From Methanobacteriota archaeon (GTDB lineage Archaea; Halobacteriota; Methanosarcinia; Methanosarcinales; Methanosarcinaceae): a stretch of DNA of 55,986 bases. The stretch spans positions 13,302-69,287 of the forward strand of contig JAENZL010000009.1 in assembly GCA_016841265.1 (NCBI GenBank), read 5' to 3'. Below the pieces are notes generated by a model. That model did no database searches. It saw nothing but the letters and a program-made list of their open reading frames with translations, and was not told where the DNA came from. Position numbers and translations under genes: made by a program. Below, piece by piece: positions 1 through 55,986 of the stretch (its first letter is position 1; the number at the start of each line of letters is the position of its first letter).

Positions 1-75
1 CGAGATTTGACTGCCGAGATTTGACTGCCGAGATTTGACTGCCGAGATTTGACTGCCGAGATTTGACTGGTAAGA
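1..75. repeat. 14-bp tandem repeat
   Basis: Five consecutive copies of CGAGATTTGACTGC fill the first 70 bases, with a degenerate sixth copy after them. The array may continue beyond the window edge. No reading frame is evident. It belongs to the class of short intergenic arrays seen throughout this window. Confidence 0.9.
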
Positions 76-223
76 TTTGGCCGAATAGTTTCGGCTGAAA
101 TATTCTACCTGAGATGTGCTTTCAGATGCTTTGCACCTTCTTCAGGATGCTTTGCAGCTTCTTTCAGGTAACTTCCAGGTTCTTCATTTAAAGGCAGGAT
201 AATCAAAAGTTTAATAAAAGGTT

Positions 224-1165
224 TTACAGAGATTTGAGCAGAGAATACCCCTGTTCTTCGTTTTGTGTTTCGGTATTCGTGTTTCCGAAGACAAAGAGCT
301 TAAGCTCTTTTTTTCCGGGCTCTTCTCCTCCAGTTTCTCCATTCTTGACCCCTGTTTTTTCGATTTTCACTTCTCCGGAATTTCCGTTCCCGAACAGTGC
401 AAAGGCTCCAGAGTTTCCGAACCCCACATAATCCGGGCTGGAGAAAAGGGAAAGTAGTTTTCCTCCGAACCACCATTCGTACCCGTCCTTGATAGCGGTG
501 TGGGCTCTGATGATCCTTTTTAAACCGTTTAGATCCAGAAAGCCGTCTACCAGGTCAGGCCCGTATTCTTTTACCGTGTCCCCTCTTCTTGAGGCGCTAA
601 GTCCGGGTTTTTCCGAGGGGTCGTTCCAGAGGTAAGGAAAAGCGTTTTCTTTCGTGATCTCCTCGATATCCTCTGCTCCGGTGATGCCTCCATGTACGCA
701 GAAGGTATGTCCCGAAAGTACGGCTCCCACAGGCATTTTCTTGTATGTCCGGCTGATTCCGGCCAGGAACAGCGGGTCGAAGCCGATTTCCTCGAAAAAA
801 CCGTAGTAGACGTTCATCTCCACTGTTTCGTGGTTCCCGCGCAGCAGGAAAACGTTTTCAGGGTCTTCAAGTTTCAACCGGAAAAGCCTCACCAGTACTT
901 CCACACCCTGCGGTCCCCTGTCCACGTAATCCCCCAGGAACAGGAGGGTTTTGCAATGCATTTCTTCTCTCATCTTCAAAATGAACTCAAGAGCTTCCAG
1001 ATTGCCGTGGATGTCCCCCACGAGCATGACAGGTTCCTCTTCTATCCGGAGCACGCTGGGTTCGGAATTGAAAATGCGGTTAGCTTCAGGCAGGAGGGCA
1101 CGAAGGGCTTCTTTTGCGGCAGCTTTATTGGTAAAATCTTTATTGGGAAATTCTCCTGAAAGCAC
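224..1165 (-). CDS. PPP-family serine/threonine protein phosphatase
   Basis: This 313-residue protein has the full PPP (PP1/PP2A/PP2B-like) phosphatase signature: GDIHG at about residue 50, GDYVDRG at about 78, GNHE at about 110, and a downstream HGG. These supply the Asp, His and Asn ligands of the two-metal centre that hydrolyses phosphoserine or phosphothreonine. The catalytic core ends near residue 260. The last ~50 residues are Gly/Glu/Asn-rich low complexity and are probably not catalytic. The start is GTG at 1165, preceded by AGGGGTGA, a strong archaeal Shine-Dalgarno match. There is no signal peptide or membrane segment, so it should be cytoplasmic. The gene stands alone and its substrates cannot be inferred. 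The family call is firm because all metal motifs are intact. Confidence 0.93.
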   Translation of the reverse strand: MLSGEFPNKDFTNKAAAKEALRALLPEANRIFNSEPSVLRIEEEPVMLVGDIHGNLEALEFILKMREEMHCKTLLFLGDYVDRGPQGVEVLVRLFRLKLEDPENVFLLRGNHETVEMNVYYGFFEEIGFDPLFLAGISRTYKKMPVGAVLSGHTFCVHGGITGAEDIEEITKENAFPYLWNDPSEKPGLSASRRGDTVKEYGPDLVDGFLDLNGLKRIIRAHTAIKDGYEWWFGGKLLSLFSSPDYVGFGNSGAFALFGNGNSGEVKIEKTGVKNGETGGEEPGKKELKLFVFGNTNTETQNEEQGYSLLKSL

Positions 1166-1212
1166 TGGGTCACCCCTGAAAGTAAGTGGTCTGAAATCCT
1201 CTTTTTTGTAAG

Positions 1213-1275
1213 GTTAATTAAGTTTTGAAGTATGGTTAATTAAGTTTTGAAGTATGGTTAATTAAGTTTTGAAGC
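1213..1275. repeat. 22-bp tandem repeat
   Basis: Three copies of a unit around GGTTAATTAAGTTTTGAAGTAT lie directly upstream of the phosphatase gene, in the spacer shared with the next rightward gene. The unit is AT-rich. No promoter role can be assigned. Confidence 0.85.
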
Positions 1276-1523
1276 GCACAGTAATTTAATTTTTGCATCG
1301 ATAAACGTTTCCTCCCTCTTTTTTCAGTAAGTCATTTGCAGGTTTCTACCATTTTTTTGAAAATGCTATCTCTTTCCGGGTAGAAGGTATAAACCCGAAC
1401 CCTGCATATATGGAAGTATAGGGAAAACCCGGGAAACGATCAATTTCCGTAAATAAACCTGAACAGAACTTTAAATCAAATTTGCGTTCGGATTTAAAAA
1501 TAAGACTTTTTGGAGTGGGGAAA

Positions 1524-1913
1524 GTGGAACTTGAAATCAACAGGCAGGACCCTGAAAAGATGGACCTTGCCGATTTGGTGCTTGAGTATGAAGACCTGAT
1601 TTCCGCGGTAGCCAGGCTGGAAGCTCGGCGGGAAAAACTCAGGGAACATATCCTGGACATCTGCAGGGAAAAAGCCATCGATGTGTTGAGGATAGGGAAT
1701 GTGGAGCTCAGGCGGCAGGCGGCGGAGTGGAAGCTCTGGCATATCACGAGTTTGAAGCCCTATCTTGAGGAAAAGGGACTCTGGGATATGGTGGAATCTG
1801 TCGACCGGAAGGTGCTGAGTGAACTTCTCAAAAAAGGCTTTCTGGACGAAAGTGAGCTTAAGGGCATGTATGATGTTGAAACCAGATACAGTTTGCATGT
1901 TAAAAAGGATTGA
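1524..1913 (+). CDS. Small charged helical protein, function unknown
   Basis: The product is about 129 residues, rich in Glu, Lys, Arg and Leu, and predicted to be largely helical. A coiled-coil-like stretch with EYEDLISAVARLEARREKL lies near residues 20-45. I do not recognise the family. I chose GTG at 1524 (VELEINRQ...) because GGAG sits eight bases upstream. The frame stays open to a TTG at 1482, which would add 14 residues without a comparable ribosome site. No membrane segments, cysteine motifs or known catalytic motifs are visible. The gene is followed by a TPR protein on the same strand about 200 bp away, so co-transcription is not evident. Confidence 0.7.
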   Translation: MELEINRQDPEKMDLADLVLEYEDLISAVARLEARREKLREHILDICREKAIDVLRIGNVELRRQAAEWKLWHITSLKPYLEEKGLWDMVESVDRKVLSELLKKGFLDESELKGMYDVETRYSLHVKKD

Positions 1914-2108
1914 CTGCGGCTAGCTGCCTGATCTTAGCTCCCTATTTCATAAGGAATTGATTTTAATGATTTTGATTAAAATGGCTTGAATTTTATTCGG
2001 TGTAATTTAATAAGGCTAATTATTTATAGAGAGTCGAATGAACTTACTTTAAAGGGAAATTTCCGGAGGTTTTTTCCGGGAGTTTCATCCCCTGGAGGTT
2101 TTTTCGAC

Positions 2109-3158
2109 ATGGAAATGGATGCTGTCGATACTCTTGTTTCTGATGTAATCGAGCAGGTTGCATCGAATAAAAAGGGTCTCAAAAGTGCTGTTGAATTTGT
2201 AGTCGATTTTTCAGGCAAACATTCGGTTTCTCCGGAAACCCTGCTGAAGCTTTCAGACGTCTTTGATACTGAAAAAATGTATAAGGAAAAATACATGTTT
2301 TCCAGGGCCTGCGCCGAACTTGCCGGGGGAAAGCTTCGCGAAGACAGCCTTCTCAGAGCAGGAAATACCGCGTTGGCTCTCGGGGAAAAAGAGCTGGCTG
2401 CGGGGGTATACGAGGAGCTGCTAAGGTCAAGCCCGGACAATATCGAGGCTCTAAACAGGAACGGGGCGGTACTTGCGGAATTCGGGGAACTGGAAAGGGC
2501 CCGGGAACTGTTCGAGAAGGTCCTGGAGTTTAACCCCTACCATGTGGACACGCTTTGCAATTACGGTAGGCTCTTTCACAGGCTCGGGAAAATAAAAGAT
2601 GCCGAAGCCGCTTACAAAAAAGCCCTGATCCTGAAACCCAGGCATGTGGAGACCCATTGCTGGTACGGGGTCCTGCTTTCCGAACTCGGGCAGAGGATCG
2701 AAGCAATTTATCATTACGGGCGGGTCCTCGAATTCGACCCTGACCATGTAGAATCAAACTTCCACTATGCCCTCCTCCTGGAACAGGAAGGAGATGCTCT
2801 GGAGGCGGAAATCCATTACATAGCGGCGCTGAAGGCAGCTCCGGAAAACCCGAAGATCCACCGAGCTTATGCCAGGTTGCTTTCCAGGTACGGGATTGTC
2901 CCCGGGGCTAGGCAGCATTTCAAGTATGCTCTCAAACTGGACCCCCATGACGTAGAAACCTGCTGTGAGTATGCCCGGCTCCTTGCAAGGTTCGGGCACC
3001 GGCATGAGGCCGAGGTCCAGTACAGGAAAGCCCTGGAACTTGACCCGAGGCACATGGATACCCTCTGCGGATATGGAGACCTCCTACGGGAAAAAGGGCA
3101 GTATTCCGAAGCCGAAGAATTATACCGGCAGGCCCAGACATGCAGCCGGGAAGAGTGA
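2109..3158 (+). CDS. Tetratricopeptide repeat (TPR) protein
   Basis: This is a protein of about 349 residues. From about residue 75 onward it consists of consecutive 34-residue TPR units with the typical pattern (A..Y..AL.L.P). The conserved proline ends each unit, and repeated forms such as P.HV(E/D)T.C.YG.LL recur at least seven times. TPR solenoids bind partner proteins and have no enzymatic role of their own. The N-terminal ~60 residues are helical and not TPR. I place the start at ATG 2109 because GGAGG lies ten bases upstream; an upstream in-frame ATG at 1986 has no ribosome site and would add an unlikely leader. There is no signal peptide. The strong similarity between repeat units suggests recent internal duplication. 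The partner is unknown. Confidence 0.88.
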   Translation: MEMDAVDTLVSDVIEQVASNKKGLKSAVEFVVDFSGKHSVSPETLLKLSDVFDTEKMYKEKYMFSRACAELAGGKLREDSLLRAGNTALALGEKELAAGVYEELLRSSPDNIEALNRNGAVLAEFGELERARELFEKVLEFNPYHVDTLCNYGRLFHRLGKIKDAEAAYKKALILKPRHVETHCWYGVLLSELGQRIEAIYHYGRVLEFDPDHVESNFHYALLLEQEGDALEAEIHYIAALKAAPENPKIHRAYARLLSRYGIVPGARQHFKYALKLDPHDVETCCEYARLLARFGHRHEAEVQYRKALELDPRHMDTLCGYGDLLREKGQYSEAEELYRQAQTCSREE

Positions 3159-3235
3159 ACCGGGATGAATAAAAATTCAGTAAATCCGGTAAATCCGGTA
3201 AATCCGGTTTGAAATTCGACAAATGAAAAACAGAA

Positions 3236-3350
3236 TCAATGCGGCCTTAAAAGTTCAATGCAGCCTTAAAAGTTCAATACAGCCTTAGAAATTCAATACA
3301 GCCTTAAAAGTTCAATACAGCCTTAGAAGTTCAATACAACCTCAAAGGCT
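3236..3350. repeat. 19-bp tandem repeat copying the 3' end of the adjacent gene
   Basis: About six copies of a 19-bp unit (CCTTAAAAGTTCAATACAG and variants) run from 3236 and end inside the last codons of the leftward DUF434 gene. Read leftward, each unit resembles the gene's own terminus, including a TGA stop. The array therefore looks like serial duplication of the stop-codon region. Just upstream, at 3176-3210, there is also a 9-bp array (TAAATCCGG). Confidence 0.85.
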
Positions 3351-4020
3351 CAATTCCTCTTTTTTCCATGAGGCAGGCGGGGATGTCAAGAACCTGCAGG
3401 ACCGAATCGATTATGATCCCGTCCGAACTTGCGACCACAACGTCGTTTTCGGGTTTTCCACCTTCTTTTTTCAGGTCGAAATCGACGTGTTTTGAAGTCC
3501 GGGCATCGCCGGGAATTCCTTTTTCCTGCATTCTGCGGCGGATTAAGCCGGCAAGTTCCCCGCTACGGCTGATCTGGGCGTCGAGGAGGAAGTTTACGGT
3601 CTTCGGCCCGGTTTCGGCAAGGAAATCCAGGGTGGTTTCGAGGGCGTCTCCTATGTCCTGGGCTTGCTTTGCTTTGCTGAAATAGAAACGGGTGTCCCGG
3701 ATGTAGCTGTCGTCGCAAAACCACATTGGCTCTTTTTTCAGCAGGCTGTCCACGGTGAGCAGGACGTTGTATCCGTCGAGGAGAAGGTCCCGGTTTCCTG
3801 TTTCTTTGCACCCTATCTTTTTCTTTGCCCTGGAAACGATCCTTTCCGGGGGCATGATGACTCTGATAAGGATGTGTCGCTCCTCGGTGCTGAGCCGGGA
3901 GTGGTCGGCTACAAAACGGATGGTTGCGAACTTCGGGTAGCCCCAGCGGAGAATACTCCGGACGTCGTTTGCGGGTTTAATTAATTTTTCGATTAAAAAA
4001 ACGGTTGACTGCTCCTGCAT
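3331..4020 (-). CDS. DUF434 family protein
   Basis: The product is about 229 residues. It has an N-terminal helical region with WGYPKFATIRFVADHSRLS and a central Asp-rich segment, LLLDGYNVLLTVDSLL, typical of the archaeal DUF434/DUF5616 family. A later stretch, DVVVASSDGIIIDSV, recalls the acidic active-site layout of NYN/PIN-like nucleases, but a nuclease role is inference only. I chose ATG 4020 (MQEQSTVF); an upstream in-frame ATG at 4092 would add 24 residues and would overlap the TATA-like region. It is divergent from the alanine dehydrogenase homologue, sharing an AT-rich promoter region around 4058-4095. Its last codons are embedded in a tandem repeat. Confidence 0.8.
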   Translation of the reverse strand: MQEQSTVFLIEKLIKPANDVRSILRWGYPKFATIRFVADHSRLSTEERHILIRVIMPPERIVSRAKKKIGCKETGNRDLLLDGYNVLLTVDSLLKKEPMWFCDDSYIRDTRFYFSKAKQAQDIGDALETTLDFLAETGPKTVNFLLDAQISRSGELAGLIRRRMQEKGIPGDARTSKHVDFDLKKEGGKPENDVVVASSDGIIIDSVLQVLDIPACLMEKRGIEPLRLY

Positions 4021-4222
4021 GGCCGGTTCCCTTTCCGAAAGGAGATTCTTTAAGTGAGTGAGGCTATATGTTATATATACATATTTACACAATTAATTAT
4101 GATCTTTGTTGAGTCAGCGGTCAATTTGCCTGGGCATCTACCGGTTTATCCCCTGGCTTTTCTAAGTTTCAGCCCGGTTTGGGCTGCGGGCCGTTTGGAG
4201 TTCAGGCTGGAGGGTTATTATT

Positions 4223-5203
4223 ATGGAAGTGTTGTGGCTGGATCAGGAAGAAGTTAAAAGTGTTATTGATATGCGTTCTGATATGAAAGTTGTTGAAAGT
4301 GCTTTCAGGCAGCACGGCCTTGGTAAAGTGCAGATGCCGCCCAAGTCCTATCTATACTATACTGAATACAACGGAGACCTCAGGACCATGCCTGCCTATC
4401 TTGAGGAGGAGGATGTTACGGGCGTGAAGATCGTAAATGTCCACCCGGGAAACCCGACGAAAGGTCTCCCCACCGTTATGGCGCTTATCGTCCTGATCTC
4501 TCCGGAAACCGGGGCTCCCGTTGCAATCATGGATGGGACCTACCTGACCGACATCCGGACAGGAGCAGCAGGCGGAATTGCCGCAAAATATCTTGCCCGG
4601 AAAGACTCAGGAATTATCGGCATGGTAGGGACCGGGAATCAGGCAAGGAGCCAGCTTGAAGCCCTCTGTGAAGTCTTTGAACCCGAAATGGTAAAGATCA
4701 CCTCCAGGACCCGGAAGAGCGGTGAAAAGTTCAAACAAGAAATGGAAGACATGGCCTGTTGTGAGATCAGCATTGAGGAAAACGTTGAAAAGGTCTGCGA
4801 CTGCGACATCCTCGTCACGACCACCCCGGTTCGAAAGCCCGTCGTAAAAGCCGAATGGGTCAGGGAAGGCACCCACATAAACGCAATCGGAGCAGATGCT
4901 GTCGGGAAAGAGGAACTTGACCCCGAACTCCTTATGCGCTCCAAAATCATTGTAGACGACATGGTGCAGGCCGTTCATTCAGGGGAGGTCAATGTCCCGC
5001 TTTCCAAGCATTACATCTCCGAAAACGACATCCACGCTGAGCTAGGAGAAGTTATCACAGGCCTGAAGCCCGGCAGGACCAGCGATGAGGAGATAACAAT
5101 CTTCGATTCAACAGGCCTTGCAATCCAGGACGTCGCAACTGCAAACCTTGTCTACGAAAGGGCTGTTGTGAAGGGCTTTGGCAGGGAAGTCCGGATGTTC
5201 TGA
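4223..5203 (+). CDS. Ornithine cyclodeaminase / alanine dehydrogenase family protein
   Basis: This 326-residue protein is the full length of the OCD/mu-crystallin family. Members are NAD-dependent enzymes that interconvert amino and keto (or cyclic imino) acids. Visible signs are the substrate region MPPKSYLYY and RTMPAY, the segment VAIMDGTYLTDIRTGAAGG, and a Rossmann dinucleotide motif, GMVGTGNQARSQ, near residue 135. In archaea the best studied relative is an L-alanine dehydrogenase, so deamination or synthesis of alanine is the likeliest reaction. Ornithine cyclodeamination cannot be excluded from sequence. The start is ATG 4223 after GGAGGG. A TATA-like segment (TTATATATACA) lies near 4072. 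It stands alone and is divergent from the DUF434 gene. Confidence 0.88.
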   Translation: MEVLWLDQEEVKSVIDMRSDMKVVESAFRQHGLGKVQMPPKSYLYYTEYNGDLRTMPAYLEEEDVTGVKIVNVHPGNPTKGLPTVMALIVLISPETGAPVAIMDGTYLTDIRTGAAGGIAAKYLARKDSGIIGMVGTGNQARSQLEALCEVFEPEMVKITSRTRKSGEKFKQEMEDMACCEISIEENVEKVCDCDILVTTTPVRKPVVKAEWVREGTHINAIGADAVGKEELDPELLMRSKIIVDDMVQAVHSGEVNVPLSKHYISENDIHAELGEVITGLKPGRTSDEEITIFDSTGLAIQDVATANLVYERAVVKGFGREVRMF

Positions 5204-5211
5204 AAGGCTTT

Positions 5212-5300
5212 TTGCTTCTCTTTTTTGCTTTTCTTTTTTGCTTTTCTTTTTTGCTTTTCTTTTTTGCTTCTCTTTTTTGCTTCCCTCTTCTGTTTCTCGT
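5212..5300. repeat. 12-bp tandem repeat
   Basis: Six to seven copies of a unit near TTTTTTGCTTTTC follow the stop codon of the preceding gene. The tract is thymine-rich on the plus strand and could also act as a transcript 3' end. Confidence 0.8.
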
Positions 5301-5378
5301 TCTGCATCTACTTTTTGTTTCTCTTTTTCATCTTTCACAGGATGCCAGCAAAGTTTATATTCAAATTAATGTTATCTA

Positions 5379-5534
5379 TTTACAACATTATGTGTTATTT
5401 ATCAAACTATATGTTGTAAATTATTAACTAATTTTTTCTGCCCTTTCGAAACCTTTAAATAATACCTTATGTGATCTTTATCTAACTCAATGTTGTATAT
5501 ATATAACATTATGTTTGGAATTTACAACATATAG
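5379..5534 (+). promoter_or_regulatory. Promoter with four TTTACAACAT-type operator-like sites
   Basis: The region ahead of the DUF2178-Xre pair carries four related sites: TTTACAACATTATG (5379), TATGTTGTAAATTA (5411, inverse orientation), AATGTTGTATATATATAACATT (5489, a palindrome that contains the probable TATA box) and TTTACAACATATAG (5521). The last lies near the expected transcription start. The arrangement suggests repressor binding, with the downstream Xre protein as the obvious candidate for autoregulation. This is inference from motif placement. Confidence 0.6.
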
Positions 5535-5581
5535 TTATCAATATTCAATAAACCTGCGGATCGGTTAGAGAGGTGTTTAAA

Positions 5582-5977
5582 GTGGAAAACATTGAAAAAG
5601 AATACAAGTACAAAATGCTAATTGGCCTGGGTATATTGCTTGCCGGGATGCTGGTTGCAGCTTTTCTGGAAGTTGACATTCTGATTCCTATTGTCCTTAT
5701 CAACACAGGCCTGATCGTTTTTCTTGCTACGATGTTTAAGTTTTTCCGGAGTGGGGATCTCCCTGACAGGGATGAGAGGACAAAGAAGCTGGCTGCTTAC
5801 GGGATTAGCTATTCCTGGCTTTTGACCCTGGTGCTAATTACGGTCCTGATCTGGGTGGACTACTTCAAACTGCTTGAACTTACAGCAAGAGGAGTGCTTG
5901 GAATACTGCTCTTCTTCATGATTATTTCCGCAAATGTTTTCAGGTGGTATTTCATGCGTAAGGGTGATGTTGAATAA
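5582..5977 (+). CDS. DUF2178 family membrane protein
   Basis: The product is about 131 residues with four predicted membrane helices, arranged as two hairpins around a short basic loop (FRSGDLPDRDERTKKL). The motif DRDERTKKLAAYGISYSW matches the archaeal DUF2178 family. These proteins are commonly encoded beside a small Xre-type regulator, as here. Start: GTG at 5582 with AGGTG six bases upstream; the GTG at 5573 overlaps that ribosome site and is less likely. The regulator gene follows after 21 bp and is almost certainly co-transcribed. The function of the family is unknown. Pairing with a repressor suggests a sensing or modulating role at the membrane, but no ligand site is visible. Confidence 0.85.
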   Translation: MENIEKEYKYKMLIGLGILLAGMLVAAFLEVDILIPIVLINTGLIVFLATMFKFFRSGDLPDRDERTKKLAAYGISYSWLLTLVLITVLIWVDYFKLLELTARGVLGILLFFMIISANVFRWYFMRKGDVE

Positions 5978-5998
5978 TAAGGTCCCGGAGGTCACTTC

Positions 5999-6205
5999 GT
6001 GAAAACAAGGATAAAGGAATTCAGGGCCCGGTATAACCTGACTCAGGAAACCCTTGCAAAGATGGTCGGGGTAAGAAGGGAAACTATCGTTTTTCTTGAA
6101 AAAGGAAAGTACAACCCCTCTCTAAAGCTTGCTTACAAGCTTGCAAAGGTTCTGGAAGCGACAATTGAAGAGTTGTTTATCTTCGAGGACTCGGATCTGG
6201 AATAA
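5999..6205 (+). CDS. Xre-family HTH transcriptional regulator
   Basis: This 68-residue protein is almost entirely one Cro/C1-type helix-turn-helix: [20 protein letters not shown] at residues 11-30, followed by the conserved EKGKYNPSL and a dimer-type tail. It matches the compact archaeal and bacterial regulators of the YozG/HTH_3 type. The start is GTG 5999, preceded by GGAGGT. It is the second gene of a two-gene unit with the DUF2178 membrane protein. Binding to the repeated TTTACAACAT sites upstream of the operon is likely but inferred. It has no sensory domain of its own, so any signal would have to come through a partner, perhaps the membrane protein. Confidence 0.92.
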
Positions 6206-6654
6206 GCCGGAGGGTTCATTCTACTTAAATTTTATTATATATTATATTTTTCTTCATTTTCAATTTTATTATTCTCTGGAAATCTAATTATACCCATAAT
6301 TTTTTTGAGGGCGGCTTTAAGTTGAAGGTTAACCTGATTTTTGTTAAGGAAGTAAAATTCATAATCCATAAATACTTGAATCCAAATTGGATAATTGTTG
6401 AGTGGTTAACTTTTTTGGAGATTTATATATAACCCCCCAAGAATAGTTATACCTGGCCCCATGGTATAATGAAAAATTTTTGTCCCAAACTACTCCCATA
6501 TACTCTCCCTGAAAACCTGCTCAATATCTCATTTTAAAAAACAGATATGGGTGCCGCACGGCTCTGCGGTACCCTCCACTTTCCTTTTACTGCCGCGGTT
6601 TTTTCTTTGAATGTTTTCCTTTAAATTTCTTTAAATTTAACTTATTTAATTTAT
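6206..6654. other. Intergenic region with possible small transcript and hairpin
   Basis: No gene is convincing here. A TATA-like box (TTTATATATAACC) lies at 6421-6433 on the plus strand. About 120 bp downstream, at 6549-6574, a hairpin has arms GGGTGCCGCA and TGCGGTACCC and is followed by a pyrimidine-rich run. This could be a short non-coding transcript. The hairpin could also serve the leftward cbiP gene, which ends at 6655. Neither reading is proven. Confidence 0.35.
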
Positions 6655-8121
6655 TCAGGCACCTACAATTTCGTAGAGCTTATCCATATCAATGTGCTGT
6701 TCCACCACTCTGGCAAGTTCTTCATAGGCACCGTCTTCGGTCATGACTTCTTCGAGTTCGTATTCGAGGCCTTTTTTCTCGTAGAGGTACTTCATCAAGG
6801 CGTTCCTGATGTTTCCGTTTTCGAAAAGCCCGTGGAGGTAGGTGCCAATAACAAGGCCTTCCTCATCAATGGAGCCGTCGTCCCCGAAAACATGGCGTCT
6901 CGAGTCAGTTATGCCCATGTGGATCTCGTAGCCTTTTACTTCTTCTCCGTCTATGGGGGCAAGGATCGGGCCGTGGGCATTGACGGTTTTTGTGACCTGA
7001 ATGGTCCGCTTCTCGTATTCTCCAAACTTTGTCCTGATGTCCAGAAGTCCGAGACCCTCGAACTCGGCTTCGACCCCGTTTTCGACCCCTGAGTCAAAGA
7101 TTGTCTTTCCTAGCATCTGGTAGCCGCCGCAGATCCCGAAGATAGGGATTTTTCCTTTGAACGCCGCGATCTTTTCGGCCATTCCGCTTTCCCTCAGGTC
7201 ATGCAGGTCGTTGATGGTGTTCTTTGTGCCGGGAATGGCGATTGCGTCGGGGTTTCCAAGTTCTTCGTCAAGGTCCACATAGCGGATGTGGGCGTGGCTT
7301 TCCAGGGGTTCGAAGTCCGTAAAGTTCGAGATCCTGGGCAGGCGGATGACTGCAATTTCTATTTTCTTTTCCGCTTTTGAGTTTTCCTTGTCTCCCAGGG
7401 AGACCGAGTCTTCGGAGGGGATGTGGAGTTTGAAATAGGGGAGCACGCCGAGCACCGGGATTCCGGTTTTTTCCTCAAGTTCTTTTAAGCCCGGCTTCAG
7501 AATTTCCAGGTCGCCTCTGAACTTATTGATGATAAAACCTTTGACATTTTTCCGCACGTCTTCGGGCAGGAGAGCTATGGTCCCGTAGAGGCTTGCAAAA
7601 ACGCCACCTCTTTCGATGTCTCCTACAAGGATGATCGGGGCCTGGGTAATCCTTGCAGTGCCTACATTTACAATGTCCCTTTCATAGAGATTGATTTCGG
7701 CAGCCCCGCCTGCCCCTTCCATAACAATGATGTCGTGTTCGTTCCCGAGCCTTTCCAGGGCCCCTTCCAGGACGCCGTTCATCTCCTCGATTGAATCATA
7801 GTACTGGCCTGCGCTCCTGTCTGCGTAAGGTTCCCCAAGAAGGATTATCTGGGAAACGCAGTCACCTTTCGGTTTCAAGAGGACCGGGTTCATGTCGGCA
7901 GTGGGTTCGGTGCCGGCAGCTTTTGCCTGGATCGCCTGGGCAATCCCGATTTCCTTCCCGTCCTTTGTAATCCAGGAATTCAGGCTCATGTTCTGGGCCT
8001 TGAAAGGGGCAACACTGTACTTTCTGGACAGGATCCTGCAAATGGCGGTCACAACTGAACTCTTCCCAACATGTGAAGCGGTTCCCAGGATTAAGACGCT
8101 TTTCGTATCCATTTTTACCAT
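6655..8121 (-). CDS. cobQ: Cobyric acid synthase (CbiP/CobQ)
   Basis: This glutamine-dependent amidotransferase adds amide groups to side chains of adenosylcobyrinic acid a,c-diamide in cobalamin biosynthesis, using ATP. The N-terminal half is a dethiobiotin-synthetase-like P-loop fold starting LILGTASHVGKSSVVTA. The C-terminal half is a class-I glutaminase with the nucleophile Cys in FGICGGYQMLG and the His in GTYLHGLFEN. The length (about 488 residues) is normal for the family. The start is uncertain: ATG 8121 (MVKMDTKSV), ATG 8112 and GTG 8139 are all in frame, and none has a strong ribosome site. Corrinoids are essential for methanogenic methyl transfer, so the gene fits the organism. It stands alone here, without other cob/cbi genes beside it. 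Confidence 0.95.
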   Translation of the reverse strand: MVKMDTKSVLILGTASHVGKSSVVTAICRILSRKYSVAPFKAQNMSLNSWITKDGKEIGIAQAIQAKAAGTEPTADMNPVLLKPKGDCVSQIILLGEPYADRSAGQYYDSIEEMNGVLEGALERLGNEHDIIVMEGAGGAAEINLYERDIVNVGTARITQAPIILVGDIERGGVFASLYGTIALLPEDVRKNVKGFIINKFRGDLEILKPGLKELEEKTGIPVLGVLPYFKLHIPSEDSVSLGDKENSKAEKKIEIAVIRLPRISNFTDFEPLESHAHIRYVDLDEELGNPDAIAIPGTKNTINDLHDLRESGMAEKIAAFKGKIPIFGICGGYQMLGKTIFDSGVENGVEAEFEGLGLLDIRTKFGEYEKRTIQVTKTVNAHGPILAPIDGEEVKGYEIHMGITDSRRHVFGDDGSIDEEGLVIGTYLHGLFENGNIRNALMKYLYEKKGLEYELEEVMTEDGAYEELARVVEQHIDMDKLYEIVGA

Positions 8122-8149
8122 ATCCGTCTTCTCGAACACTGATTGTGGG

Positions 8150-8245
8150 TATTGTTAGTGAATATTATTTCCGAAATACATCAATAAATATTATTTCCGA
8201 AATAACATCAATAAATATTATTTCCGAAATACCTCAATGAATATT
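8150..8245. repeat. 29-bp tandem repeat upstream of cobQ
   Basis: Three and a half copies of a unit around AATATTATTTCCGAAATA, spaced by ACATCAATA-like sequence, lie immediately upstream of cobQ, where its promoter should be. The rest of the spacer to 8638 is AT-rich and shows no gene. A TATA-like stretch (GATATATAG) lies at 8348. Confidence 0.85.
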
Positions 8246-8638
8246 ATTATAATCCATTAGTTATAATTAAAAGTTTGCGTACCGTGGGTATTAAATCAAG
8301 AAAACTTGTTTAATTTAAATAATTGCATTCTTATACTTCTGCCCAAGGATATATAGTTTCTGACGCCTGGCAGGTTTTTTGATCTCCTTAAAAAAGCCGT
8401 CTTTTTACACATTATTTTTTCCTTTCTCAATCTTTGTTTCTTTCGGGATTTGCTTCCTTAAAGCCTTCTGTTTTTTCAGATCCCAAATCCTTCTGAACCC
8501 TATCTCTTCCGCGCTCTTTTCTGTATTTTCTTGAGTTTTATTCATGGTTGCCAATTCATGGTTGCCAATTCAGGATTGCACTTCTTTTAAATAAGATCAA
8601 AGCAATCTTTCTGGTATCGAATCCGGGGAAAAAAGACC

Positions 8639-9814
8639 ATGAAATCCGTATTTTTCCTATTAATTTTGCTTCTTCTCATGCCGGTACAGCTAGCCTTTGC
8701 AGCCGAAACCTCCAATGCAGGGGACGCGGGCATGCCCCACATATCCGATCTCTACAGTGACCTCGAATCTTTTGACGTGACCGTTTATTCGGAGGTGCCG
8801 GATGAAGACCTGACCCTTGAAACTTCTCTTGTCAGGACAGAGAGTAACACCGAGGAAGTGCTCGTAAAGAAAGTTTTTTCTGTTGATGAAGTCCCCGCAA
8901 ACACCAGGGTAATAAAGGTGGGGTTCTGGGATGTAAAGGGAGCTGAGGACGGGTCATACCTCCTTAAAGCTCGCCTGCTCCGGGATAAGGAGCTGCTTTC
9001 CGAAGCCGAGTACAAATTTGTCTATGGGCGCCGTTCCATTCCCAGGGTCAGGGTCAATGACCTGGTCCCAAATTCCGAAGGGATCAGTGTGGTAATCTCT
9101 CCCAATGAACCGGTGCTCTTCGATATCGAGTACATGCTCGTTGACGGTTCGGACGTTGTGTACACGACCAGGTCCGAGAAAGTTGCCCTGACGGGTTCCC
9201 CTGAAGCCTTCTCCGCAGCCTGGGGTACCCTGCTTGAAAACAGCAGGGAATACCTGGGAAGGGTGAAGATCCAGGTCTATTCCCCGAGGCGGGAGTTTAT
9301 CGCAGCTACGGAAAGTTTCACCGCAAAGGACGATGCAGAAATTACTGATATTTACGAAGATGAGACCGGGGCAAGTGCAACTGTCTTTGGCAGGTCCCAG
9401 GTGCCTTTTGAAGGAAACCTGGCATTTACTGTCTATGAACTGGGAGAGAATGCTGATTCCGAAACAGCCAGGCCTTTCGATTCAGCCCGGGAAAGGGTGC
9501 CTGTGCTGCTGACAGACGACGATGAAACCGTTGAAGTTGCCTGGAAGGAGAGGCTTCCCAGGGGTGTTTACAGGCTCGAAATCGAACTAACAGGCAAAGA
9601 CGGGGACTTGATCGAGCGCAGGGAGACAATAATCGAGTCTGACATGTCGTCCTACTCCTATGTGAACGGAGCTGAAGGAAACGCTTCAGATTCTGCAGGT
9701 ACGGAAAACGGAGCTGCGGAAGAAGACGGTTCGGGAGGTCTCCCGGGTTTTTCTGCCGCTGGGGTACTGGCAGTACTCGGTGCTTCTGCGGTCCTTTTCA
9801 GGAAGCGAAGCTAA
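8639..9814 (+). CDS. Secreted protein with PGF-CTERM-like sorting signal
   Basis: This 391-residue protein begins with a Sec signal peptide (hydrophobic residues 4-18, then AFAAE). It continues as a beta-rich, acidic extracellular region and ends with GGLPGFSAAGVLAVLGASA followed by FRKRS. That is a PGF-type motif, a hydrophobic helix and basic residues. This architecture matches archaeosortase substrates that are processed and lipid-anchored at the cell surface. The middle region may hold two or three Ig-like domains (residues ~40-130, 135-220 and 230-330), but I do not recognise a named family. It lies 148 bp upstream of an FtsX-type permease, and the two may be co-transcribed. Function is unknown; adhesion, or a substrate-recognition role with the permease, would be conjecture. 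Confidence 0.82.
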   Translation: MKSVFFLLILLLLMPVQLAFAAETSNAGDAGMPHISDLYSDLESFDVTVYSEVPDEDLTLETSLVRTESNTEEVLVKKVFSVDEVPANTRVIKVGFWDVKGAEDGSYLLKARLLRDKELLSEAEYKFVYGRRSIPRVRVNDLVPNSEGISVVISPNEPVLFDIEYMLVDGSDVVYTTRSEKVALTGSPEAFSAAWGTLLENSREYLGRVKIQVYSPRREFIAATESFTAKDDAEITDIYEDETGASATVFGRSQVPFEGNLAFTVYELGENADSETARPFDSARERVPVLLTDDDETVEVAWKERLPRGVYRLEIELTGKDGDLIERRETIIESDMSSYSYVNGAEGNASDSAGTENGAAEEDGSGGLPGFSAAGVLAVLGASAVLFRKRS

Positions 9815-9846
9815 ATGTAATGCCGGCTCAAATACCTAATTTCAGC

Positions 9847-9893
9847 AGGTGAAATTTTCAGGTGAAATTTTCAGGTGAAATTTTCAGGTTAAG
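9847..9893. repeat. 15-bp tandem repeat
   Basis: Three copies of a unit near CAGGTGAAATTTT lie between the secreted protein gene and the permease gene, followed by a shorter duplication of AGGTAAACAAA at 9911-9940. Confidence 0.8.
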
Positions 9894-9961
9894 CTGATAA
9901 TTTAAGTTTGCAGGTAAACAAAAATCAGGTAAACAAACCTATAAGGAATTCGTGAATTCCC

Positions 9962-11137
9962 ATGCGCTACGAACTGTTTATCGCCCTCCGGCAGATCCGG
10001 GCCAGGAAGTTCCAGACCCTTCTTTCCGTAGGAGCGATAGCCCTGGCTGTGATGGTACTCACCATTTCCCAGGCGTTCATGGTAGGGTTTACCGATGAAC
10101 TTTATGACACCACGGTGGACAAACTCCCCCATGTCTCGGTCTCCCCGACGGAAGATGAGGAATACATCTACCTTTACAGGACTCTGATGGAGGAAATAAA
10201 TTCAATCGAAGGTGTCACAGCGGTTTCACCTTTTCTGACAGGCAAGGCTTCTTTAAATTTCAAGGACAATTCCCGGAACGTCGAACTGAGGGGGGTGATC
10301 CCTTCCCGGGAGAACGAAATCAGTGAAATCGAAAGCGACATGGTGGAAGGCGACTTCCAGGAACTCGAGTTTTCGCGGAACACCCTGGTCCTTGGCTCGA
10401 AACTCGCGGATAAGCTCGAAGTCAAACTGGGGGATTTCGTGGACGTTTCCTTTCCTGATGCAAACCCTCTTTCCCTCAGGGTTGTCGGGATCTTCCACAC
10501 CGGGTCTCCTCTGGACGAGTCTCTTGCTTACTGCTCTCTCGAGACTGCCCGGAACTTTTACGACGTATCGGACGTGGTAAGCGGGATTTCCGTCCAGATC
10601 GAAGATTTCAATAAAGACCGGGAACTCGCTGCCGAAATCGAACAGACTGGCTATGAAGCCAAAGGCTGGACCGAGACAAACCCTGAAATTCTGCGCACCC
10701 TTGCTATCGAAGGGACCTCAAACAGCATCACTCTCGGCCTTATTGTGATCATAGCTTCCTTCGGCGTTGTCAGCACCCTGAACCTTTCCGTAATAGGTGC
10801 AACCCGCCAGATAGGCATGCTCCGCGCCATGGGCGCCTCTGTCTCAAGCATAAAAATGATTTTCCTTCTCCAGAGCGGCATCCTGGGTTTTCTGGGGGCT
10901 TTCTTCGGAACCCTTATCGGCATCGTTATCTCTCTCTGGATCGGAGAATACGAATACCCCGAAGGCGTAGAGTTTGCTGAACAGTTCGGGGGTATCAGCT
11001 CCATCCCGGTAGTCATTCGCCCCGAGGATGTCATCCTTATCATTGTCGCGGTCTTCCTGCTGAACCTTATTGCGGGCATCTACCCGGCACAGCAAGCTGC
11101 AAAATTGGACCCTGTAAAGGCTATAAGTTCAAGGTGA
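9962..11137 (+). CDS. ABC transporter permease, FtsX/MacB/LolC type
   Basis: The 391-residue protein has the fixed topology of this family. A first membrane helix lies at about residues 18-40 (LSVGAIALAVMVLTISQAFM). An extracytoplasmic MacB-like domain spans about 45-250. Three C-terminal helices span about 260-380, with the typical RQIGMLRAMGAS coupling motif that contacts the ATPase. It ends with the conserved AAKLDPVKAI. Members form mechanotransmission or lipoprotein/peptide export complexes with an ATPase. No ATP-binding protein is encoded nearby, so it must use one from elsewhere. The start is ATG 9962. The preceding surface protein could be its extracellular partner. Confidence 0.9.
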   Translation: MRYELFIALRQIRARKFQTLLSVGAIALAVMVLTISQAFMVGFTDELYDTTVDKLPHVSVSPTEDEEYIYLYRTLMEEINSIEGVTAVSPFLTGKASLNFKDNSRNVELRGVIPSRENEISEIESDMVEGDFQELEFSRNTLVLGSKLADKLEVKLGDFVDVSFPDANPLSLRVVGIFHTGSPLDESLAYCSLETARNFYDVSDVVSGISVQIEDFNKDRELAAEIEQTGYEAKGWTETNPEILRTLAIEGTSNSITLGLIVIIASFGVVSTLNLSVIGATRQIGMLRAMGASVSSIKMIFLLQSGILGFLGAFFGTLIGIVISLWIGEYEYPEGVEFAEQFGGISSIPVVIRPEDVILIIVAVFLLNLIAGIYPAQQAAKLDPVKAISSR

Positions 11138-11190
11138 GCTTCTGCCAGAAAGGTGATCTTCTGTCGGAAAGGTGATCTTCTGTCGGAATA
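11129..11190. repeat. 19-bp tandem repeat starting at the permease stop codon
   Basis: Three copies of an AAGGTGATCTTCTGTCGG-type unit begin with the terminal AGG codon and TGA stop of the permease gene. The stop codon is thus present in every unit. This parallels the arrays at 3236, 26552 and 28670. Confidence 0.8.
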
Positions 11191-11369
11191 TCGAGTTTTG
11201 ACCCCCAACTCCGATTTCTTTTTACATTTCCTTTAAATATTTAACTACCTTAAAAAATTCAACCACTATTAATATATTTACGGCATTGTAATGTTCCAAG
11301 TGAATAAATAAGTCAACCGGGTTGTAAATTTATCCCCGATAATTATATATATTTTTCTCACCCTTGTTC

Positions 11370-11458
11370 ACATACTTCCTATAGCATAGCGAACAAAAAG
11401 GACCTTGTGTGGGAATTCTCATCAACTGACCACTGATGAGAATTTCTCATATTTCTAT
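11370..11458 (+). ncRNA. Candidate small RNA A, first of a related pair
   Basis: A TATA box (TATATATAT, 11344-11352) is followed at 11384 by GCATAGCGAAC and then a hairpin. The arms are GAATTCTCATCA (11413-11424) and TGATGAGAATTT (11434-11445), fully paired if one G-U pair is allowed, and a T-rich tail follows. The same order, spacing and partial sequence recur 343 bp downstream (candidate B). No reading frame with a ribosome site is present. The 5' end is estimated as 25 bp after the TATA box. Expression is inferred, not seen. Confidence 0.5.
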
Positions 11459-11559
11459 TCTAATAAGTTAACATAAGGATATTTGTTCCTTATTATTTTC
11501 CTTATTTTGTTTTTTACAGTTTTTACCTTGGTTTAAGTGTCGAGGTCTGGATGTCGCAA

Positions 11560-11605
11560 TCCAACTGTTACAATCCAACTGTTACAATCCAACTGTTACA
11601 ATCCA
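11560..11605. repeat. 14-bp tandem repeat between the sRNA candidates
   Basis: Three to four copies of CAATCCAACTGTTA lie between the two small-RNA candidates. Confidence 0.85.
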
Positions 11606-11711
11606 ATCGTTCAGGCTGATTTAATTTGAGCGGGCCAACCTAGCTTTAAAAAAAATTCTATACATTTCAAAAGAATTTCGGAAACTATATATATTATCCT
11701 ATGATAAATTA

Positions 11712-11798
11712 CCATGCTACTTTGTTGCATAGCGCGAACTTTGAGTGGGGGATTCCCTGCAGCTGATCACTGATTGGGAATTCTCATTTTTTCTTTCT
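11712..11798 (+). ncRNA. Candidate small RNA B, second of a related pair
   Basis: TATATATAT at 11686-11694 is followed 41 bp later by GCATAGCGCGAAC (11727), the same core as in candidate A. A hairpin with arms GGATTCCC (11750-11757) and GGGAATTC (11776-11783) follows, then CTCATTTTTTCTTTCT, a good archaeal U-tract terminator. The stem sequence differs from copy A but the structure and the loop motif CTGATCACTGAT are kept. This suggests selection on an RNA rather than chance similarity. A 73-codon gene begins about 180 bp downstream. Confidence 0.52.
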
Positions 11799-11978
11799 AT
11801 TTGTATTTTGTTTTCAGAAGTATTTTTGCCGGTTTTTTGTTTTCCTGTTTTCTTCTTAAGGCTCGGCTTTGGGTACTGTTTGAAAGAAGTAAAGGGAACT
11901 TATTATTTTTGTTGACATATCTTATTTATTTATATTTAATCCAAATATTTATATTCATTTACAGATATTTATGCTGTT

Positions 11979-12200
11979 ATGGGCAACAGTAAAGAATACA
12001 AATTTTATCTTGCAGCCCTGGACAATAACAATTCTCTCCTGGGCAGGAGAAGAGCTATAAAAATGCTCAGCAAATGCGGGACCGAGGAAGCCCTGTATTA
12101 CATGAACGAGCTCGTAGTGGATAGGTACTGCCTGCTACCCGACTGGACCAAAAGGATAGCAAGGGAATATTATGTCTGTCTCTGCCTTGAGTTCCTCTGA
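11979..12200 (+). CDS. Small hypothetical protein
   Basis: This is a 73-residue soluble protein, helical throughout, with a HEAT-like look in LLGRRRAIKMLSKCGTEEAL followed by YYMNELVVDRY. It has three cysteines and ends in CLCLEFL. I do not recognise a family. The start is ATG 11979. AT-rich TATA-like sequence (TATTTATATTC) lies about 35 bp upstream, so the message may have a very short leader. Codon choice is like that of neighbouring real genes (GAGCTCGTA, CCCGACTGG), which supports coding. The gene stands alone, just after the two small-RNA candidates. Confidence 0.6.
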   Translation: MGNSKEYKFYLAALDNNNSLLGRRRAIKMLSKCGTEEALYYMNELVVDRYCLLPDWTKRIAREYYVCLCLEFL

Positions 12201-12698
12201 ATACAAAAAATGGAAAATTCCGGCTTATCCTGTTCTTAATATTTGGCTCTGACAGCTAACCTAATACTTTCTCCCTTTTTCACTTCTTTATCCCCTTCCC
12301 CTTTTCTTCTTCTTTTCTTCTTCTTTTCTTCTTCCTTTCTTCTTCCTCTTTCATTTTCTCCTTTCTCGACTTCCTCTTCTTCTCTCCCCCTTCTCTCCCC
12401 TTTTACAATTATTTTTTCCGCCTGACCTGGCCCGGAAACTTTTCCTTGAAGTCTTTTCAGTTTTTTTCGGTACTTCTGGGTAATACTTATGTATCTTGCC
12501 TGCATGCAGATGGAAGCTGATCTTGTTTCTTACTTTGATTTTACATTATTCATCACAGTATTCACCACAGGTATTCATCACATTATTCCGTACATATTCA
12601 GGTGTTTTTCCAGTTTAAACCGAAAAGGGCTTTGCCTGGAAGAACCTGTGCCGGAAAGAAATATTACTGGAACTTTACGGTTTTCGAGACGATCATAA
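12201..12698. other. Intergenic region with long homopyrimidine tract
   Basis: From about 12268 to 12415 the plus strand is almost pure C and T (CTTCTTTTCTTCTTC and variants). It forms a mirror-like polypurine-polypyrimidine tract capable in principle of triplex structure. The purine strand translates into a Lys/Glu-rich frame that I consider an artefact. The remainder to 12698 leads into the EamA gene and holds a short duplication (ATTCATCACA / ATTCACCACA) near 12548-12580. Confidence 0.6.
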
Positions 12699-13580
12699 AT
12701 GGAAAAAAGGGCTTATCTTTTGATTATGGCAGGGGCAACCCTCTGGGGAATCATAGGGTTTTTTGTCAGGGGGCTTTATGGTTTTGGGTTCAGTCCCCTG
12801 CAGGTGGTGTCTCTCCGGGTCTTTGCCGCGGCCCTGATCATGATCTTGTACCTTTTTTTCACCCGTCCCGAACTCTTGAAGATAAGGTTCCGGGACTCGC
12901 TTTATTTTGTGGGGACAGGCATCTTCAGTCTTGCGTTTTTTAATTTCTGCTACTTTACCACCATGAAGGAAACTTCAATCGCCGTTGCCGTTATTTTGCT
13001 CTACACTGCCCCGGCTTTCGTAGCGGTCCTTTCCCGCATCTTTTTCGGGGAAAAGCTGGGAGCAAAAAAGGTTTTTTCCCTGGGACTGACCTTTGCAGGC
13101 TGTGCTTTTGTGACCGGGTATTTTCCTTCCTTCGGGGCTTCCTCTTCCTTTTCCCTGTCCGGGCTTGGGCTCCTTACCGGCATAGGATCGGGCCTGGGAT
13201 ATGCCCTTTACAGCATCTTCGGGAAAGCCGCCCTTGAAAAGTACCATACCATGACCATTGCAACCTACACATTTGTTTTCGCAAGCCTGGCCCTGCTTCC
13301 GGTGAGTGGTCTTGGAAATATGGGCTGGGCCTTTTCAACCGCCAGTTTCTGGCTCTACCTTCTGGGTTTGGGACTCTTTCCCACAGTCTTTGCCTATCTC
13401 CTTTACACAAAAGGCCTTGAGGAGGTCGAGTCCAGCCGTGCATCCATTGTAGCTACGGTGGAACCAGTAGTCGGGACTCTGGTGGGGTTCTTCTTTTTCG
13501 GGGAAATGCTTTCCTCCTGGCAACTTGCAGGGGTTCTGCTCGTGCTTGTGGCTGTGGTGCTAATCCAAGAACGAAAATAA
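12699..13580 (+). CDS. EamA/DMT-family transporter
   Basis: The 293-residue protein is the usual size for a drug/metabolite transporter: ten predicted membrane helices in two repeated five-helix EamA halves. Each half has the characteristic Gly/Pro-rich starts (LWGIIGFFVRGLYGFGFSPL and YALYSIFGKAALEKY). The second half ends with ASIVATVEPVVGTLVGFFFFGE, a typical motif of this superfamily. Members export amino acids, metabolites or nucleotide derivatives; the substrate cannot be predicted. The start is ATG 12699; no strong ribosome site precedes it. The gene stands alone between long intergenic regions. Confidence 0.9.
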   Translation: MEKRAYLLIMAGATLWGIIGFFVRGLYGFGFSPLQVVSLRVFAAALIMILYLFFTRPELLKIRFRDSLYFVGTGIFSLAFFNFCYFTTMKETSIAVAVILLYTAPAFVAVLSRIFFGEKLGAKKVFSLGLTFAGCAFVTGYFPSFGASSSFSLSGLGLLTGIGSGLGYALYSIFGKAALEKYHTMTIATYTFVFASLALLPVSGLGNMGWAFSTASFWLYLLGLGLFPTVFAYLLYTKGLEEVESSRASIVATVEPVVGTLVGFFFFGEMLSSWQLAGVLLVLVAVVLIQERK

Positions 13581-13920
13581 AGATTTAAATAATTTGAATA
13601 AGTTTTTCTAGAATGCCCTGTTTCCGGGTATTCGAGTCGTTTATTTTTTGCCTGGCTCATGATTATATAAGTGGTGTTGGGGGTAAAAGGGACTTACTTT
13701 GTTTAATTGACTTATCTGTACTTTTAAAGATGGAATCGGTTTGGTCGGATGCAGGCACTGAGCTGCCAGACCAGTAGATGCCGGGCCAGTAGATTCCGAA
13801 CCAGGGAATACTGAGATGCGGGGAATATGGTTGGAAGTCTTAATGAAGTTGAAGTTTCATAGAGTCTATCATATTAATTATCAATTGAAATGAAGAAAAT
13901 GGACTGAAAAGTGGTTACTC
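13581..13920. other. Promoter region of the AMP phosphorylase gene
   Basis: No gene is visible. TATA-like sequences occur at 13663 (ATTATATAAG) and near 13868 (ATCATATTAATTATC). An imperfect duplication, GCCAGACCAGTAGATGCCGGGCCAGTAGATTCCG split over two units, lies at 13768-13801. Confidence 0.4.
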
Positions 13921-15450
13921 ATGCAGTTGAAACTACAGCATTTTGACATAAAAATCGGGCAGCATAAAGTGATGTTCAATGCTGCCGATGCAAAGGAACT
14001 GGGAGTGAATCCGGGAGACAGGGTGCGTCTCAGGAGTCATGAGAGCATCACGGCCATCGTAGACACCACGGTAGATATGGTGGAGCCAGGCACCCTCGGG
14101 GTCTTCACCGAGGTCTATGATCACATGGAACCCGGTTGGGATAAGCCGGTGGAGGTTTTCCCGGCACTTCGCTCTAAGTCGGGCGCGGTGATCAAGAAGA
14201 TGATGGACAAGAAGCACCTGACCCGGGAAGAGATCTACATGGTCGTAAACGATGTTGTGGAGGAAAACCTCAGCGATATCGAGCTTTCGGCCTTCATGAC
14301 TGCTTCTTACATCCACGGTATGAGTGACGACGAGATCGAATGGCTGACAAGGGCTATGATCGATACCGGGGATACGATCGAATTTGATACCCACCCGGTG
14401 ATGGACAAACACTCCATCGGAGGCGTGCCCGGGAACAAGATTTCCCTCCTTGTAGTCCCGATCGTAGCCGCAAACGGGCTCCTTATCCCCAAGACCAGCT
14501 CCAGGGCTATTACCGGGGCAGGAGGGACCGCGGATCTTATGGAGGTACTCTCGGGAGTGGAATTCACTTCCCAGGAGGTCAAGGAAATATCCGAGAAGGT
14601 AGGAGGTGCCCTTGTATGGGGGGGGGCCACGAACATCGCCCCTGCTGACGATAAGCTCATCAGGGCGGAATACCCGCTTTCCATTGACCCCTACTGCCAG
14701 ATGCTCGCTTCCATCATGGCAAAGAAAGGGGCAATCGGGGCGGAAAACCTGGTAATCGACATCCCCACGGGGCCCGGGACCAAGGTCCCAAATGTACAGG
14801 AAGGACAGAAGTTCGCAAGGGACCTGATAAACCTCGGCCACAGGCTCGGGATGAACGTGGAATGTGCCATCACCTACGGCTCGTCCCCCATAGGCAGGAC
14901 GGTAGGCCCGGCGCTGGAGGTCATTGAGGCTCTGAAAGCACTCCAAAACTTTGAAGGCCCGAACAGCCTGATCGAAAAGAGCGCGGCGCTTGCGGGCATC
15001 CTGCTCGAGATGGGAGGAGCTGCCCCGAGGGACCACGGCAAGGAACTTGCAATGGAGACTCTCAGGAACGGCAAAGCCTTTGCGAAGATGAAGGAGATCA
15101 TCGAAGCCCAGGGCGGGGACCCGAACGTCAACCCTGACAATATCCCTGTCGGGGAGTATACCGCTGACATCTGTGCCAGCACTGACGGCTATGTGATCGA
15201 GTTTGACAACAAGTGGATCGTCGAGATCGCAAGGCTTGCCGGAGCCCCGAACGACAAGGGCGCAGGCGTCAGGATCCACAAGAAACTCGGGGAATCCGTA
15301 AAGAAAGGTGACCCTATCCTGACAGTGTATGCGGAAAAGGAATTCAAGCTCGACACTGCACTGGTCACTGCCCAGCGCTCGAACCCGATAGTAGTTGAGG
15401 GCATGCTGCTCAGGAGAATCCCCGGGGGAACCATGGGCTTCAGCGAGTAA
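13921..15450 (+). CDS. AMP phosphorylase
   Basis: At 509 residues this matches archaeal AMP phosphorylase, a type-2 thymidine-phosphorylase-family enzyme. It converts AMP (also CMP and UMP) and phosphate to ribose 1,5-bisphosphate and free base. The family signature is seen in DKHSIGGVPGNK and SSRAITGAGGTADLMEVL, with the phosphate-binding region and the long N-terminal archaeal domain (residues 1-85) that is absent from bacterial DeoA. In the archaeal AMP pathway the product is isomerised and fed to form III RuBisCO; neither partner gene is in this window. The start is ATG 13921. A long open frame on the opposite strand is only a codon-bias shadow. Confidence 0.95.
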   Translation: MQLKLQHFDIKIGQHKVMFNAADAKELGVNPGDRVRLRSHESITAIVDTTVDMVEPGTLGVFTEVYDHMEPGWDKPVEVFPALRSKSGAVIKKMMDKKHLTREEIYMVVNDVVEENLSDIELSAFMTASYIHGMSDDEIEWLTRAMIDTGDTIEFDTHPVMDKHSIGGVPGNKISLLVVPIVAANGLLIPKTSSRAITGAGGTADLMEVLSGVEFTSQEVKEISEKVGGALVWGGATNIAPADDKLIRAEYPLSIDPYCQMLASIMAKKGAIGAENLVIDIPTGPGTKVPNVQEGQKFARDLINLGHRLGMNVECAITYGSSPIGRTVGPALEVIEALKALQNFEGPNSLIEKSAALAGILLEMGGAAPRDHGKELAMETLRNGKAFAKMKEIIEAQGGDPNVNPDNIPVGEYTADICASTDGYVIEFDNKWIVEIARLAGAPNDKGAGVRIHKKLGESVKKGDPILTVYAEKEFKLDTALVTAQRSNPIVVEGMLLRRIPGGTMGFSE

Positions 15451-15665
15451 ACTTCCTTCTCGCTTTCTTTTTTCTTTTCTTTTCTTTTCTTTTCTTTTTT
15501 CGAATCTTAATTCTTCTTCCTTTTTTTCGTTTTTTTTCTTTTTCCTTTTTCTTTTCCTTTCGAATCTCAATTCTTCCTCCTTCTTTTCGCTTTCTTTTTC
15601 CTCTTAGCTTTCTCCTTCCTTTCTTACAGTGAAATTTTAATACCTTGTAGGGGTTTAGCACGGAT

Positions 15666-16199
15666 ATGAAGCGGATAGTACTGCTCCGGCTAGGACATCG
15701 ACCTGAAAGGGACAAAAGAATAACCACTCACGTAGGGCTTACAGCCCGGTTGCTGGGGGCTGAGGGGATGCTTCTGGCCTCAAACGACCCGGGGATCGTG
15801 AAAAGTCTTGATGGCGTTGTCGAGCGCTGGGGCGGGAATTTTTATGTTAAAAATGATGTGAATTTCAAACAGGAAATCCGGAAATGGAAAGAAGAAGGCG
15901 GGAAAGTCTGCCACCTCTCCATGTACGGGGTTAACCTTCCGGATGTCACTGCCGAGCTTAAACAGTGTGAGAAACTGATGCTGGTCGTGGGCGCGGAAAA
16001 GGTCCCTCCCGAGATTTACCAGCTTGCTGACTGGAACGTGGCAGTGGGCAGTCAGCCCCATTCCGAGGTAACAGCCCTGGCTCTGACCCTGGATAGGATT
16101 GCGGAAGAGGACCCGCTCGAAAAGGAATTCTCCGATGCGGAGCTGACAATTATACCCATGGAATGCGGTAAAAAGGTAATTGAAAACATCAGGGACTGA
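15666..16199 (+). CDS. tRNA (cytidine(56)-2'-O)-methyltransferase aTrm56
   Basis: The 177-residue protein is an archaeal SPOUT-class methyltransferase that methylates the 2'-OH of C56 in the tRNA T-loop using S-adenosylmethionine. The opening IVLLRLGHRPERDKRITTHV is the hallmark of aTrm56. The knotted cofactor site is represented by LMLVVGAEKVPPEIYQLADW and VAVGSQPHSEVTALAL. Length is normal for the short form of the family. The start is ATG 15666. The spacer from the preceding gene holds CT-rich tracts (15458-15625). A good terminator hairpin follows immediately after the stop codon, so the gene is probably monocistronic. Confidence 0.93.
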   Translation: MKRIVLLRLGHRPERDKRITTHVGLTARLLGAEGMLLASNDPGIVKSLDGVVERWGGNFYVKNDVNFKQEIRKWKEEGGKVCHLSMYGVNLPDVTAELKQCEKLMLVVGAEKVPPEIYQLADWNVAVGSQPHSEVTALALTLDRIAEEDPLEKEFSDAELTIIPMECGKKVIENIRD

Positions 16200-16224
16200 A
16201 AACCTGTTACTGAAAACAGGTTTT
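16199..16224 (+). terminator. Hairpin terminator of aTrm56
   Basis: A perfect 10-bp inverted repeat (AAAACCTGTT / AACAGGTTTT) with a six-base loop begins at the stop codon and ends in TTTT. It probably defines the 3' end of the aTrm56 message. Confidence 0.7.
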
Positions 16225-16239
16225 CCCTCAGGGCAGATT

Positions 16240-16302
16240 TTGTGTTTGTTTTCGTGTTTGTCTTCGTGTTTGTCTTCGTGTTTGTCTTCGTGTTTGTTTC
16301 TG
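16240..16302. repeat. 12-bp tandem repeat
   Basis: Five copies of a TCGTGTTTGTCT-like unit follow the terminator. The unit is uniform apart from the first and last copies. The rest of the region to 16893 shows no convincing gene. It contains GTTTCGACCCG/TTTCGACTCG-type imperfect repeats near 16660-16715. Confidence 0.85.
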
Positions 16303-16893
16303 CAGGAAATTACCGGAAAGTGTAATAAATTCATTAATTTTGATGAGATTTATTATTACTTATTAAAAGATAAGTGTTAAATATAAGTTTGACATATTAC
16401 AAAGTGTCTACAGGGGCAGACAGATTCCTCCAGAAGTAACTGCAGAGCCGAATTTTTTCCGTTTTCATTCCTGCTCGCCAGGGCAAACAGGCGAGGACCG
16501 GGAATGGTTTCGGGATGGGGAGATGAGCTGGAATCCAGGTTGCAGGGGTCAGGAAAGTTTCCTTTTAAAATCTCTGTTTTCCCGGACATCTCCTCCAATC
16601 CTCCCTGAAGTTTTTCTATTTTTTCCATTCGTTTTTTATGTGGTCTCTGCCTGGTTTTCACCCATTTTCGACTCGTTTCATCTGCTTTCCATTCATTTTT
16701 ATCCGGTTTCGACCCGATGTTACATCTGTTTTAATATTTTTTTCAAGTACCCCGGGGAACTTTTCAGTGCATCAGTACAAAAAGAAATACTTATTAAATT
16801 TGGGGGAAATCCTACAGTCGTAAGAATAACAACCTTTTTGTTTTCCAAATCCTTTCCCGGCAGTGTGAAATGAGCAGATCTTCAGGAGAGAGC

Positions 16894-18270
16894 ATGAGTT
16901 TAAATGATATTGACTTTTTTTTTAATCCCAGGTCTATTGCTCTGGTAGGGGCTTCCCCGAAACCCAGCAGCCTTTCCTATACCATACTCGAGAGCCTTGA
17001 TAAAATCGGGTTTGATGGAAAAATCTATCCGATAAACCCCAGGTACGAAGAGATCGGAGGGCTCAGGTGCTATGCATCCCTCGGGGAAATTGATGACATA
17101 ATCGACATTGCCGTCTTTTCGGTCCCGGCTCAGGGCGTAATCGAGGTTATGAATGAAGACTTCGAAAACGTCAGGGGGGCTGTGGTGGTTAGTTCCGGTT
17201 TCAAGGAGATCAAAGGAGAAGGGGAAAAGCTCGAAGCCGAACTGAAAAGGCTGGCAGAGGCTAAAGGAATCAGGGTAATAGGCCCGAACTGCCTGGGCAT
17301 CTACGACACTGTTTCAAAGCTGGACACTTTTTTCATAACACGGGAACGGGTTAAGCGCCCGGACAGGGGCGGGCTTTCCATACTTACCCAGAGTGGCTCT
17401 TTTGCTACCATGATCGTGGACGAGATCGCTTCGGAAGGCATAGGAATCGCAAGGATCGTAAGCTATGGGAACAAGGTGGACGTGGACGAGACCGACTGCC
17501 TGGCTTTTCTCTCCGAAGACGAAGCCACGAAGTATGTGGTGCTCTACGTAGAGTCTGTGGAAGACGGTACACGTTTTCTGGATGTTGCTTCCCGCTGCAC
17601 TAAAAAGAAGCCCGTAGTTGCGGTCAAGGTGGGGAAGAAGGATACCGGAATCAAGGCCACAGCATCCCATACCGGGGCTGCAGCAAGCAGGTATGAGGCT
17701 TATGAAGCTGCTTTCCGGAAAGCCGGTATCATCGAGGTGGACGGCTATGAGGAACTCAAAGACGCCTGCAGGGTCCTGAACTCCTACAGCCCTGGCCGGG
17801 GGAACCGCATCCTTATTATCACAAATGGAGGCGGAATCGGAATCGGGATTGCCGACGCCTGCGAAAGCCTGGGTCTTTCCGTGCCCCAGCTTTCCGAAGA
17901 AAGAATCAATCACCTGAAATCGAAGCTTCCGTCCTTTGCGGCCGTGGGAAATCCCATCGACATTACCGGGAACGGCTGGGACGACCATTATGCCGATGCC
18001 CTTAAAGAAGGATTCGGGGCCGAATACGACATCGCCATCGTGGCCGTGCTCTGGGGGCCGCCCCTTCTGAAAGAAGGGATTGTCGATAAGCTGAAAGCCG
18101 TCGCAGATGAATACGACAAACCGGTACTTATCTGCTCTCCGGGTGGGAATTTCACCCGGAAGATGTCCGGGGAGTTCGAAAGAAAAGGCCTGCCGGTTTT
18201 CGTCACGCCGGAAAGCGCGGCAAGGGCGGCGACGATCCTGGCCGGAGGCAGGAAAATGAACGAACGGTAA
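16894..18270 (+). CDS. ADP-forming acyl-CoA synthetase, alpha-subunit type
   Basis: This protein of about 458 residues has the alpha-subunit layout of NDP-forming acyl-CoA synthetases. An N-terminal CoA-binding Rossmann domain begins FFNPRSIALVGASPKPSSLSY. A succinyl-CoA-ligase-like domain carries the phosphohistidine region ATASHTGAAASRYEAY, and a C-terminal flavodoxin-like domain follows. Such enzymes make ATP from ADP while releasing acetate or other acids from acyl-CoA. The ATP-grasp beta subunit (about 230 residues) is neither fused nor encoded nearby, so the partner must be elsewhere or the role differs. I chose ATG 16894 because GGAG lies five bases upstream; ATG 16870 is an alternative that adds eight residues. 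Confidence 0.87.
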   Translation: MSLNDIDFFFNPRSIALVGASPKPSSLSYTILESLDKIGFDGKIYPINPRYEEIGGLRCYASLGEIDDIIDIAVFSVPAQGVIEVMNEDFENVRGAVVVSSGFKEIKGEGEKLEAELKRLAEAKGIRVIGPNCLGIYDTVSKLDTFFITRERVKRPDRGGLSILTQSGSFATMIVDEIASEGIGIARIVSYGNKVDVDETDCLAFLSEDEATKYVVLYVESVEDGTRFLDVASRCTKKKPVVAVKVGKKDTGIKATASHTGAAASRYEAYEAAFRKAGIIEVDGYEELKDACRVLNSYSPGRGNRILIITNGGGIGIGIADACESLGLSVPQLSEERINHLKSKLPSFAAVGNPIDITGNGWDDHYADALKEGFGAEYDIAIVAVLWGPPLLKEGIVDKLKAVADEYDKPVLICSPGGNFTRKMSGEFERKGLPVFVTPESAARAATILAGGRKMNER

Positions 18271-18404
18271 AAAGACTCAGTTCCAAAAATATAATATTTA
18301 ATGGGGTGCCGGGTTTAAGCCGGAGCTAATTGAAAATGAACCTTAAGCCTGAAGATAACCTGAATCTCTGTCCGTGCCCCGGACTCTGTCCGTATCGGGA
18401 ACTT

Positions 18405-18445
18405 CAATGGAACTTCAATGGAACTTCAATGGAACTTTAATTGAT
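18405..18445. repeat. 11-bp tandem repeat
   Basis: Four copies of GGAACTTCAAT lie in the spacer between the acyl-CoA synthetase gene and the next small gene. The rest of that spacer shows only short AT-rich duplications (ATATACGGACTTA, near 18507-18535). Confidence 0.85.
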
Positions 18446-18539
18446 CAGAGTCCAGATCCTAAAAAAGCATACATTAAAATAATAGTGGAAAGTAAGGATT
18501 TACGGAATATACGGACTTAAATATACGGACTTAACTAGA

Positions 18540-18953
18540 ATGGACTTGACATCGCAAGATATGCATCTGGTAGCAGATTGTGCCTTTTTCCTTATTTCAT
18601 CGCTTATATTCTTCCACTTTTACAAAATCAGGCTTCTTTCCCACTTCCTGAAACTCTGTAACTGGGTTTGCGGAATGGCGCTAAGCTCGGACAGTCCCTG
18701 GGTCAAGATGCTCGTGCTGCATCTCGTTTTTTTCATAAGGCTTCTCATGTACCTAGCAATTGTCTCCCTGGAACATGTGGATAAGCTGACAACAAAGGGT
18801 TTCCTGAAGCATTATGTCTCAGGCACCAGGGTCGTATTTTCGGAGTGCCTGTCAGCATTTGGCAATTCTTCTGAAGAGGTTGAAAAGTGCATAGGGGAAC
18901 TTAACCCTCTCACTCCTCACACAAAGAGAAAAGAGAATCATCCCCGAAAGTAA
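18540..18953 (+). CDS. Small membrane protein, function unknown
   Basis: The 137-residue protein has two hydrophobic segments (about residues 9-38 and 54-77: LVADCAFFLISSLIFFHFY and MLVLHLVFFIRLLMYLAIV). A polar, charged C-terminal half follows, with GTRVVFSECLSAFGNSSEEV. I do not recognise the family. The start is ATG 18540, with repeated AT-rich sequence upstream but no clear ribosome site. The hydrophobic pattern and codon use are gene-like. No neighbour suggests a role. A GGCAATTTTTGCC hairpin about 100 bp after the stop (near 19047) could end the transcript. Confidence 0.62.
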   Translation: MDLTSQDMHLVADCAFFLISSLIFFHFYKIRLLSHFLKLCNWVCGMALSSDSPWVKMLVLHLVFFIRLLMYLAIVSLEHVDKLTTKGFLKHYVSGTRVVFSECLSAFGNSSEEVEKCIGELNPLTPHTKRKENHPRK

Positions 18954-19090
18954 CGTCTCTGGAACTAAAGTTTCCGGATGCAACGTTTTATAAAAATGAA
19001 ACCCCGTATAAGGCGTAAATGCATGGAGTAAAATGGTTGTAACGTGGGGCAATTTTTGCCTTTTTATAACTCCTTAAATTAAAACTGTTT

Positions 19091-19336
19091 TTACAATCCC
19101 CACTTTTCTTTCTGCGGCCCGATGATGCAGTAGTACTCCTGGTTCAACTCGAACTTTTCGCTTACCGGGCACTTCCCGCAGATGCATCCTAGGTCTTTCC
19201 TGATGCACCTGTTTTTCCCGACTCCGGGAAAACAAAAACCGATTTCTTTTGCACATTCATCCCAGGTCGGGCATTCCCTGCAGATGCAGAGTTCCTGGAC
19301 CTCCTTCCTGGTAGCTTCGATTTCTTCAGGGTTCAT
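19091..19336 (-). CDS. DUF2769 cysteine-rich protein
   Basis: The 81-residue protein contains ten cysteines in two similar halves: CICRECPTWDECAKEIGFCF and CICGKCPVSEKF...YYC. This CxCxxCP pattern is the DUF2769 family, common in methanogens. Metal or iron-sulfur binding is likely from the cysteine spacing but unproven. There is no membrane segment. The start is ATG 19336. Upstream on its strand the sequence is AT-rich to the divergent shikimate-kinase-like gene, with TATA-like runs at 19499-19535. Confidence 0.85.
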   Translation of the reverse strand: MNPEEIEATRKEVQELCICRECPTWDECAKEIGFCFPGVGKNRCIRKDLGCICGKCPVSEKFELNQEYYCIIGPQKEKWGL

Positions 19337-19627
19337 GTTTCCGTATTTCTTGACGGCTTTTCCTATATTCTTTCCTACTTCCCTTTTTCTTTTAATCTGA
19401 GACTCTGAATCGAGCCCCTGAACACTATCCTTGAAAACTCTGTAGGGTTTCAGGTGAAAAATTTGATCTCTTTGAGATAAAATATAATGTTGAAGGATTT
19501 ATATATTAAGAGTTTATATATTTATACAGGCAAAAATTTATACATTGAAGGAGAATTTATAGGCTGGGAGTTTATCAGGGCTGGAAGCTTTGGTCCCTGT
19601 TTTCCGGAAGTTTTGGGGTAAAGTCGT

Positions 19628-20146
19628 ATGAATATAACCTTGATAGGTATGGCAGGTGTCGGGAAAAGCACGATTGGAAAGGCGCTTGCAAAACGCCTGA
19701 GTTGTACTTTTATTGACGTTGACTCGTTAATTAACAAAAAAACCTGCATGTCTCTGCAGGCCCTTATTGACAAGCACGGAGATTCCGCTCTTGTCAGGCT
19801 GGAGGAGGAAGCCGTGCTCAGCCTTGATCTAAGGGGGGACTCTATCATTTCTCCGGGAGGGAGTGTAGTTTACTCCGATAAAGCAATGAATTTCCTGAAA
19901 GAGAACTCAACGATCATCTTCCTGGACACTTCCTTCAGAAACATAGTACGAAGGATCCGAAACCCGGCTAAGAGGGGGCTTGTCGGCTTCAAGGACAGAA
20001 GCCTCAGGGAACTTTTCGAGGAGCGGCTCGTCCTGTACAGGAAATATGCTGACATGACAGTAAAGGTGAAGGGCCACGAACGCGTTCCCTTTGTCATGGG
20101 AAAAATAATTGAAGGGCTTGAGAGTTTGCCCGATTCCCGGTGCTGA
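19628..20146 (+). CDS. Shikimate kinase-like P-loop kinase (bacterial AroK type)
   Basis: The 172-residue protein has the layout of bacterial-type shikimate kinase. The Walker A is GMAGVGKSTIG at residues 7-17 and the substrate-binding segment DVDSLI is at about 35. SPGGSVVY at about 78 corresponds to the GGG shikimate loop, and the lid region has RRIRNPAKRGLVG. It would phosphorylate shikimate in aromatic amino acid synthesis. Most archaea use an unrelated GHMP-type shikimate kinase, so this may act on another small hydroxylated substrate. The start is ATG 19628. It is not beside other aro genes. Confidence 0.82.
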   Translation: MNITLIGMAGVGKSTIGKALAKRLSCTFIDVDSLINKKTCMSLQALIDKHGDSALVRLEEEAVLSLDLRGDSIISPGGSVVYSDKAMNFLKENSTIIFLDTSFRNIVRRIRNPAKRGLVGFKDRSLRELFEERLVLYRKYADMTVKVKGHERVPFVMGKIIEGLESLPDSRC

Positions 20147-20167
20147 AGGTTTCAAAAATCCTTAGGA

Positions 20168-20340
20168 ACCACAATCTATTAACGTTCTCTTCTAATTCAG
20201 AATTTCCTCAGTCTCTCTTCTAATCCACAATCTATTAACGTTCTCTTCTAATTCACAATCTATTAACGTTCTCTTCTAATCCACAATCTATTAACGTTCT
20301 CTTCTAATCCAAACTCTATTTACTTCCTCTTCTAATCCAA
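20168..20340. repeat. 28-bp tandem repeat
   Basis: About six copies of a unit containing CACAATCTATTAACGTTCTC plus TTCTAATC, the last ones degenerate. The units are contiguous, without spacers. The remaining spacer to 20676 is AT-rich. A possible TATA element (GCATATAG) lies at 20368, and the next gene has a strong ribosome site. Confidence 0.88.
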
Positions 20341-20676
20341 AATTTTCCATCTCTCTTATAAAGTATTGCATATAGCTGATACACATAAACTAATACTAAA
20401 ATTTCGAGAATATCTCAAATTATTTTGCATGGCTATCGGGAACTATTTAGAATTGTGCGAAAAGCTGATAACCATCGAGTCTAAGTAGAGGAACTCCGGA
20501 AGAATAACTCCGGAAAAAAATAAATCAGGGCTGAAGATAGGAACCTGTGGGAAAGCTTATAATTGGCTCCGCCCTCTTGCTGGATAGAAATTTCCTGCAG
20601 ATACTTTCCAATATTCTTTTCCAGAACTTACCGGGTTTTTACGGCCCGGGTTTTTGAAGCAGAGAGGAGATATATC

Positions 20677-20955
20677 ATGACATCAAGTCGTTTCATAATC
20701 ACGGTTATAGGGAGTGACCGGGTAGGAATTGTTGCCCGGATCACCACCGTAATGGCGAATTTCAACGTAAACATTGTGGATATAAGCCAGACCATCATGG
20801 ATGGAATCTTTACCATGATCATGCTGGCAGAAGCTCCGGAGGAGACCTTCGACCATGCGGCTTTCCAGGCGACCATGGCCAGCGAAGGGAAAGAGCTCGG
20901 AGTCGAGGTTAAGGTGCAGCAAGAAGACGTTTTCCGCTTCATGCACAGGATCTGA
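20677..20955 (+). CDS. ACT domain protein, UPF0237 family
   Basis: This 92-residue single ACT domain begins [20 protein letters not shown] and continues with [13 protein letters not shown] and MIMLAEAP. That is the UPF0237 pattern, related to the regulatory domain of glycine cleavage repressor GcvR. Such domains bind amino acids or other small effectors. The start is ATG 20677, preceded by GAGGAGA; an upstream in-frame start would add 38 unlikely residues. The UPF0210 gene follows after 26 bp with its own GGAGG. This two-gene pairing is found widely in bacteria and archaea, which argues that the ACT protein senses a ligand for its partner. Confidence 0.93.
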
Positions 20956-20981
20956 TTGTATGGATGGGAAGGAGGGGTATC

Positions 20982-22343
20982 ATGCTAATCAACCCGAATG
21001 AAATCCTGGAAACCATCCGGATGGTGAAAATGGAGCACCTGGACATCCGGACCGTAACCATGGGAATCAGCCTCCGGGACTGCAGTCACCCGGATATCGA
21101 TATATTCAATGAAAATATCTATGAAAAGATCACTGTCAATGCGAAGGACCTGGTCCGGACGACGGAAGAAATTCAGAACCTTTACGGGATTCCCATCATT
21201 AACAAGAGGATCTCCGTAACTCCCATAGCCATCGTAGCCGAAAGCTGTAAAACTTCTGATTTTGTCTCCGTTGCCAGGACCATGGATAAAGCCGCAAAAG
21301 AAGCCGGGGTGGACTTCATAGGGGGCTTCAGTGCCCTTGTCCATAAAGGAGCCACGAAAGGTGACCTGAAACTGATCAATTCCATTCCCGAAGCCCTTGC
21401 CTCAACCGAAAAGGTCTGCTCTTCCGTAAACGTGGCCACAACTAAAGCGGGGATCAATATGGACGCAGTCGGCATGATGGGGGACGTGATCAAAAAGACC
21501 GCCCGGTTGACTGCGGACCGGGACGGAATCGGCTGTGCAAAACTTGTGGTCTTTGCCAACGCCCCCGAGGATAACCCCTTCATGGCAGGGGCTTTCCACG
21601 GAATAGGCGAGCCCGAATGCGTGATCAACGTAGGGGTCAGCGGTCCCGGTGTTGTCAATGCTGCCTTAAGGGAGCTTGAAAACCCTAACCTTACGGAGAT
21701 CTCGGAAACGATCAAGAAAACCGCCTTCAAGATCACCCGCATGGGCGAGATGGTGGGCAGGGAAGTTTCCAGGAGACTGGGCGTGGAATTCGGCATCCTT
21801 GATCTCTCCCTTGCCCCCACTCCCGAAATAGGGGATAGTGTTGCAGCCATCCTGGAAGCCATGGGCCTGGAACGCTGCGGGACCCACGGGACAACCGCAG
21901 CCCTCGCCCTCCTGAACGATGCCGTAAAAAAAGGTGGGGCAATGGCTTCCTCATCCGTAGGCGGCCTGAGCGGGGCTTTCATTCCTGTCAGTGAGGATGC
22001 GGGCATGATCGAGGCTGTAAACGTCGGAGCCCTGAGCCTTGAAAAGCTTGAAGCCATGACCTGCGTCTGTTCCGTCGGCCTGGACATGATCGCTGTCCCA
22101 GGGGATACGCCTGCCTGCACCCTCTCCGCAATCATCGCTGACGAAATGGCAATCGGAATGATTAACAAAAAGACGACAGCCGTCCGTATCATCCCCGCTC
22201 CGGGCAAAAAAGTCGGGGATTCCGTGGAATTCGGAGGGCTCCTCGGCATGGCCCCCATCATGCCTGTGAGCAAGTTCAGTTCCGAAACCTTTGTGAAAAG
22301 GGGCGGCAGGATCCCGGCTCCGATCCAGTCGCTTACGAACTGA
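20982..22343 (+). CDS. UPF0210 (DUF711) family protein
   Basis: The 453-residue protein is the normal length for the family. It begins [20 protein letters not shown] and carries the conserved [15 protein letters not shown] and [14 protein letters not shown], and later [23 protein letters not shown] in slightly different wording. The fold is related to pyruvate formate-lyase-like/glycyl barrel enzymes without a glycyl radical, but the reaction is unknown. The start is ATG 20982 after GGAGGGG. It is co-transcribed with the ACT-domain gene just upstream, which may regulate it in response to a small molecule. Nothing looks truncated. Confidence 0.93.
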
Positions 22344-22493
22344 AATTTTATTCAGAAAATAGAAGGGGAAATGAGAAGAGGTCTATAATTCCCCTTTTTT
22401 GTTTTATCGTATTTTGATTTTTCGTATTTCGGTATCTTGGTATCTCTGTATCTCTTTATCTCTTTATCTCTATATCTCTATATTTCGGTATTT

Positions 22494-22752
22494 TTATTTT
22501 TCAGTTGCCTTTGCCCTCTCTTCCTTTGTCATCTTAGCAAGGCACTCAACTTCCTTTTCGTCAAGTCCGAGGCCCTTAGCCACTCGGCTCCCGTAGTCGG
22601 GGTCAGCTTTGAAGAGGGCTGTCTGCCTGAGCTGGATGCGTTTCTGGGCACCTGAAAGATGGGCTACGATGTTGCCTACCAGGTGTTCCCCGGCCTCTTC
22701 GGGCATGACGTTACGGTAAAGGTTTCCAGGCTGTACAAAGTCGTCGGTTTCC
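22494..22752 (-). pseudogene. Catalase C-terminal fragment
   Basis: Read leftward, this frame gives RQETDDFVQPGNLYR, then a helical stretch with HLVGNIVAHLSGAQKRIQLR and FKADPDYGSRVAKGLGLDE. That is the end of a haem catalase of the small-subunit type. The N-terminal ~400 residues, with the haem ligand and active-site His, are missing. Homology begins abruptly at about 22752, exactly where metX homology starts on the other strand. No start codon or promoter of a catalase remains. It cannot encode an active enzyme. The region just downstream, 22425-22490, holds TATCTCTT-type repeats. Confidence 0.85.
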
Positions 22753-22753
22753 T

Positions 22754-23434
22754 GTCGATGCAAACTCCTATCTCTACATCACAAAGGCAGTGGATCACTT
22801 TGACCTTTCCAGAAACGCTTCCCTGATCGAAGGCTTCGGGGGCGTAAAGGCGGCTTTCCTGGTGATTTCCGTAAGTTCGGACTGGCTTTATCCCCCCTAC
22901 CAGTCAAAGGCTATAGTCTCTGCCCTGAGTGCCGCTAACGTGGAGGTGACCTACCGGGAAATCGAGTTCCATTACGGGCATGATGCCTTTTTGTTGGAAG
23001 CCGGGCAGCTGAATTACCTTCTCCACAATTTCCTCTCCCGGCTCTTCGTTTCCGACGTCATGGCAGAAGATGTAATTACCATTGGGGAAGGAAGCAGTAT
23101 TGAAGACGCGGCATGCACAATGTTCAGGGAAGGGATTACCCATTTGCCCGTGGTTTCGGAAAAACCGGGAAAAGCAGTAAAAGCAGATGAAAAAAAACTT
23201 GTGGGAATCGTAACCGCCTGGGACATTACCAGGGCATTTGCGTTAAAATGCCGGACCCTCGACGAGATTATGACAAAAGAAGTTATAACGGCAAACCCCG
23301 AGGAGCCTGTTGAAACTGCGGCCAGGAAAATGGATTCCCACAGGATTTCGGCTCTGCCGGTAGTAGACGGGGACGGAAGGCTCCTCGGGATCGTGGGGGA
23401 TGAGGCTATAAACCGGTTTATAGGCAGGTTTTAA
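22754..23434 (+). pseudogene. metX: MetX (homoserine O-acetyltransferase) C-terminal fragment with CBS domains
   Basis: From about 22757 the frame reads DANSYLYITKAVDHFDLSRN, then FLVISVSSDWLYPPYQS and YGHDAFLLE. These are the last third of the MetX alpha/beta-hydrolase domain, with the catalytic Asp and His regions. Two CBS motifs follow (SDVMAEDVITIGEGSSIEDA and DEIMTKEVITANPEEPVETA), as in archaeal MetX-CBS fusions. The N-terminal two thirds, including the nucleophile Ser, are gone. The frame is intact to its stop and a GTG at 22790 could start it, so a CBS-containing product might still be made. It cannot be an acetyltransferase. Methionine synthesis would depend on another route. Confidence 0.85.
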
Positions 23435-23435
23435 G

Positions 23436-23516
23436 GTCTTTGTTCTTCATTTTTCTCTCTTCATTTTTCTCTCTTCATTTTTCTCTCTTCATTTTTTTCT
23501 CTTCATTTTCTCTCTT
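23436..23516. repeat. 14-bp tandem repeat
   Basis: Five copies of TTCATTTTTCTCTC fill the gap between the metX-CBS remnant and the convergent repeat-protein gene. Confidence 0.88.
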
Positions 23517-24436
23517 CACTTTTTAATTTCAGGTTTCAGGTCTGCGGAGCCTATCCAGAGTCCCCTCATCGTTTCCCTGATTTCTTCTATTTTTCTTACG
23601 TTTTCTTCATCGTTGATTATGTCAAGTTCGTTGAAAGATTCCAGGGCCACCTTTGCTGCGATCGAGGTATCGTTAAGGTACCTGTTTTTAGCATGAGCCA
23701 TGATGGTCTGGAGAGATGAAGTAGCCTGGAAAACGGCGTTTTCCATTTCTTCTTCCTCGGCACTCTTTCCTATTTCCTCAAGGGAATCGGCAATGCTTCC
23801 TGCCGCACTTTGCATGTTCTCTGCCATTGCCGCAATTGCCATCTCTTCCAGCATGAGCTCGATTCCAACTGCGGCATCTTCAAGTTTTTGCTGGGCTGCG
23901 AGCTTTCCCGTATCCCCCAGGCAGGAAATACAGTTTGCGGTGTTTTCCGAAAAGTCCGGAAACCTCAGCCTGGCAACTGATTTCCCGATTTCCCCAAGCC
24001 CGACAGCAACGGCAATTGTTTCCCTTTCCTCGTTTCTGAGAGCCGCCGAATTTCCGCTTTTTCCAAGCACCGAAGCGGCAAGTTTGGCAACCGTTTCCAT
24101 CTGCTGCTCCGCCGCAGCTTTCCCGATGGTCCCGAAAGAAAGCAGGATACTGATAGTTGTGTTTTCGGTTTTCTGTTCCACGGAACGCTGTAAGATCCTT
24201 TCAAGAGCCCTGATGGAATTTACAGCGGCATTTCCCATTCCCTGCATGGTGGCGGCTTTTCCAATCGCCTTTATTGAAACTACCGCATTTTCTGCCTCAT
24301 GCTCTTTCCTATCATTTAGATAAGCCGTCCCGATTTCACTCAAAAAATCGAGGGCCTGGCGCACCCCTTCGTCAAAATTCTCTTCGACGGAAGTCAGCCC
24401 CAACTCTACCATCTTGTGTTCTTCCTTTGAAAGCAT
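23516..24436 (-). CDS. Alpha-helical repeat protein with IGKAA motifs, function unknown
   Basis: This protein of about 306 residues is built from degenerate repeats of some 35-45 residues. Each contains a variant of an A-[IL]-x-x-[IL]-G-K-A/S motif, for example VVSIKAIGKAATMQGM, ILLSFGTIGKAAAEQQM, AVGLGEIGKSVARL, SCLGDTGKLAAQQKL and DSLEEIGKSAEEEEM. The pattern suggests a right-handed helical solenoid, comparable with HEAT or Armadillo arrays. I do not recognise a named family. It is soluble and acidic. I chose ATG 24436 (MLSKEEHK) because GAGG lies nine bases upstream; an in-frame TTG at 24463 is less likely. Upstream is the micro-membrane-protein region on the same strand. A scaffold or binding role is inferred. 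Confidence 0.75.
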   Translation of the reverse strand: MLSKEEHKMVELGLTSVEENFDEGVRQALDFLSEIGTAYLNDRKEHEAENAVVSIKAIGKAATMQGMGNAAVNSIRALERILQRSVEQKTENTTISILLSFGTIGKAAAEQQMETVAKLAASVLGKSGNSAALRNEERETIAVAVGLGEIGKSVARLRFPDFSENTANCISCLGDTGKLAAQQKLEDAAVGIELMLEEMAIAAMAENMQSAAGSIADSLEEIGKSAEEEEMENAVFQATSSLQTIMAHAKNRYLNDTSIAAKVALESFNELDIINDEENVRKIEEIRETMRGLWIGSADLKPEIKK

Positions 24437-24605
24437 GACATGTAACCTCTTTCCAACCACCAATTATTTTTATTAAAGCAGGTTGCCCGTTCGATTTGCA
24501 CCTGTTAAGTCTAATTTTCTTTCACTTTTTCATTTTAATTATCTTCTAATTCTGTTCTCTTTTCAGTTTTTTCTTTCTATATCAACAAGGCTCAATTTAC
24601 AAATC

Positions 24606-24710
24606 TCAATCTACAAGGCGGCCTTCCGAGAAATGATATATATAATAAAGAATCAGGAAAACAAGAATTGTAAGAACTGCTTTGAAATCTATTTTCTTCA
24701 AAAAATCCAT
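24606..24710 (-). CDS. Micro membrane protein, third member of a three-gene family
   Basis: A 34-codon frame encodes MDFLKKIDFKAV, then LTILVFLILYYIYHF, then SEGRLVD. It is one membrane helix with a short basic N-terminal and a short C-terminal tail. From IDFKAV to YYIYHFS it matches the two 27-residue frames at 25479-25678 nearly residue for residue, with ATA (Ile) where they have their ATG start. A GGGGGA run lies about eleven bases upstream of the ATG. The similarity at protein level, with silent differences in DNA, indicates a translated product. Function is unknown. Confidence 0.65.
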   Translation of the reverse strand: MDFLKKIDFKAVLTILVFLILYYIYHFSEGRLVD

Positions 24711-24840
24711 AACTATCATATCCCCCTGCATTTTCTGTTATATTCCTCTATTTTACACTATCCAGATGTCCCTTAATAACTGTATGGCATCCTTTGTTCA
24801 AATATTTTCAGGTTATGTATTTCCAGGCAGGAATATTCTG

Positions 24841-25050
24841 AGAGAAAGTATTCCTATAAAATTTATTCTGAGAGAAAGTATTCCGATAAAATGTATTCTG
24901 AGAGAAAGTATTCCGATAAAATTTATTCTGAGATAATGTATTCCGATAAAATTTATTCTGAGAGAAAGTATTCCGATAAAATTTATTCTGAGAGAATGTA
25001 TTTCTATAAAATGTATTCTGAGAAAAAGTATTTCTATAAAATGTACTTCC
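24841..25050. repeat. 30-bp tandem repeat, seven units
   Basis: Seven contiguous 30-bp units built on AGAGAAAGTATTCCGATAAA plus ATTTATTCTG, differing by single bases. There are no spacers, so it is not a CRISPR array. The period is a multiple of three, which produces fake open frames with a SERKYSDKIY-type pattern on the plus strand. It separates the third micro-membrane-protein gene from the other two. Confidence 0.93.
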
Positions 25051-25319
25051 GGCGGAAAGCCCCTTGCAGGTGTAATCTCCGGTATATTATAATGTTAATA
25101 TATTTTTTAAGTGCACGGGCGCATAAAACAACAAATATGCTGGTACGAAGCTTCTTTTCGAACTTTTAATATACCCTCTGAGCTAAGCTGTTGTTCCGGG
25201 CGTTGTGCTAAGCTAATTTGCCGTATTTGCAACGGATTGCTCTACTTAGTGAGACTTTTGCATATGGTTTCTCGTGTTAGGGGCTTTTAGGGGAAAAGCC
25301 AGTCTGTGAAGGGGACTTT

Positions 25320-25409
25320 ATGCAGACATCTCCAGCTATCCGGCTACAAATAATAGCTACAGGGATATTTGCTATAGGGATTACAGGGTTATACGAACAA
25401 CTGCAGTGA
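25320..25409 (+). CDS. Possible 29-residue membrane peptide
   Basis: A short frame (MQTSPAIRLQ, then a hydrophobic IIATGIFAIGITGLY, then EQLQ) starts at ATG 25320, with AAGGGGAC seven bases upstream, a fair ribosome site. The centre would form one short membrane helix. It lies opposite in direction to the three-member micro-protein family and shares no clear sequence with it. There is no paralogue in the window to confirm translation, so this stays tentative. The surrounding 25051-25470 shows no longer gene. Confidence 0.35.
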   Translation: MQTSPAIRLQIIATGIFAIGITGLYEQLQ

Positions 25410-25478
25410 GTTTACTCTGATCCCTTCAGGACGGCTTCTTTTCTGTTTGTTCTTACCGGGCTTTTCCTGGAGTGCTTC

Positions 25479-25562
25479 TCAGGCTATGGCACCGGCTGAA
25501 AAATGATATATGTAATATAGAATTGCAAACACAAGTATTGCAAGTACTGCTTTGAAGTCCAT
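25479..25562 (-). CDS. 27-residue micro membrane protein (downstream copy)
   Basis: A 27-codon frame encodes MDFKAVLAIL, VFAILYYIYH and FSAGAIA: a single hydrophobic helix with an amino-terminal DFK and a Tyr-rich end. AGGAGG lies nine bases upstream of the ATG, one of the best ribosome sites in the window. It lies 32 bp after the stop of a near-identical gene (25595-25678) on the same strand, so the two are probably one operon. Compared with that copy, 12 codons differ silently and only five change the residue, all but one conservatively. That is strong evidence for selection on the peptide. The role is unknown. Confidence 0.75.
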   Translation of the reverse strand: MDFKAVLAILVFAILYYIYHFSAGAIA

Positions 25563-25594
25563 AATTGTGATCCTCCTTTTTTCTGGAGTGTTTC

Positions 25595-25678
25595 TCAGGC
25601 TATGGCGCCGGCGGAAATGTGGTAGATATAATAAAGCATACAGAATACCAGTAACGCAAGGATTGCCTTGAAGTCCAT
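25595..25678 (-). CDS. 27-residue micro membrane protein (promoter-proximal copy)
   Basis: The frame encodes MDFKAILALL, VFCMLYYIYH and ISAGAIA and is preceded by the same AGGAGGATCACAATT leader as its sister gene. The spacing from Shine-Dalgarno to ATG is identical. A TATA-like sequence for this strand (TTTTTATATACC, about 25750-25761) lies about 75 bp upstream, so this is the first gene of a two-gene unit. The peptide would be a single membrane helix carrying one Cys in the middle, absent from the sister. I do not recognise the family. Possible roles are a subunit or modulator of a membrane complex, or a toxin-like peptide; neither can be decided from sequence. Confidence 0.75.
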   Translation of the reverse strand: MDFKAILALLVFCMLYYIYHISAGAIA

Positions 25679-25747
25679 AATTGTGATCCTCCTTTTGAAA
25701 CTATCAAGAAAAATCCGTTTTGTAAGGTGAAAATTAGTAGTGAGGAG

Positions 25748-25762
25748 CAGGTATATAAAAAT
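25748..25762 (-). promoter_or_regulatory. TATA box for the micro membrane protein pair
   Basis: On the minus strand the sequence reads ATTTTTATATACC, a good archaeal TATA match, about 75 bp before the first micro-protein ATG. This predicts a 5' leader of about 50 nt that ends with the AGGAGG site. Confidence 0.5.
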
Positions 25763-25992
25763 GTCGTTTTTGTGCCGCTATTGCTTCCTTTTCCGGGCTT
25801 TTTAGAGGATCTGCAACTCTTATGTCTTTTTTCATTTAAGGGCTAAATTCTTAAGTTATTTTTCAGGAAGTGAGGCCAAAGGAACGGAGCTTTATCAGCC
25901 GGAAAGTTACTTCATCACTTATTTTTCAAAAGAAATTTTATATATTTTCCAGCAGGATAATTTATGGGGGATTAATCATAGGTAGAGATTTC

Positions 25993-26556
25993 TTGAGTAT
26001 CCGTTTTATTTCCCTGATATTTATCGGACTTCTTCTATTCGCTGCGGGGTGTGTGGAAGAGGGTGCTGAAGAAGGAGAGGAAACAGGTGAAGTTGGCGAG
26101 ACCGGGGAAAGTTCTCTTCCTGCCGACTGGAAGGACTACGAACTTGTGGATACCCGGACCGGGGAGACTTTCAGTGTAAGCGAATTCAAGGGGAAGCCCG
26201 TCCTTCTCGAAACCTTTGCAGTCTGGTGCCCTACCTGCCTGAAACAGCAGCAGGAAGTCAAGACGATGGTGGGTAAAGGAGGCAGTGGGGTTATCCATAT
26301 ATCCCTGGATGTGGACCCTAATGAAGATGAGGAAATCGTAAGAAACCATATGGAAAGCAACGGCTTTAAATGGTACTCGGCAGTGGCTCCCCCGGAAATG
26401 ACCCAGGAGCTTATAGATGAGTTCGGGATAACGGTTGTAAATGCTCCTGCGGCTCCTGTGATACTTATCTGCGAAGACCAGTCCTCCCGCTTGCTTGAGC
26501 AAAGGGGAGTAAAACCGGTAGCTCTTCTGGAAGAAGAAATTGAGAAGGGCTGCTGA
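25993..26556 (+). CDS. TlpA-like thioredoxin-fold lipoprotein
   Basis: The product is about 187 residues. It has an N-terminal hydrophobic segment ending in a lipobox-like LLFAAGC, so it is probably lipid-anchored outside the membrane. An acidic Glu/Gly linker and a thioredoxin-like domain with the redox motif AVWCPTCLKQQ follow. Late cis-proline-region residues (VVNAPAAPVIL) fit the TlpA/ResA group, which reduces disulfides in exported proteins or supports cytochrome c assembly. The start is probably TTG 25993 (LSIRFISL), since earlier in-frame starts precede the likely transcription start after TTTTATATATT at 25936. It is followed by a CcdA-like membrane protein, its usual electron donor. 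Confidence 0.85.
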   Translation: MSIRFISLIFIGLLLFAAGCVEEGAEEGEETGEVGETGESSLPADWKDYELVDTRTGETFSVSEFKGKPVLLETFAVWCPTCLKQQQEVKTMVGKGGSGVIHISLDVDPNEDEEIVRNHMESNGFKWYSAVAPPEMTQELIDEFGITVVNAPAAPVILICEDQSSRLLEQRGVKPVALLEEEIEKGC

Positions 26557-26638
26557 CAGGTTTGATTGCTGACAGGTTTGATTGCTGACAGGTTTGATTG
26601 CTGACAGGTTTGGTTGCTGACAGGTTTGATTGTTTGCA
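26552..26638. repeat. 16-bp tandem repeat starting at the stop codon
   Basis: Five copies of TGCTGACAGGTTTGAT begin with the final TGC codon and TGA stop of the thioredoxin-like gene, so every unit carries the same Cys-stop pair. Confidence 0.9.
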
Positions 26639-26853
26639 AGTCTTAGTGCTAATTATTTCGGTTGTGGTAGACGTTGATTGCCCGAAAATTAAGCGTTGAA
26701 GTTTTCGGAACTGCAAAACTAGATAACCGGTAAGCTTCGGATTTCACGGAGAGTTTCAAAAAGGGATTATTGCCAGGCAAGTTGGGGAATTTCCTGTGTT
26801 GAAGGGGGGAGCACTAAACGACAAATTATTTACTGGAGATATCCAGGGCTTTT

Positions 26854-27516
26854 TTGCTCGGGCTGCTAACTCCTTTGACAGCGGTCTGCGTTATCCCGCT
26901 CTACCCGGGATTTTTAGCATACCTTTCGAACCAGCTGGGCAAGAGGCCCGGAGGGGTAGGAGACGAACGCAGCCGAAAAATGCTGGTTTTATTCGGGCTG
27001 ATCATCACGGCAGGAGTCATTACCTTCATGCTCATCCTGGGATTCGTGTTCACAACGGTTTTGCAGGTTTCCCTTACAAAAGTCATCGGCGTTGTGTCCC
27101 CTATCGCATTCGGAATCCTGATCTTTGTCAGCCTCATCCTGATTTTCGACGTGGACGTGGCAAAGTACGTCCCGAGGGGCCGGGCTCCCAGGGTCGGGAA
27201 CCCATATGTTACTGCTTTTCTTTATGGCTTCTTTTTCGGAGCGATAGTGGTCCCATGCCAGCCTGCATTTATCGCGACCCTGTTTGCAATTGCGGTCTCC
27301 AGCCCGGCCTTTGGCGTAAATATGCTGCGTTTTCTTTTTTTCGGCCTGGGAATTGGCTTTCCCCTCCTGCTTTTCTCGGCCGTTTCCACCCGGTCGAGCA
27401 AGCAAATCATTGGGTTCCTGGTCAAAAACAGGAGAAATATCAATCTGGTTACCGGGATTGTCATGCTGGTGGTTTCCGTTTATTATCTGGTTTTTGTGTT
27501 CAGGATATTCGAGTGA
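26854..27516 (+). CDS. CcdA/DsbD-like thiol-disulfide transporter
   Basis: This is a protein of about 220 residues with six membrane helices, of the CcdA family. These proteins pass electrons from cytoplasmic thioredoxin to redox proteins outside the membrane. The two redox cysteines are in place: one in LTPLTAVCVIPLYPGFLAYL near the N-terminus and one in GAIVVPCQPAFIAT at about residue 130. The start is unresolved. TTG 26854 is the only usual start codon in frame, but homology appears to run further upstream (SRAFLLGLLTPL), back to a TAA at about 26815, with no ATG or GTG. A GGGGGGAG site lies at 26804. A rare start codon or a small frameshift is possible. It likely serves the TlpA-like lipoprotein upstream. 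Confidence 0.85.
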   Translation: MLGLLTPLTAVCVIPLYPGFLAYLSNQLGKRPGGVGDERSRKMLVLFGLIITAGVITFMLILGFVFTTVLQVSLTKVIGVVSPIAFGILIFVSLILIFDVDVAKYVPRGRAPRVGNPYVTAFLYGFFFGAIVVPCQPAFIATLFAIAVSSPAFGVNMLRFLFFGLGIGFPLLLFSAVSTRSSKQIIGFLVKNRRNINLVTGIVMLVVSVYYLVFVFRIFE

Positions 27517-27678
27517 GGTGTTTTCAGGAAAAGTTGGACAGGCATAATGAGATCTTGGAACTTGACTCAGGTGAAATTGACTCAGGCAACGTAAACTCAG
27601 GCGAAACAGTATAAGGAATATTGAGGTCAGGAAAATCCATTGTATTGTTAATTATTTTCATTGACGGGGGGATTATGA

Positions 27679-28677
27679 ATGCTTATGCAAAGGGACAGGC
27701 GGCTTGGGATGTTCTTGATGTTTGTGCTTATCCTTGCAGGTATCCTGAGCAGTTGCTGTATTGAAACCGGGGAAGAGGAAGTAGTCGGTACGACTCCGGA
27801 TGGGCTGGAAATCAGGGTCGGTTCGGACGGGGAGAAGTTCATTGTAGAACCGGATAAGCTGTTTTCCGGGGGGCCTCCGAAAGACGGGATCCCGTCAATT
27901 GATTCCCCGAAGTACGTGAGCGTGGAGGGGGCTGATGCCTGGATCCGGAATGACGAACTTGTGCTTGCGCTCGTCTACAGGGATGTAAAAAGGGTTTATC
28001 CGCTCCAGATCATGGTCTGGCACGAGATTGTAAATGACGAAATCGCAGGAGACCCGATCCTGGTTACATACTGCCCTCTCTGCGGTTCGGGCATTGCCTA
28101 TGAGCGTACAATAGACGGGGAAGCCGTTGAGTTCGGAGTCTCGGGGAAATTCTATAATTCAAACCTGGTCATGTACGACCGGAAGACCGGCTCTTACTGG
28201 ACCCAGATCGACGGGCTCTCGATTGTCGGGGAAATGACCGGCAACAGGCTGAATCCGATCTCTGTTGACACGGTGGTCTGGAGGGACTGGAAAGCAGCCC
28301 ACCCGGATTCCGAAGTCCTGAGCCAGGAAACAGGCTTTGACCGGCCTTATGGGCGGGACCCCTACGGGAACTACTATGAGGACAGTTTCCTCTTCTTCCC
28401 GGTGGAAAACGAAGATGACAGTAGCATGCACCCGAAAACCATGATCTTCGGGATCGAGGTTGATGGGGTTTTCAAGGCCTACCGTGAGTCCGACCTGATT
28501 GAGGAGGGGGTTATTGAGGACACCGTGAACGGTGTCCCGATTAAAGTCGAAAGGGAGGAGGCAGGCATCGTTACCGTCACGAACCTGGAAACCGGGGAAG
28601 AAATCGTAAAGAAGCGGGATTTCTGGTTCGCATGGTACGCATTCCACCCCGAAACCGAACTGTACAAGGTTGAATGA
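27679..28677 (+). CDS. DUF3179 domain lipoprotein
   Basis: The 332-residue protein starts with a signal sequence and a lipobox-like ILSSCC and then carries a DUF3179 domain. The family marks include LVYRDVKRVYPLQIMVWHEI, the cysteine pair in ILVTYCPLCGSGIAYER, and W(K)AAHPDSEVLS. The function of DUF3179 is unknown. Exported CxxC proteins next to TlpA and CcdA suggest that its cysteines are kept reduced by that pathway, perhaps for metal handling. The start is ATG 27679 or 27685, behind a GGGGGGA site; an ATG at 27675 is out of frame. A tandem array carrying its stop codon follows. Confidence 0.88.
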   Translation: MLMQRDRRLGMFLMFVLILAGILSSCCIETGEEEVVGTTPDGLEIRVGSDGEKFIVEPDKLFSGGPPKDGIPSIDSPKYVSVEGADAWIRNDELVLALVYRDVKRVYPLQIMVWHEIVNDEIAGDPILVTYCPLCGSGIAYERTIDGEAVEFGVSGKFYNSNLVMYDRKTGSYWTQIDGLSIVGEMTGNRLNPISVDTVVWRDWKAAHPDSEVLSQETGFDRPYGRDPYGNYYEDSFLFFPVENEDDSSMHPKTMIFGIEVDGVFKAYRESDLIEEGVIEDTVNGVPIKVEREEAGIVTVTNLETGEEIVKKRDFWFAWYAFHPETELYKVE

Positions 28678-28780
28678 GGTAATTTGAGTTTGGTAAAAGT
28701 TGAGTGAGGTAAATTGGGTTAGGTAATTTGAGTGAGGTAATTTGAGTGAGGTAATTTGAGGTAGAGTGAGTTAGGTAAAT
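28670..28780. repeat. 14-bp degenerate tandem repeat carrying a stop codon
   Basis: Six or more units near GAGTGAGGTAATTT extend from the last codons of the DUF3179 gene (GTTGAATGAGGTAA) to the next ribosome site. The TGA of the gene recurs in the units. Confidence 0.8.
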
Positions 28781-28800
28781 TGAATGGAGGGTTTGTGTCT

Positions 28801-29781
28801 ATGAAGCGAGTGGTTCATACTTTGTATGTCATGATTTGCATTGCTGTCCTTTTGTTTGCATCAGGCTGTGCGGAAGATGAAGGGGATGAAGGAATAGAGC
28901 CGGTTCCTGAAGATATTCCGCTTCCTGAAGAAATCCCGGCTCCGGGAGTTGAAGATGCTGAGGAAGTCGTAGAAGATGCTGAGGAAGTCGTAGAAGATGC
29001 TGAAAGTGTCGAAGGTGCTGAAGGTGTCCAAGGTACCGAAGGTGGAGAAGTCAGTGTCGAGGTACTCGAAGCCCCCGAATCCGTGGAAACAGGGCAGAGT
29101 TTTCTGGTTCGCTGGCAGGTAAATAGTTCGGTTGAAACTGAAATCCCGCATACTGCCGTCCACTACGGCCCCGAACCCGTAAGCGGGGAGTTGACCCTGG
29201 AAAGCTACCCCTTTCTGACCGTCCCGATAAACGGGTCGATTCCTTCCGAATTCGAAGACTCGCTGGTGCTTGAAGAAGCAGGTATGGTGTATTTCAGAGC
29301 CCATGCAATTGTTGACGAAACCAGTTACTGGTCTGATGAGCAAAGCATAGAAGTGCTTGAACCTGGACTTGAACCTGGACTTGAACCTGGACTTGAACCA
29401 GAGATTGAACCAGAGATTGAAAACGAATCCGAAGGAGTTTCAGGCGGATCTCAGGGAATCGAGGTGCTGGACTATCCCACGAGTGTTGAGGGTGGGGAAT
29501 ACTTTATCATCAGCTGGGAAGTTACGGGCGGAACTCAGGGGGAAATAAGCGAATCCGCAATTATAAGCGGGTCAGAAAGTGGGAATGAAAGCCTTGTTGA
29601 TTACCCGGCAAAAAGCTCTCCCCAGGGGGGTACCACTCCCAAAGAATTCGAGTTCAGGCTGAGGGCTCCTATTTCCGGAGACTTCTATTTCAGGGCCTAT
29701 GCTGTGGTGGATGGTGCCGAAGTCTTTTCACCTGAGTACGAAATTTCAATAACCGAGTTTTCAGGCTCCTCCGGGTATTGA
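28801..29781 (+). CDS. Lipoprotein with two Ig-like domains and acidic repeats
   Basis: The product is about 326 residues. A signal peptide ends in a lipobox-like LLFASGC, then an acidic stretch with direct repeats of DAEEVVE follows. Two homologous beta domains (EVLEAPESVETGQSFLVRW..., about residues 85-185, and EVLDYPTSVEGGEYFIISW..., about 220-320) are separated by a linker of repeated EPGLEPGL and EPEIEPEIE units. The two domains share PFL/PAK, PSEF/PKEF and FRA(H/Y)A(I/V)VD, so they arose by duplication. It should be anchored at the cell surface. Start: ATG 28801 with GGAGGG upstream. It follows the TlpA-CcdA-DUF3179 genes on the same strand and may belong to that group. No enzymatic motif is visible. 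Confidence 0.8.
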   Translation: MKRVVHTLYVMICIAVLLFASGCAEDEGDEGIEPVPEDIPLPEEIPAPGVEDAEEVVEDAEEVVEDAESVEGAEGVQGTEGGEVSVEVLEAPESVETGQSFLVRWQVNSSVETEIPHTAVHYGPEPVSGELTLESYPFLTVPINGSIPSEFEDSLVLEEAGMVYFRAHAIVDETSYWSDEQSIEVLEPGLEPGLEPGLEPEIEPEIENESEGVSGGSQGIEVLDYPTSVEGGEYFIISWEVTGGTQGEISESAIISGSESGNESLVDYPAKSSPQGGTTPKEFEFRLRAPISGDFYFRAYAVVDGAEVFSPEYEISITEFSGSSGY

Positions 29782-29916
29782 CCTGTTGATGAATTGACGG
29801 TTGATCACATAATTGTTAGTCAATTGATCGATGGTCAATATATTTGCGGGTGCTATTATTAATCTGAATTTTCCGATGATTAATAGGCAATTGGTTGAAA
29901 GGCATATAGCAAATCT

Positions 29917-30762
29917 GTGAACGGCAAATTTATCAATATGCGGGAAAAAAGCAAGCATTTCCGGCGCTCTCCGGTAGAGAAGGACTCCTTCAGGTGCGAA
30001 CTGATCAGTTTCAGGGAAGCCTGCAGGCTTTCCAGGTTACTCGCCTGGAAAATCAAAGCTTCCGGCTTCCAGCCTGACCTGATCGTAGCCATTGGGAGGG
30101 GTGGTTATGTACCGGCGAGGATGGTCGCGGATTATCTCCTTTTCAATGACCTTTGCTCCATGAAAATCGAACACTACACCCGGGCTGCGGATATGCAGGA
30201 AGAAGCCCGGATCAAATTTCCCATCTCTGTGGACATAAGTGGGAAAAAAGTGCTCATCGTGGACGACGTTACCGACACCGGGGAGACCCTTTGTCTTGCT
30301 GTGGACTATGTGCAGGGCCTGAACCCCGCAGAAATAAGGACTGCCGTGCTCCAGCACAAGACCTGTTCCACCTTCACCCCGAATTTTTACGCACAAAAAA
30401 TCGTTAAATGGCGCTGGATTATTTATCCCTGGGCTCGCTATGAAGATCTGGCAGGATTTACTGTAAAAGTCATTGGGGACAGGATCCTGGACCCTGCCGG
30501 AATCGTAGCTGGGTTTAAGGATAGGTACGAGATCGAGATAGGAGAAGAAGAGCTTCTTGATATTCTGGCTGACCTGGTTGAAAGGGGAGAGCTTGAGAGG
30601 ATTGAAGAAGGAGAATTTGAGAGGATTGAAGAAGGAGAATTTGAGAAGGTTGAAAGGGGAGAGCTTGAGAAGGTTGAAGAAGGAGAATTTGAGAAGGTTG
30701 AAAGGGGAAAGCTTGAGAAGGTTGAGGGAGAGAGGCCGAGGTGGCGGGTTTTAGCTAGATAA
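29917..30762 (+). CDS. Phosphoribosyltransferase with repeat-expanded tail
   Basis: A type-I phosphoribosyltransferase domain fills residues ~25-220. It has LIVAIGRGGYVPARMVADYL and the PRPP-binding motif VLIVDDVTDTGETL at about residue 112. Such enzymes join a purine or related base to PRPP; the nearest groups are archaeal xanthine/hypoxanthine-guanine types, but the base is not certain. The last ~50 residues are a run of repeated EEGEFEKVERGELEKV units encoded by 24-bp DNA repeats (about 30580-30730), an evident expansion. The start is GTG 29917 or ATG 29938 (MREKSKHF); neither has a strong ribosome site. No neighbouring purine genes are present. Confidence 0.88.
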   Translation: MNGKFINMREKSKHFRRSPVEKDSFRCELISFREACRLSRLLAWKIKASGFQPDLIVAIGRGGYVPARMVADYLLFNDLCSMKIEHYTRAADMQEEARIKFPISVDISGKKVLIVDDVTDTGETLCLAVDYVQGLNPAEIRTAVLQHKTCSTFTPNFYAQKIVKWRWIIYPWARYEDLAGFTVKVIGDRILDPAGIVAGFKDRYEIEIGEEELLDILADLVERGELERIEEGEFERIEEGEFEKVERGELEKVEEGEFEKVERGKLEKVEGERPRWRVLAR

Positions 30763-30830
30763 CTTGTAAGTGATAAAAAAGGATTACATTTCAGGACTTC
30801 GCGGTTATTTTCTTAAACATGTGTCTCTTC

Positions 30831-31310
30831 TTAGCAGTAAGTACGTTTTAAGTGTTCGATCTTCAAAACGATTATTTTATTTTTCTCGAAATTTATCCTG
30901 TACAGGAACCTGTAGTGTCCGGCTCTCAACCTGAAGAGTTTTTCCTTACTTTCAATAATCCTCTTTGCTCCGAGAGGCAAAGGGTCGGTTGTTAGCTTAT
31001 TGGTTATTTCCATGGTCCGGTAATCCGTATACAGGTTGGATTCTTCCAGAAAAGATTGGGAGTCTTCATCAAGAAAAATTTCAAATATATCTGACTCATG
31101 GTTCTTATTTAAGCCCATCTCTTCTTCTAATTTTTTCAGGGATTTCAGTTTATCTTCCGCTTCATTTTGAAAACTTGCTTTTAAGAGGTCACTTTCTTCC
31201 CAGGTAAGTATGGTATCTACATCAACCATATGTTCCCTTATTTCCCCGAGCTGTTTTTTGATTAAGTTCAGTTCTTCAATGACCTTTCTCTCTAACTCCG
31301 GCGTTCCCAT
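30831..31310 (-). CDS. Fused antitoxin-RelE/ParE-type toxin protein
   Basis: The 159-residue frame has two parts. Residues ~1-67 resemble small helical antitoxins that precede RelE genes in archaea (a helical start, a LTWEESDLLKASF segment and a KLEEEMGL end). Residues ~75-159 are RelE/ParE-like: LTTDPLPLGAKRI, LFRLRAGHYRFLYRINFEKN and VLKIEHLKRTY, the conserved basic core of this mRNA-interferase fold. In typical loci these are separate overlapping genes. Here a single frame runs through, perhaps after a small frameshift near 31085-31100, where an out-of-frame ATG remains. The fused product may be inactive, self-neutralised or a decaying locus. ATG start at 31310. Confidence 0.75.
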   Translation of the reverse strand: MGTPELERKVIEELNLIKKQLGEIREHMVDVDTILTWEESDLLKASFQNEAEDKLKSLKKLEEEMGLNKNHESDIFEIFLDEDSQSFLEESNLYTDYRTMEITNKLTTDPLPLGAKRIIESKEKLFRLRAGHYRFLYRINFEKNKIIVLKIEHLKRTYC

Positions 31311-31640
31311 GATTAAATGTTGAATTGTCTGTTATATATAAGTATCTTCAAAAATGTGTAATGATATTCAGCTCTATAACTTCTGATTTTTTTAGCTCCT
31401 TGATTGTGTTTTCAGTTCGGGCTTCGTTTCTAGCTCTGGTTTTATACCGGGGTCAAAAGCTTCCCCCTGGATTTTTTGGAATTTCGATATAAATAAAAAA
31501 TTCCGTAATATTTAAAATCTTTTAATATGTTTATATAACACAATACGCGGGAATCTTTCCATATTTCTTTATTATGTATTGAGTGATGATTTTTATGACC
31601 TATAAGCCGATATTTGTCACTTTCTCACTTATATCTGAAA

Positions 31641-31655
31641 TAACTATATAAATAA
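31641..31655 (+). promoter_or_regulatory. TATA box of the Kef-type antiporter gene
   Basis: AACTATATAAATAAAG lies about 60 bp before the ATG, fitting an archaeal promoter with a leader of about 30 nt. The rest of 31311-31640 shows no gene. Confidence 0.55.
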
Positions 31656-31705
31656 AGAACGTTTGAACAAGAGATTCAATTACACTGCTTTGCCGGAGAA
31701 CAATT

Positions 31706-33778
31706 ATGGAATCATTGTTAGGAAACATCGACATCATACTTGGGGTCTCTATTCTTCTTCTTTCCATATTCCACAAATTTGCAGTTCCTTCGGTGCTGGG
31801 TTTCCTTGTAACTGGCATGCTTTTGGGGCCTTATGGACTGGGACTGATTGGAGAGACTCAGGGAGTGGAGATCCTTGCAGAGTTTGGGGTCATCTTTCTG
31901 CTATTTATTATTGGGGTTGAACTTTCCCTGAAGGAACTCTGGGAGATAAAGAAGACCGTGCTTGCAGGTGGTGCTCTTCAGGTCCTGCTGACAATTTTAC
32001 TGGTTTTCCTGCTATGCACGCAGCTGGGCTTCAGTAGGGCAACTTCCGTGTTCATAGGTTTTCTCATTTCCCTGAGCAGTACCGCAATAGTGCTCAAAAT
32101 CCTCCAGGAAAAGTCCGAGGTCTACAGCCCCCACGGGCGGACTTCGCTAGCCATTCTGATCTTCCAGGACATCATTATCGTGCCCATGATTCTTGTCACA
32201 CCTCTGCTGGCAGGGGGTTCGGAAGGAGTTATGGATTTGTTTTTAATCCTCCTCCTTAAAGGGGTAGGGATCATCCTTCTGGTTATTCTCAGTGCCCGCT
32301 ATCTTGTTCCCAGGCTGCTCTATTTCGTGGCAAAGACCCGCAGCAGGGAATTGTTTCTTCTGAGCGTTATTTTCATCTGCCTTTCAACGGCTCTCCTTAC
32401 TTCAAGTGCCGGGCTGTCCCTTGCTCTAGGGGCTTTCCTGGCAGGGCTGGTCATCTCCGAGTCCGAATACAGCCAGCAGACTGCAGGGTACATCACGCCC
32501 TTTAAAGACGTCTTCATGAGCTTTTTTTTCGTTTCCATCGGCATGCTGCTGGATGTGCAGTATTTCCTGAAAAGTCCCCATATCTTCATCCTGATAGCCC
32601 TTGCCGTCATCTTCCTGAAAGCACTTTCCGGAGTCGCTGCAACCTTTTTGCTCGGTTACCCTCTCCGCACCACCCTGCTAACCGGGCTTGCTCTCTCCCA
32701 GGTAGGGGAGTTCTCCTTTGTCCTTTCGAAGTTTGGTCTGGAATTCAATCTCCTGGATGAAAGCACTTACCAGACTTTCCTTGCTGTTTCCATTCTTACA
32801 ATGGGCATCACCCCCTTTGTTATAAACGGGTCTCCCGGAGTTGTGGACTTCTTCCTCAGGAAGGTTTCCAACACGAAACTGGTGCACGGGCTGTACTCAG
32901 ATAGACTGCGATCCGGTGGATTGCACTCTGATGGATTGAACTCTAATGGATTGAACTCCGACGGGTCTTACTTTGGCTCCTTAAAAAACGAATCAGAAGG
33001 CGAACTCCAGTTGAATGAGCACCTTGTTGACCACCTTATAATTGTCGGGTATGGTTTTAACGGCAGAACGGTTTCAAGAGCAGCAAAGGCCGCGGGTATC
33101 CCCTATCTCATAATAGAAATGAACCCTGAAACGGTCCGTCGGGAAAAAGCCAGAGGGGAACGGATCTACTATGGGGACGCCACTTACGAAGCTGTAATGG
33201 AACATGCCGGAATAAAGGATGCGCGTATTCTTGTTATTGGGATTTCAGACCCTGCTGCTACCAGGAAGACCGTGAAAATGGTAAAACACCTGAACCCTAA
33301 CATCCATATCATTGCAAGAACCCGCTACCTGCGAGAAATGGAGCTTCTGCACGCCCTTGGCGCTGAAGAAGTTATTCCCGAAGAGTACGAAACTTCAGTT
33401 GAGGTCTTTGTCCGCCTCCTTGAAAAGTACCTGATCCCCGGAGAAGACATCGAGAAATTCGTCCGAGAAGTCCGGGCTGACGGTTACGGGATGCTGCGAA
33501 AACTCTCAGACGGGAAGGCCGTCAATTTCAACATCAGAAAAGACCTCCCTGGAATAGAAATCATTGTCATCCGGGTGAATGAAGGCTCCGAAATAGCCGG
33601 GAAAAACCTTTTAGACATGGAACTCAGAAAAAAACACGGAGTTACAGTCCTTTCAATCCGGCGAGACTCCGATATGATACACACTCCTGACGGCTGTACT
33701 CTTATTCAGGCAAATGATGTCTGCATCCTGCTAGGGAAACCCCGTAAACTTCACGATGCCAGGAGATTTTTTGAATGA
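31706..33778 (+). CDS. Kef-type potassium/proton antiporter with RCK domain
   Basis: The 690-residue protein begins with a CPA2-type cation/proton exchanger of about 12 helices (residues ~5-385), including VLGFLVTGMLLGPYGLGL and the SLSSTAIVLKIL/LIFQDIIIVPMIL motifs. A TrkA-N (RCK) nucleotide-binding domain starts at about 440 (LIIVGYGFNGRTVSRAA), and a TrkA-C domain at about 600 ends near LLGKPRKL. It should exchange potassium or sodium for protons, gated by NAD(H) or another ligand. The linker at ~395-425 consists of SDGLNSNGLNSDG units from an 18-bp DNA repeat, another expansion. The start is ATG 31706. It is not in an evident operon. Confidence 0.93.
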   Translation: MESLLGNIDIILGVSILLLSIFHKFAVPSVLGFLVTGMLLGPYGLGLIGETQGVEILAEFGVIFLLFIIGVELSLKELWEIKKTVLAGGALQVLLTILLVFLLCTQLGFSRATSVFIGFLISLSSTAIVLKILQEKSEVYSPHGRTSLAILIFQDIIIVPMILVTPLLAGGSEGVMDLFLILLLKGVGIILLVILSARYLVPRLLYFVAKTRSRELFLLSVIFICLSTALLTSSAGLSLALGAFLAGLVISESEYSQQTAGYITPFKDVFMSFFFVSIGMLLDVQYFLKSPHIFILIALAVIFLKALSGVAATFLLGYPLRTTLLTGLALSQVGEFSFVLSKFGLEFNLLDESTYQTFLAVSILTMGITPFVINGSPGVVDFFLRKVSNTKLVHGLYSDRLRSGGLHSDGLNSNGLNSDGSYFGSLKNESEGELQLNEHLVDHLIIVGYGFNGRTVSRAAKAAGIPYLIIEMNPETVRREKARGERIYYGDATYEAVMEHAGIKDARILVIGISDPAATRKTVKMVKHLNPNIHIIARTRYLREMELLHALGAEEVIPEEYETSVEVFVRLLEKYLIPGEDIEKFVREVRADGYGMLRKLSDGKAVNFNIRKDLPGIEIIVIRVNEGSEIAGKNLLDMELRKKHGVTVLSIRRDSDMIHTPDGCTLIQANDVCILLGKPRKLHDARRFFE

Positions 33779-33836
33779 GTTCCGAAGGTGAAAAAAGTAA
33801 ATTCAGGTATAAGTAAATTTGAGTCATCAGGAGAAT

Positions 33837-34655
33837 TTATTTCCAGATGACGTCCGCCTGTTTTCTTCCCGGAATCTTCCTGAACTTATACTTCGGATAT
33901 CCTACCATCAGCGCGTATTGAGGGACATACTCTTCGGGAATCCCCAGTTCATCTTTCAGGGGCTGGTATTCCATAGCTCCGATCTGCAGGAGTCCTGCCC
34001 AGCAGGTTCCAAGCCCAAAAGAAGGAGCCATCAGGTCAAAGGTGCTCAGGGCGATGATGCTGTCGGTATATGCAAGCGTGTTTTCGGCGTAAGCGTATAC
34101 CAGGCAGGGGGCTCCCCGGCAGATGGGGTCGAGGCCTGCGTCCCAGAGGCCTACAAGGGCGGAGAAGACCGGCTTTAGCGGGTGCACGGCGTCTTCGTTT
34201 TCTGCCATCATACGCATCCAGTCAATCGTGAGTTTTGCAAGCTTTCTGACTTCGTTGGGGTCGCTTATCACAAGCCACTTCACGGGCTGGACGTTCATGC
34301 CAGAGGGAGCAAAGCGGACAGCTTCCAGAATTCCGGCGATTTTTTCTTTTTCGACCGGCTTGTCCTTGAAAGTCCTTGTTGAGCGCCTGCTCTGGACATA
34401 TTTCGTAAACACTTCGGGACTGAGCTGTGTGGTATCCGCTATGTCGTTTTCCGGGAAAAAGGTCTCGTAATTTCCCTGGATAGCATCTGCCGGGCAGGCG
34501 GCTTCGCAGTGTCCGCAGCGGGAGCAGAAGGGCTCATTTTCAGCGGGGATGGATGGATAACCGTCCTCGTCGGGCATAATAATGTGCACAGGACAGATGA
34601 CGGAACACGTCCCGCAGGCTGTGCACTTTTCCAGATCAAAAGAAATCAGGCTCAT
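33837..34655 (-). CDS. Nitroreductase with N-terminal 4Fe-4S ferredoxin domain
   Basis: The first ~60 residues of this 272-residue protein are a two-cluster ferredoxin (CTACGTCSVICP and CSRCGHCEAACP). A nitroreductase-family FMN domain follows, beginning SRRSTRTFKDKPVEKEKI with the FMN-binding Arg/Ser residues, then RFAPSGMNVQPVKWLV and a GLGTCWAGLL segment. Such fusions are common in anaerobes and let reduced ferredoxin drive an FMN-dependent reduction of an unknown substrate. The start is ATG 34655 (MSLISFDLEKC). It is convergent with the antiporter gene and stands alone. Nothing is missing. Confidence 0.93.
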   Translation of the reverse strand: MSLISFDLEKCTACGTCSVICPVHIIMPDEDGYPSIPAENEPFCSRCGHCEAACPADAIQGNYETFFPENDIADTTQLSPEVFTKYVQSRRSTRTFKDKPVEKEKIAGILEAVRFAPSGMNVQPVKWLVISDPNEVRKLAKLTIDWMRMMAENEDAVHPLKPVFSALVGLWDAGLDPICRGAPCLVYAYAENTLAYTDSIIALSTFDLMAPSFGLGTCWAGLLQIGAMEYQPLKDELGIPEEYVPQYALMVGYPKYKFRKIPGRKQADVIWK

Positions 34656-35128
34656 TTCAGGTACCTCATTGATAAGGTTATTTCTCCTGAATTGATGATA
34701 TAATTAACTTTCAAAATGAGATGTGGAAATTAGAATGAAATGGAGATGAGGCATCTGATTTTTGGGGGTGTTGGGTGGTTGAAGGGGGTAGGAGATTGGG
34801 GGATTTTGAATAAGAAAAGAGTATTCTTCAGATGCCCAATCAATAATAGGACTGCAAATTATATAAGGCTGGGGAAATAAAGATCATTTAGTTCATTTTA
34901 TGGCAGTACTGTTCATATTAACCACAGCACGGCAGTACTCCTATTTTTCAAACGCTTTTTTATTTCAGTCGAATACCCCGTAGCTTGCTGCGGGGTGCGC
35001 CAGCGCAACTTTGATTTCCATTTATCATTTCGTTTGTGAGAGTGAGAAAAATTAAAAAGGAGGAAAAAATAGGAATAAAATAAAAATGGGGGGAAAGTGA
35101 GAGCGAAAAGGAGGGTTCTTAAAAATCC
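34656..35128. other. Intergenic region with palindromic hairpin
   Basis: No gene is supported. A TATA-like sequence (AAATTATATAAGG) lies at 34856. At 34975-34996 a near-perfect 10-bp palindrome, ACCCCGTAGC/GCTGCGGGGT with a TT loop, is followed by GCGCCAGCG. It lies 3' of the leftward metallophosphoesterase gene and could end its message, although no U-tract follows. It resembles palindromes that are often dispersed in archaeal and bacterial genomes. Confidence 0.5.
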
Positions 35129-35902
35129 TCACACCACGGTTTCAGCAACCAGTTCCCGGTTCCCTTCCGAGAAGATCCTGGAGACGCGAACCTTCCAGTT
35201 TTCGCTTTCGATTTTTCCAGCTTCCCATTTTCCGTTTTCATTTCTGCCTTTTTCGGCCTCTATCAGGTTATAAGACTGGGTGGTTTTACCCCGGGTTTTG
35301 GAGGAGCAGATGGTCCCTGCGTTTACCACAAGCATGTTGTTGAGGTTCCAGACCCAGGGGATGTGGCAGTGCCCGCAGAGGACGAGGTTTACCTTACAGC
35401 CATTTAAGAGGTTGAGGACGTCTCCTGCGTCCACCAGGACGGGATTCTCCCTGCCCGCAAAGGGGATCGGGACCAGGTGGTGGTGCAGGGCAAAGACCTT
35501 GAAATCGTCTCCGGAAAAAGCTTCCCTGATCCAGCCGTAATTTTCCCTTCCCACATGCCCTTCGTTAAGGTCAGGCTGGGAAGAATCAGCCCCGACAACG
35601 GTAACGTTCTCTAGTTTGTGGGTAGAGAACCGGTCTTCAAAGAGGTCCTCAAAATGGAGGTAGCCGGCATTTTTCGAATCGTGGTTTCCGGGGACAAGGA
35701 CCTTATTTTTGCATTCGATCCTGTCAATAAACTGTTTTGCCCCGTCGTATTCGGCGGAAAACCCGTTTTCCGTCAGGTCTCCCGTGATCACCACGATATC
35801 CGGGGAAAGCCCGTTTATGCTCTTAACCATTGAATCCGCAATTTCCGGTACAAAGTACGTTTCTGAATAGTGTATGTCTGAAAGGTGTACGATCTGTATA
35901 AT
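35129..35902 (-). CDS. Metallophosphoesterase with probable non-canonical start
   Basis: A calcineurin-like phosphoesterase of about 257 residues. From 35902 the frame encodes IIQIVHLSDIHYSETYF with the DxH metal motif. DIVVITGDLTENG (GD) follows, then VLVPGNHDSKN (GNHD), FALHHHLVP and LVLCGHCHIPW (GHxH). The full metal-ligand set is present only if translation begins near 35902. There, ATT and ATA codons stand about seven to ten bases after AAGGA, with an in-frame stop just upstream and no ATG, GTG or TTG. The first usual start, ATG 35830, would delete the DxH motif. A rare AUU/AUA start or loss of the start by mutation is likely. The substrate is unknown. Confidence 0.8.
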   Translation of the reverse strand: MIQIVHLSDIHYSETYFVPEIADSMVKSINGLSPDIVVITGDLTENGFSAEYDGAKQFIDRIECKNKVLVPGNHDSKNAGYLHFEDLFEDRFSTHKLENVTVVGADSSQPDLNEGHVGRENYGWIREAFSGDDFKVFALHHHLVPIPFAGRENPVLVDAGDVLNLLNGCKVNLVLCGHCHIPWVWNLNNMLVVNAGTICSSKTRGKTTQSYNLIEAEKGRNENGKWEAGKIESENWKVRVSRIFSEGNRELVAETVV

Positions 35903-36108
35903 TTCTCATTCCTTCTTTAATAAAATTATAATATAGGTTTTATACGAGGGGTCGAATCCTTCCATATTATATATATTTATCCTGCATGGATCTACATTTG
36001 TCTTAATCTAATGATAAATCATTAAAAATACATACTTGTATTATCCGATATAATGGAATGGATCATCATCATATCCTAAATTTTAATTCAGGCACAGGGG
36101 ATAAAATA

Positions 36109-36552
36109 GTGAAAGTCAGGATGTTTGACAGAAAAAAATCGAAGGTCGGCCTGGCCCCCGGCACGCTGGTGCATGTGGGAGAAAAAAAAGCCGAGAGGGT
36201 CGTGGTCAGTGTCTGGGCTTACAATCAGAGCGAGCTGATCGAAAAAGAGATGGAGACCGTAGAGGATTGCCTGTTTTTCAAGGACAGGCCCGACCTTAAT
36301 GTCTGGATCAACGTTGACGGGCTTGACCGGGTCGAGGTTATCGAAAAACTTGGGAACTGTTTCGGAATCCATCCCCTTACCCTGGAAGACATCCTGAATA
36401 CAGGGCAGCGGCCCAAGATGGAGGATTACGGGTCCTACATTCATACTGTCCTGAAGATGATGCTCCTTTCCAAAAACGGGGATGAAAACCTGGAAGAAAT
36501 AATCGTGGACCAGATAAGCATTATCCTGGGTCCGAACTTTCTTATTTCGTAA
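36109..36552 (+). pseudogene. Truncated CorA-type magnesium transporter
   Basis: The frame encodes about 148 residues that match the cytoplasmic N-terminal domain of CorA: VVVSVWAYNQSELIEKEM, LNVWINVDGLDRVEVIEKL, FGIHPLTLEDILNTGQRPK and VDQISIILGPNFLIS. It then stops at 36550. A whole CorA needs about 200 more residues with two membrane helices and the GMN motif; none of this is found in any frame downstream. I chose GTG 36109 (GGGGA seven bases upstream); ATG 36058 is possible. The product cannot transport. The break is sharp, so a deletion or rearrangement rather than slow decay is likely. A 22-bp repeat array follows it. Confidence 0.8.
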
Positions 36553-36639
36553 CATCAAATTTAAATTTATCATCATGTGTCGGAGTGGGTGAATGAAAAT
36601 GTTGGGGGCTTCTACCGATGGGGGAGGTTAAAAAAGTTA

Positions 36640-36775
36640 TTCAGCTGAACTAAAAGGTCATCCAGCTAAACTAAAAGGTTATTCAGCTGAACTAAAAGGT
36701 TATTCCGCTGAACTAAAAGGTTATTCCGCTGAACTAACTAGTTATTCCTCTAAACTAAATAGTCATTATATTGAA
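36640..36775. repeat. 22-bp tandem repeat
   Basis: About six copies of AAAAGGTTATTCAGCTGAACT, later ones degenerate (TTCCTCTAAACTAAATAGTCA). The array lies between the truncated corA and the pirin gene and may mark the breakpoint region. Confidence 0.9.
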
Positions 36776-36844
36776 CTATAGTCAAAGATCCAGATACCTT
36801 CACCAATCACGATCTCAATCCCTATTCCAATCACTGTTCAGCGC

Positions 36845-37615
36845 TTATTTTCTTACGCTCTTTCTCCCACCCAGAAGCGTTTTTTCTTCAAGTCCCCAGC
36901 CTTTGCAGGATGGGACATCAATCAGGACAAAATCCGCAGGCTCTTTTCCGGGACTGACTGCCTCAATGTGGAGGGTCTTTACCAGGTCTGCACGGGCCTG
37001 GTCCCCCTGCCTGAGCCTTTGCCCGTTGACGAGGAGTTCTCCCGAACCAGGGTAGATGAAAATACGGCGGCACTCGCTGGTCTCATAATGGAGGGTTTTT
37101 TTCGGTTCAAGCCCTGCCCTGTAAACTGTCGCATCGGCGTTCATCTGCATGACGTCCGGAAATCCCTGCCCCGAAACCAGGGGCAAAAACCGGTTTTTCC
37201 ATTCCGAAGCCTCGAACTTTTTCTGGGAGTATGCCGGCTTCGGGAGGCTCCGGACAGGGTAGAGCCAGATCTGGTAGAAGTGCAGAGGCTTGTTGCCCAG
37301 GTTGAACTCCGAGTGTTCGATCCCGGGACCTGCGGAGATACATTGCACCTCCCCCTCTTCAAGGACCGTTGAATTGCCTCTGCTGTCTTCGTGGGTAATT
37401 TCCCCTTCAAGCACGATAGTCACGATTTCCATCTCGGAATGCCGGTGGGGTGGAAAACCCCCGCCCGGTTTCACCGTATCATCATTGAACACCCGGAGGT
37501 CTCCGAACCTTATATTGTCCGGGTCGTAATAGTTTGAAAAAGAAAAGAGCCAGTGACTTTTCAACCAGCCGAAATCCGAAAAATGCCTCATCTCTGCCGG
37601 AATTATTCTGAGCAT
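36845..37615 (-). CDS. Pirin family protein
   Basis: The 256-residue bicupin belongs to the pirin/YhhW family. The N-terminal cupin holds the metal-binding pattern GGGFPPHRHSEMEIVTIVLE, with H..H.E ligands. ISAGPGIEHSEFN follows with another His, and then FYQIWLYP. Members bind iron or other metals, and some act as quercetin dioxygenases; the true substrate in methanogens is unknown. It starts at ATG 37615 (MLRIIPAEMRHF). The C-terminal cupin is weaker but complete. It stands alone, divergent from the ncsA gene across a 349-bp spacer. Confidence 0.93.
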   Translation of the reverse strand: MLRIIPAEMRHFSDFGWLKSHWLFSFSNYYDPDNIRFGDLRVFNDDTVKPGGGFPPHRHSEMEIVTIVLEGEITHEDSRGNSTVLEEGEVQCISAGPGIEHSEFNLGNKPLHFYQIWLYPVRSLPKPAYSQKKFEASEWKNRFLPLVSGQGFPDVMQMNADATVYRAGLEPKKTLHYETSECRRIFIYPGSGELLVNGQRLRQGDQARADLVKTLHIEAVSPGKEPADFVLIDVPSCKGWGLEEKTLLGGRKSVRK

Positions 37616-37964
37616 AAAATGACCCCTATTAATTGATTACAAAATTGAAGCTACTCCTTCAATACTATAAGATTCCCCCAATACTTGAAGAACATTTGCA
37701 GGACGAAGAGAATACGGAAAAAGTTAAAAGAATACAAATGAGGAATAGAACATAATAAGCCATAGGATGAAGTGATACGAATACGAATGAGGAATGAACA
37801 TAATAAGCCATATATAGAATCGGTTCTTTTCCTAGTAAAATATCGATCATAAAGAAAAATCTCAGTACCGGAAAACCCATAACGGATCATTCAATACGGA
37901 TTTCTTAACACGTTTTCCCGTTTTCACATCCATACAGGGGACCCGGAAGAAAAAAGGATTTCGC
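37616..37964. other. Divergent promoter region with imperfect duplication
   Basis: No gene is visible. A segment AATACAAATGAGGAATAGAA... CATAATAAGCCATA (37731-37764) is repeated almost exactly at about 37781-37813. The second copy runs into TATATAGAATCGG, a TATA candidate at 37811. Confidence 0.5.
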
Positions 37965-38873
37965 ATGGCTATCAAATGCAAGAAATGCAACAGTGAAGCA
38001 ATCATTTTTCAGAAATATTCCGGGATGCACCTCTGCAAGAAGCATTTTGTAGAGGACGTTGAGCGGAAGATCAAGCTTACCATCCGGAAAAGCTACAGCA
38101 TCCGGAAAAACGACGTAATCGCCGTGGCCCTGAGCGGTGGAAAGGACAGTTCGGCAGCCCTCTATATAATGCACAAGATCCTTGGGGAAAGGCCCGACAT
38201 CGAGCTTGTGGCAATTTCCGTGGACGAGGGGATCAACGGGTACCGCCCGCAGTCTCTGGAAACCGCAAAGAAGCTGACTGAAAAGCTAGGGGTGCGCCAT
38301 ATCATCAGGTCCTTCAAAGAAGAGCACGGGACTACCATGGACGAGATCGCTGTCATGGACCGGGAAAAAGGGGCCTGTTCCTACTGCGGGGTGCTCCGGA
38401 AAAACATCCTGAACAGGGTTGCCCTCGATATCGGGGCAACGAAACTTGTCACCGGGCACAACCTGGACGACGAAGCCCAGACCATTCTCCTGAACCACTT
38501 CAGAGGGGACATGGAGCGCATGGTAAGGCTTGCTCCCCCGGCTGCCGTAGAAGGGCTGGTGCTCCGGGCAAAACCCCTCAGGAACATCCCTGAAAAGGAA
38601 GTAGCCCTCTATGCCCTGGTAAACGACCTGCCCGTGGACTTCAGCGAATGTCCCTATGCAGGAGAAGCCATGAGAAAAGAAATCCGGGAAATGCTAAACG
38701 ATTTCGAAGCAAAGCACCCCGGGACCAGGCACTCCCTGCTCCGCGGCTTTGACAAGGTGGTCGGAGCCCTTGCAAAAGAACTCCCCCCCGCAAAGATCGA
38801 AAAATGCCGGATCTGCGGGGAGACCTGCACCGAAGACATCTGCCAGGCCTGCAAACTGCTCGGCAGGGCCTGA
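37965..38873 (+). CDS. ncsA: tRNA 2-thiolation protein NcsA (TtuA/Ncs6 family)
   Basis: This 302-residue PP-loop ATPase of the TIGR00269/Ncs6 group adenylates tRNA uridine for sulfur insertion, most likely making 2-thiouridine in the anticodon with a ubiquitin-like sulfur carrier. It has an N-terminal zinc ribbon (CKKCNSEA...CKKHF), the PP-loop VALSGGKDSSAAL at about residue 50, the inner cysteine segment GACSYCGVLRKN, and the conserved TGHNLDDEAQTILLN. A C-terminal zinc ribbon (CRICGETCTEDICQACK) completes it. The inner Cys residues would hold a [4Fe-4S] cluster. The start is ATG 37965. No sulfur-carrier gene is adjacent. Confidence 0.93.
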   Translation: MAIKCKKCNSEAIIFQKYSGMHLCKKHFVEDVERKIKLTIRKSYSIRKNDVIAVALSGGKDSSAALYIMHKILGERPDIELVAISVDEGINGYRPQSLETAKKLTEKLGVRHIIRSFKEEHGTTMDEIAVMDREKGACSYCGVLRKNILNRVALDIGATKLVTGHNLDDEAQTILLNHFRGDMERMVRLAPPAAVEGLVLRAKPLRNIPEKEVALYALVNDLPVDFSECPYAGEAMRKEIREMLNDFEAKHPGTRHSLLRGFDKVVGALAKELPPAKIEKCRICGETCTEDICQACKLLGRA

Positions 38874-38989
38874 AAGGGCTTAAACAGCACTTAAAAAAGA
38901 AGTAAAGATAACTAAAAATAACTAAAAATAAGGATGAAATTTTGGGAATTTCGGCCCTGAAGCCTTCTCCCTGAATTTCCTTCTCCCTG

Positions 38990-39060
38990 AATTTCCTTCT
39001 TCCTGATATTCTGATTTTCTGATTTTCTGATTTTCTGATTTTCTGCTGATCCTCTGATTT
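38990..39060. repeat. 9-bp tandem repeat
   Basis: Units of CTGATTTTC repeat five to six times after a duplicated CCCTGAATTTCCTTCT in the spacer between ncsA and the convergent membrane-protein gene. Confidence 0.85.
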
Positions 39061-39139
39061 TCCTTTCTTCGGATATTCGGATTTTTCCGATTCCCTGATA
39101 TTACATCCGAAGCTGTTAGGAATCCCTCTCAAATGCGGT

Positions 39140-40066
39140 TCAAAAACCCCTGTTGTTGTTCATGAACTCATTGGGGTCGCAGAGCAGTTCGGTGTGGTCG
39201 TAAAGGTTCCTGCAGGTTTTGGTGAGGTAGAGGCGCGTCCACCAGATAGCCGTGAGTGGGGCGATGACTATGAGCGAAAAGATGGTTGTCAGAATGAGAA
39301 CGAACCCGCTGTCGGGACCTATGAACTCCTGGGTATAACTGCCCACAAAAGAGAGGGCAAGGGAAAGCACCCAGAGGATGATGACGTCAAGCTTGTTGCC
39401 TATGAAGACCCGAAGGCCCGTAATGATAGCCTCAATGGGATCGAGTTCGTCTACCACCAGCGCATACCCGACCAGGGAGAGGCTGAGATTGATAATGAGG
39501 AGATAGAGCACCCAGACCAGGATGCCAAAGGAAAGCAGCCCTGCCCCCCTGAGCGAAGCCTCCGGGTTATCCAGGAAAAGGCTCAGGTCTCCCACAGCCA
39601 GGGCTCCGGGTACCACGAACACAATTCCCACAAGGGACAGGAGGGCTATCAGCACCGAGACCAGGAAGAGCCTGAAAGCGTTTTTCTTCCCCGCACTGAC
39701 CATGTCCGAAAGCACGGCATCTCCAGTCTCTGCAGCCTTCTTTGCCATCCCGATCGCCCCTGCCGTAAAGAAAGCCTGCACGAAAGTGACCAGCAGATAA
39801 AAGATGAGCCCCAGCAGCAGCACCGTGCTGATATTTTCAAGGACCTCAGCCCCCATAATACTGAAAAGCTGTTCCGGCGGAAGAAGGGTAGGGTCAACCC
39901 CGCTTTCAAATTCGGGACCCAGGAGCAGGAGACCTATCAGGGCAAAGAAAAAGAATGAAAGCATTCCTCCCACGATCGAATTAAGTACAAATGGGGTGCT
40001 GATTTTAAGATTTCGAACCCACGTTTTGAATCCTTTATTGATTATTGTTCCTATGTCTTCAGGCAT
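39140..40066 (-). CDS. Polytopic membrane protein, DUF7847-like
   Basis: The product is about 308 residues with six predicted membrane helices. It opens with MPEDIGTIINKGFKTWVRNL, an amphipathic start typical of archaeal DUF7847 / YciC-like proteins, and has internal segments such as FVQAFFTAGAIGMAKKAAETG and VVDELDPIEAIITGLRVF. Function is unknown. I chose ATG 40066; the open frame continues to 40180, but the extra 38 residues come from an AAGATGA-type repeat and are unlikely to be translated. It is not in an operon. Confidence 0.82.
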   Translation of the reverse strand: MPEDIGTIINKGFKTWVRNLKISTPFVLNSIVGGMLSFFFFALIGLLLLGPEFESGVDPTLLPPEQLFSIMGAEVLENISTVLLLGLIFYLLVTFVQAFFTAGAIGMAKKAAETGDAVLSDMVSAGKKNAFRLFLVSVLIALLSLVGIVFVVPGALAVGDLSLFLDNPEASLRGAGLLSFGILVWVLYLLIINLSLSLVGYALVVDELDPIEAIITGLRVFIGNKLDVIILWVLSLALSFVGSYTQEFIGPDSGFVLILTTIFSLIVIAPLTAIWWTRLYLTKTCRNLYDHTELLCDPNEFMNNNRGF

Positions 40067-40428
40067 GTGACAGGACCTTCTGATTAAAAGCTGACTTTGA
40101 ATAGTAAACTGCAAGATGACTTTTAACTGCAAGATGATTTTAAAGTGCAAGATAGCTTGAAAATTCCGACGCCTCAACAAAATCCGGAAAGAGGATCTGA
40201 AAGAGACAGCTCTCGGACGAAAGCAGCATCCTGCAGCGGAGAAAACTGCATCTGACCGGATGCAGAATTTTAAATAGACTGCAGAACCACTTGCATTATT
40301 TTCTGATAATATGCAGAGGGTAAATATATATTCTCTTGTTTCAGCCGAGTTGCGCCAGCCGAGTTCCGCTTCGGCAGCACGGTGTCCGTTTCACTCTCTC
40401 CGCTCGCTCAAGCGGACTATAATTTTCA

Positions 40429-40583
40429 AATCTGAATTTTTATATTTAGCCAGTACCCGGACACCTGCAAGAACTTACCCCAAAAAACCGCAATCATCTC
40501 CACCAACCCCCACCCAAAAGCAGAATGAAAGTCCCAAATCTGAATTTTTATATTTAGCCAGTCGGCGGGCACCTGAACGAACT
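40429..40583. repeat. Pair of ~52-bp direct repeats with TATA-like cores
   Basis: Two segments (about 40429-40480 and 40532-40583) share AAATCTGAATTTTTATATTT followed by AGCCAGT and a diverged CGGGCACCTG-AACGAACT-type tail. Each holds a TTTTTATATT box that could act as a promoter for the gene at 40772. Just before them are hairpins (GCCGAGTTCCGCTTCGGC near 40356 and GTCCGTTT...AAGCGGAC near 40386-40419). The other bases of 40181-40771 show no gene. Confidence 0.7.
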
Positions 40584-40771
40584 AACCCCAGGCAACCATA
40601 ACTCCCTCTCCAACCATTTCAACCCAAAACAACAAAATACTCATAAACACCCGGAAAATAACTTCAGCACAAATCAGGCAAATTATTTCAATCTGACAAA
40701 CCTTTCAACAAAGAAATTGATATCCCGAAATATCCCAAAATATCCCGAAAAGAACCACCGAGCGTGAAAAA

Positions 40772-41281
40772 ATGAAAAACCTGGAAACCCGTAACGAAAC
40801 CCCAACCCTTAAAACCCCCTCCACTCCTGAAGAAATCGTCGTCCTCGGACACTGCCTCCTGAACCCCCTCGCCAGGATCAAAGGCGCAAGACCTAAACCC
40901 CCCCTCGACGTCACAGGCATGAACGTAATCCAGCTCCCCTGCCCCGAAGCCATGTTCTTCGGCATAAGGCGAAGGGAAATCACCAAAGACCAGCTCGACC
41001 ACCCCGCATACAGGCGCTTTTGCCGGAAAATCTTCACCCCCTACGCCGACCTCATCGAAGACTTCGCAGCAAACGGCGCAAAAATCAAAATCCTCGGCGT
41101 CCCGAAAAGCCCCTCCTGCGGCGTAGAAATAACCAGCGTCGGTGGCGAGCCGGGAAAAACACAGGAGTTTCATCACACGCATGTGGAAGGGTCGGGGGTC
41201 TTTATCGAGGAGATTAAGGAGGAGCTTGAGAAAAGGGGAGTAGTTTTTGAGATTGAGGATGCCCGCATGGGAAGAAACTGA
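40772..41281 (+). CDS. CD3072/DUF523-like protein
   Basis: This 169-residue protein has conserved cysteines in VVLGHCLLNPLARIKG, VIQLPCPEAMFFG and GVPKSPSCGVEIT. This layout resembles DUF523/2-thiouracil-desulfurase relatives and the CD3072 family, for which iron-sulfur binding is likely. No activity can be assigned with certainty. The start is ATG 40772. The first two thirds use very C-rich codons while the last third is A/G-rich, an uneven composition for one gene. A strong hairpin terminator lies about 140 bp after the stop. Confidence 0.78.
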   Translation: MKNLETRNETPTLKTPSTPEEIVVLGHCLLNPLARIKGARPKPPLDVTGMNVIQLPCPEAMFFGIRRREITKDQLDHPAYRRFCRKIFTPYADLIEDFAANGAKIKILGVPKSPSCGVEITSVGGEPGKTQEFHHTHVEGSGVFIEEIKEELEKRGVVFEIEDARMGRN

Positions 41282-41417
41282 GGAGAAATTAAGAAGAAAG
41301 CCCGGTGTAGAAAAGAACGATCTGCTTTTTACTCCAGCCAGCCAGAATGTATTTATTCGTTATTTTATCCAGCCAGAATAAACAGATTTCTCAGGGGATC
41401 AGAACCCCGGGCTCTCA

Positions 41418-41443
41418 CCGGTCGTCTCCGACGACCGGCTTTT
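41418..41443 (+). terminator. Strong hairpin terminator
   Basis: A perfect 9-bp stem, CCGGTCGTC/GACGACCGG, with loop TCC is followed by CTTTT. It would end the rightward transcript from the CD3072-like gene. It may also limit read-through into the convergent Roco gene. Confidence 0.7.
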
Positions 41444-41541
41444 CCATGAAAATACATAGAAAGAGACGTAAAAAAGAAAATTGCATCTTCGTTGTTTATC
41501 TAACTCATTTCTATGAGACAACTGCTAGAATTGCCTTCTAG

Positions 41542-44517
41542 TTAAGACCGTTTCCTTTTCCACTTCAAATATAATCTGACCATTTCACCAAGGTCCAAAC
41601 TCACACCAGGAGCTGGTGACACTGAAACAACACCACCTAATTTTTCTATCAAGGTATCTTCATTATCAGATCCAGTATCAATTTCCTGTAGATTTTGAAG
41701 TATCTCGATAATCTCCTTCTCCTTGGTTTTACTATTTTCAGTATTCCTATAGATTTCCTCCAGCAACATTCTCTCACTATTTCTATTGATTACGGTTCCA
41801 AGAAGGTCGCTTACCATGTATTCATGGTCAGAACCATCTGGCATGTACATTTCAATCCCCTTCCTCTCTAGCTTGGTCAGATGCTCATAGGTAACAGTTA
41901 CATCCAGTCTATCAGGTAGCGGGATTTTCTCTGTAGCTTTTAACTTTTCAAAACTGTTGTTTATTTCCATGAATTTATGGCGGATAACAGCAAGATATTC
42001 CTTTTTCTGCTCACCATCTACGTAGATATTTATCCTCCGAGCTTCTTTGTCAACTCTGACTACTGCAGAAGAACTAAAATTCCTGTCTTCCATGACTACA
42101 CCTGTACGCCAGCGCAGATCATCTTTTATGTCTCTGTGCATTTTCACTATAAAGCGAGGCATCACGGAAGGAGGCAGGAAATCATAATCGATGATAAACT
42201 TGAGAGCACCTTTATAGTCAAACTCAAAATCAGGCCGCTGAATTTCCAGAAGGGAAGGGAGAAGCACAGTTCGGTCATCAAGGTCATAGGAAAGTTCGAA
42301 TTTTTTCATTAAGCTGACAATAAATCCATATTGTTCGACGGGATAATAGAAATCATTCTCACTATTCTGTTTTAAAATTTCAGGGAACATATCAATCTTC
42401 AGGACACCTCTTGAGTCACCAACCTCTTTTGAGTTAACTGCCCTGTACACTGCATTAGTTACCCATTCAGGCTCAAGAACATGCGTATTTAACAGAGGAA
42501 TGTCTCTAAAATGCAGTATCACACCCAGATCATGAAGAAAGTCAACAAGTGTATTCTGTTCAGATTCACCACTTATCCCCTCTTCACAACAAATCACTTT
42601 ATAGTCTTCATACTGAATGAAATTGCAATGTTCGCAAGCACCTTCACCCTCAATATCTGGCTTGCAACTTGGACGCATTTTTTCAAGTTTGCTTTTTACA
42701 TTGAACCAGCTTTTAGGCCACTTGATTTCAAGATGCTTAACCGCCTTCAAGTCCTCATTCAGAGTTTTCGAAAACTTCTCAAGTCCCTCATTCGATTTGC
42801 AAGACAGCCTGTAAAAACCTCTGATAGAAGGATACTTTTCGAGAAGGAACTTCCTATCCAGCTCAAATCCAGGGTTTTCATCAATCTTATTGATCACAAC
42901 CAGAACCGGAGAATCTCCACCGAAATTTTCAATGAGCTTAAGCCAGTACTCGGGCTTTTCGTCCTTCCTCCCGTCCAACACCAAAATATAAAGGCTCCTT
43001 TTTGACAAGAAGAACTGGTGTGTTGCGTGCATGATCTCCTGCCCGCCAAAGTCCCAGAAATTAGCTTTGATTTCCCGCTCCCCGTTTTCCACGACCCACT
43101 TTCTGATATTGATGCCATGTGTCTGAGGCTCATTTCCATCAAACTCTTCCCCGAAAAGCCTCTTCACAAGTGAAGTTTTGCCTGCACCTCCCTCCCCAAC
43201 TAGCAAAACTTTAACTTCATTTAATTTTTTATCGTTACCCACAGAGTTAATGTAGTTGAGAACCGCTTCTCTGCCCTTCCTCATAATCTCTACAGGAGGT
43301 TTTTCAATAGGTGTTTCATTCAAATAAATTATATCGGACTGCCACCGATTTTCCCACTCAAATTCCAGATATAATTTCAAAATTTCAGGTGGTAATGAAA
43401 TAAGTAGATTTCCAGAAACATCAAGTCTATGAAGATTTCTCAACTCTGAAATCCCAGGTGGCAACGAAATAAGTAGATTTCCAGAAACATCAAGTTCATG
43501 AAGATTTCTCAACTCTGAAATCTCAGGTGGTAGTGAAGTTAATTGATTTCCAGATATGTTAAGACGCATGAGATTATTCAGTTCAAAAACTTCAGGCAGC
43601 AGAGAAATCAATTGATTTCCAGACATGTTAAGTGTAGTAAGATTTTTCAACTTTGAAATTTCAGGCGGCAGTGAAACTAATTGATTTCCAGACATGTTAA
43701 GTGTAGTAAGATTTTTCAACTTTGAAATTTCAGATGGTAGTAAATTCAGTTGATTGCCACGTATGGAAAGTTTAGTAAGTTTTATTATCTCGGTGATTTC
43801 AGATGGCAGAGAAGTCAATTGATTATTGTATAAGTAAAGTTCAGTAAGATTCTTCAACTTTGAAATTTCAGGCGGCAGTGAAACTAATTGATTATTATAT
43901 AAGTAAAGTTCAGTGAGATTTTTCAACTCAGAGATTTCAGGTGGCAGAGAAGTCAATTGATTATTGTATAAGTAAAGTTCAGTAAGTTTTATTAGCTTGG
44001 AGATTTCAGATGGCAACGAAATCAATTGATTATTAGATATGGAAAGTTTAGTAAGATTCTTCAACTCGGAGATTTCAGGCGGAAGCGAAGTTAATTGATT
44101 ATTAGATATGTAAAGTTCAGTAAGATTCTTCAACTCGGAGATTTCAGGCGGAAGCGAAGTCAATTGATTATTGGATATGTAAAGTTTAGTAAGATTTTTC
44201 AACTTGGAGATTTCAGGCGGAAGCGAAGTCAATTGATTATTAGATATGTAAAGTTTAGTAAGATTTTTCAACTCGGAGATTTCAGGCGGAAGCGAAGTAT
44301 GATTATTAGATATGTAAAGTTCAGTAAGATTTTTCAACTCGGAGATTTCAGATGGCAGAGAAGTCAAATGATTATTAGATATGTAAAGTTTAGTAAGACT
44401 TTTTAACTCTAGGATTTCAGGAGGCAACGAAGTAAGATTGTTGGAAGACAGGTCTAATAAAGTGACATTATTTCTTTGAGCTCCTCTAATCAGATCCTTA
44501 ACCTCGTTTGGTTTCAT
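41542..44517 (-). CDS. Roco protein: LRR-Roc-COR GTPase
   Basis: This 991-residue protein of the Roco family is related in architecture to the human kinase LRRK2 but has no kinase domain. Residues ~18-385 are about sixteen 23-residue leucine-rich repeats (LYISNNQLTSLPPEISELKN type). A Roc GTPase domain follows, with the P-loop LLVGEGGAGKTSLVKRLFG at about 435, NFWDFGGQEIMHATHQFFL at about 485 and VVINKIDENPG at about 540. The COR domain extends from about 600 to the end, with a cysteine-bearing insert (CEHCNFIQYEDYKVICC). Roco proteins dimerise and act as GTP switches. The third repeat lacks one residue (NNHTSLPPEIS). Base composition is more AT-rich than the neighbours, which hints at transfer. 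ATG start at 44517. Confidence 0.95.
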   Translation of the reverse strand: MKPNEVKDLIRGAQRNNVTLLDLSSNNLTSLPPEILELKSLTKLYISNNHLTSLPSEISELKNLTELYISNNHTSLPPEISELKNLTKLYISNNQLTSLPPEISKLKNLTKLYISNNQLTSLPPEISELKNLTELYISNNQLTSLPPEISELKNLTKLSISNNQLISLPSEISKLIKLTELYLYNNQLTSLPPEISELKNLTELYLYNNQLVSLPPEISKLKNLTELYLYNNQLTSLPSEITEIIKLTKLSIRGNQLNLLPSEISKLKNLTTLNMSGNQLVSLPPEISKLKNLTTLNMSGNQLISLLPEVFELNNLMRLNISGNQLTSLPPEISELRNLHELDVSGNLLISLPPGISELRNLHRLDVSGNLLISLPPEILKLYLEFEWENRWQSDIIYLNETPIEKPPVEIMRKGREAVLNYINSVGNDKKLNEVKVLLVGEGGAGKTSLVKRLFGEEFDGNEPQTHGINIRKWVVENGEREIKANFWDFGGQEIMHATHQFFLSKRSLYILVLDGRKDEKPEYWLKLIENFGGDSPVLVVINKIDENPGFELDRKFLLEKYPSIRGFYRLSCKSNEGLEKFSKTLNEDLKAVKHLEIKWPKSWFNVKSKLEKMRPSCKPDIEGEGACEHCNFIQYEDYKVICCEEGISGESEQNTLVDFLHDLGVILHFRDIPLLNTHVLEPEWVTNAVYRAVNSKEVGDSRGVLKIDMFPEILKQNSENDFYYPVEQYGFIVSLMKKFELSYDLDDRTVLLPSLLEIQRPDFEFDYKGALKFIIDYDFLPPSVMPRFIVKMHRDIKDDLRWRTGVVMEDRNFSSSAVVRVDKEARRINIYVDGEQKKEYLAVIRHKFMEINNSFEKLKATEKIPLPDRLDVTVTYEHLTKLERKGIEMYMPDGSDHEYMVSDLLGTVINRNSERMLLEEIYRNTENSKTKEKEIIEILQNLQEIDTGSDNEDTLIEKLGGVVSVSPAPGVSLDLGEMVRLYLKWKRKRS

Positions 44518-44694
44518 TTATAATCCCTACCTCTCTGTTCTCAAGAGTTTACCATCATAACCAATAAAAAATTCAATATGGTATTGCAACCGCTATCTGG
44601 AGATAATCTCTACATAACAAAATAATTAAATCTGAAAAATAGAAGGTCTTGTTGACTAAATAACTTTCTATTTTAAGAAATTACACTGGAAAAG

Positions 44695-44710
44695 CCGCGC
44701 CAAGGCGCGG
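44695..44710 (-). terminator. Hairpin terminator after mobA
   Basis: CCGCGCC-TT-GGCGCGG, read on the minus strand and followed by CTTTTCC, lies 80 bp after the mobA stop codon. It would end the mobB-moaE/mobA transcript before the Roco gene. Confidence 0.6.
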
Positions 44711-44786
44711 AACAATAACGACAGAATACACCATTCCGGTTATTCCGGCACTTAAAAAAACGATCAAAAAAGGTTAACCGGAATTC

Positions 44787-45452
44787 TCACAGACCCACTT
44801 TCTCCCCCACCGCTGACCCGATTATCCTCTCGATATCCTCAACCGTATTGATATTCTCAAAAGTCACCAACTCAGAATCAATTCCCCTGATCTCCGAAAC
44901 CTCGACCTGCACCACATCCCTCATCGCATAAATCGGTGCAAGTACAAAGCGGTCCCCCTTCTCGAAAGCCTTCTCGATCTCAGGCACCATCTTTCTGGAA
45001 TAAACTGCGTGGAGGGTTTCGAACCTTCCGTTTTCCTGTTTCGGGAGGGCAGCGTCATGTCCTTTGGCTTTTTCGAAGAGGAAATCCACAGCCTTGCTGT
45101 TTACGAAAGGCATGTCGCAGGCACAGACGAAAGCGTATTCGGAGTTTGCTTCGAGCAGCCCGGCGCGGATGCCTTCAAGGGGGCCGAAGTCTTCCCTGCT
45201 GTCGAAGCAGAAGCGGATTTCGCGGTCCGGGAATTTTTCGATGACGGGTTTAAGCTGGGCTTCCTGGGTGCGGTCCCTGATTGAGATGATGACCTCGTCC
45301 ACAGCTTGAAAAAGAGAATTGAGCAGGCGTTCGAGGATGGTTTTTCCTTCGAATTCCAGAAGGGCTTTTTCGACCATGCCCATCCTGCGGCCTTTGCCTC
45401 CTGCCAGAACGATTGCGCTTCGGGACACTCTACGATCTGTTTTTTCGCTCAT
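44787..45452 (-). CDS. mobA: Molybdenum cofactor guanylyltransferase MobA
   Basis: The 221-residue protein transfers GMP from GTP to molybdopterin to form the guanine-dinucleotide cofactor used by formylmethanofuran dehydrogenases and other enzymes. It opens with the nucleotide-binding signature AIVLAGGKGRRMGMVEKALL. FGPLEGIRAGLLEA and the metal-binding FVCACDMPFVNS follow, as expected for MobA. The ATG start is at 45452. It lies 89 bp downstream of the mobB-moaE fusion gene on the same strand, probably as one operon. Length is normal. Confidence 0.93.
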   Translation of the reverse strand: MSEKTDRRVSRSAIVLAGGKGRRMGMVEKALLEFEGKTILERLLNSLFQAVDEVIISIRDRTQEAQLKPVIEKFPDREIRFCFDSREDFGPLEGIRAGLLEANSEYAFVCACDMPFVNSKAVDFLFEKAKGHDAALPKQENGRFETLHAVYSRKMVPEIEKAFEKGDRFVLAPIYAMRDVVQVEVSEIRGIDSELVTFENINTVEDIERIIGSAVGEKVGL

Positions 45453-45540
45453 TTAATTCACAGTCCGATTTTTCCACTCTTTTGCAGCTTCTTTTTCTGC
45501 CCTTTTTCTGCTCTTTATTTCCGCTCTTTTTTTACAGCCT

Positions 45541-46374
45541 TTAGTGCTCCCGGTCGTGGACCCAGAACTCTTCTTTTTCCGTGATCTCTTTTTTCCAGAT
45601 TGGGGCGTCGGCTTTTATCCTTTCGATGGCTTCGCTGAGGGCGGGGAAGAGTTCGGTCCTGTGGGCGGATGCGATTACGATGTAAACGATGTCTTCCCCG
45701 GCTTCGAGGACGCCGGTCTTGTGGTGGATCAGGACTTCGAGAATGCCTTCTTTTTGTTTGAGGTCTTCGCGGATCTTTTCCAGGACCTTTGAGGCTTCGG
45801 GTTCGTATTTCTCGAATTCGAGCCTGTCGGTTTTCGTGTCCCCGTCCAGTTCGCGGACGATGCCGGTGAAGGTGCCGATTGCGCCGGCTTTTCTTATTTG
45901 CGGTTCCTGGCGGATCCGTTTTATGAGGTCGTCAAGGGTGTAGCGGTCGGGCTGGGCGAGGATTAAGCCAAAAATGGAAGCTGAAAGGGTCTCGTGCAGG
46001 TCCGGGTTTTCCGGAAGCCTTATCAGGACGTTGGAGAGGCCTTCAAGGTCTCCGAGAACTATTTTAGGGAGCTTGCTCTCCTTGAAACCTTCGACCACGG
46101 CAAAGTCAAGGCCCCGGTCACAGAGGGCGTCAAGGGCCCGCTCCAGGTCAGGATCTCCTGAAAAACTGACCATCTCGGTGTCGGTAAGCCCGATTACCGT
46201 ATCCGCACCCGCATCGAAGTGCCTGCCGGTGTCCGTGTCCTCGGGGTTGTAGCGAAATTCCCCCATGTGCTTTACCGTGCCCACCGAGCCGAAGCCGGAA
46301 AGTTTCCGGACCAGGGCAGAGACGAGAGCTGTCTTGCCTGATTTCTTGTAGCCTACTACGGAAATGACCTTCAT
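45541..46374 (-). CDS. MobB-MoaE fusion protein
   Basis: Residues ~1-125 are MobB-like: a P-loop, VVGYKKSGKTALVSALV, then GTVKHMGEF and DADT-type residues (FDAGADTVIGLTDTEMV). Residues ~150-277 are MoaE, the large subunit of molybdopterin synthase, with AIGTFTGIVRELDGD, LEFEKYEPEA, HHKTGVLEAGEDIVYIVIA, SAHR and PIWKKEITEKEEFWV. MoaE, together with MoaD thiocarboxylate, inserts the dithiolene sulfurs, while MobB assists guanylylation. The fusion puts an early and a late cofactor step in one polypeptide, seen in several methanogens. ATG start at 46374. mobA follows. Confidence 0.93.
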   Translation of the reverse strand: MKVISVVGYKKSGKTALVSALVRKLSGFGSVGTVKHMGEFRYNPEDTDTGRHFDAGADTVIGLTDTEMVSFSGDPDLERALDALCDRGLDFAVVEGFKESKLPKIVLGDLEGLSNVLIRLPENPDLHETLSASIFGLILAQPDRYTLDDLIKRIRQEPQIRKAGAIGTFTGIVRELDGDTKTDRLEFEKYEPEASKVLEKIREDLKQKEGILEVLIHHKTGVLEAGEDIVYIVIASAHRTELFPALSEAIERIKADAPIWKKEITEKEEFWVHDREH

Positions 46375-46728
46375 CAGGGAGCGTTATGAATTTCCCGGTA
46401 TAAGAAAGGGCCGGAAGGTCAGGTCGTAAACCGGGCCAAAAAGCCGGAAAGGGGCTCCGGGGAAGAGGAAAAATATGGAAAAGAGGCAAATCCTCAGACA
46501 AACTTCTTTCTAAAAATAAACAAGTTTTACTATTGTTAGAAATTTTCAAATAGCTAAAAGTCAATAGTACATATTCACATTAAAACAAATTTTGATAATA
46601 AAAATTTTGATAATAATATTGATACTAATATTAATTATCCATCCGGAATTGATTATCCATCCGGAAAGCTGGACCAGGGAGAATACCAGATGGGAAACAA
46701 GGGGGAACAATAAGATGGGAGTGCCATT

Positions 46729-47418
46729 ATGGAGGTAGCTAAGGTAAGGATTCACGACCTTCCCGAGGAAGAAAGACCGAGAGAAAGGCTGGTACGGAAC
46801 GGGCCCGAGTCTCTTTCCAACGCCGAACTGCTGGCGATCATCCTCAGGACGGGGTCGCGGGCAGAGAATGTTGTCAGCATGTCCAGCCGGATTTTGTCGG
46901 AGTACAGCATCAAGCAGCTCAGCCTTGCAAACATAAAGAGGCTCATGCAGATCCACGGCATAGGGGAGGCAAAGGCCTCACAGATCTCTGCGGTCTTCGA
47001 ACTGGCAAGGAGGCTTGAGACTTTTGTGGAGGAACCCAAGCGAAAGGTCCGCTCCCCCAAAGACGTCTATACCCTCATGTACCCAAAAATGCGCGAGCAG
47101 AAGAAAGAGAGATTCATAACCCTGTACCTGGACACGAAAAATCAGATCCTGAAGGAAGAGACCGTATCCATAGGCAGCCTGAACGCGAGCATTGTGCACC
47201 CGCGGGAGGTATTCAAATCGGCCCTGCTGGAGTCCTCTGCCTCCGTCATCATGATCCATAACCATCCCTCCGGGGACCCAAGCCCCAGCAGGGAGGACAT
47301 CCTGGTCACGGAAAAGCTGGTCGAAGGGGGAAAGCTCCTGGGAATCGACGTCCTCGACCACATCATCATAGGGGACGGCAAATACGTGAGCTTAAAGGAC
47401 GAAGGGTTTGTCAGGTAA
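46729..47418 (+). CDS. radC: RadC family JAB-domain protein
   Basis: The 229-residue protein has the standard RadC form. An N-terminal helix-hairpin-helix region (LSNAELLAIILRTGSRAENV and IHGIGEAKASQISAVFELAR) comes first. A JAB/MPN metalloprotease-like domain follows, with the metal motif IMIHNHPSGDPSPSREDI (HNHPSGDP, with Glu/Asp upstream). Members were once linked to DNA repair; the true activity is uncertain. The start is ATG 46729. Just upstream is a duplicated ATTGATTATCCATCCGGA. The gene is rightward and divergent from the molybdenum cofactor operon. Confidence 0.93.
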   Translation: MEVAKVRIHDLPEEERPRERLVRNGPESLSNAELLAIILRTGSRAENVVSMSSRILSEYSIKQLSLANIKRLMQIHGIGEAKASQISAVFELARRLETFVEEPKRKVRSPKDVYTLMYPKMREQKKERFITLYLDTKNQILKEETVSIGSLNASIVHPREVFKSALLESSASVIMIHNHPSGDPSPSREDILVTEKLVEGGKLLGIDVLDHIIIGDGKYVSLKDEGFVR

Positions 47419-48018
47419 AGGGGATATTGAGCGGCAGATTTTCCAGGAAAGGGTCCGGTTTTTTTCCTTTTTTGGCCCGGATAGATTCAGGCTCAACTCT
47501 TTCCTGCCTGCTCTGTTTTTGATCTTTTTTGATCTTTTTTGAGGATTATGTTTTTGAGGATTACGTTTTTGAGGATTACGTTTTGAAGGATCTGTTCTTG
47601 ACAAGCTGTGCTTTCAGCTCTCTCAGGTTTGCGTTTTCCCGGCTGAATGAAGATAAGTTAAAGGCAGAGGAATGAATTAAAGAAGAAAAGTAAATATGGT
47701 AAATATTTGATACCGGTGTGAACTTCGGTGTTTGTTAATCCCGAATTTAAAATGAAAACAGGTGCGGGGATTGAAGAAACACGTTTCTTTACCCACTCCT
47801 GTCCTGAAAGGACCGAATCATATGTATTTAAATACTTAAGGGTAATTGCTCTCTGTCAACTTGCTAAATTCACGATAACTATATATATCTACAAGAAATG
47901 GGCATTTCGGATTAATCAGGATTTCACTTCATGACTTCACTTTTCACTATTTCATCCCTGCGGCAAAAAGGAGGTTTTCGGCATTACAAAACACATAAAC
48001 GCTTGTGCACTTGATAAC
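47419..48018. other. Intergenic region with 16-bp repeats and promoter
   Basis: At 47535-47590 three copies of GAGGATTACGTTTTT-like units follow the radC gene. A TATA box (AACTATATATATC) lies at 47877-47889, about 130 bp before the next start codon. A 68-codon open frame at 47728-47934 spans this box and shows no gene-like features. I see no gene here. Confidence 0.55.
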
Positions 48019-48948
48019 ATGCAGACTGGAGATATTACCCTGAACGACCCTTACACTGTGCCTTACAGGGGAATATATGCGGTTTGCGATGCGAAGAACG
48101 AATATGCGGAGATCATTGAGCACTCCAACTGCTACAGCGGGGCTTCCTGGTCCCTTTACCACTATGCAAAAGCTCCTCTTATCCTTAAAGCCCGTTCGAA
48201 CGGGAACATGATCCGTTACTTCGTGAAAACCGGAACCTCGAATCTCGAACTCAAGGCCTCAGTTGCAGCCGCAGGCATCGAATCCGTAATCGTGGAAGGG
48301 GACGAGGTGCAGGTCACGTACGCCGGACTCGGAGGCGGAGGAGTCGGAGCGACCCGCTGCCGGGCTTTTGCCGACGGGGTTTTACGCTATAAGCTAACCG
48401 AATCCGGAGGGGAACGCTGCGCAAAAGGCACTATCGTTGTCCCGAGGCGGAACCGCGTACTGATCGGCATTGATGACACGGATTCCAAGGAAACGGGGGC
48501 CACCTGGACCCTGACCCACAACATCGCAAGTGAACTCGACTGCCCGGACGCCGTCTACCTCTCCCACGCCCTGGTCCAGCTTTTCCCGGTCCCTGAAAAG
48601 ACCCAGAACTGCATGTCAACGGTCCTGGAGTTCGGCTGCAAGGACGAAAAAGCAAAGGAACGGCTTGTCGAAGCCCTCAAAAAAGCCCTCGAAAAATACA
48701 GCGCTTCCAGCGAAACAGGGATGGTCGTCCTCACTGATTTTTATGCTGAAGGTCTCTACGAATACAGCAACCGCTGCCGGACAGAACGGGTCTCGAAAGA
48801 ATATGCCCTTAGCTGTGCCAAAGAAAACGGCGTGGAAGTCGTCCTGGACGGAAACGGCGTAATCGGAGCCATGGGTGCCCTGCCCTGGTTTGGCAGGCCA
48901 CAGGAATCAATCGTCCCGGGCACCGAAATCAAACCTCTTATCGATTAA
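48019..48948 (+). CDS. Methanogenesis marker protein 11
   Basis: The 309-residue protein matches the methanogen-specific marker 11 family (TIGR03280). The C-terminal half has the TiaS-like (DUF1743) segment VLIGIDDTDSKETGATWTLT, an ATP-binding motif of the tRNA agmatidine synthetase superfamily. It also has LVQLFPVPEKTQNCMSTVLE and GVIGAMGALPWFG. The N-terminal half has GLGGGGVGATRCRAF. The family is confined to methane-producing and methane-oxidising archaea. Its reaction is not known, but ATP-dependent activation is likely. The start is ATG 48019, with TATA about 130 bp upstream. The next gene, a TPP enzyme, lies 217 bp downstream. Confidence 0.87.
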   Translation: MQTGDITLNDPYTVPYRGIYAVCDAKNEYAEIIEHSNCYSGASWSLYHYAKAPLILKARSNGNMIRYFVKTGTSNLELKASVAAAGIESVIVEGDEVQVTYAGLGGGGVGATRCRAFADGVLRYKLTESGGERCAKGTIVVPRRNRVLIGIDDTDSKETGATWTLTHNIASELDCPDAVYLSHALVQLFPVPEKTQNCMSTVLEFGCKDEKAKERLVEALKKALEKYSASSETGMVVLTDFYAEGLYEYSNRCRTERVSKEYALSCAKENGVEVVLDGNGVIGAMGALPWFGRPQESIVPGTEIKPLID

Positions 48949-48999
48949 GATGAAAAAAGCACCGGAAAATGCTGCGAATTTCATAAAATCCCCTAAAAC

Positions 49000-49150
49000 C
49001 TGAAAATATTCGAATATCCGGATACGTTCGAATACGTTAGAAACGTTCGGAAACATCCTGAACATCCGGAAACATCTTTACACACTCGGAAACATCTTTA
49101 CACACTCGGAAACATCCTTAAACATCCTTAAATATCCTTAACATTCGGAA
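49000..49150. repeat. Degenerate 12-21-bp tandem repeats
   Basis: Repeated ATTCGAATA-like units, then several CGGAAACATC-CTTAAACATC/TTTACACACT units, fill the spacer between the marker-11 gene and the IorA-like gene up to the start codon. Any promoter must lie within them. Confidence 0.8.
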
Positions 49151-49165
49151 ACATCCTGAACAGAG

Positions 49166-50833
49166 ATGGGAGACGTGAGCAAAGAAACCGGAAGACCCGA
49201 ATGCACCGGGTTCGAAGCCCTTTACCTTGCAGCCCTTGACAGCGACGTGGAACTAATAACAGCCGTTCCCGGCTACCCTATCACCTCCCTAATGGAACTT
49301 TTTTTGGAAAATGCACATTTTGATGCCAGATGGCTTACGAACGAGAAGGTTGCCCTGGAAATAGCCCTCGGTGCCTCTTCTTCAGGCCGAAGGTCCCTTG
49401 TGATTGTGAAACATGTGGGCATGAACCTTCTTTCGGACCCCCTTATCACTTCGGTCACGCACAGTATCGGGGCTGGCCTTGTGATTATTGCAGGGGACGA
49501 CCCCGGTGTGAAAGGTTCCCAGAACGAACAGGACTCCCGCTGGTACGGCAAAATTGCCGAGGTGGCAGTGTTTGACCCGCATGACCCGACGACCGCTTAC
49601 CGGGTTTTCAGGGAGGCATACGAGCTATCGGAAAAAACAAAGACCCCGGTGATCGTCCGGGTCACCGCAGGGCTCGATAAAATAACAGGGGGGGTTACGC
49701 GCCTCCCACCTTCCGAAAAAACCCATCCCGAATTCGATCGCTCGGCCTGGAACATACGGATGCGGGAAAAGCACCAGCGCTTCCACAGGGAAGTGTACCC
49801 CCTGCTGGAGGAAGAAGCCGAAAATACCGAACTGAATACCCTCACAAAAGAAACGGGGAAACTTCCAGAAAAAACCAGGATAGGCATCATTTCCTCAGGT
49901 TTTGTATCTTCTCTCGTGGAAGAAGTCCTGGAAAAATCAAACAAAGGCAGCACGGCAAACAAAGGCAACAAAGCAAACAAAGGCAATGCTGTTTCGCAAA
50001 ACACGGTTTCACACTTGTCCCTGAACCTTGTAAACCCGCTTCCACTCCGGAAAATCGGAACCTTTCTGGAAGAATACGACAGGGTGCTCGTGGTTGAGGA
50101 GTCCGAGCCCGTCATTGAAGACCAGCTCCGTATCTCGGGAAAGGTATACGGGAAAAACACCGTGCACGTCCCTTACGGGCAGGTCCTTGCGGAAGATATC
50201 GAATTTGCTCTTGAGCATATCGGGGAGGAAAAGCCCTCAAAAACCGAAGGGGGCGGGCTCTCAGAAACCCGGAAACAGAGCAAGACTTCAATCTGTGAAG
50301 ACTGCCCCTACCTCCCCCTCTACCGCTTCCTCCGTTCCCTCGATGTAAGGGTTGCGGGAGACATGGGCTGTTCCATCCGGAGCGCCCCGGAACCTCTTGC
50401 GGCAGTGGACGTGAGTTTTGCCCTGGGTTCCGCAATCTCGGTTGCCTGCGGTTTCGAGAAAAAAGGAATAGCCGTAATCGGAGACTTCGCCCTGGCGCAT
50501 TCCGGCATCCTGGGGCTGCTCACTGCCGTGAACTCCGGATATGACGTGCTCGTGCTAGTACTCCTGAACGAAGTCGCGGCCATGACAGGAGGACAGGAAG
50601 TCCCTGACCTCACAAAAGTCGTTGAAGCTATAGTGCAGGATGTTTCACTTATCGACCTTGGCGGGAAAAACGGAGAAAACGAAAGAGGGGACGAAAGCGA
50701 AAACAAAACTGGACATGAAAGAGTAAATGAAAACGAAAGTCCTGATTCGGAACTTTCGAATTTGATCTCCGAAAAACTTGCCCTTCCCGGAGTTTCAGTT
50801 ATTTTTGTCAAAGGAAAATGCACAAAGTATTGA
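49166..50833 (+). CDS. IorA-like thiamine-pyrophosphate-dependent oxidoreductase
   Basis: The 555-residue protein resembles the alpha subunit of indolepyruvate:ferredoxin oxidoreductase. Residues ~15-190 are the pyrimidine-binding domain (ALYLAALDSDVELITAVPGYP, NEKVALEIALGASSSGRRSL). A transketolase-C-like middle follows, then the TPP-binding domain with VAGDMGCSI and VIGDFALAHSGILGLLTAVN. The C-terminal ferredoxin domain of true IorA is absent, and no beta subunit lies nearby. Asn/Lys/Gly repeats (NKGSTANKGNKANKGN at ~255) and a Glu/Asn-rich stretch near 515 look like recent expansions. The substrate is probably a 2-oxoacid but is unknown. ATG start at 49166. Confidence 0.87.
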   Translation: MGDVSKETGRPECTGFEALYLAALDSDVELITAVPGYPITSLMELFLENAHFDARWLTNEKVALEIALGASSSGRRSLVIVKHVGMNLLSDPLITSVTHSIGAGLVIIAGDDPGVKGSQNEQDSRWYGKIAEVAVFDPHDPTTAYRVFREAYELSEKTKTPVIVRVTAGLDKITGGVTRLPPSEKTHPEFDRSAWNIRMREKHQRFHREVYPLLEEEAENTELNTLTKETGKLPEKTRIGIISSGFVSSLVEEVLEKSNKGSTANKGNKANKGNAVSQNTVSHLSLNLVNPLPLRKIGTFLEEYDRVLVVEESEPVIEDQLRISGKVYGKNTVHVPYGQVLAEDIEFALEHIGEEKPSKTEGGGLSETRKQSKTSICEDCPYLPLYRFLRSLDVRVAGDMGCSIRSAPEPLAAVDVSFALGSAISVACGFEKKGIAVIGDFALAHSGILGLLTAVNSGYDVLVLVLLNEVAAMTGGQEVPDLTKVVEAIVQDVSLIDLGGKNGENERGDESENKTGHERVNENESPDSELSNLISEKLALPGVSVIFVKGKCTKY

Positions 50834-51258
50834 TTCCAGGGATCGTTCTCTGATCCGGCTTTTTCCAACCTTTCCTAACCTAATCTATCTTTTTTTAGCT
50901 TTTTTATCCTTTTTTATCCTTTTTTAGCCTTATTTCCTAGACCGGATAATCCATTTTAACTTTGGGCAATTTCTTTCAAATTAATTCATTCCCAAAACGC
51001 CCCGTTTCCCAAATTTTGGTTCTTTCACAGTTTTCACGCAGGAAAAAAGGAAGTATCTCCTTTATTCCCAGAGTTAGAGAAAAACAGTGCCTTAAAACAT
51101 AACTTCGAACCATTTTGAAGCTTAATAAAAATATAAATCCCTTGAAAAAATAATATAAATGGAACCCTTCTGAAAAATAATGGAACCGGGAAATTCGATC
51201 AAACAGACGAAGAATGTTTAGAAGAAGAATGTTTATATTTGTACAGGGAAACAATACT
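50834..51258. other. Intergenic region without a recognised gene
   Basis: AT-rich sequence with repeats of TTTTTTAGC/TTTTTATCC (50890-50930) and a duplicated AGAAGAATGTTTA (51210-51236). A TATA-like TATAAAT lies near 51133 on the plus strand. I see no supported gene. Confidence 0.45.
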
Positions 51259-51306
51259 ATGGGACATTTGAATTCAAATATGGGTCAGAAAAGGGGAGAG
51301 AATATA

Positions 51307-51474
51307 TTGGATAAGAAATTCCAGATTTTACTGGCAGTTGTAGCTTTGTTGCTATTTGTCGGAGCATTCACATATTTCACCCAAAACCCTCTGCTGTGGG
51401 GGACGGGAGCTGTCGCTGTGCTTTTTATGGTCTTACTTTTCAGGATAGACCCTCTCAGCCCTGAAGAAAAATGA
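51307..51474 (+). CDS. Small two-helix membrane protein
   Basis: A 55-residue product (MDKKFQILLAVVALLLFVGA...) has two hydrophobic segments separated by TYFTQNPLLWG. It ends in a short polar tail, RIDPLSPEEK. I place the start at TTG 51307 because GGGGAGAG lies six bases upstream. ATG 51259, with a weaker site, would add 16 polar residues. No family is recognised. The hydrophobic pattern and tail are typical of small archaeal membrane proteins. Confidence 0.65.
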   Translation: MDKKFQILLAVVALLLFVGAFTYFTQNPLLWGTGAVAVLFMVLLFRIDPLSPEEK

Positions 51475-51845
51475 GAGAATGAGCAGGAAAAAAGAAGATC
51501 TGGGAAGAGACGGGAAGAGACGGGAAGAGAAAGAAAGGAAATCGAAAGGACTTTAACTCCGGAATATTTAACGTAAAAACTCCCCGTTGAACCTTTAGTA
51601 ACAGTAGTAGTGTTTCTCAAGATAATTCTTAAGATTTATTTTTCAGAATTATTCTGGAGCTATTTTAGAGTTGTTCCAGAGTTATTTCCCATAGTTGCTT
51701 CCTGGGGGTCGTTTACCACAATTAATTCCAGGGATTGTTTGATACAGTCATTTCCCGGAATTATTTTTAAGTCATTTCAAGTTATTTCAAGTTATTTTTT
51801 AGATTCAAGACCGGGTTCCGGACGAAAATTAAGATATAATTCGGG
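51475..51845. other. Intergenic region with short repeats
   Basis: Short duplications (GACGGGAAGAGA at 51510-51535, TTCAAGTTATT at 51775-51800) and AT-rich sequence. The promoter of the DUF3160 gene should lie in the last 100 bp (AAGATATAATTCGGG just before the start). No gene is visible. Confidence 0.45.
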
Positions 51846-54248
51846 ATGAAGCCTATGAAACGGAAGATCAGGATTACTGCATTATGCTTGATGCTCCTCA
51901 TCTCCACTCTTTTTGCCGGCTGTGTTGACCAGGAGCCGGCTGAGGATGGAGATGAAGCAGGGGAAGGGGGAGCAGGGGAAGAGGTTGATGAAGTAGACGG
52001 GGAAGGAGGAGCAGGGGAAGAAAATCCTTCCGGGGAAGAAGGGGGCACCGTGCCCGAACTTGAGGATAAGAGTGCGGGATTTTTAAGATACTACAGCCCC
52101 GAAAAAGCTGAATTCGAAGCGAAGGTCCCCGCCTACTCCCTGCCTCTCGACGAGTCGGGAATTGCGAATTATGGGAATTTTTCGGGGAAGATAAGCCCTG
52201 GGGCTTCGGACCTTGAGATACTGAAGGAAAACGGTTTTGTCGTGATCGAAAACCCCTACAGTCCCGGGGAAGAGGACATTACAAGGATGTACTCCATCCT
52301 GGAAGAAGAGGAGGTCCCGATCTTTATTACCACCGATTCCCTGCTGCACCTCTACCACATCCAGTTTGACGAGACCCTGCGCCAGATCGAGGAAGAGGAA
52401 TTTTACGATGCGATCTGGGAAACCGATAAAGCCCTGCTGGAAGCCTCAGTCGAGGAGTACAACAGCGCGTCAGGGGAAGTGAAGGAAGCCGCAAGAAGAA
52501 ACGCAGCCTATTTTGCCGTTGCTTTGAGCCTGCTCCAGCCGAAGCCCGACCAGATGCAGGATACTGAAGACCCCTACGCCATGGAGGATGAGTCTTTCTT
52601 TCCGGCAGGTTCGGAAGAAGAGTATCAATTTGAGGTCCCATCATTCGTAAAAGAAGAGGTCGATGCCGAACTTGCCCTGATCGAAGCCCATGCCGGTTTT
52701 GCGCCTTCCCCTCTTTTCATGTACACGGAAGACTACTCCCAGTACGTGCCCAGGGGCCATTATACCCGCTCCGAGCTGCTGCAAAACTACTTCAAAGCCT
52801 TCATGTGGCACGGCAGGATGACAATGCTCCTGAAAGGGAAACTGATCCAGGCCGAAGCCCCGGAAAAGGAAGCCCGGATCCAGACCATGCAGGCGAGCCT
52901 GATCGCTTCGGAGCTTGAATCGGACCCGGAACTCTTTGGAAACTGGGACAGGATCTACCTGGTTACGGCGTTCTATGTAGGCTTTTCCGATGACCTCGGG
53001 CCCTATGAGTACATCGAAGCCCTTGATACCGTCTTTGTCGGGGATTTCGAGCCTGAAAAACTGGACGAAGCCAGTGTTGCGGAAATGAAAGCAAAACTTG
53101 CCGAATTCCAGGGCCCTGAAATCTACGGCGGCACCGGAGCCTGCGTGCTTGAGCCACCCTTTACCCCGGAACAGGCTGATGAGTGCCTGAACGACACCCG
53201 GGGCTTTCGCTTCATGGGGCAGCGCTTTATCCCGGACTCCTACATGTTCTCGAACCTCGTGGGAGCCTACACCGGGGAATACCTGGGAGATGCAGAAGAG
53301 CCGCCTTTCACCCTGGTAATCTCGGGAGCTGGCAGGCCGATCAGGGGCTTTCCCCGCGGGCTTGATGTCATGGCTCTCCTGGGCTCGGAACGGGCAGGTT
53401 ACTGGCTGGAAGAACTGGACGATTCGAACTACGAAAACTACAGCGGCCGGTATGAAGAGCTGGACGCTGAATTTTCCGCCTTCAACGAAAGCGACTGGAA
53501 CAGGAACCTTTACTGGGCCTGGCTCTATTCCCTCCAGCCCCTGCTTGAGGAGCACGGGGAAGGCTACCCGACCTTCATGCAGACCGAAAGCTGGCAGGAT
53601 AAGGAACTGAACACGGCTCTTGCTTCCTGGACCGAGCTCAGGCACGACACGATACTCTACGCCAAGCAGAGCTATACCATGGTAGAATCCGCAGCCCCGA
53701 TGCTTCCGGAAGAAAAACCTGTCGTGGGTTATGTGGAACCTGTGCCCGAGTTCTATGCCAGGCTCCTTACTCTCACCCGGATGACGAACCAGGGCCTGGA
53801 TGAAATGGAAGTGCTCGATTCCTCTTCGAAACGCAGGCTCACAAACTTTGAGAGCGTCCTGGAAAGGCTTCTGGAAATCTCGGAAAAGGAACTTGAAAAC
53901 GAAGAGCTCAGCGAAGACGACTACGAGTTCATAAAGACCTTCGGGGACCAGCTCGAAGGTGTCATATCGGACGTCGATGAAAAAGCCCGGAAAACCACCA
54001 TCGTGGCTGACGTCCACACCGAAGGGAACAGCGGCATGGTGCTTGAGGAAGGTGTCGGATACGTGGACATGCTGGTGGTCGCATACAAACTCCCCGACGG
54101 CCGAATCCTTGTGGGCGCGGGCCCCGTAATGAGCCACTACGAGTTCAAACAGCCCATGGACGACCGCCTCACCGATGAAAAATGGAGAGAAATGCTGGAG
54201 GAAAAACCTCCGGAAAAGCCGGAGTGGACCTCCACTTACATTTCTTAA
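51846..54248 (+). CDS. DUF3160 domain lipoprotein
   Basis: This 800-residue exported protein has a basic N-terminus and a hydrophobic core (ALCLMLLISTLFAGC) ending in a lipobox-like AGC. A long Glu/Asp/Gly-rich linker (residues ~35-75, GEGGAGEEVDE repeats) follows. A large DUF3160 domain then starts near 90 (FEAKVPAYSLPLDESGIANY), with the conserved IFITTDSLLHLYHIQFDETL and later RHDTILYAKQSY. Its function is unknown. The acidic linker is encoded by imperfect DNA repeats. The start is ATG 51846 or 51855. It stands alone and would be anchored outside the cell. Confidence 0.9.
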   Translation: MKPMKRKIRITALCLMLLISTLFAGCVDQEPAEDGDEAGEGGAGEEVDEVDGEGGAGEENPSGEEGGTVPELEDKSAGFLRYYSPEKAEFEAKVPAYSLPLDESGIANYGNFSGKISPGASDLEILKENGFVVIENPYSPGEEDITRMYSILEEEEVPIFITTDSLLHLYHIQFDETLRQIEEEEFYDAIWETDKALLEASVEEYNSASGEVKEAARRNAAYFAVALSLLQPKPDQMQDTEDPYAMEDESFFPAGSEEEYQFEVPSFVKEEVDAELALIEAHAGFAPSPLFMYTEDYSQYVPRGHYTRSELLQNYFKAFMWHGRMTMLLKGKLIQAEAPEKEARIQTMQASLIASELESDPELFGNWDRIYLVTAFYVGFSDDLGPYEYIEALDTVFVGDFEPEKLDEASVAEMKAKLAEFQGPEIYGGTGACVLEPPFTPEQADECLNDTRGFRFMGQRFIPDSYMFSNLVGAYTGEYLGDAEEPPFTLVISGAGRPIRGFPRGLDVMALLGSERAGYWLEELDDSNYENYSGRYEELDAEFSAFNESDWNRNLYWAWLYSLQPLLEEHGEGYPTFMQTESWQDKELNTALASWTELRHDTILYAKQSYTMVESAAPMLPEEKPVVGYVEPVPEFYARLLTLTRMTNQGLDEMEVLDSSSKRRLTNFESVLERLLEISEKELENEELSEDDYEFIKTFGDQLEGVISDVDEKARKTTIVADVHTEGNSGMVLEEGVGYVDMLVVAYKLPDGRILVGAGPVMSHYEFKQPMDDRLTDEKWREMLEEKPPEKPEWTSTYIS

Positions 54249-54658
54249 TTTTTTTTATTTAGATGAAAATAATCGCCTGGTCAGAGAAATATTTCACTGT
54301 CCCGGAAAACCGTTTTTCAATTCGATTGTTAAAAAATGCCTCCGCCAGCTTGCCTGGTGGCCGTCATAAAAAAGAATAATAAAGAGATATGAATTTTGAA
54401 GAGGATACTGAAAAAGCAGTATTTGCAGATTGCATTTATTCATTTTTTTTACTCTTGCCAGTTTTTTAGGTTGCTTCTCTTTTTTTGCTTTCTCTCTTTT
54501 TCTAACCTCTCTTTTGTTCCTTTTTTCTCTTCTTTTTATCTGCCTACTTTTTATTCTGCAAAAGCCGGCTGCCTTCGACTCTCGGGGATAAGAACGACAA
54601 GGGATGGCCAGTTCCGCTTGTAGGGGGCATAACTAAGGGTTCAGAGCAAGCCATTACT
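54249..54658. other. Intergenic region, no gene
   Basis: AT-rich with a CTTTTTTCTC-type tract at 54470-54540, then a less AT-rich stretch (54560-54640, GGATAAGAACGACAAGGGATGG). The latter looks like old coding or mobile-element debris but cannot be assigned. Confidence 0.4.
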
Positions 54659-55080
54659 TTTTTAACCTTAACTCCGCCTCGCGTAGGGTATAAACCAATT
54701 CAATGATTCGTTCTTCTGACATCGTTTTTTAACAGAATTATGCATTTTTTCTCTTTCTGTTACGTTCAATTTCATCAGATCTTTTTTCTATATTCAGTTT
54801 TATCTAGTCTTATGATGTCGAAAATGTAGAATGAAACAAATCGGGGATTATAGACAAAACTTATTCCCTATAGAGTATAAGTTTGAGTACATTTTTGTAT
54901 TTTTGCTTATTACTAAATTCGACACCTGAAGGCCCAAACATCAATTTGATACATTGATCTCAGCGGGAAATTGACAGGGGACATTTTGATTTTATTTTGG
55001 CCCCCTTGCTGAAAAACATGATCAAGCGCATTGGCCAGTGGAATAAATTATTCCCTATTGTGGCAGAGTTAAGGTTTTAA
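54659..55080. mobile_element. Decayed element bounded by terminal inverted repeats
   Basis: Left end TTAACCTTAACTCCGCC-TCGCGTAGGGTATAA and the reverse complement of the right end, TAAAACCTTAACTCTGCC-ACAATAGGGAATAA, match over about 30 bp. They delimit a 420-bp segment. At the right end an open tail of nearly 40 codons (GHFDFILAPLLK..., MIKRIGQWNKLFPIVAEL, RF stop) ends inside the repeat, as transposase genes often do. The interior otherwise has no open frame. It is probably a deletion derivative or MITE of a larger IS. No target duplication could be established. Confidence 0.5.
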
Positions 55081-55311
55081 TTAAAAATATCAACCGAATA
55101 ACACCGGACGATCATTTCTTTTAAGCACATATATTTTCGTATTTAGGTATCTTTTTTGACCATTTTAGCACAAAATATTACTAATACACATAATTTTTTA
55201 ATACCAACTTACAAAAAAGTATTAATATTTAACATATATTGATAAAATCATGTTAACATTTATATAGTAAATCGTCATTGATATTCATACTGACAAAAAA
55301 GTTTGGCTTTC

Positions 55312-55476
55312 TTCAGAAAGCTTCAAAAAGTATCGATCTTCCTGCAAAAAAAGGAAGATGTTGTCAAGCGCTAAGAATAATAACGCTAGAGACGGCATTC
55401 TGCGGAATATAAGGAATCTCCGGAAGAGGAGTATACAAACGCTGCAGATGCCGCCAGGGAATTGAAAGGAGACTGA
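55312..55476 (+). pseudogene. Decayed DUF2795 paralogue
   Basis: Read in shifting frames, this stretch gives QKASKSIDLPAKK, then EDVVKR, then AKNNNARDGILRNIRNL, then PEEEYTNAADAARELKGD and a stop. These line up in order with the intact DUF2795 protein encoded just downstream (AQKILKSIDFPVKR, NDIIEQ, ARKSGAIPDILRGLGML, PDREYNSAEDVAEELHK). At least three frameshifts separate the pieces, and no start codon is clear. It is a dead tandem duplicate, ending 22 bp before the intact gene's ATG. Confidence 0.75.
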
Positions 55477-55498
55477 ACAAAAGTAAAGGGGGATTATC

Positions 55499-55732
55499 AT
55501 GGAAACTGAGAGTAAAGGCGGATTTGTTACAGAACTTCCTATGGATGCTCAGAAGATATTAAAAAGTATAGATTTTCCTGTAAAAAGGAACGACATTATT
55601 GAGCAAGCCAGGAAGAGTGGAGCAATCCCGGACATACTACGGGGACTTGGCATGCTTCCGGACAGGGAATACAATAGCGCTGAGGATGTCGCCGAGGAAC
55701 TTCATAAAATTTACGTAGGGATCTCATCCTGA
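55499..55732 (+). CDS. DUF2795 family protein
   Basis: The 77-residue soluble protein contains the DUF2795 pattern: L..IDFPVKRNDIIEQARKS, then GAIPDILRGLGMLPDREYNS and AEDVAEELHKI. It has a mixed helical makeup with no cysteines or metal motifs. Family function is not established. The start is ATG 55499 after GGGGGA. The AT-rich sequence before the adjacent pseudogene (TTTATATAG near 55259) may hold the promoter, so the message would carry the dead paralogue as a long leader. Confidence 0.88.
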   Translation: METESKGGFVTELPMDAQKILKSIDFPVKRNDIIEQARKSGAIPDILRGLGMLPDREYNSAEDVAEELHKIYVGISS

Positions 55733-55916
55733 AAAGCGTAACTTATTTTTTTCATAGGACTTACGCAGTTGAAGCAAAAACCAGTAGCTTGAGACACCAA
55801 ACTGTCGAACTAATAATGTTCCTGGGAAAGTCTCAAGTGCTTGTTTTTCTTCTCAAGTGCGTAATTTCTATTTCATTTATTTCAGGAGTGATTAAAAAAT
55901 AATTATAGAAATAACA
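55733..55916. other. 3' region of the DUF2795 gene
   Basis: No gene is visible. A duplicated TCTCAAGTGC (55830 and 55850) and AT-rich sequence precede the terminal repeat array. Confidence 0.4.
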
Positions 55917-55986
55917 CTTCTAAAAACAACACTTCTAAAAACAACACTTCTAAAAACAACACTTCTAAAAACAACACTTCTAAAAA
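55917..55986. repeat. 15-bp tandem repeat at the window end
   Basis: Four to five copies of AACACTTCTAAAAAC run to the last base. The array probably continues beyond the window. Confidence 0.9.

Follow-up and report, generated by a model that had tools for sequence, protein, structure and literature searches.

We observe, in the 55,986-nt window (the whole stretch of DNA analysed here) from a methanogenic archaeon, two adjacent units on the + strand that we read, with a probability of about 0.8, as conserved paralogous genes for trans-acting sRNAs, each with its own TATA promoter. Judged by their sequences, the units are very probably real regulatory RNAs. Both are located inside a gene-free gap of 841 bp by ORF borders (11138–11978), close to the 840 bp originally predicted, between an FtsX/MacB-type permease ORF (9962–11137), which forms the 5′ border, and a 73-aa ORF (Table 1). 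In unit 1, TATATATAT begins at 11344 and GCATAGCG is found 40 bp on, at 11384–11391, followed by GAAC, the hairpin and a T-rich tail. In unit 2, TATATATA begins at 11686, GCATAGCG is found at 11727–11734 (41 bp), GAAC occupies 11736–11739, and the hairpin is followed by TTTTTTCTTTC. This series of elements, from the TATA box to the T-rich end, had been predicted for both units and is present in each at the expected positions, as is the 343-bp distance between the units, which is read directly from the two GCATAGCG copies. Between these copies the register shifts by 2 nt, owing to a CG inserted in unit 2 (AGCGAAC versus AGCGCGAAC). The predicted transcript of unit 1 would start at about 11369–11375 and end in the T-rich tract at about 11450–11460. 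Besides the repeats in the inter-unit spacer, a 19-bp tandem repeat at 11131–11187 reaches into the 3′ terminus of the permease ORF, and a different 17-bp repeat is found upstream of unit 1 in another genome (G082, locus L054).

Table 1. Features of the two predicted sRNA units and their surroundings (positions in the window)
Feature	Position	Strand	Basis or remark
Unit 1 upstream region, possible regulator sites (TTAAACATTTCAACG in Methanosarcina)	11235–11342	+	75% invariant over 11235–11329, 4 species
Unit 1 TATA box TTATATATAT	11343–11352	+	Sequence; ATATA core invariant in nearly all homologues
Predicted sRNA unit 1	11369–11460	+	Covariance-model match 11369–11463; 89% invariant; homologues in 31 genomes
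Unit 1 conserved 5′ segment GCATAGCGAACAAAAA	11384–11399	+	Alignment; AGCGAACAAA 1–3 times in homologues
Unit 1 hairpin, 13-bp stem, apical segment CAA-CUGACCA-CUG	11412–11446	+	Fold z −3.5; pairing in homologues
14-bp tandem repeats TGTTACAATCCAAC in inter-unit spacer	11552–11607		Outside the RNAs; spacer 32% invariant
Unit 2 promoter AAGAATTTCGGAAACTATATATA	11671–11693	+	Kept from the window's genus to Methanosarcina; 78% invariant over 11661–11711
Predicted sRNA unit 2 (predicted ends)	11712–11798	+	89% invariant over 11712–11790; match to unit-1 model; 10 genomes
Unit 2 hairpin: 9-bp outer stem, inner CAG/CUG stem, heptaloop CUGAUCA	11749–11784	+	Fold; 97% of cells paired
73-aa ORF, neighbour, outside the RNAs	11979–12200	+	Own TATA AAATATTTATATT at ~11944–11956, ~30 bp before the start

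At the level of sequence, the two units are shown to be homologous, as paralogous genes would be. Their local alignment scores 39, compared to 16.7 ± 2.6 (maximum 29) in 2000 dinucleotide shuffles. A covariance model built from 30 unit-1 homologues, with no unit 2 among them (R2), matches unit 1 of the window at E 4e-20 and unit 2 at E 3.4e-7, with the next + strand match at E 0.35, and it recovers unit 2 from the whole genome at E 2e-5 (E-values from both models are approximate, as the tool itself states). A second model built from unit 2 (R3) in turn recovers copies of unit 1.

The genome that holds the window (G000; 3.65 Mb, 67 contigs) belongs to a genus represented by four genomes (g1), one of which is a single contig of 4,211,468 bp; the named neighbours are DUKH01000201 (Methanosarcinaceae archaeon UBA9310) and the MAG contig JAENYU010000018. 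We take g1 to be the nearest sister genus of g13, which we read as Methanosarcina. When invariance is defined as the share of columns identical in all four g1 species, each RNA segment reaches 89%, promoter 1 85%, promoter 2 78%, the 95 bp upstream of promoter 1 75%, and the 38 bp before the 73-aa ORF 71%, with 32% in the spacer and 39% and 45% in the outer flanks (45% in the 3′ flank). Pairwise identity to the window is 92–100% in the RNA segments versus 73–87% at third codon positions in the adjacent permease gene; the RNA segments thus evolve more slowly than these mostly silent sites. The region upstream of unit 1 can be aligned to other Methanosarcina, including the extra copies elsewhere in the genome, and its long conserved stretch suggests that transcription of unit 1 is regulated.

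Beyond the window, R2 matches unit 1, which is accompanied by its promoter, in 31 of 112 Methanosarcinaceae genomes, all of them in g1 (4/4) or g13 (27), and has no match in the 46 genomes sampled elsewhere in the order, outside this family. The tandem pair is recovered, with unit 2 at E < 1e-13, in 10 genomes (G000–G003, G080, G081, G082, G094, G096 and G097), and a degenerate unit 2 can still be recognised in G074 (E 0.002). Since the tandem occurs in both genera, it most simply predates the split between g1 and g13, with later loss or erosion in several Methanosarcina. The original prediction had made its case depend on homologues in related species, and these exist with promoter, hairpin and loop kept; it had further expected a covariance-model search to return covarying homologues, and here the homologues were found, with covariation that is modest.

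About nine genomes carry an extra unit-1-like copy elsewhere, mostly in a shorter form with the same promoter. Such shorter second copies are found at L059, L060, L062, L064, L066, L067 and L068 in several Methanosarcina, and most second-copy loci of this type also encode, about 0.7 kb away, a small protein that is probably exported (MKNN.KF..ISVFT.LM.LTLLSTAASASVYTYKTPLGAGTPPATQRLTGGG). At L061 in G104 (6180–6282), a unit-1 copy with a degraded TATA region and hairpin adjoins the 73-aa ORF; it has possibly been replaced by an intact short copy elsewhere in that genome. Extra copies in about nine genomes are what might be expected if the inverted repeats were DNA elements, either binding sites for a regulator or remnants of a mobile element, and the model does match the opposite strand too because the hairpin is near-palindromic. 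We nevertheless regard this explanation as highly improbable: the copies are few (1–3), retain a 5′ segment that is specific to one strand, show synteny between the two genera, and have a TATA promoter at 34–40 bp in all cases but the degraded L061. Across 34 copies, the distance from TATATA to GCATAGCG is 34–40 bp, and in the dispersed copies the promoter travels with the RNA while other genes lie alongside.

The 73-aa ORF at the 3′ border of the gap is present in 35 genomes of the same two genera as the RNA and follows the RNA on the same strand in 28 of the 31 RNA-bearing genomes. This association would be explained if the hairpins were 5′ leader elements of the gene, such as attenuators or riboswitch-like structures, rather than separate sRNAs. 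The start of the ORF, however, is preceded at about 30 bp by a conserved TATA box of its own, and the separation between the ORF and unit 1 ranges between 220 and 690 bp across the syntenic genomes that were read, with G081 at 2.2 kb. The interval that separates the permease gene from the 73-aa gene spans 1,506,300–1,507,365 of contig 1 in G082 and 4,006,576–4,007,700 of contig 1 in G074. The ORF is also found without the RNA nearby in G089, G090, G091 and G098, the extra unit-1 copies adjoin other genes, and a leader would not require a pair of units in succession, each with its TATA box. From its own TATA box, the variable distance and the presence of the ORF without the RNA in at least four genomes, we conclude that the RNA is a neighbour rather than a leader of the 73-aa gene, and we consider the leader explanation improbable. 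The protein itself has 26 of 73 residues invariant among 12 homologues and is predicted to be HEAT-like with four helices (model pLDDT 92). It has no match in Pfam or NCBIfam, and the best PDB matches of the model, designed alpha-Rep proteins, are not significant (E 0.4).

The consensus of unit 1 reads AGCAUAGCGAACA-(AAAGCGAACA)0-2-AAAACCUUGUGCAGGAAUUCUCAUCAACUGAUCAYUGnAUGAGAAUUCU-U-rich, with the 10-nt module AGCGAACAAA occurring 1–3 times depending on the species (L043, L049, L035, L037 and others). Compared to shuffled sequences, the fold of unit 1 is better (z −3.5) and that of unit 2 alone is unremarkable (z −0.8). The 3′ hairpin of unit 1 is solid, with 98% of cells paired in 30 homologues, and the unit 2 hairpin has 97% of cells paired in nine sequences. 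For the whole structure of unit 1, 98% of cells are paired versus 24–53% when the partners are slid. A first helix, GCAUAG/UUGUGC, may also form: 97% of its cells are paired, but it is nearly invariant and includes G-U pairs. The original prediction that the stems have diverged with pairing kept is true, with a divergence that is modest. At stem position 7, unit 1 has U-A or U-G where unit 2 has C-G. Unit 1 closes its loop with an A-U, A.C or G-C pair and unit 2 with G-C, and most other stem positions are identical. Pair changes within each unit type show no excess over shuffles, and the case for a conserved RNA fold is therefore carried mainly by the comparison between types and by the finding that more cells are paired than in slid registers. 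The loop motif is retained as predicted, the heptaloop CUGAUCA being the best-kept feature common to both units.

A conserved transcript could also be a small mRNA encoding a peptide, and there is precedent in the many M. mazei sRNAs that were found to be translated (PMC11456600). One such frame, of 23 aa and starting at an ATG, runs through the 5′ segment in G082. In the window, this type of frame is broken, and the sole + strand ORF of at least 20 aa over unit 1 begins at a TTG inside the unit. Between species, there are non-triplet indels, namely the 10-nt AGCGAACAAA repeats and an A-run in the 5′ segment, which together with the broken frames exclude a shared peptide and leave a small mRNA with very little probability. 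A search of Rfam at gathering and relaxed thresholds gave no family match, with chance snoRNA matches only. With no conserved frame, no Rfam family and a separate TATA box for the 73-aa gene, neither a leader nor a small mRNA is a likely identity for the units.

Duplicated small-RNA genes with their own promoters, as originally proposed, are still the best reading of the locus, with transcription as the predicted part. Both units have the properties by which itsRNAs are recognised: an intergenic location with a promoter of their own (by sequence and conservation), and conserved sequence and structure without a conserved ORF. Each would yield an intergenic sRNA of about 75–95 nt from its own TATA promoter, whose conserved 5′ segment would be single-stranded or weakly paired (GCAUAGCGAACAAAA in unit 1) and whose stable 3′ hairpin, capped by a conserved apical loop of the CUGAUCA type, would be followed by a U-rich end. 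The original prediction spoke of regulatory RNAs with intrinsic termination. The regulatory-RNA part is supported, but termination by a hairpin plus T-run is a bacterial notion. Termination in archaea depends mainly on the U-tract, and the hairpin is thus more likely a functional or stabilising element.

By analogy to sRNA154 and sRNA162 of M. mazei, the 5′ segment and/or the loop would act in trans by base pairing with mRNAs, with the AGCGAACAAA segment and the heptaloop as candidate pairing surfaces. We infer transcription, the RNA ends and trans base pairing, the last because exact-complement searches in up to five genomes gave no conserved target site. Exact complements of AGCGAACAAAA and CCTTGTGCAGG in these searches (at most five genomes) were mostly scattered or coding sites, with no orthologous 5′ region common to both genera, and no consistent signal emerged from the energies of duplexes among the RNAs or between them and the start region of the 73-aa gene. 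The loop complement CAGTGATCAG was rejected as a target signal, as its many intergenic matches in G074 and G082 are one dispersed repeat, and its backwards control is unfair because that control contains CTAG. This CAGTGATCAG-bearing repeat of G074 and G082 (L169, L173, L179, L181, L185 and others) is probably coincidental.

Of 38 distinct hairpins, 32 have six loop bases that are completely self-complementary; these include a coordinated change to UGGCCG in Methanosarcina sp. KYL-1. The palindromic UGAUCA of the heptaloop could conceivably be a kissing site for dimers of one RNA or of the paralogues, with the number of AGCGAACAAA modules (1–3) setting the valency. We hold this as a possibility, and a rather unlikely one, because all four g1 copies of unit 1 break the self-complementarity rule (UGACCA).

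The family is absent from Rfam and is of a known archaeal sRNA kind, and the finding is real. In M. mazei, sRNA162 (191 nt) is encoded between an ArsR-family gene and MM2442 and acts on mRNAs through a single-stranded segment, and its relative sRNA171 arose by duplication of the whole locus (PMC3510493). Like these, the units described here are intergenic and promoter-bearing with a paralogue from duplication, but they are adjacent genes rather than copies of a whole locus, are shorter (about 75–95 nt by conservation versus 191 nt), and are flanked by the permease and 73-aa ORFs rather than by an ArsR-family gene and MM2442. The neighbours, which include no ArsR-family gene, and the length speak against identity with sRNA162 or sRNA171. 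A second candidate, sRNA154, is located between MM3337 and MM3338, and its promoter contains the NrpR operator GGTA-N6-TACC (PMC3177094); the monomethylamine methyltransferase MM3334-3335 is close by (PMC3510493). It shares its kind with the units as a Methanosarcina-specific, conserved intergenic sRNA of about 130 nt whose stem-loops pair with mRNAs. The units lie in a synteny block with cobyric acid synthase (cbiP), the permease, the 73-aa ORF, an EamA transporter and AMP phosphorylase, and GGTA-N6-TACC is absent from the window and from the surroundings of the units at the homologous loci that were retrieved. Synteny and the missing NrpR operator speak against identity with sRNA154.

A text search of the literature for the conserved motif returned nothing relevant, with an unrelated primer as the sole match. 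One or both RNAs may already be numbered in the M. mazei sRNA list of Jaeger et al. 2009, in which case the name would change and the finding would stand. Among bacterial sRNAs, OmrA and OmrB are tandem duplicates, encoded by adjacent homologous genes with separate promoters, in which the ends are conserved and the middle has diverged. The two units resemble them as adjacent homologous sRNA genes with separate promoters, which are here archaeal. Few archaeal sRNAs have been characterised, and the well-studied ones of Methanosarcina come mostly from one species; the units described here would represent a compact and strongly conserved family, older than the split between two genera, with tandem as well as dispersed paralogues.
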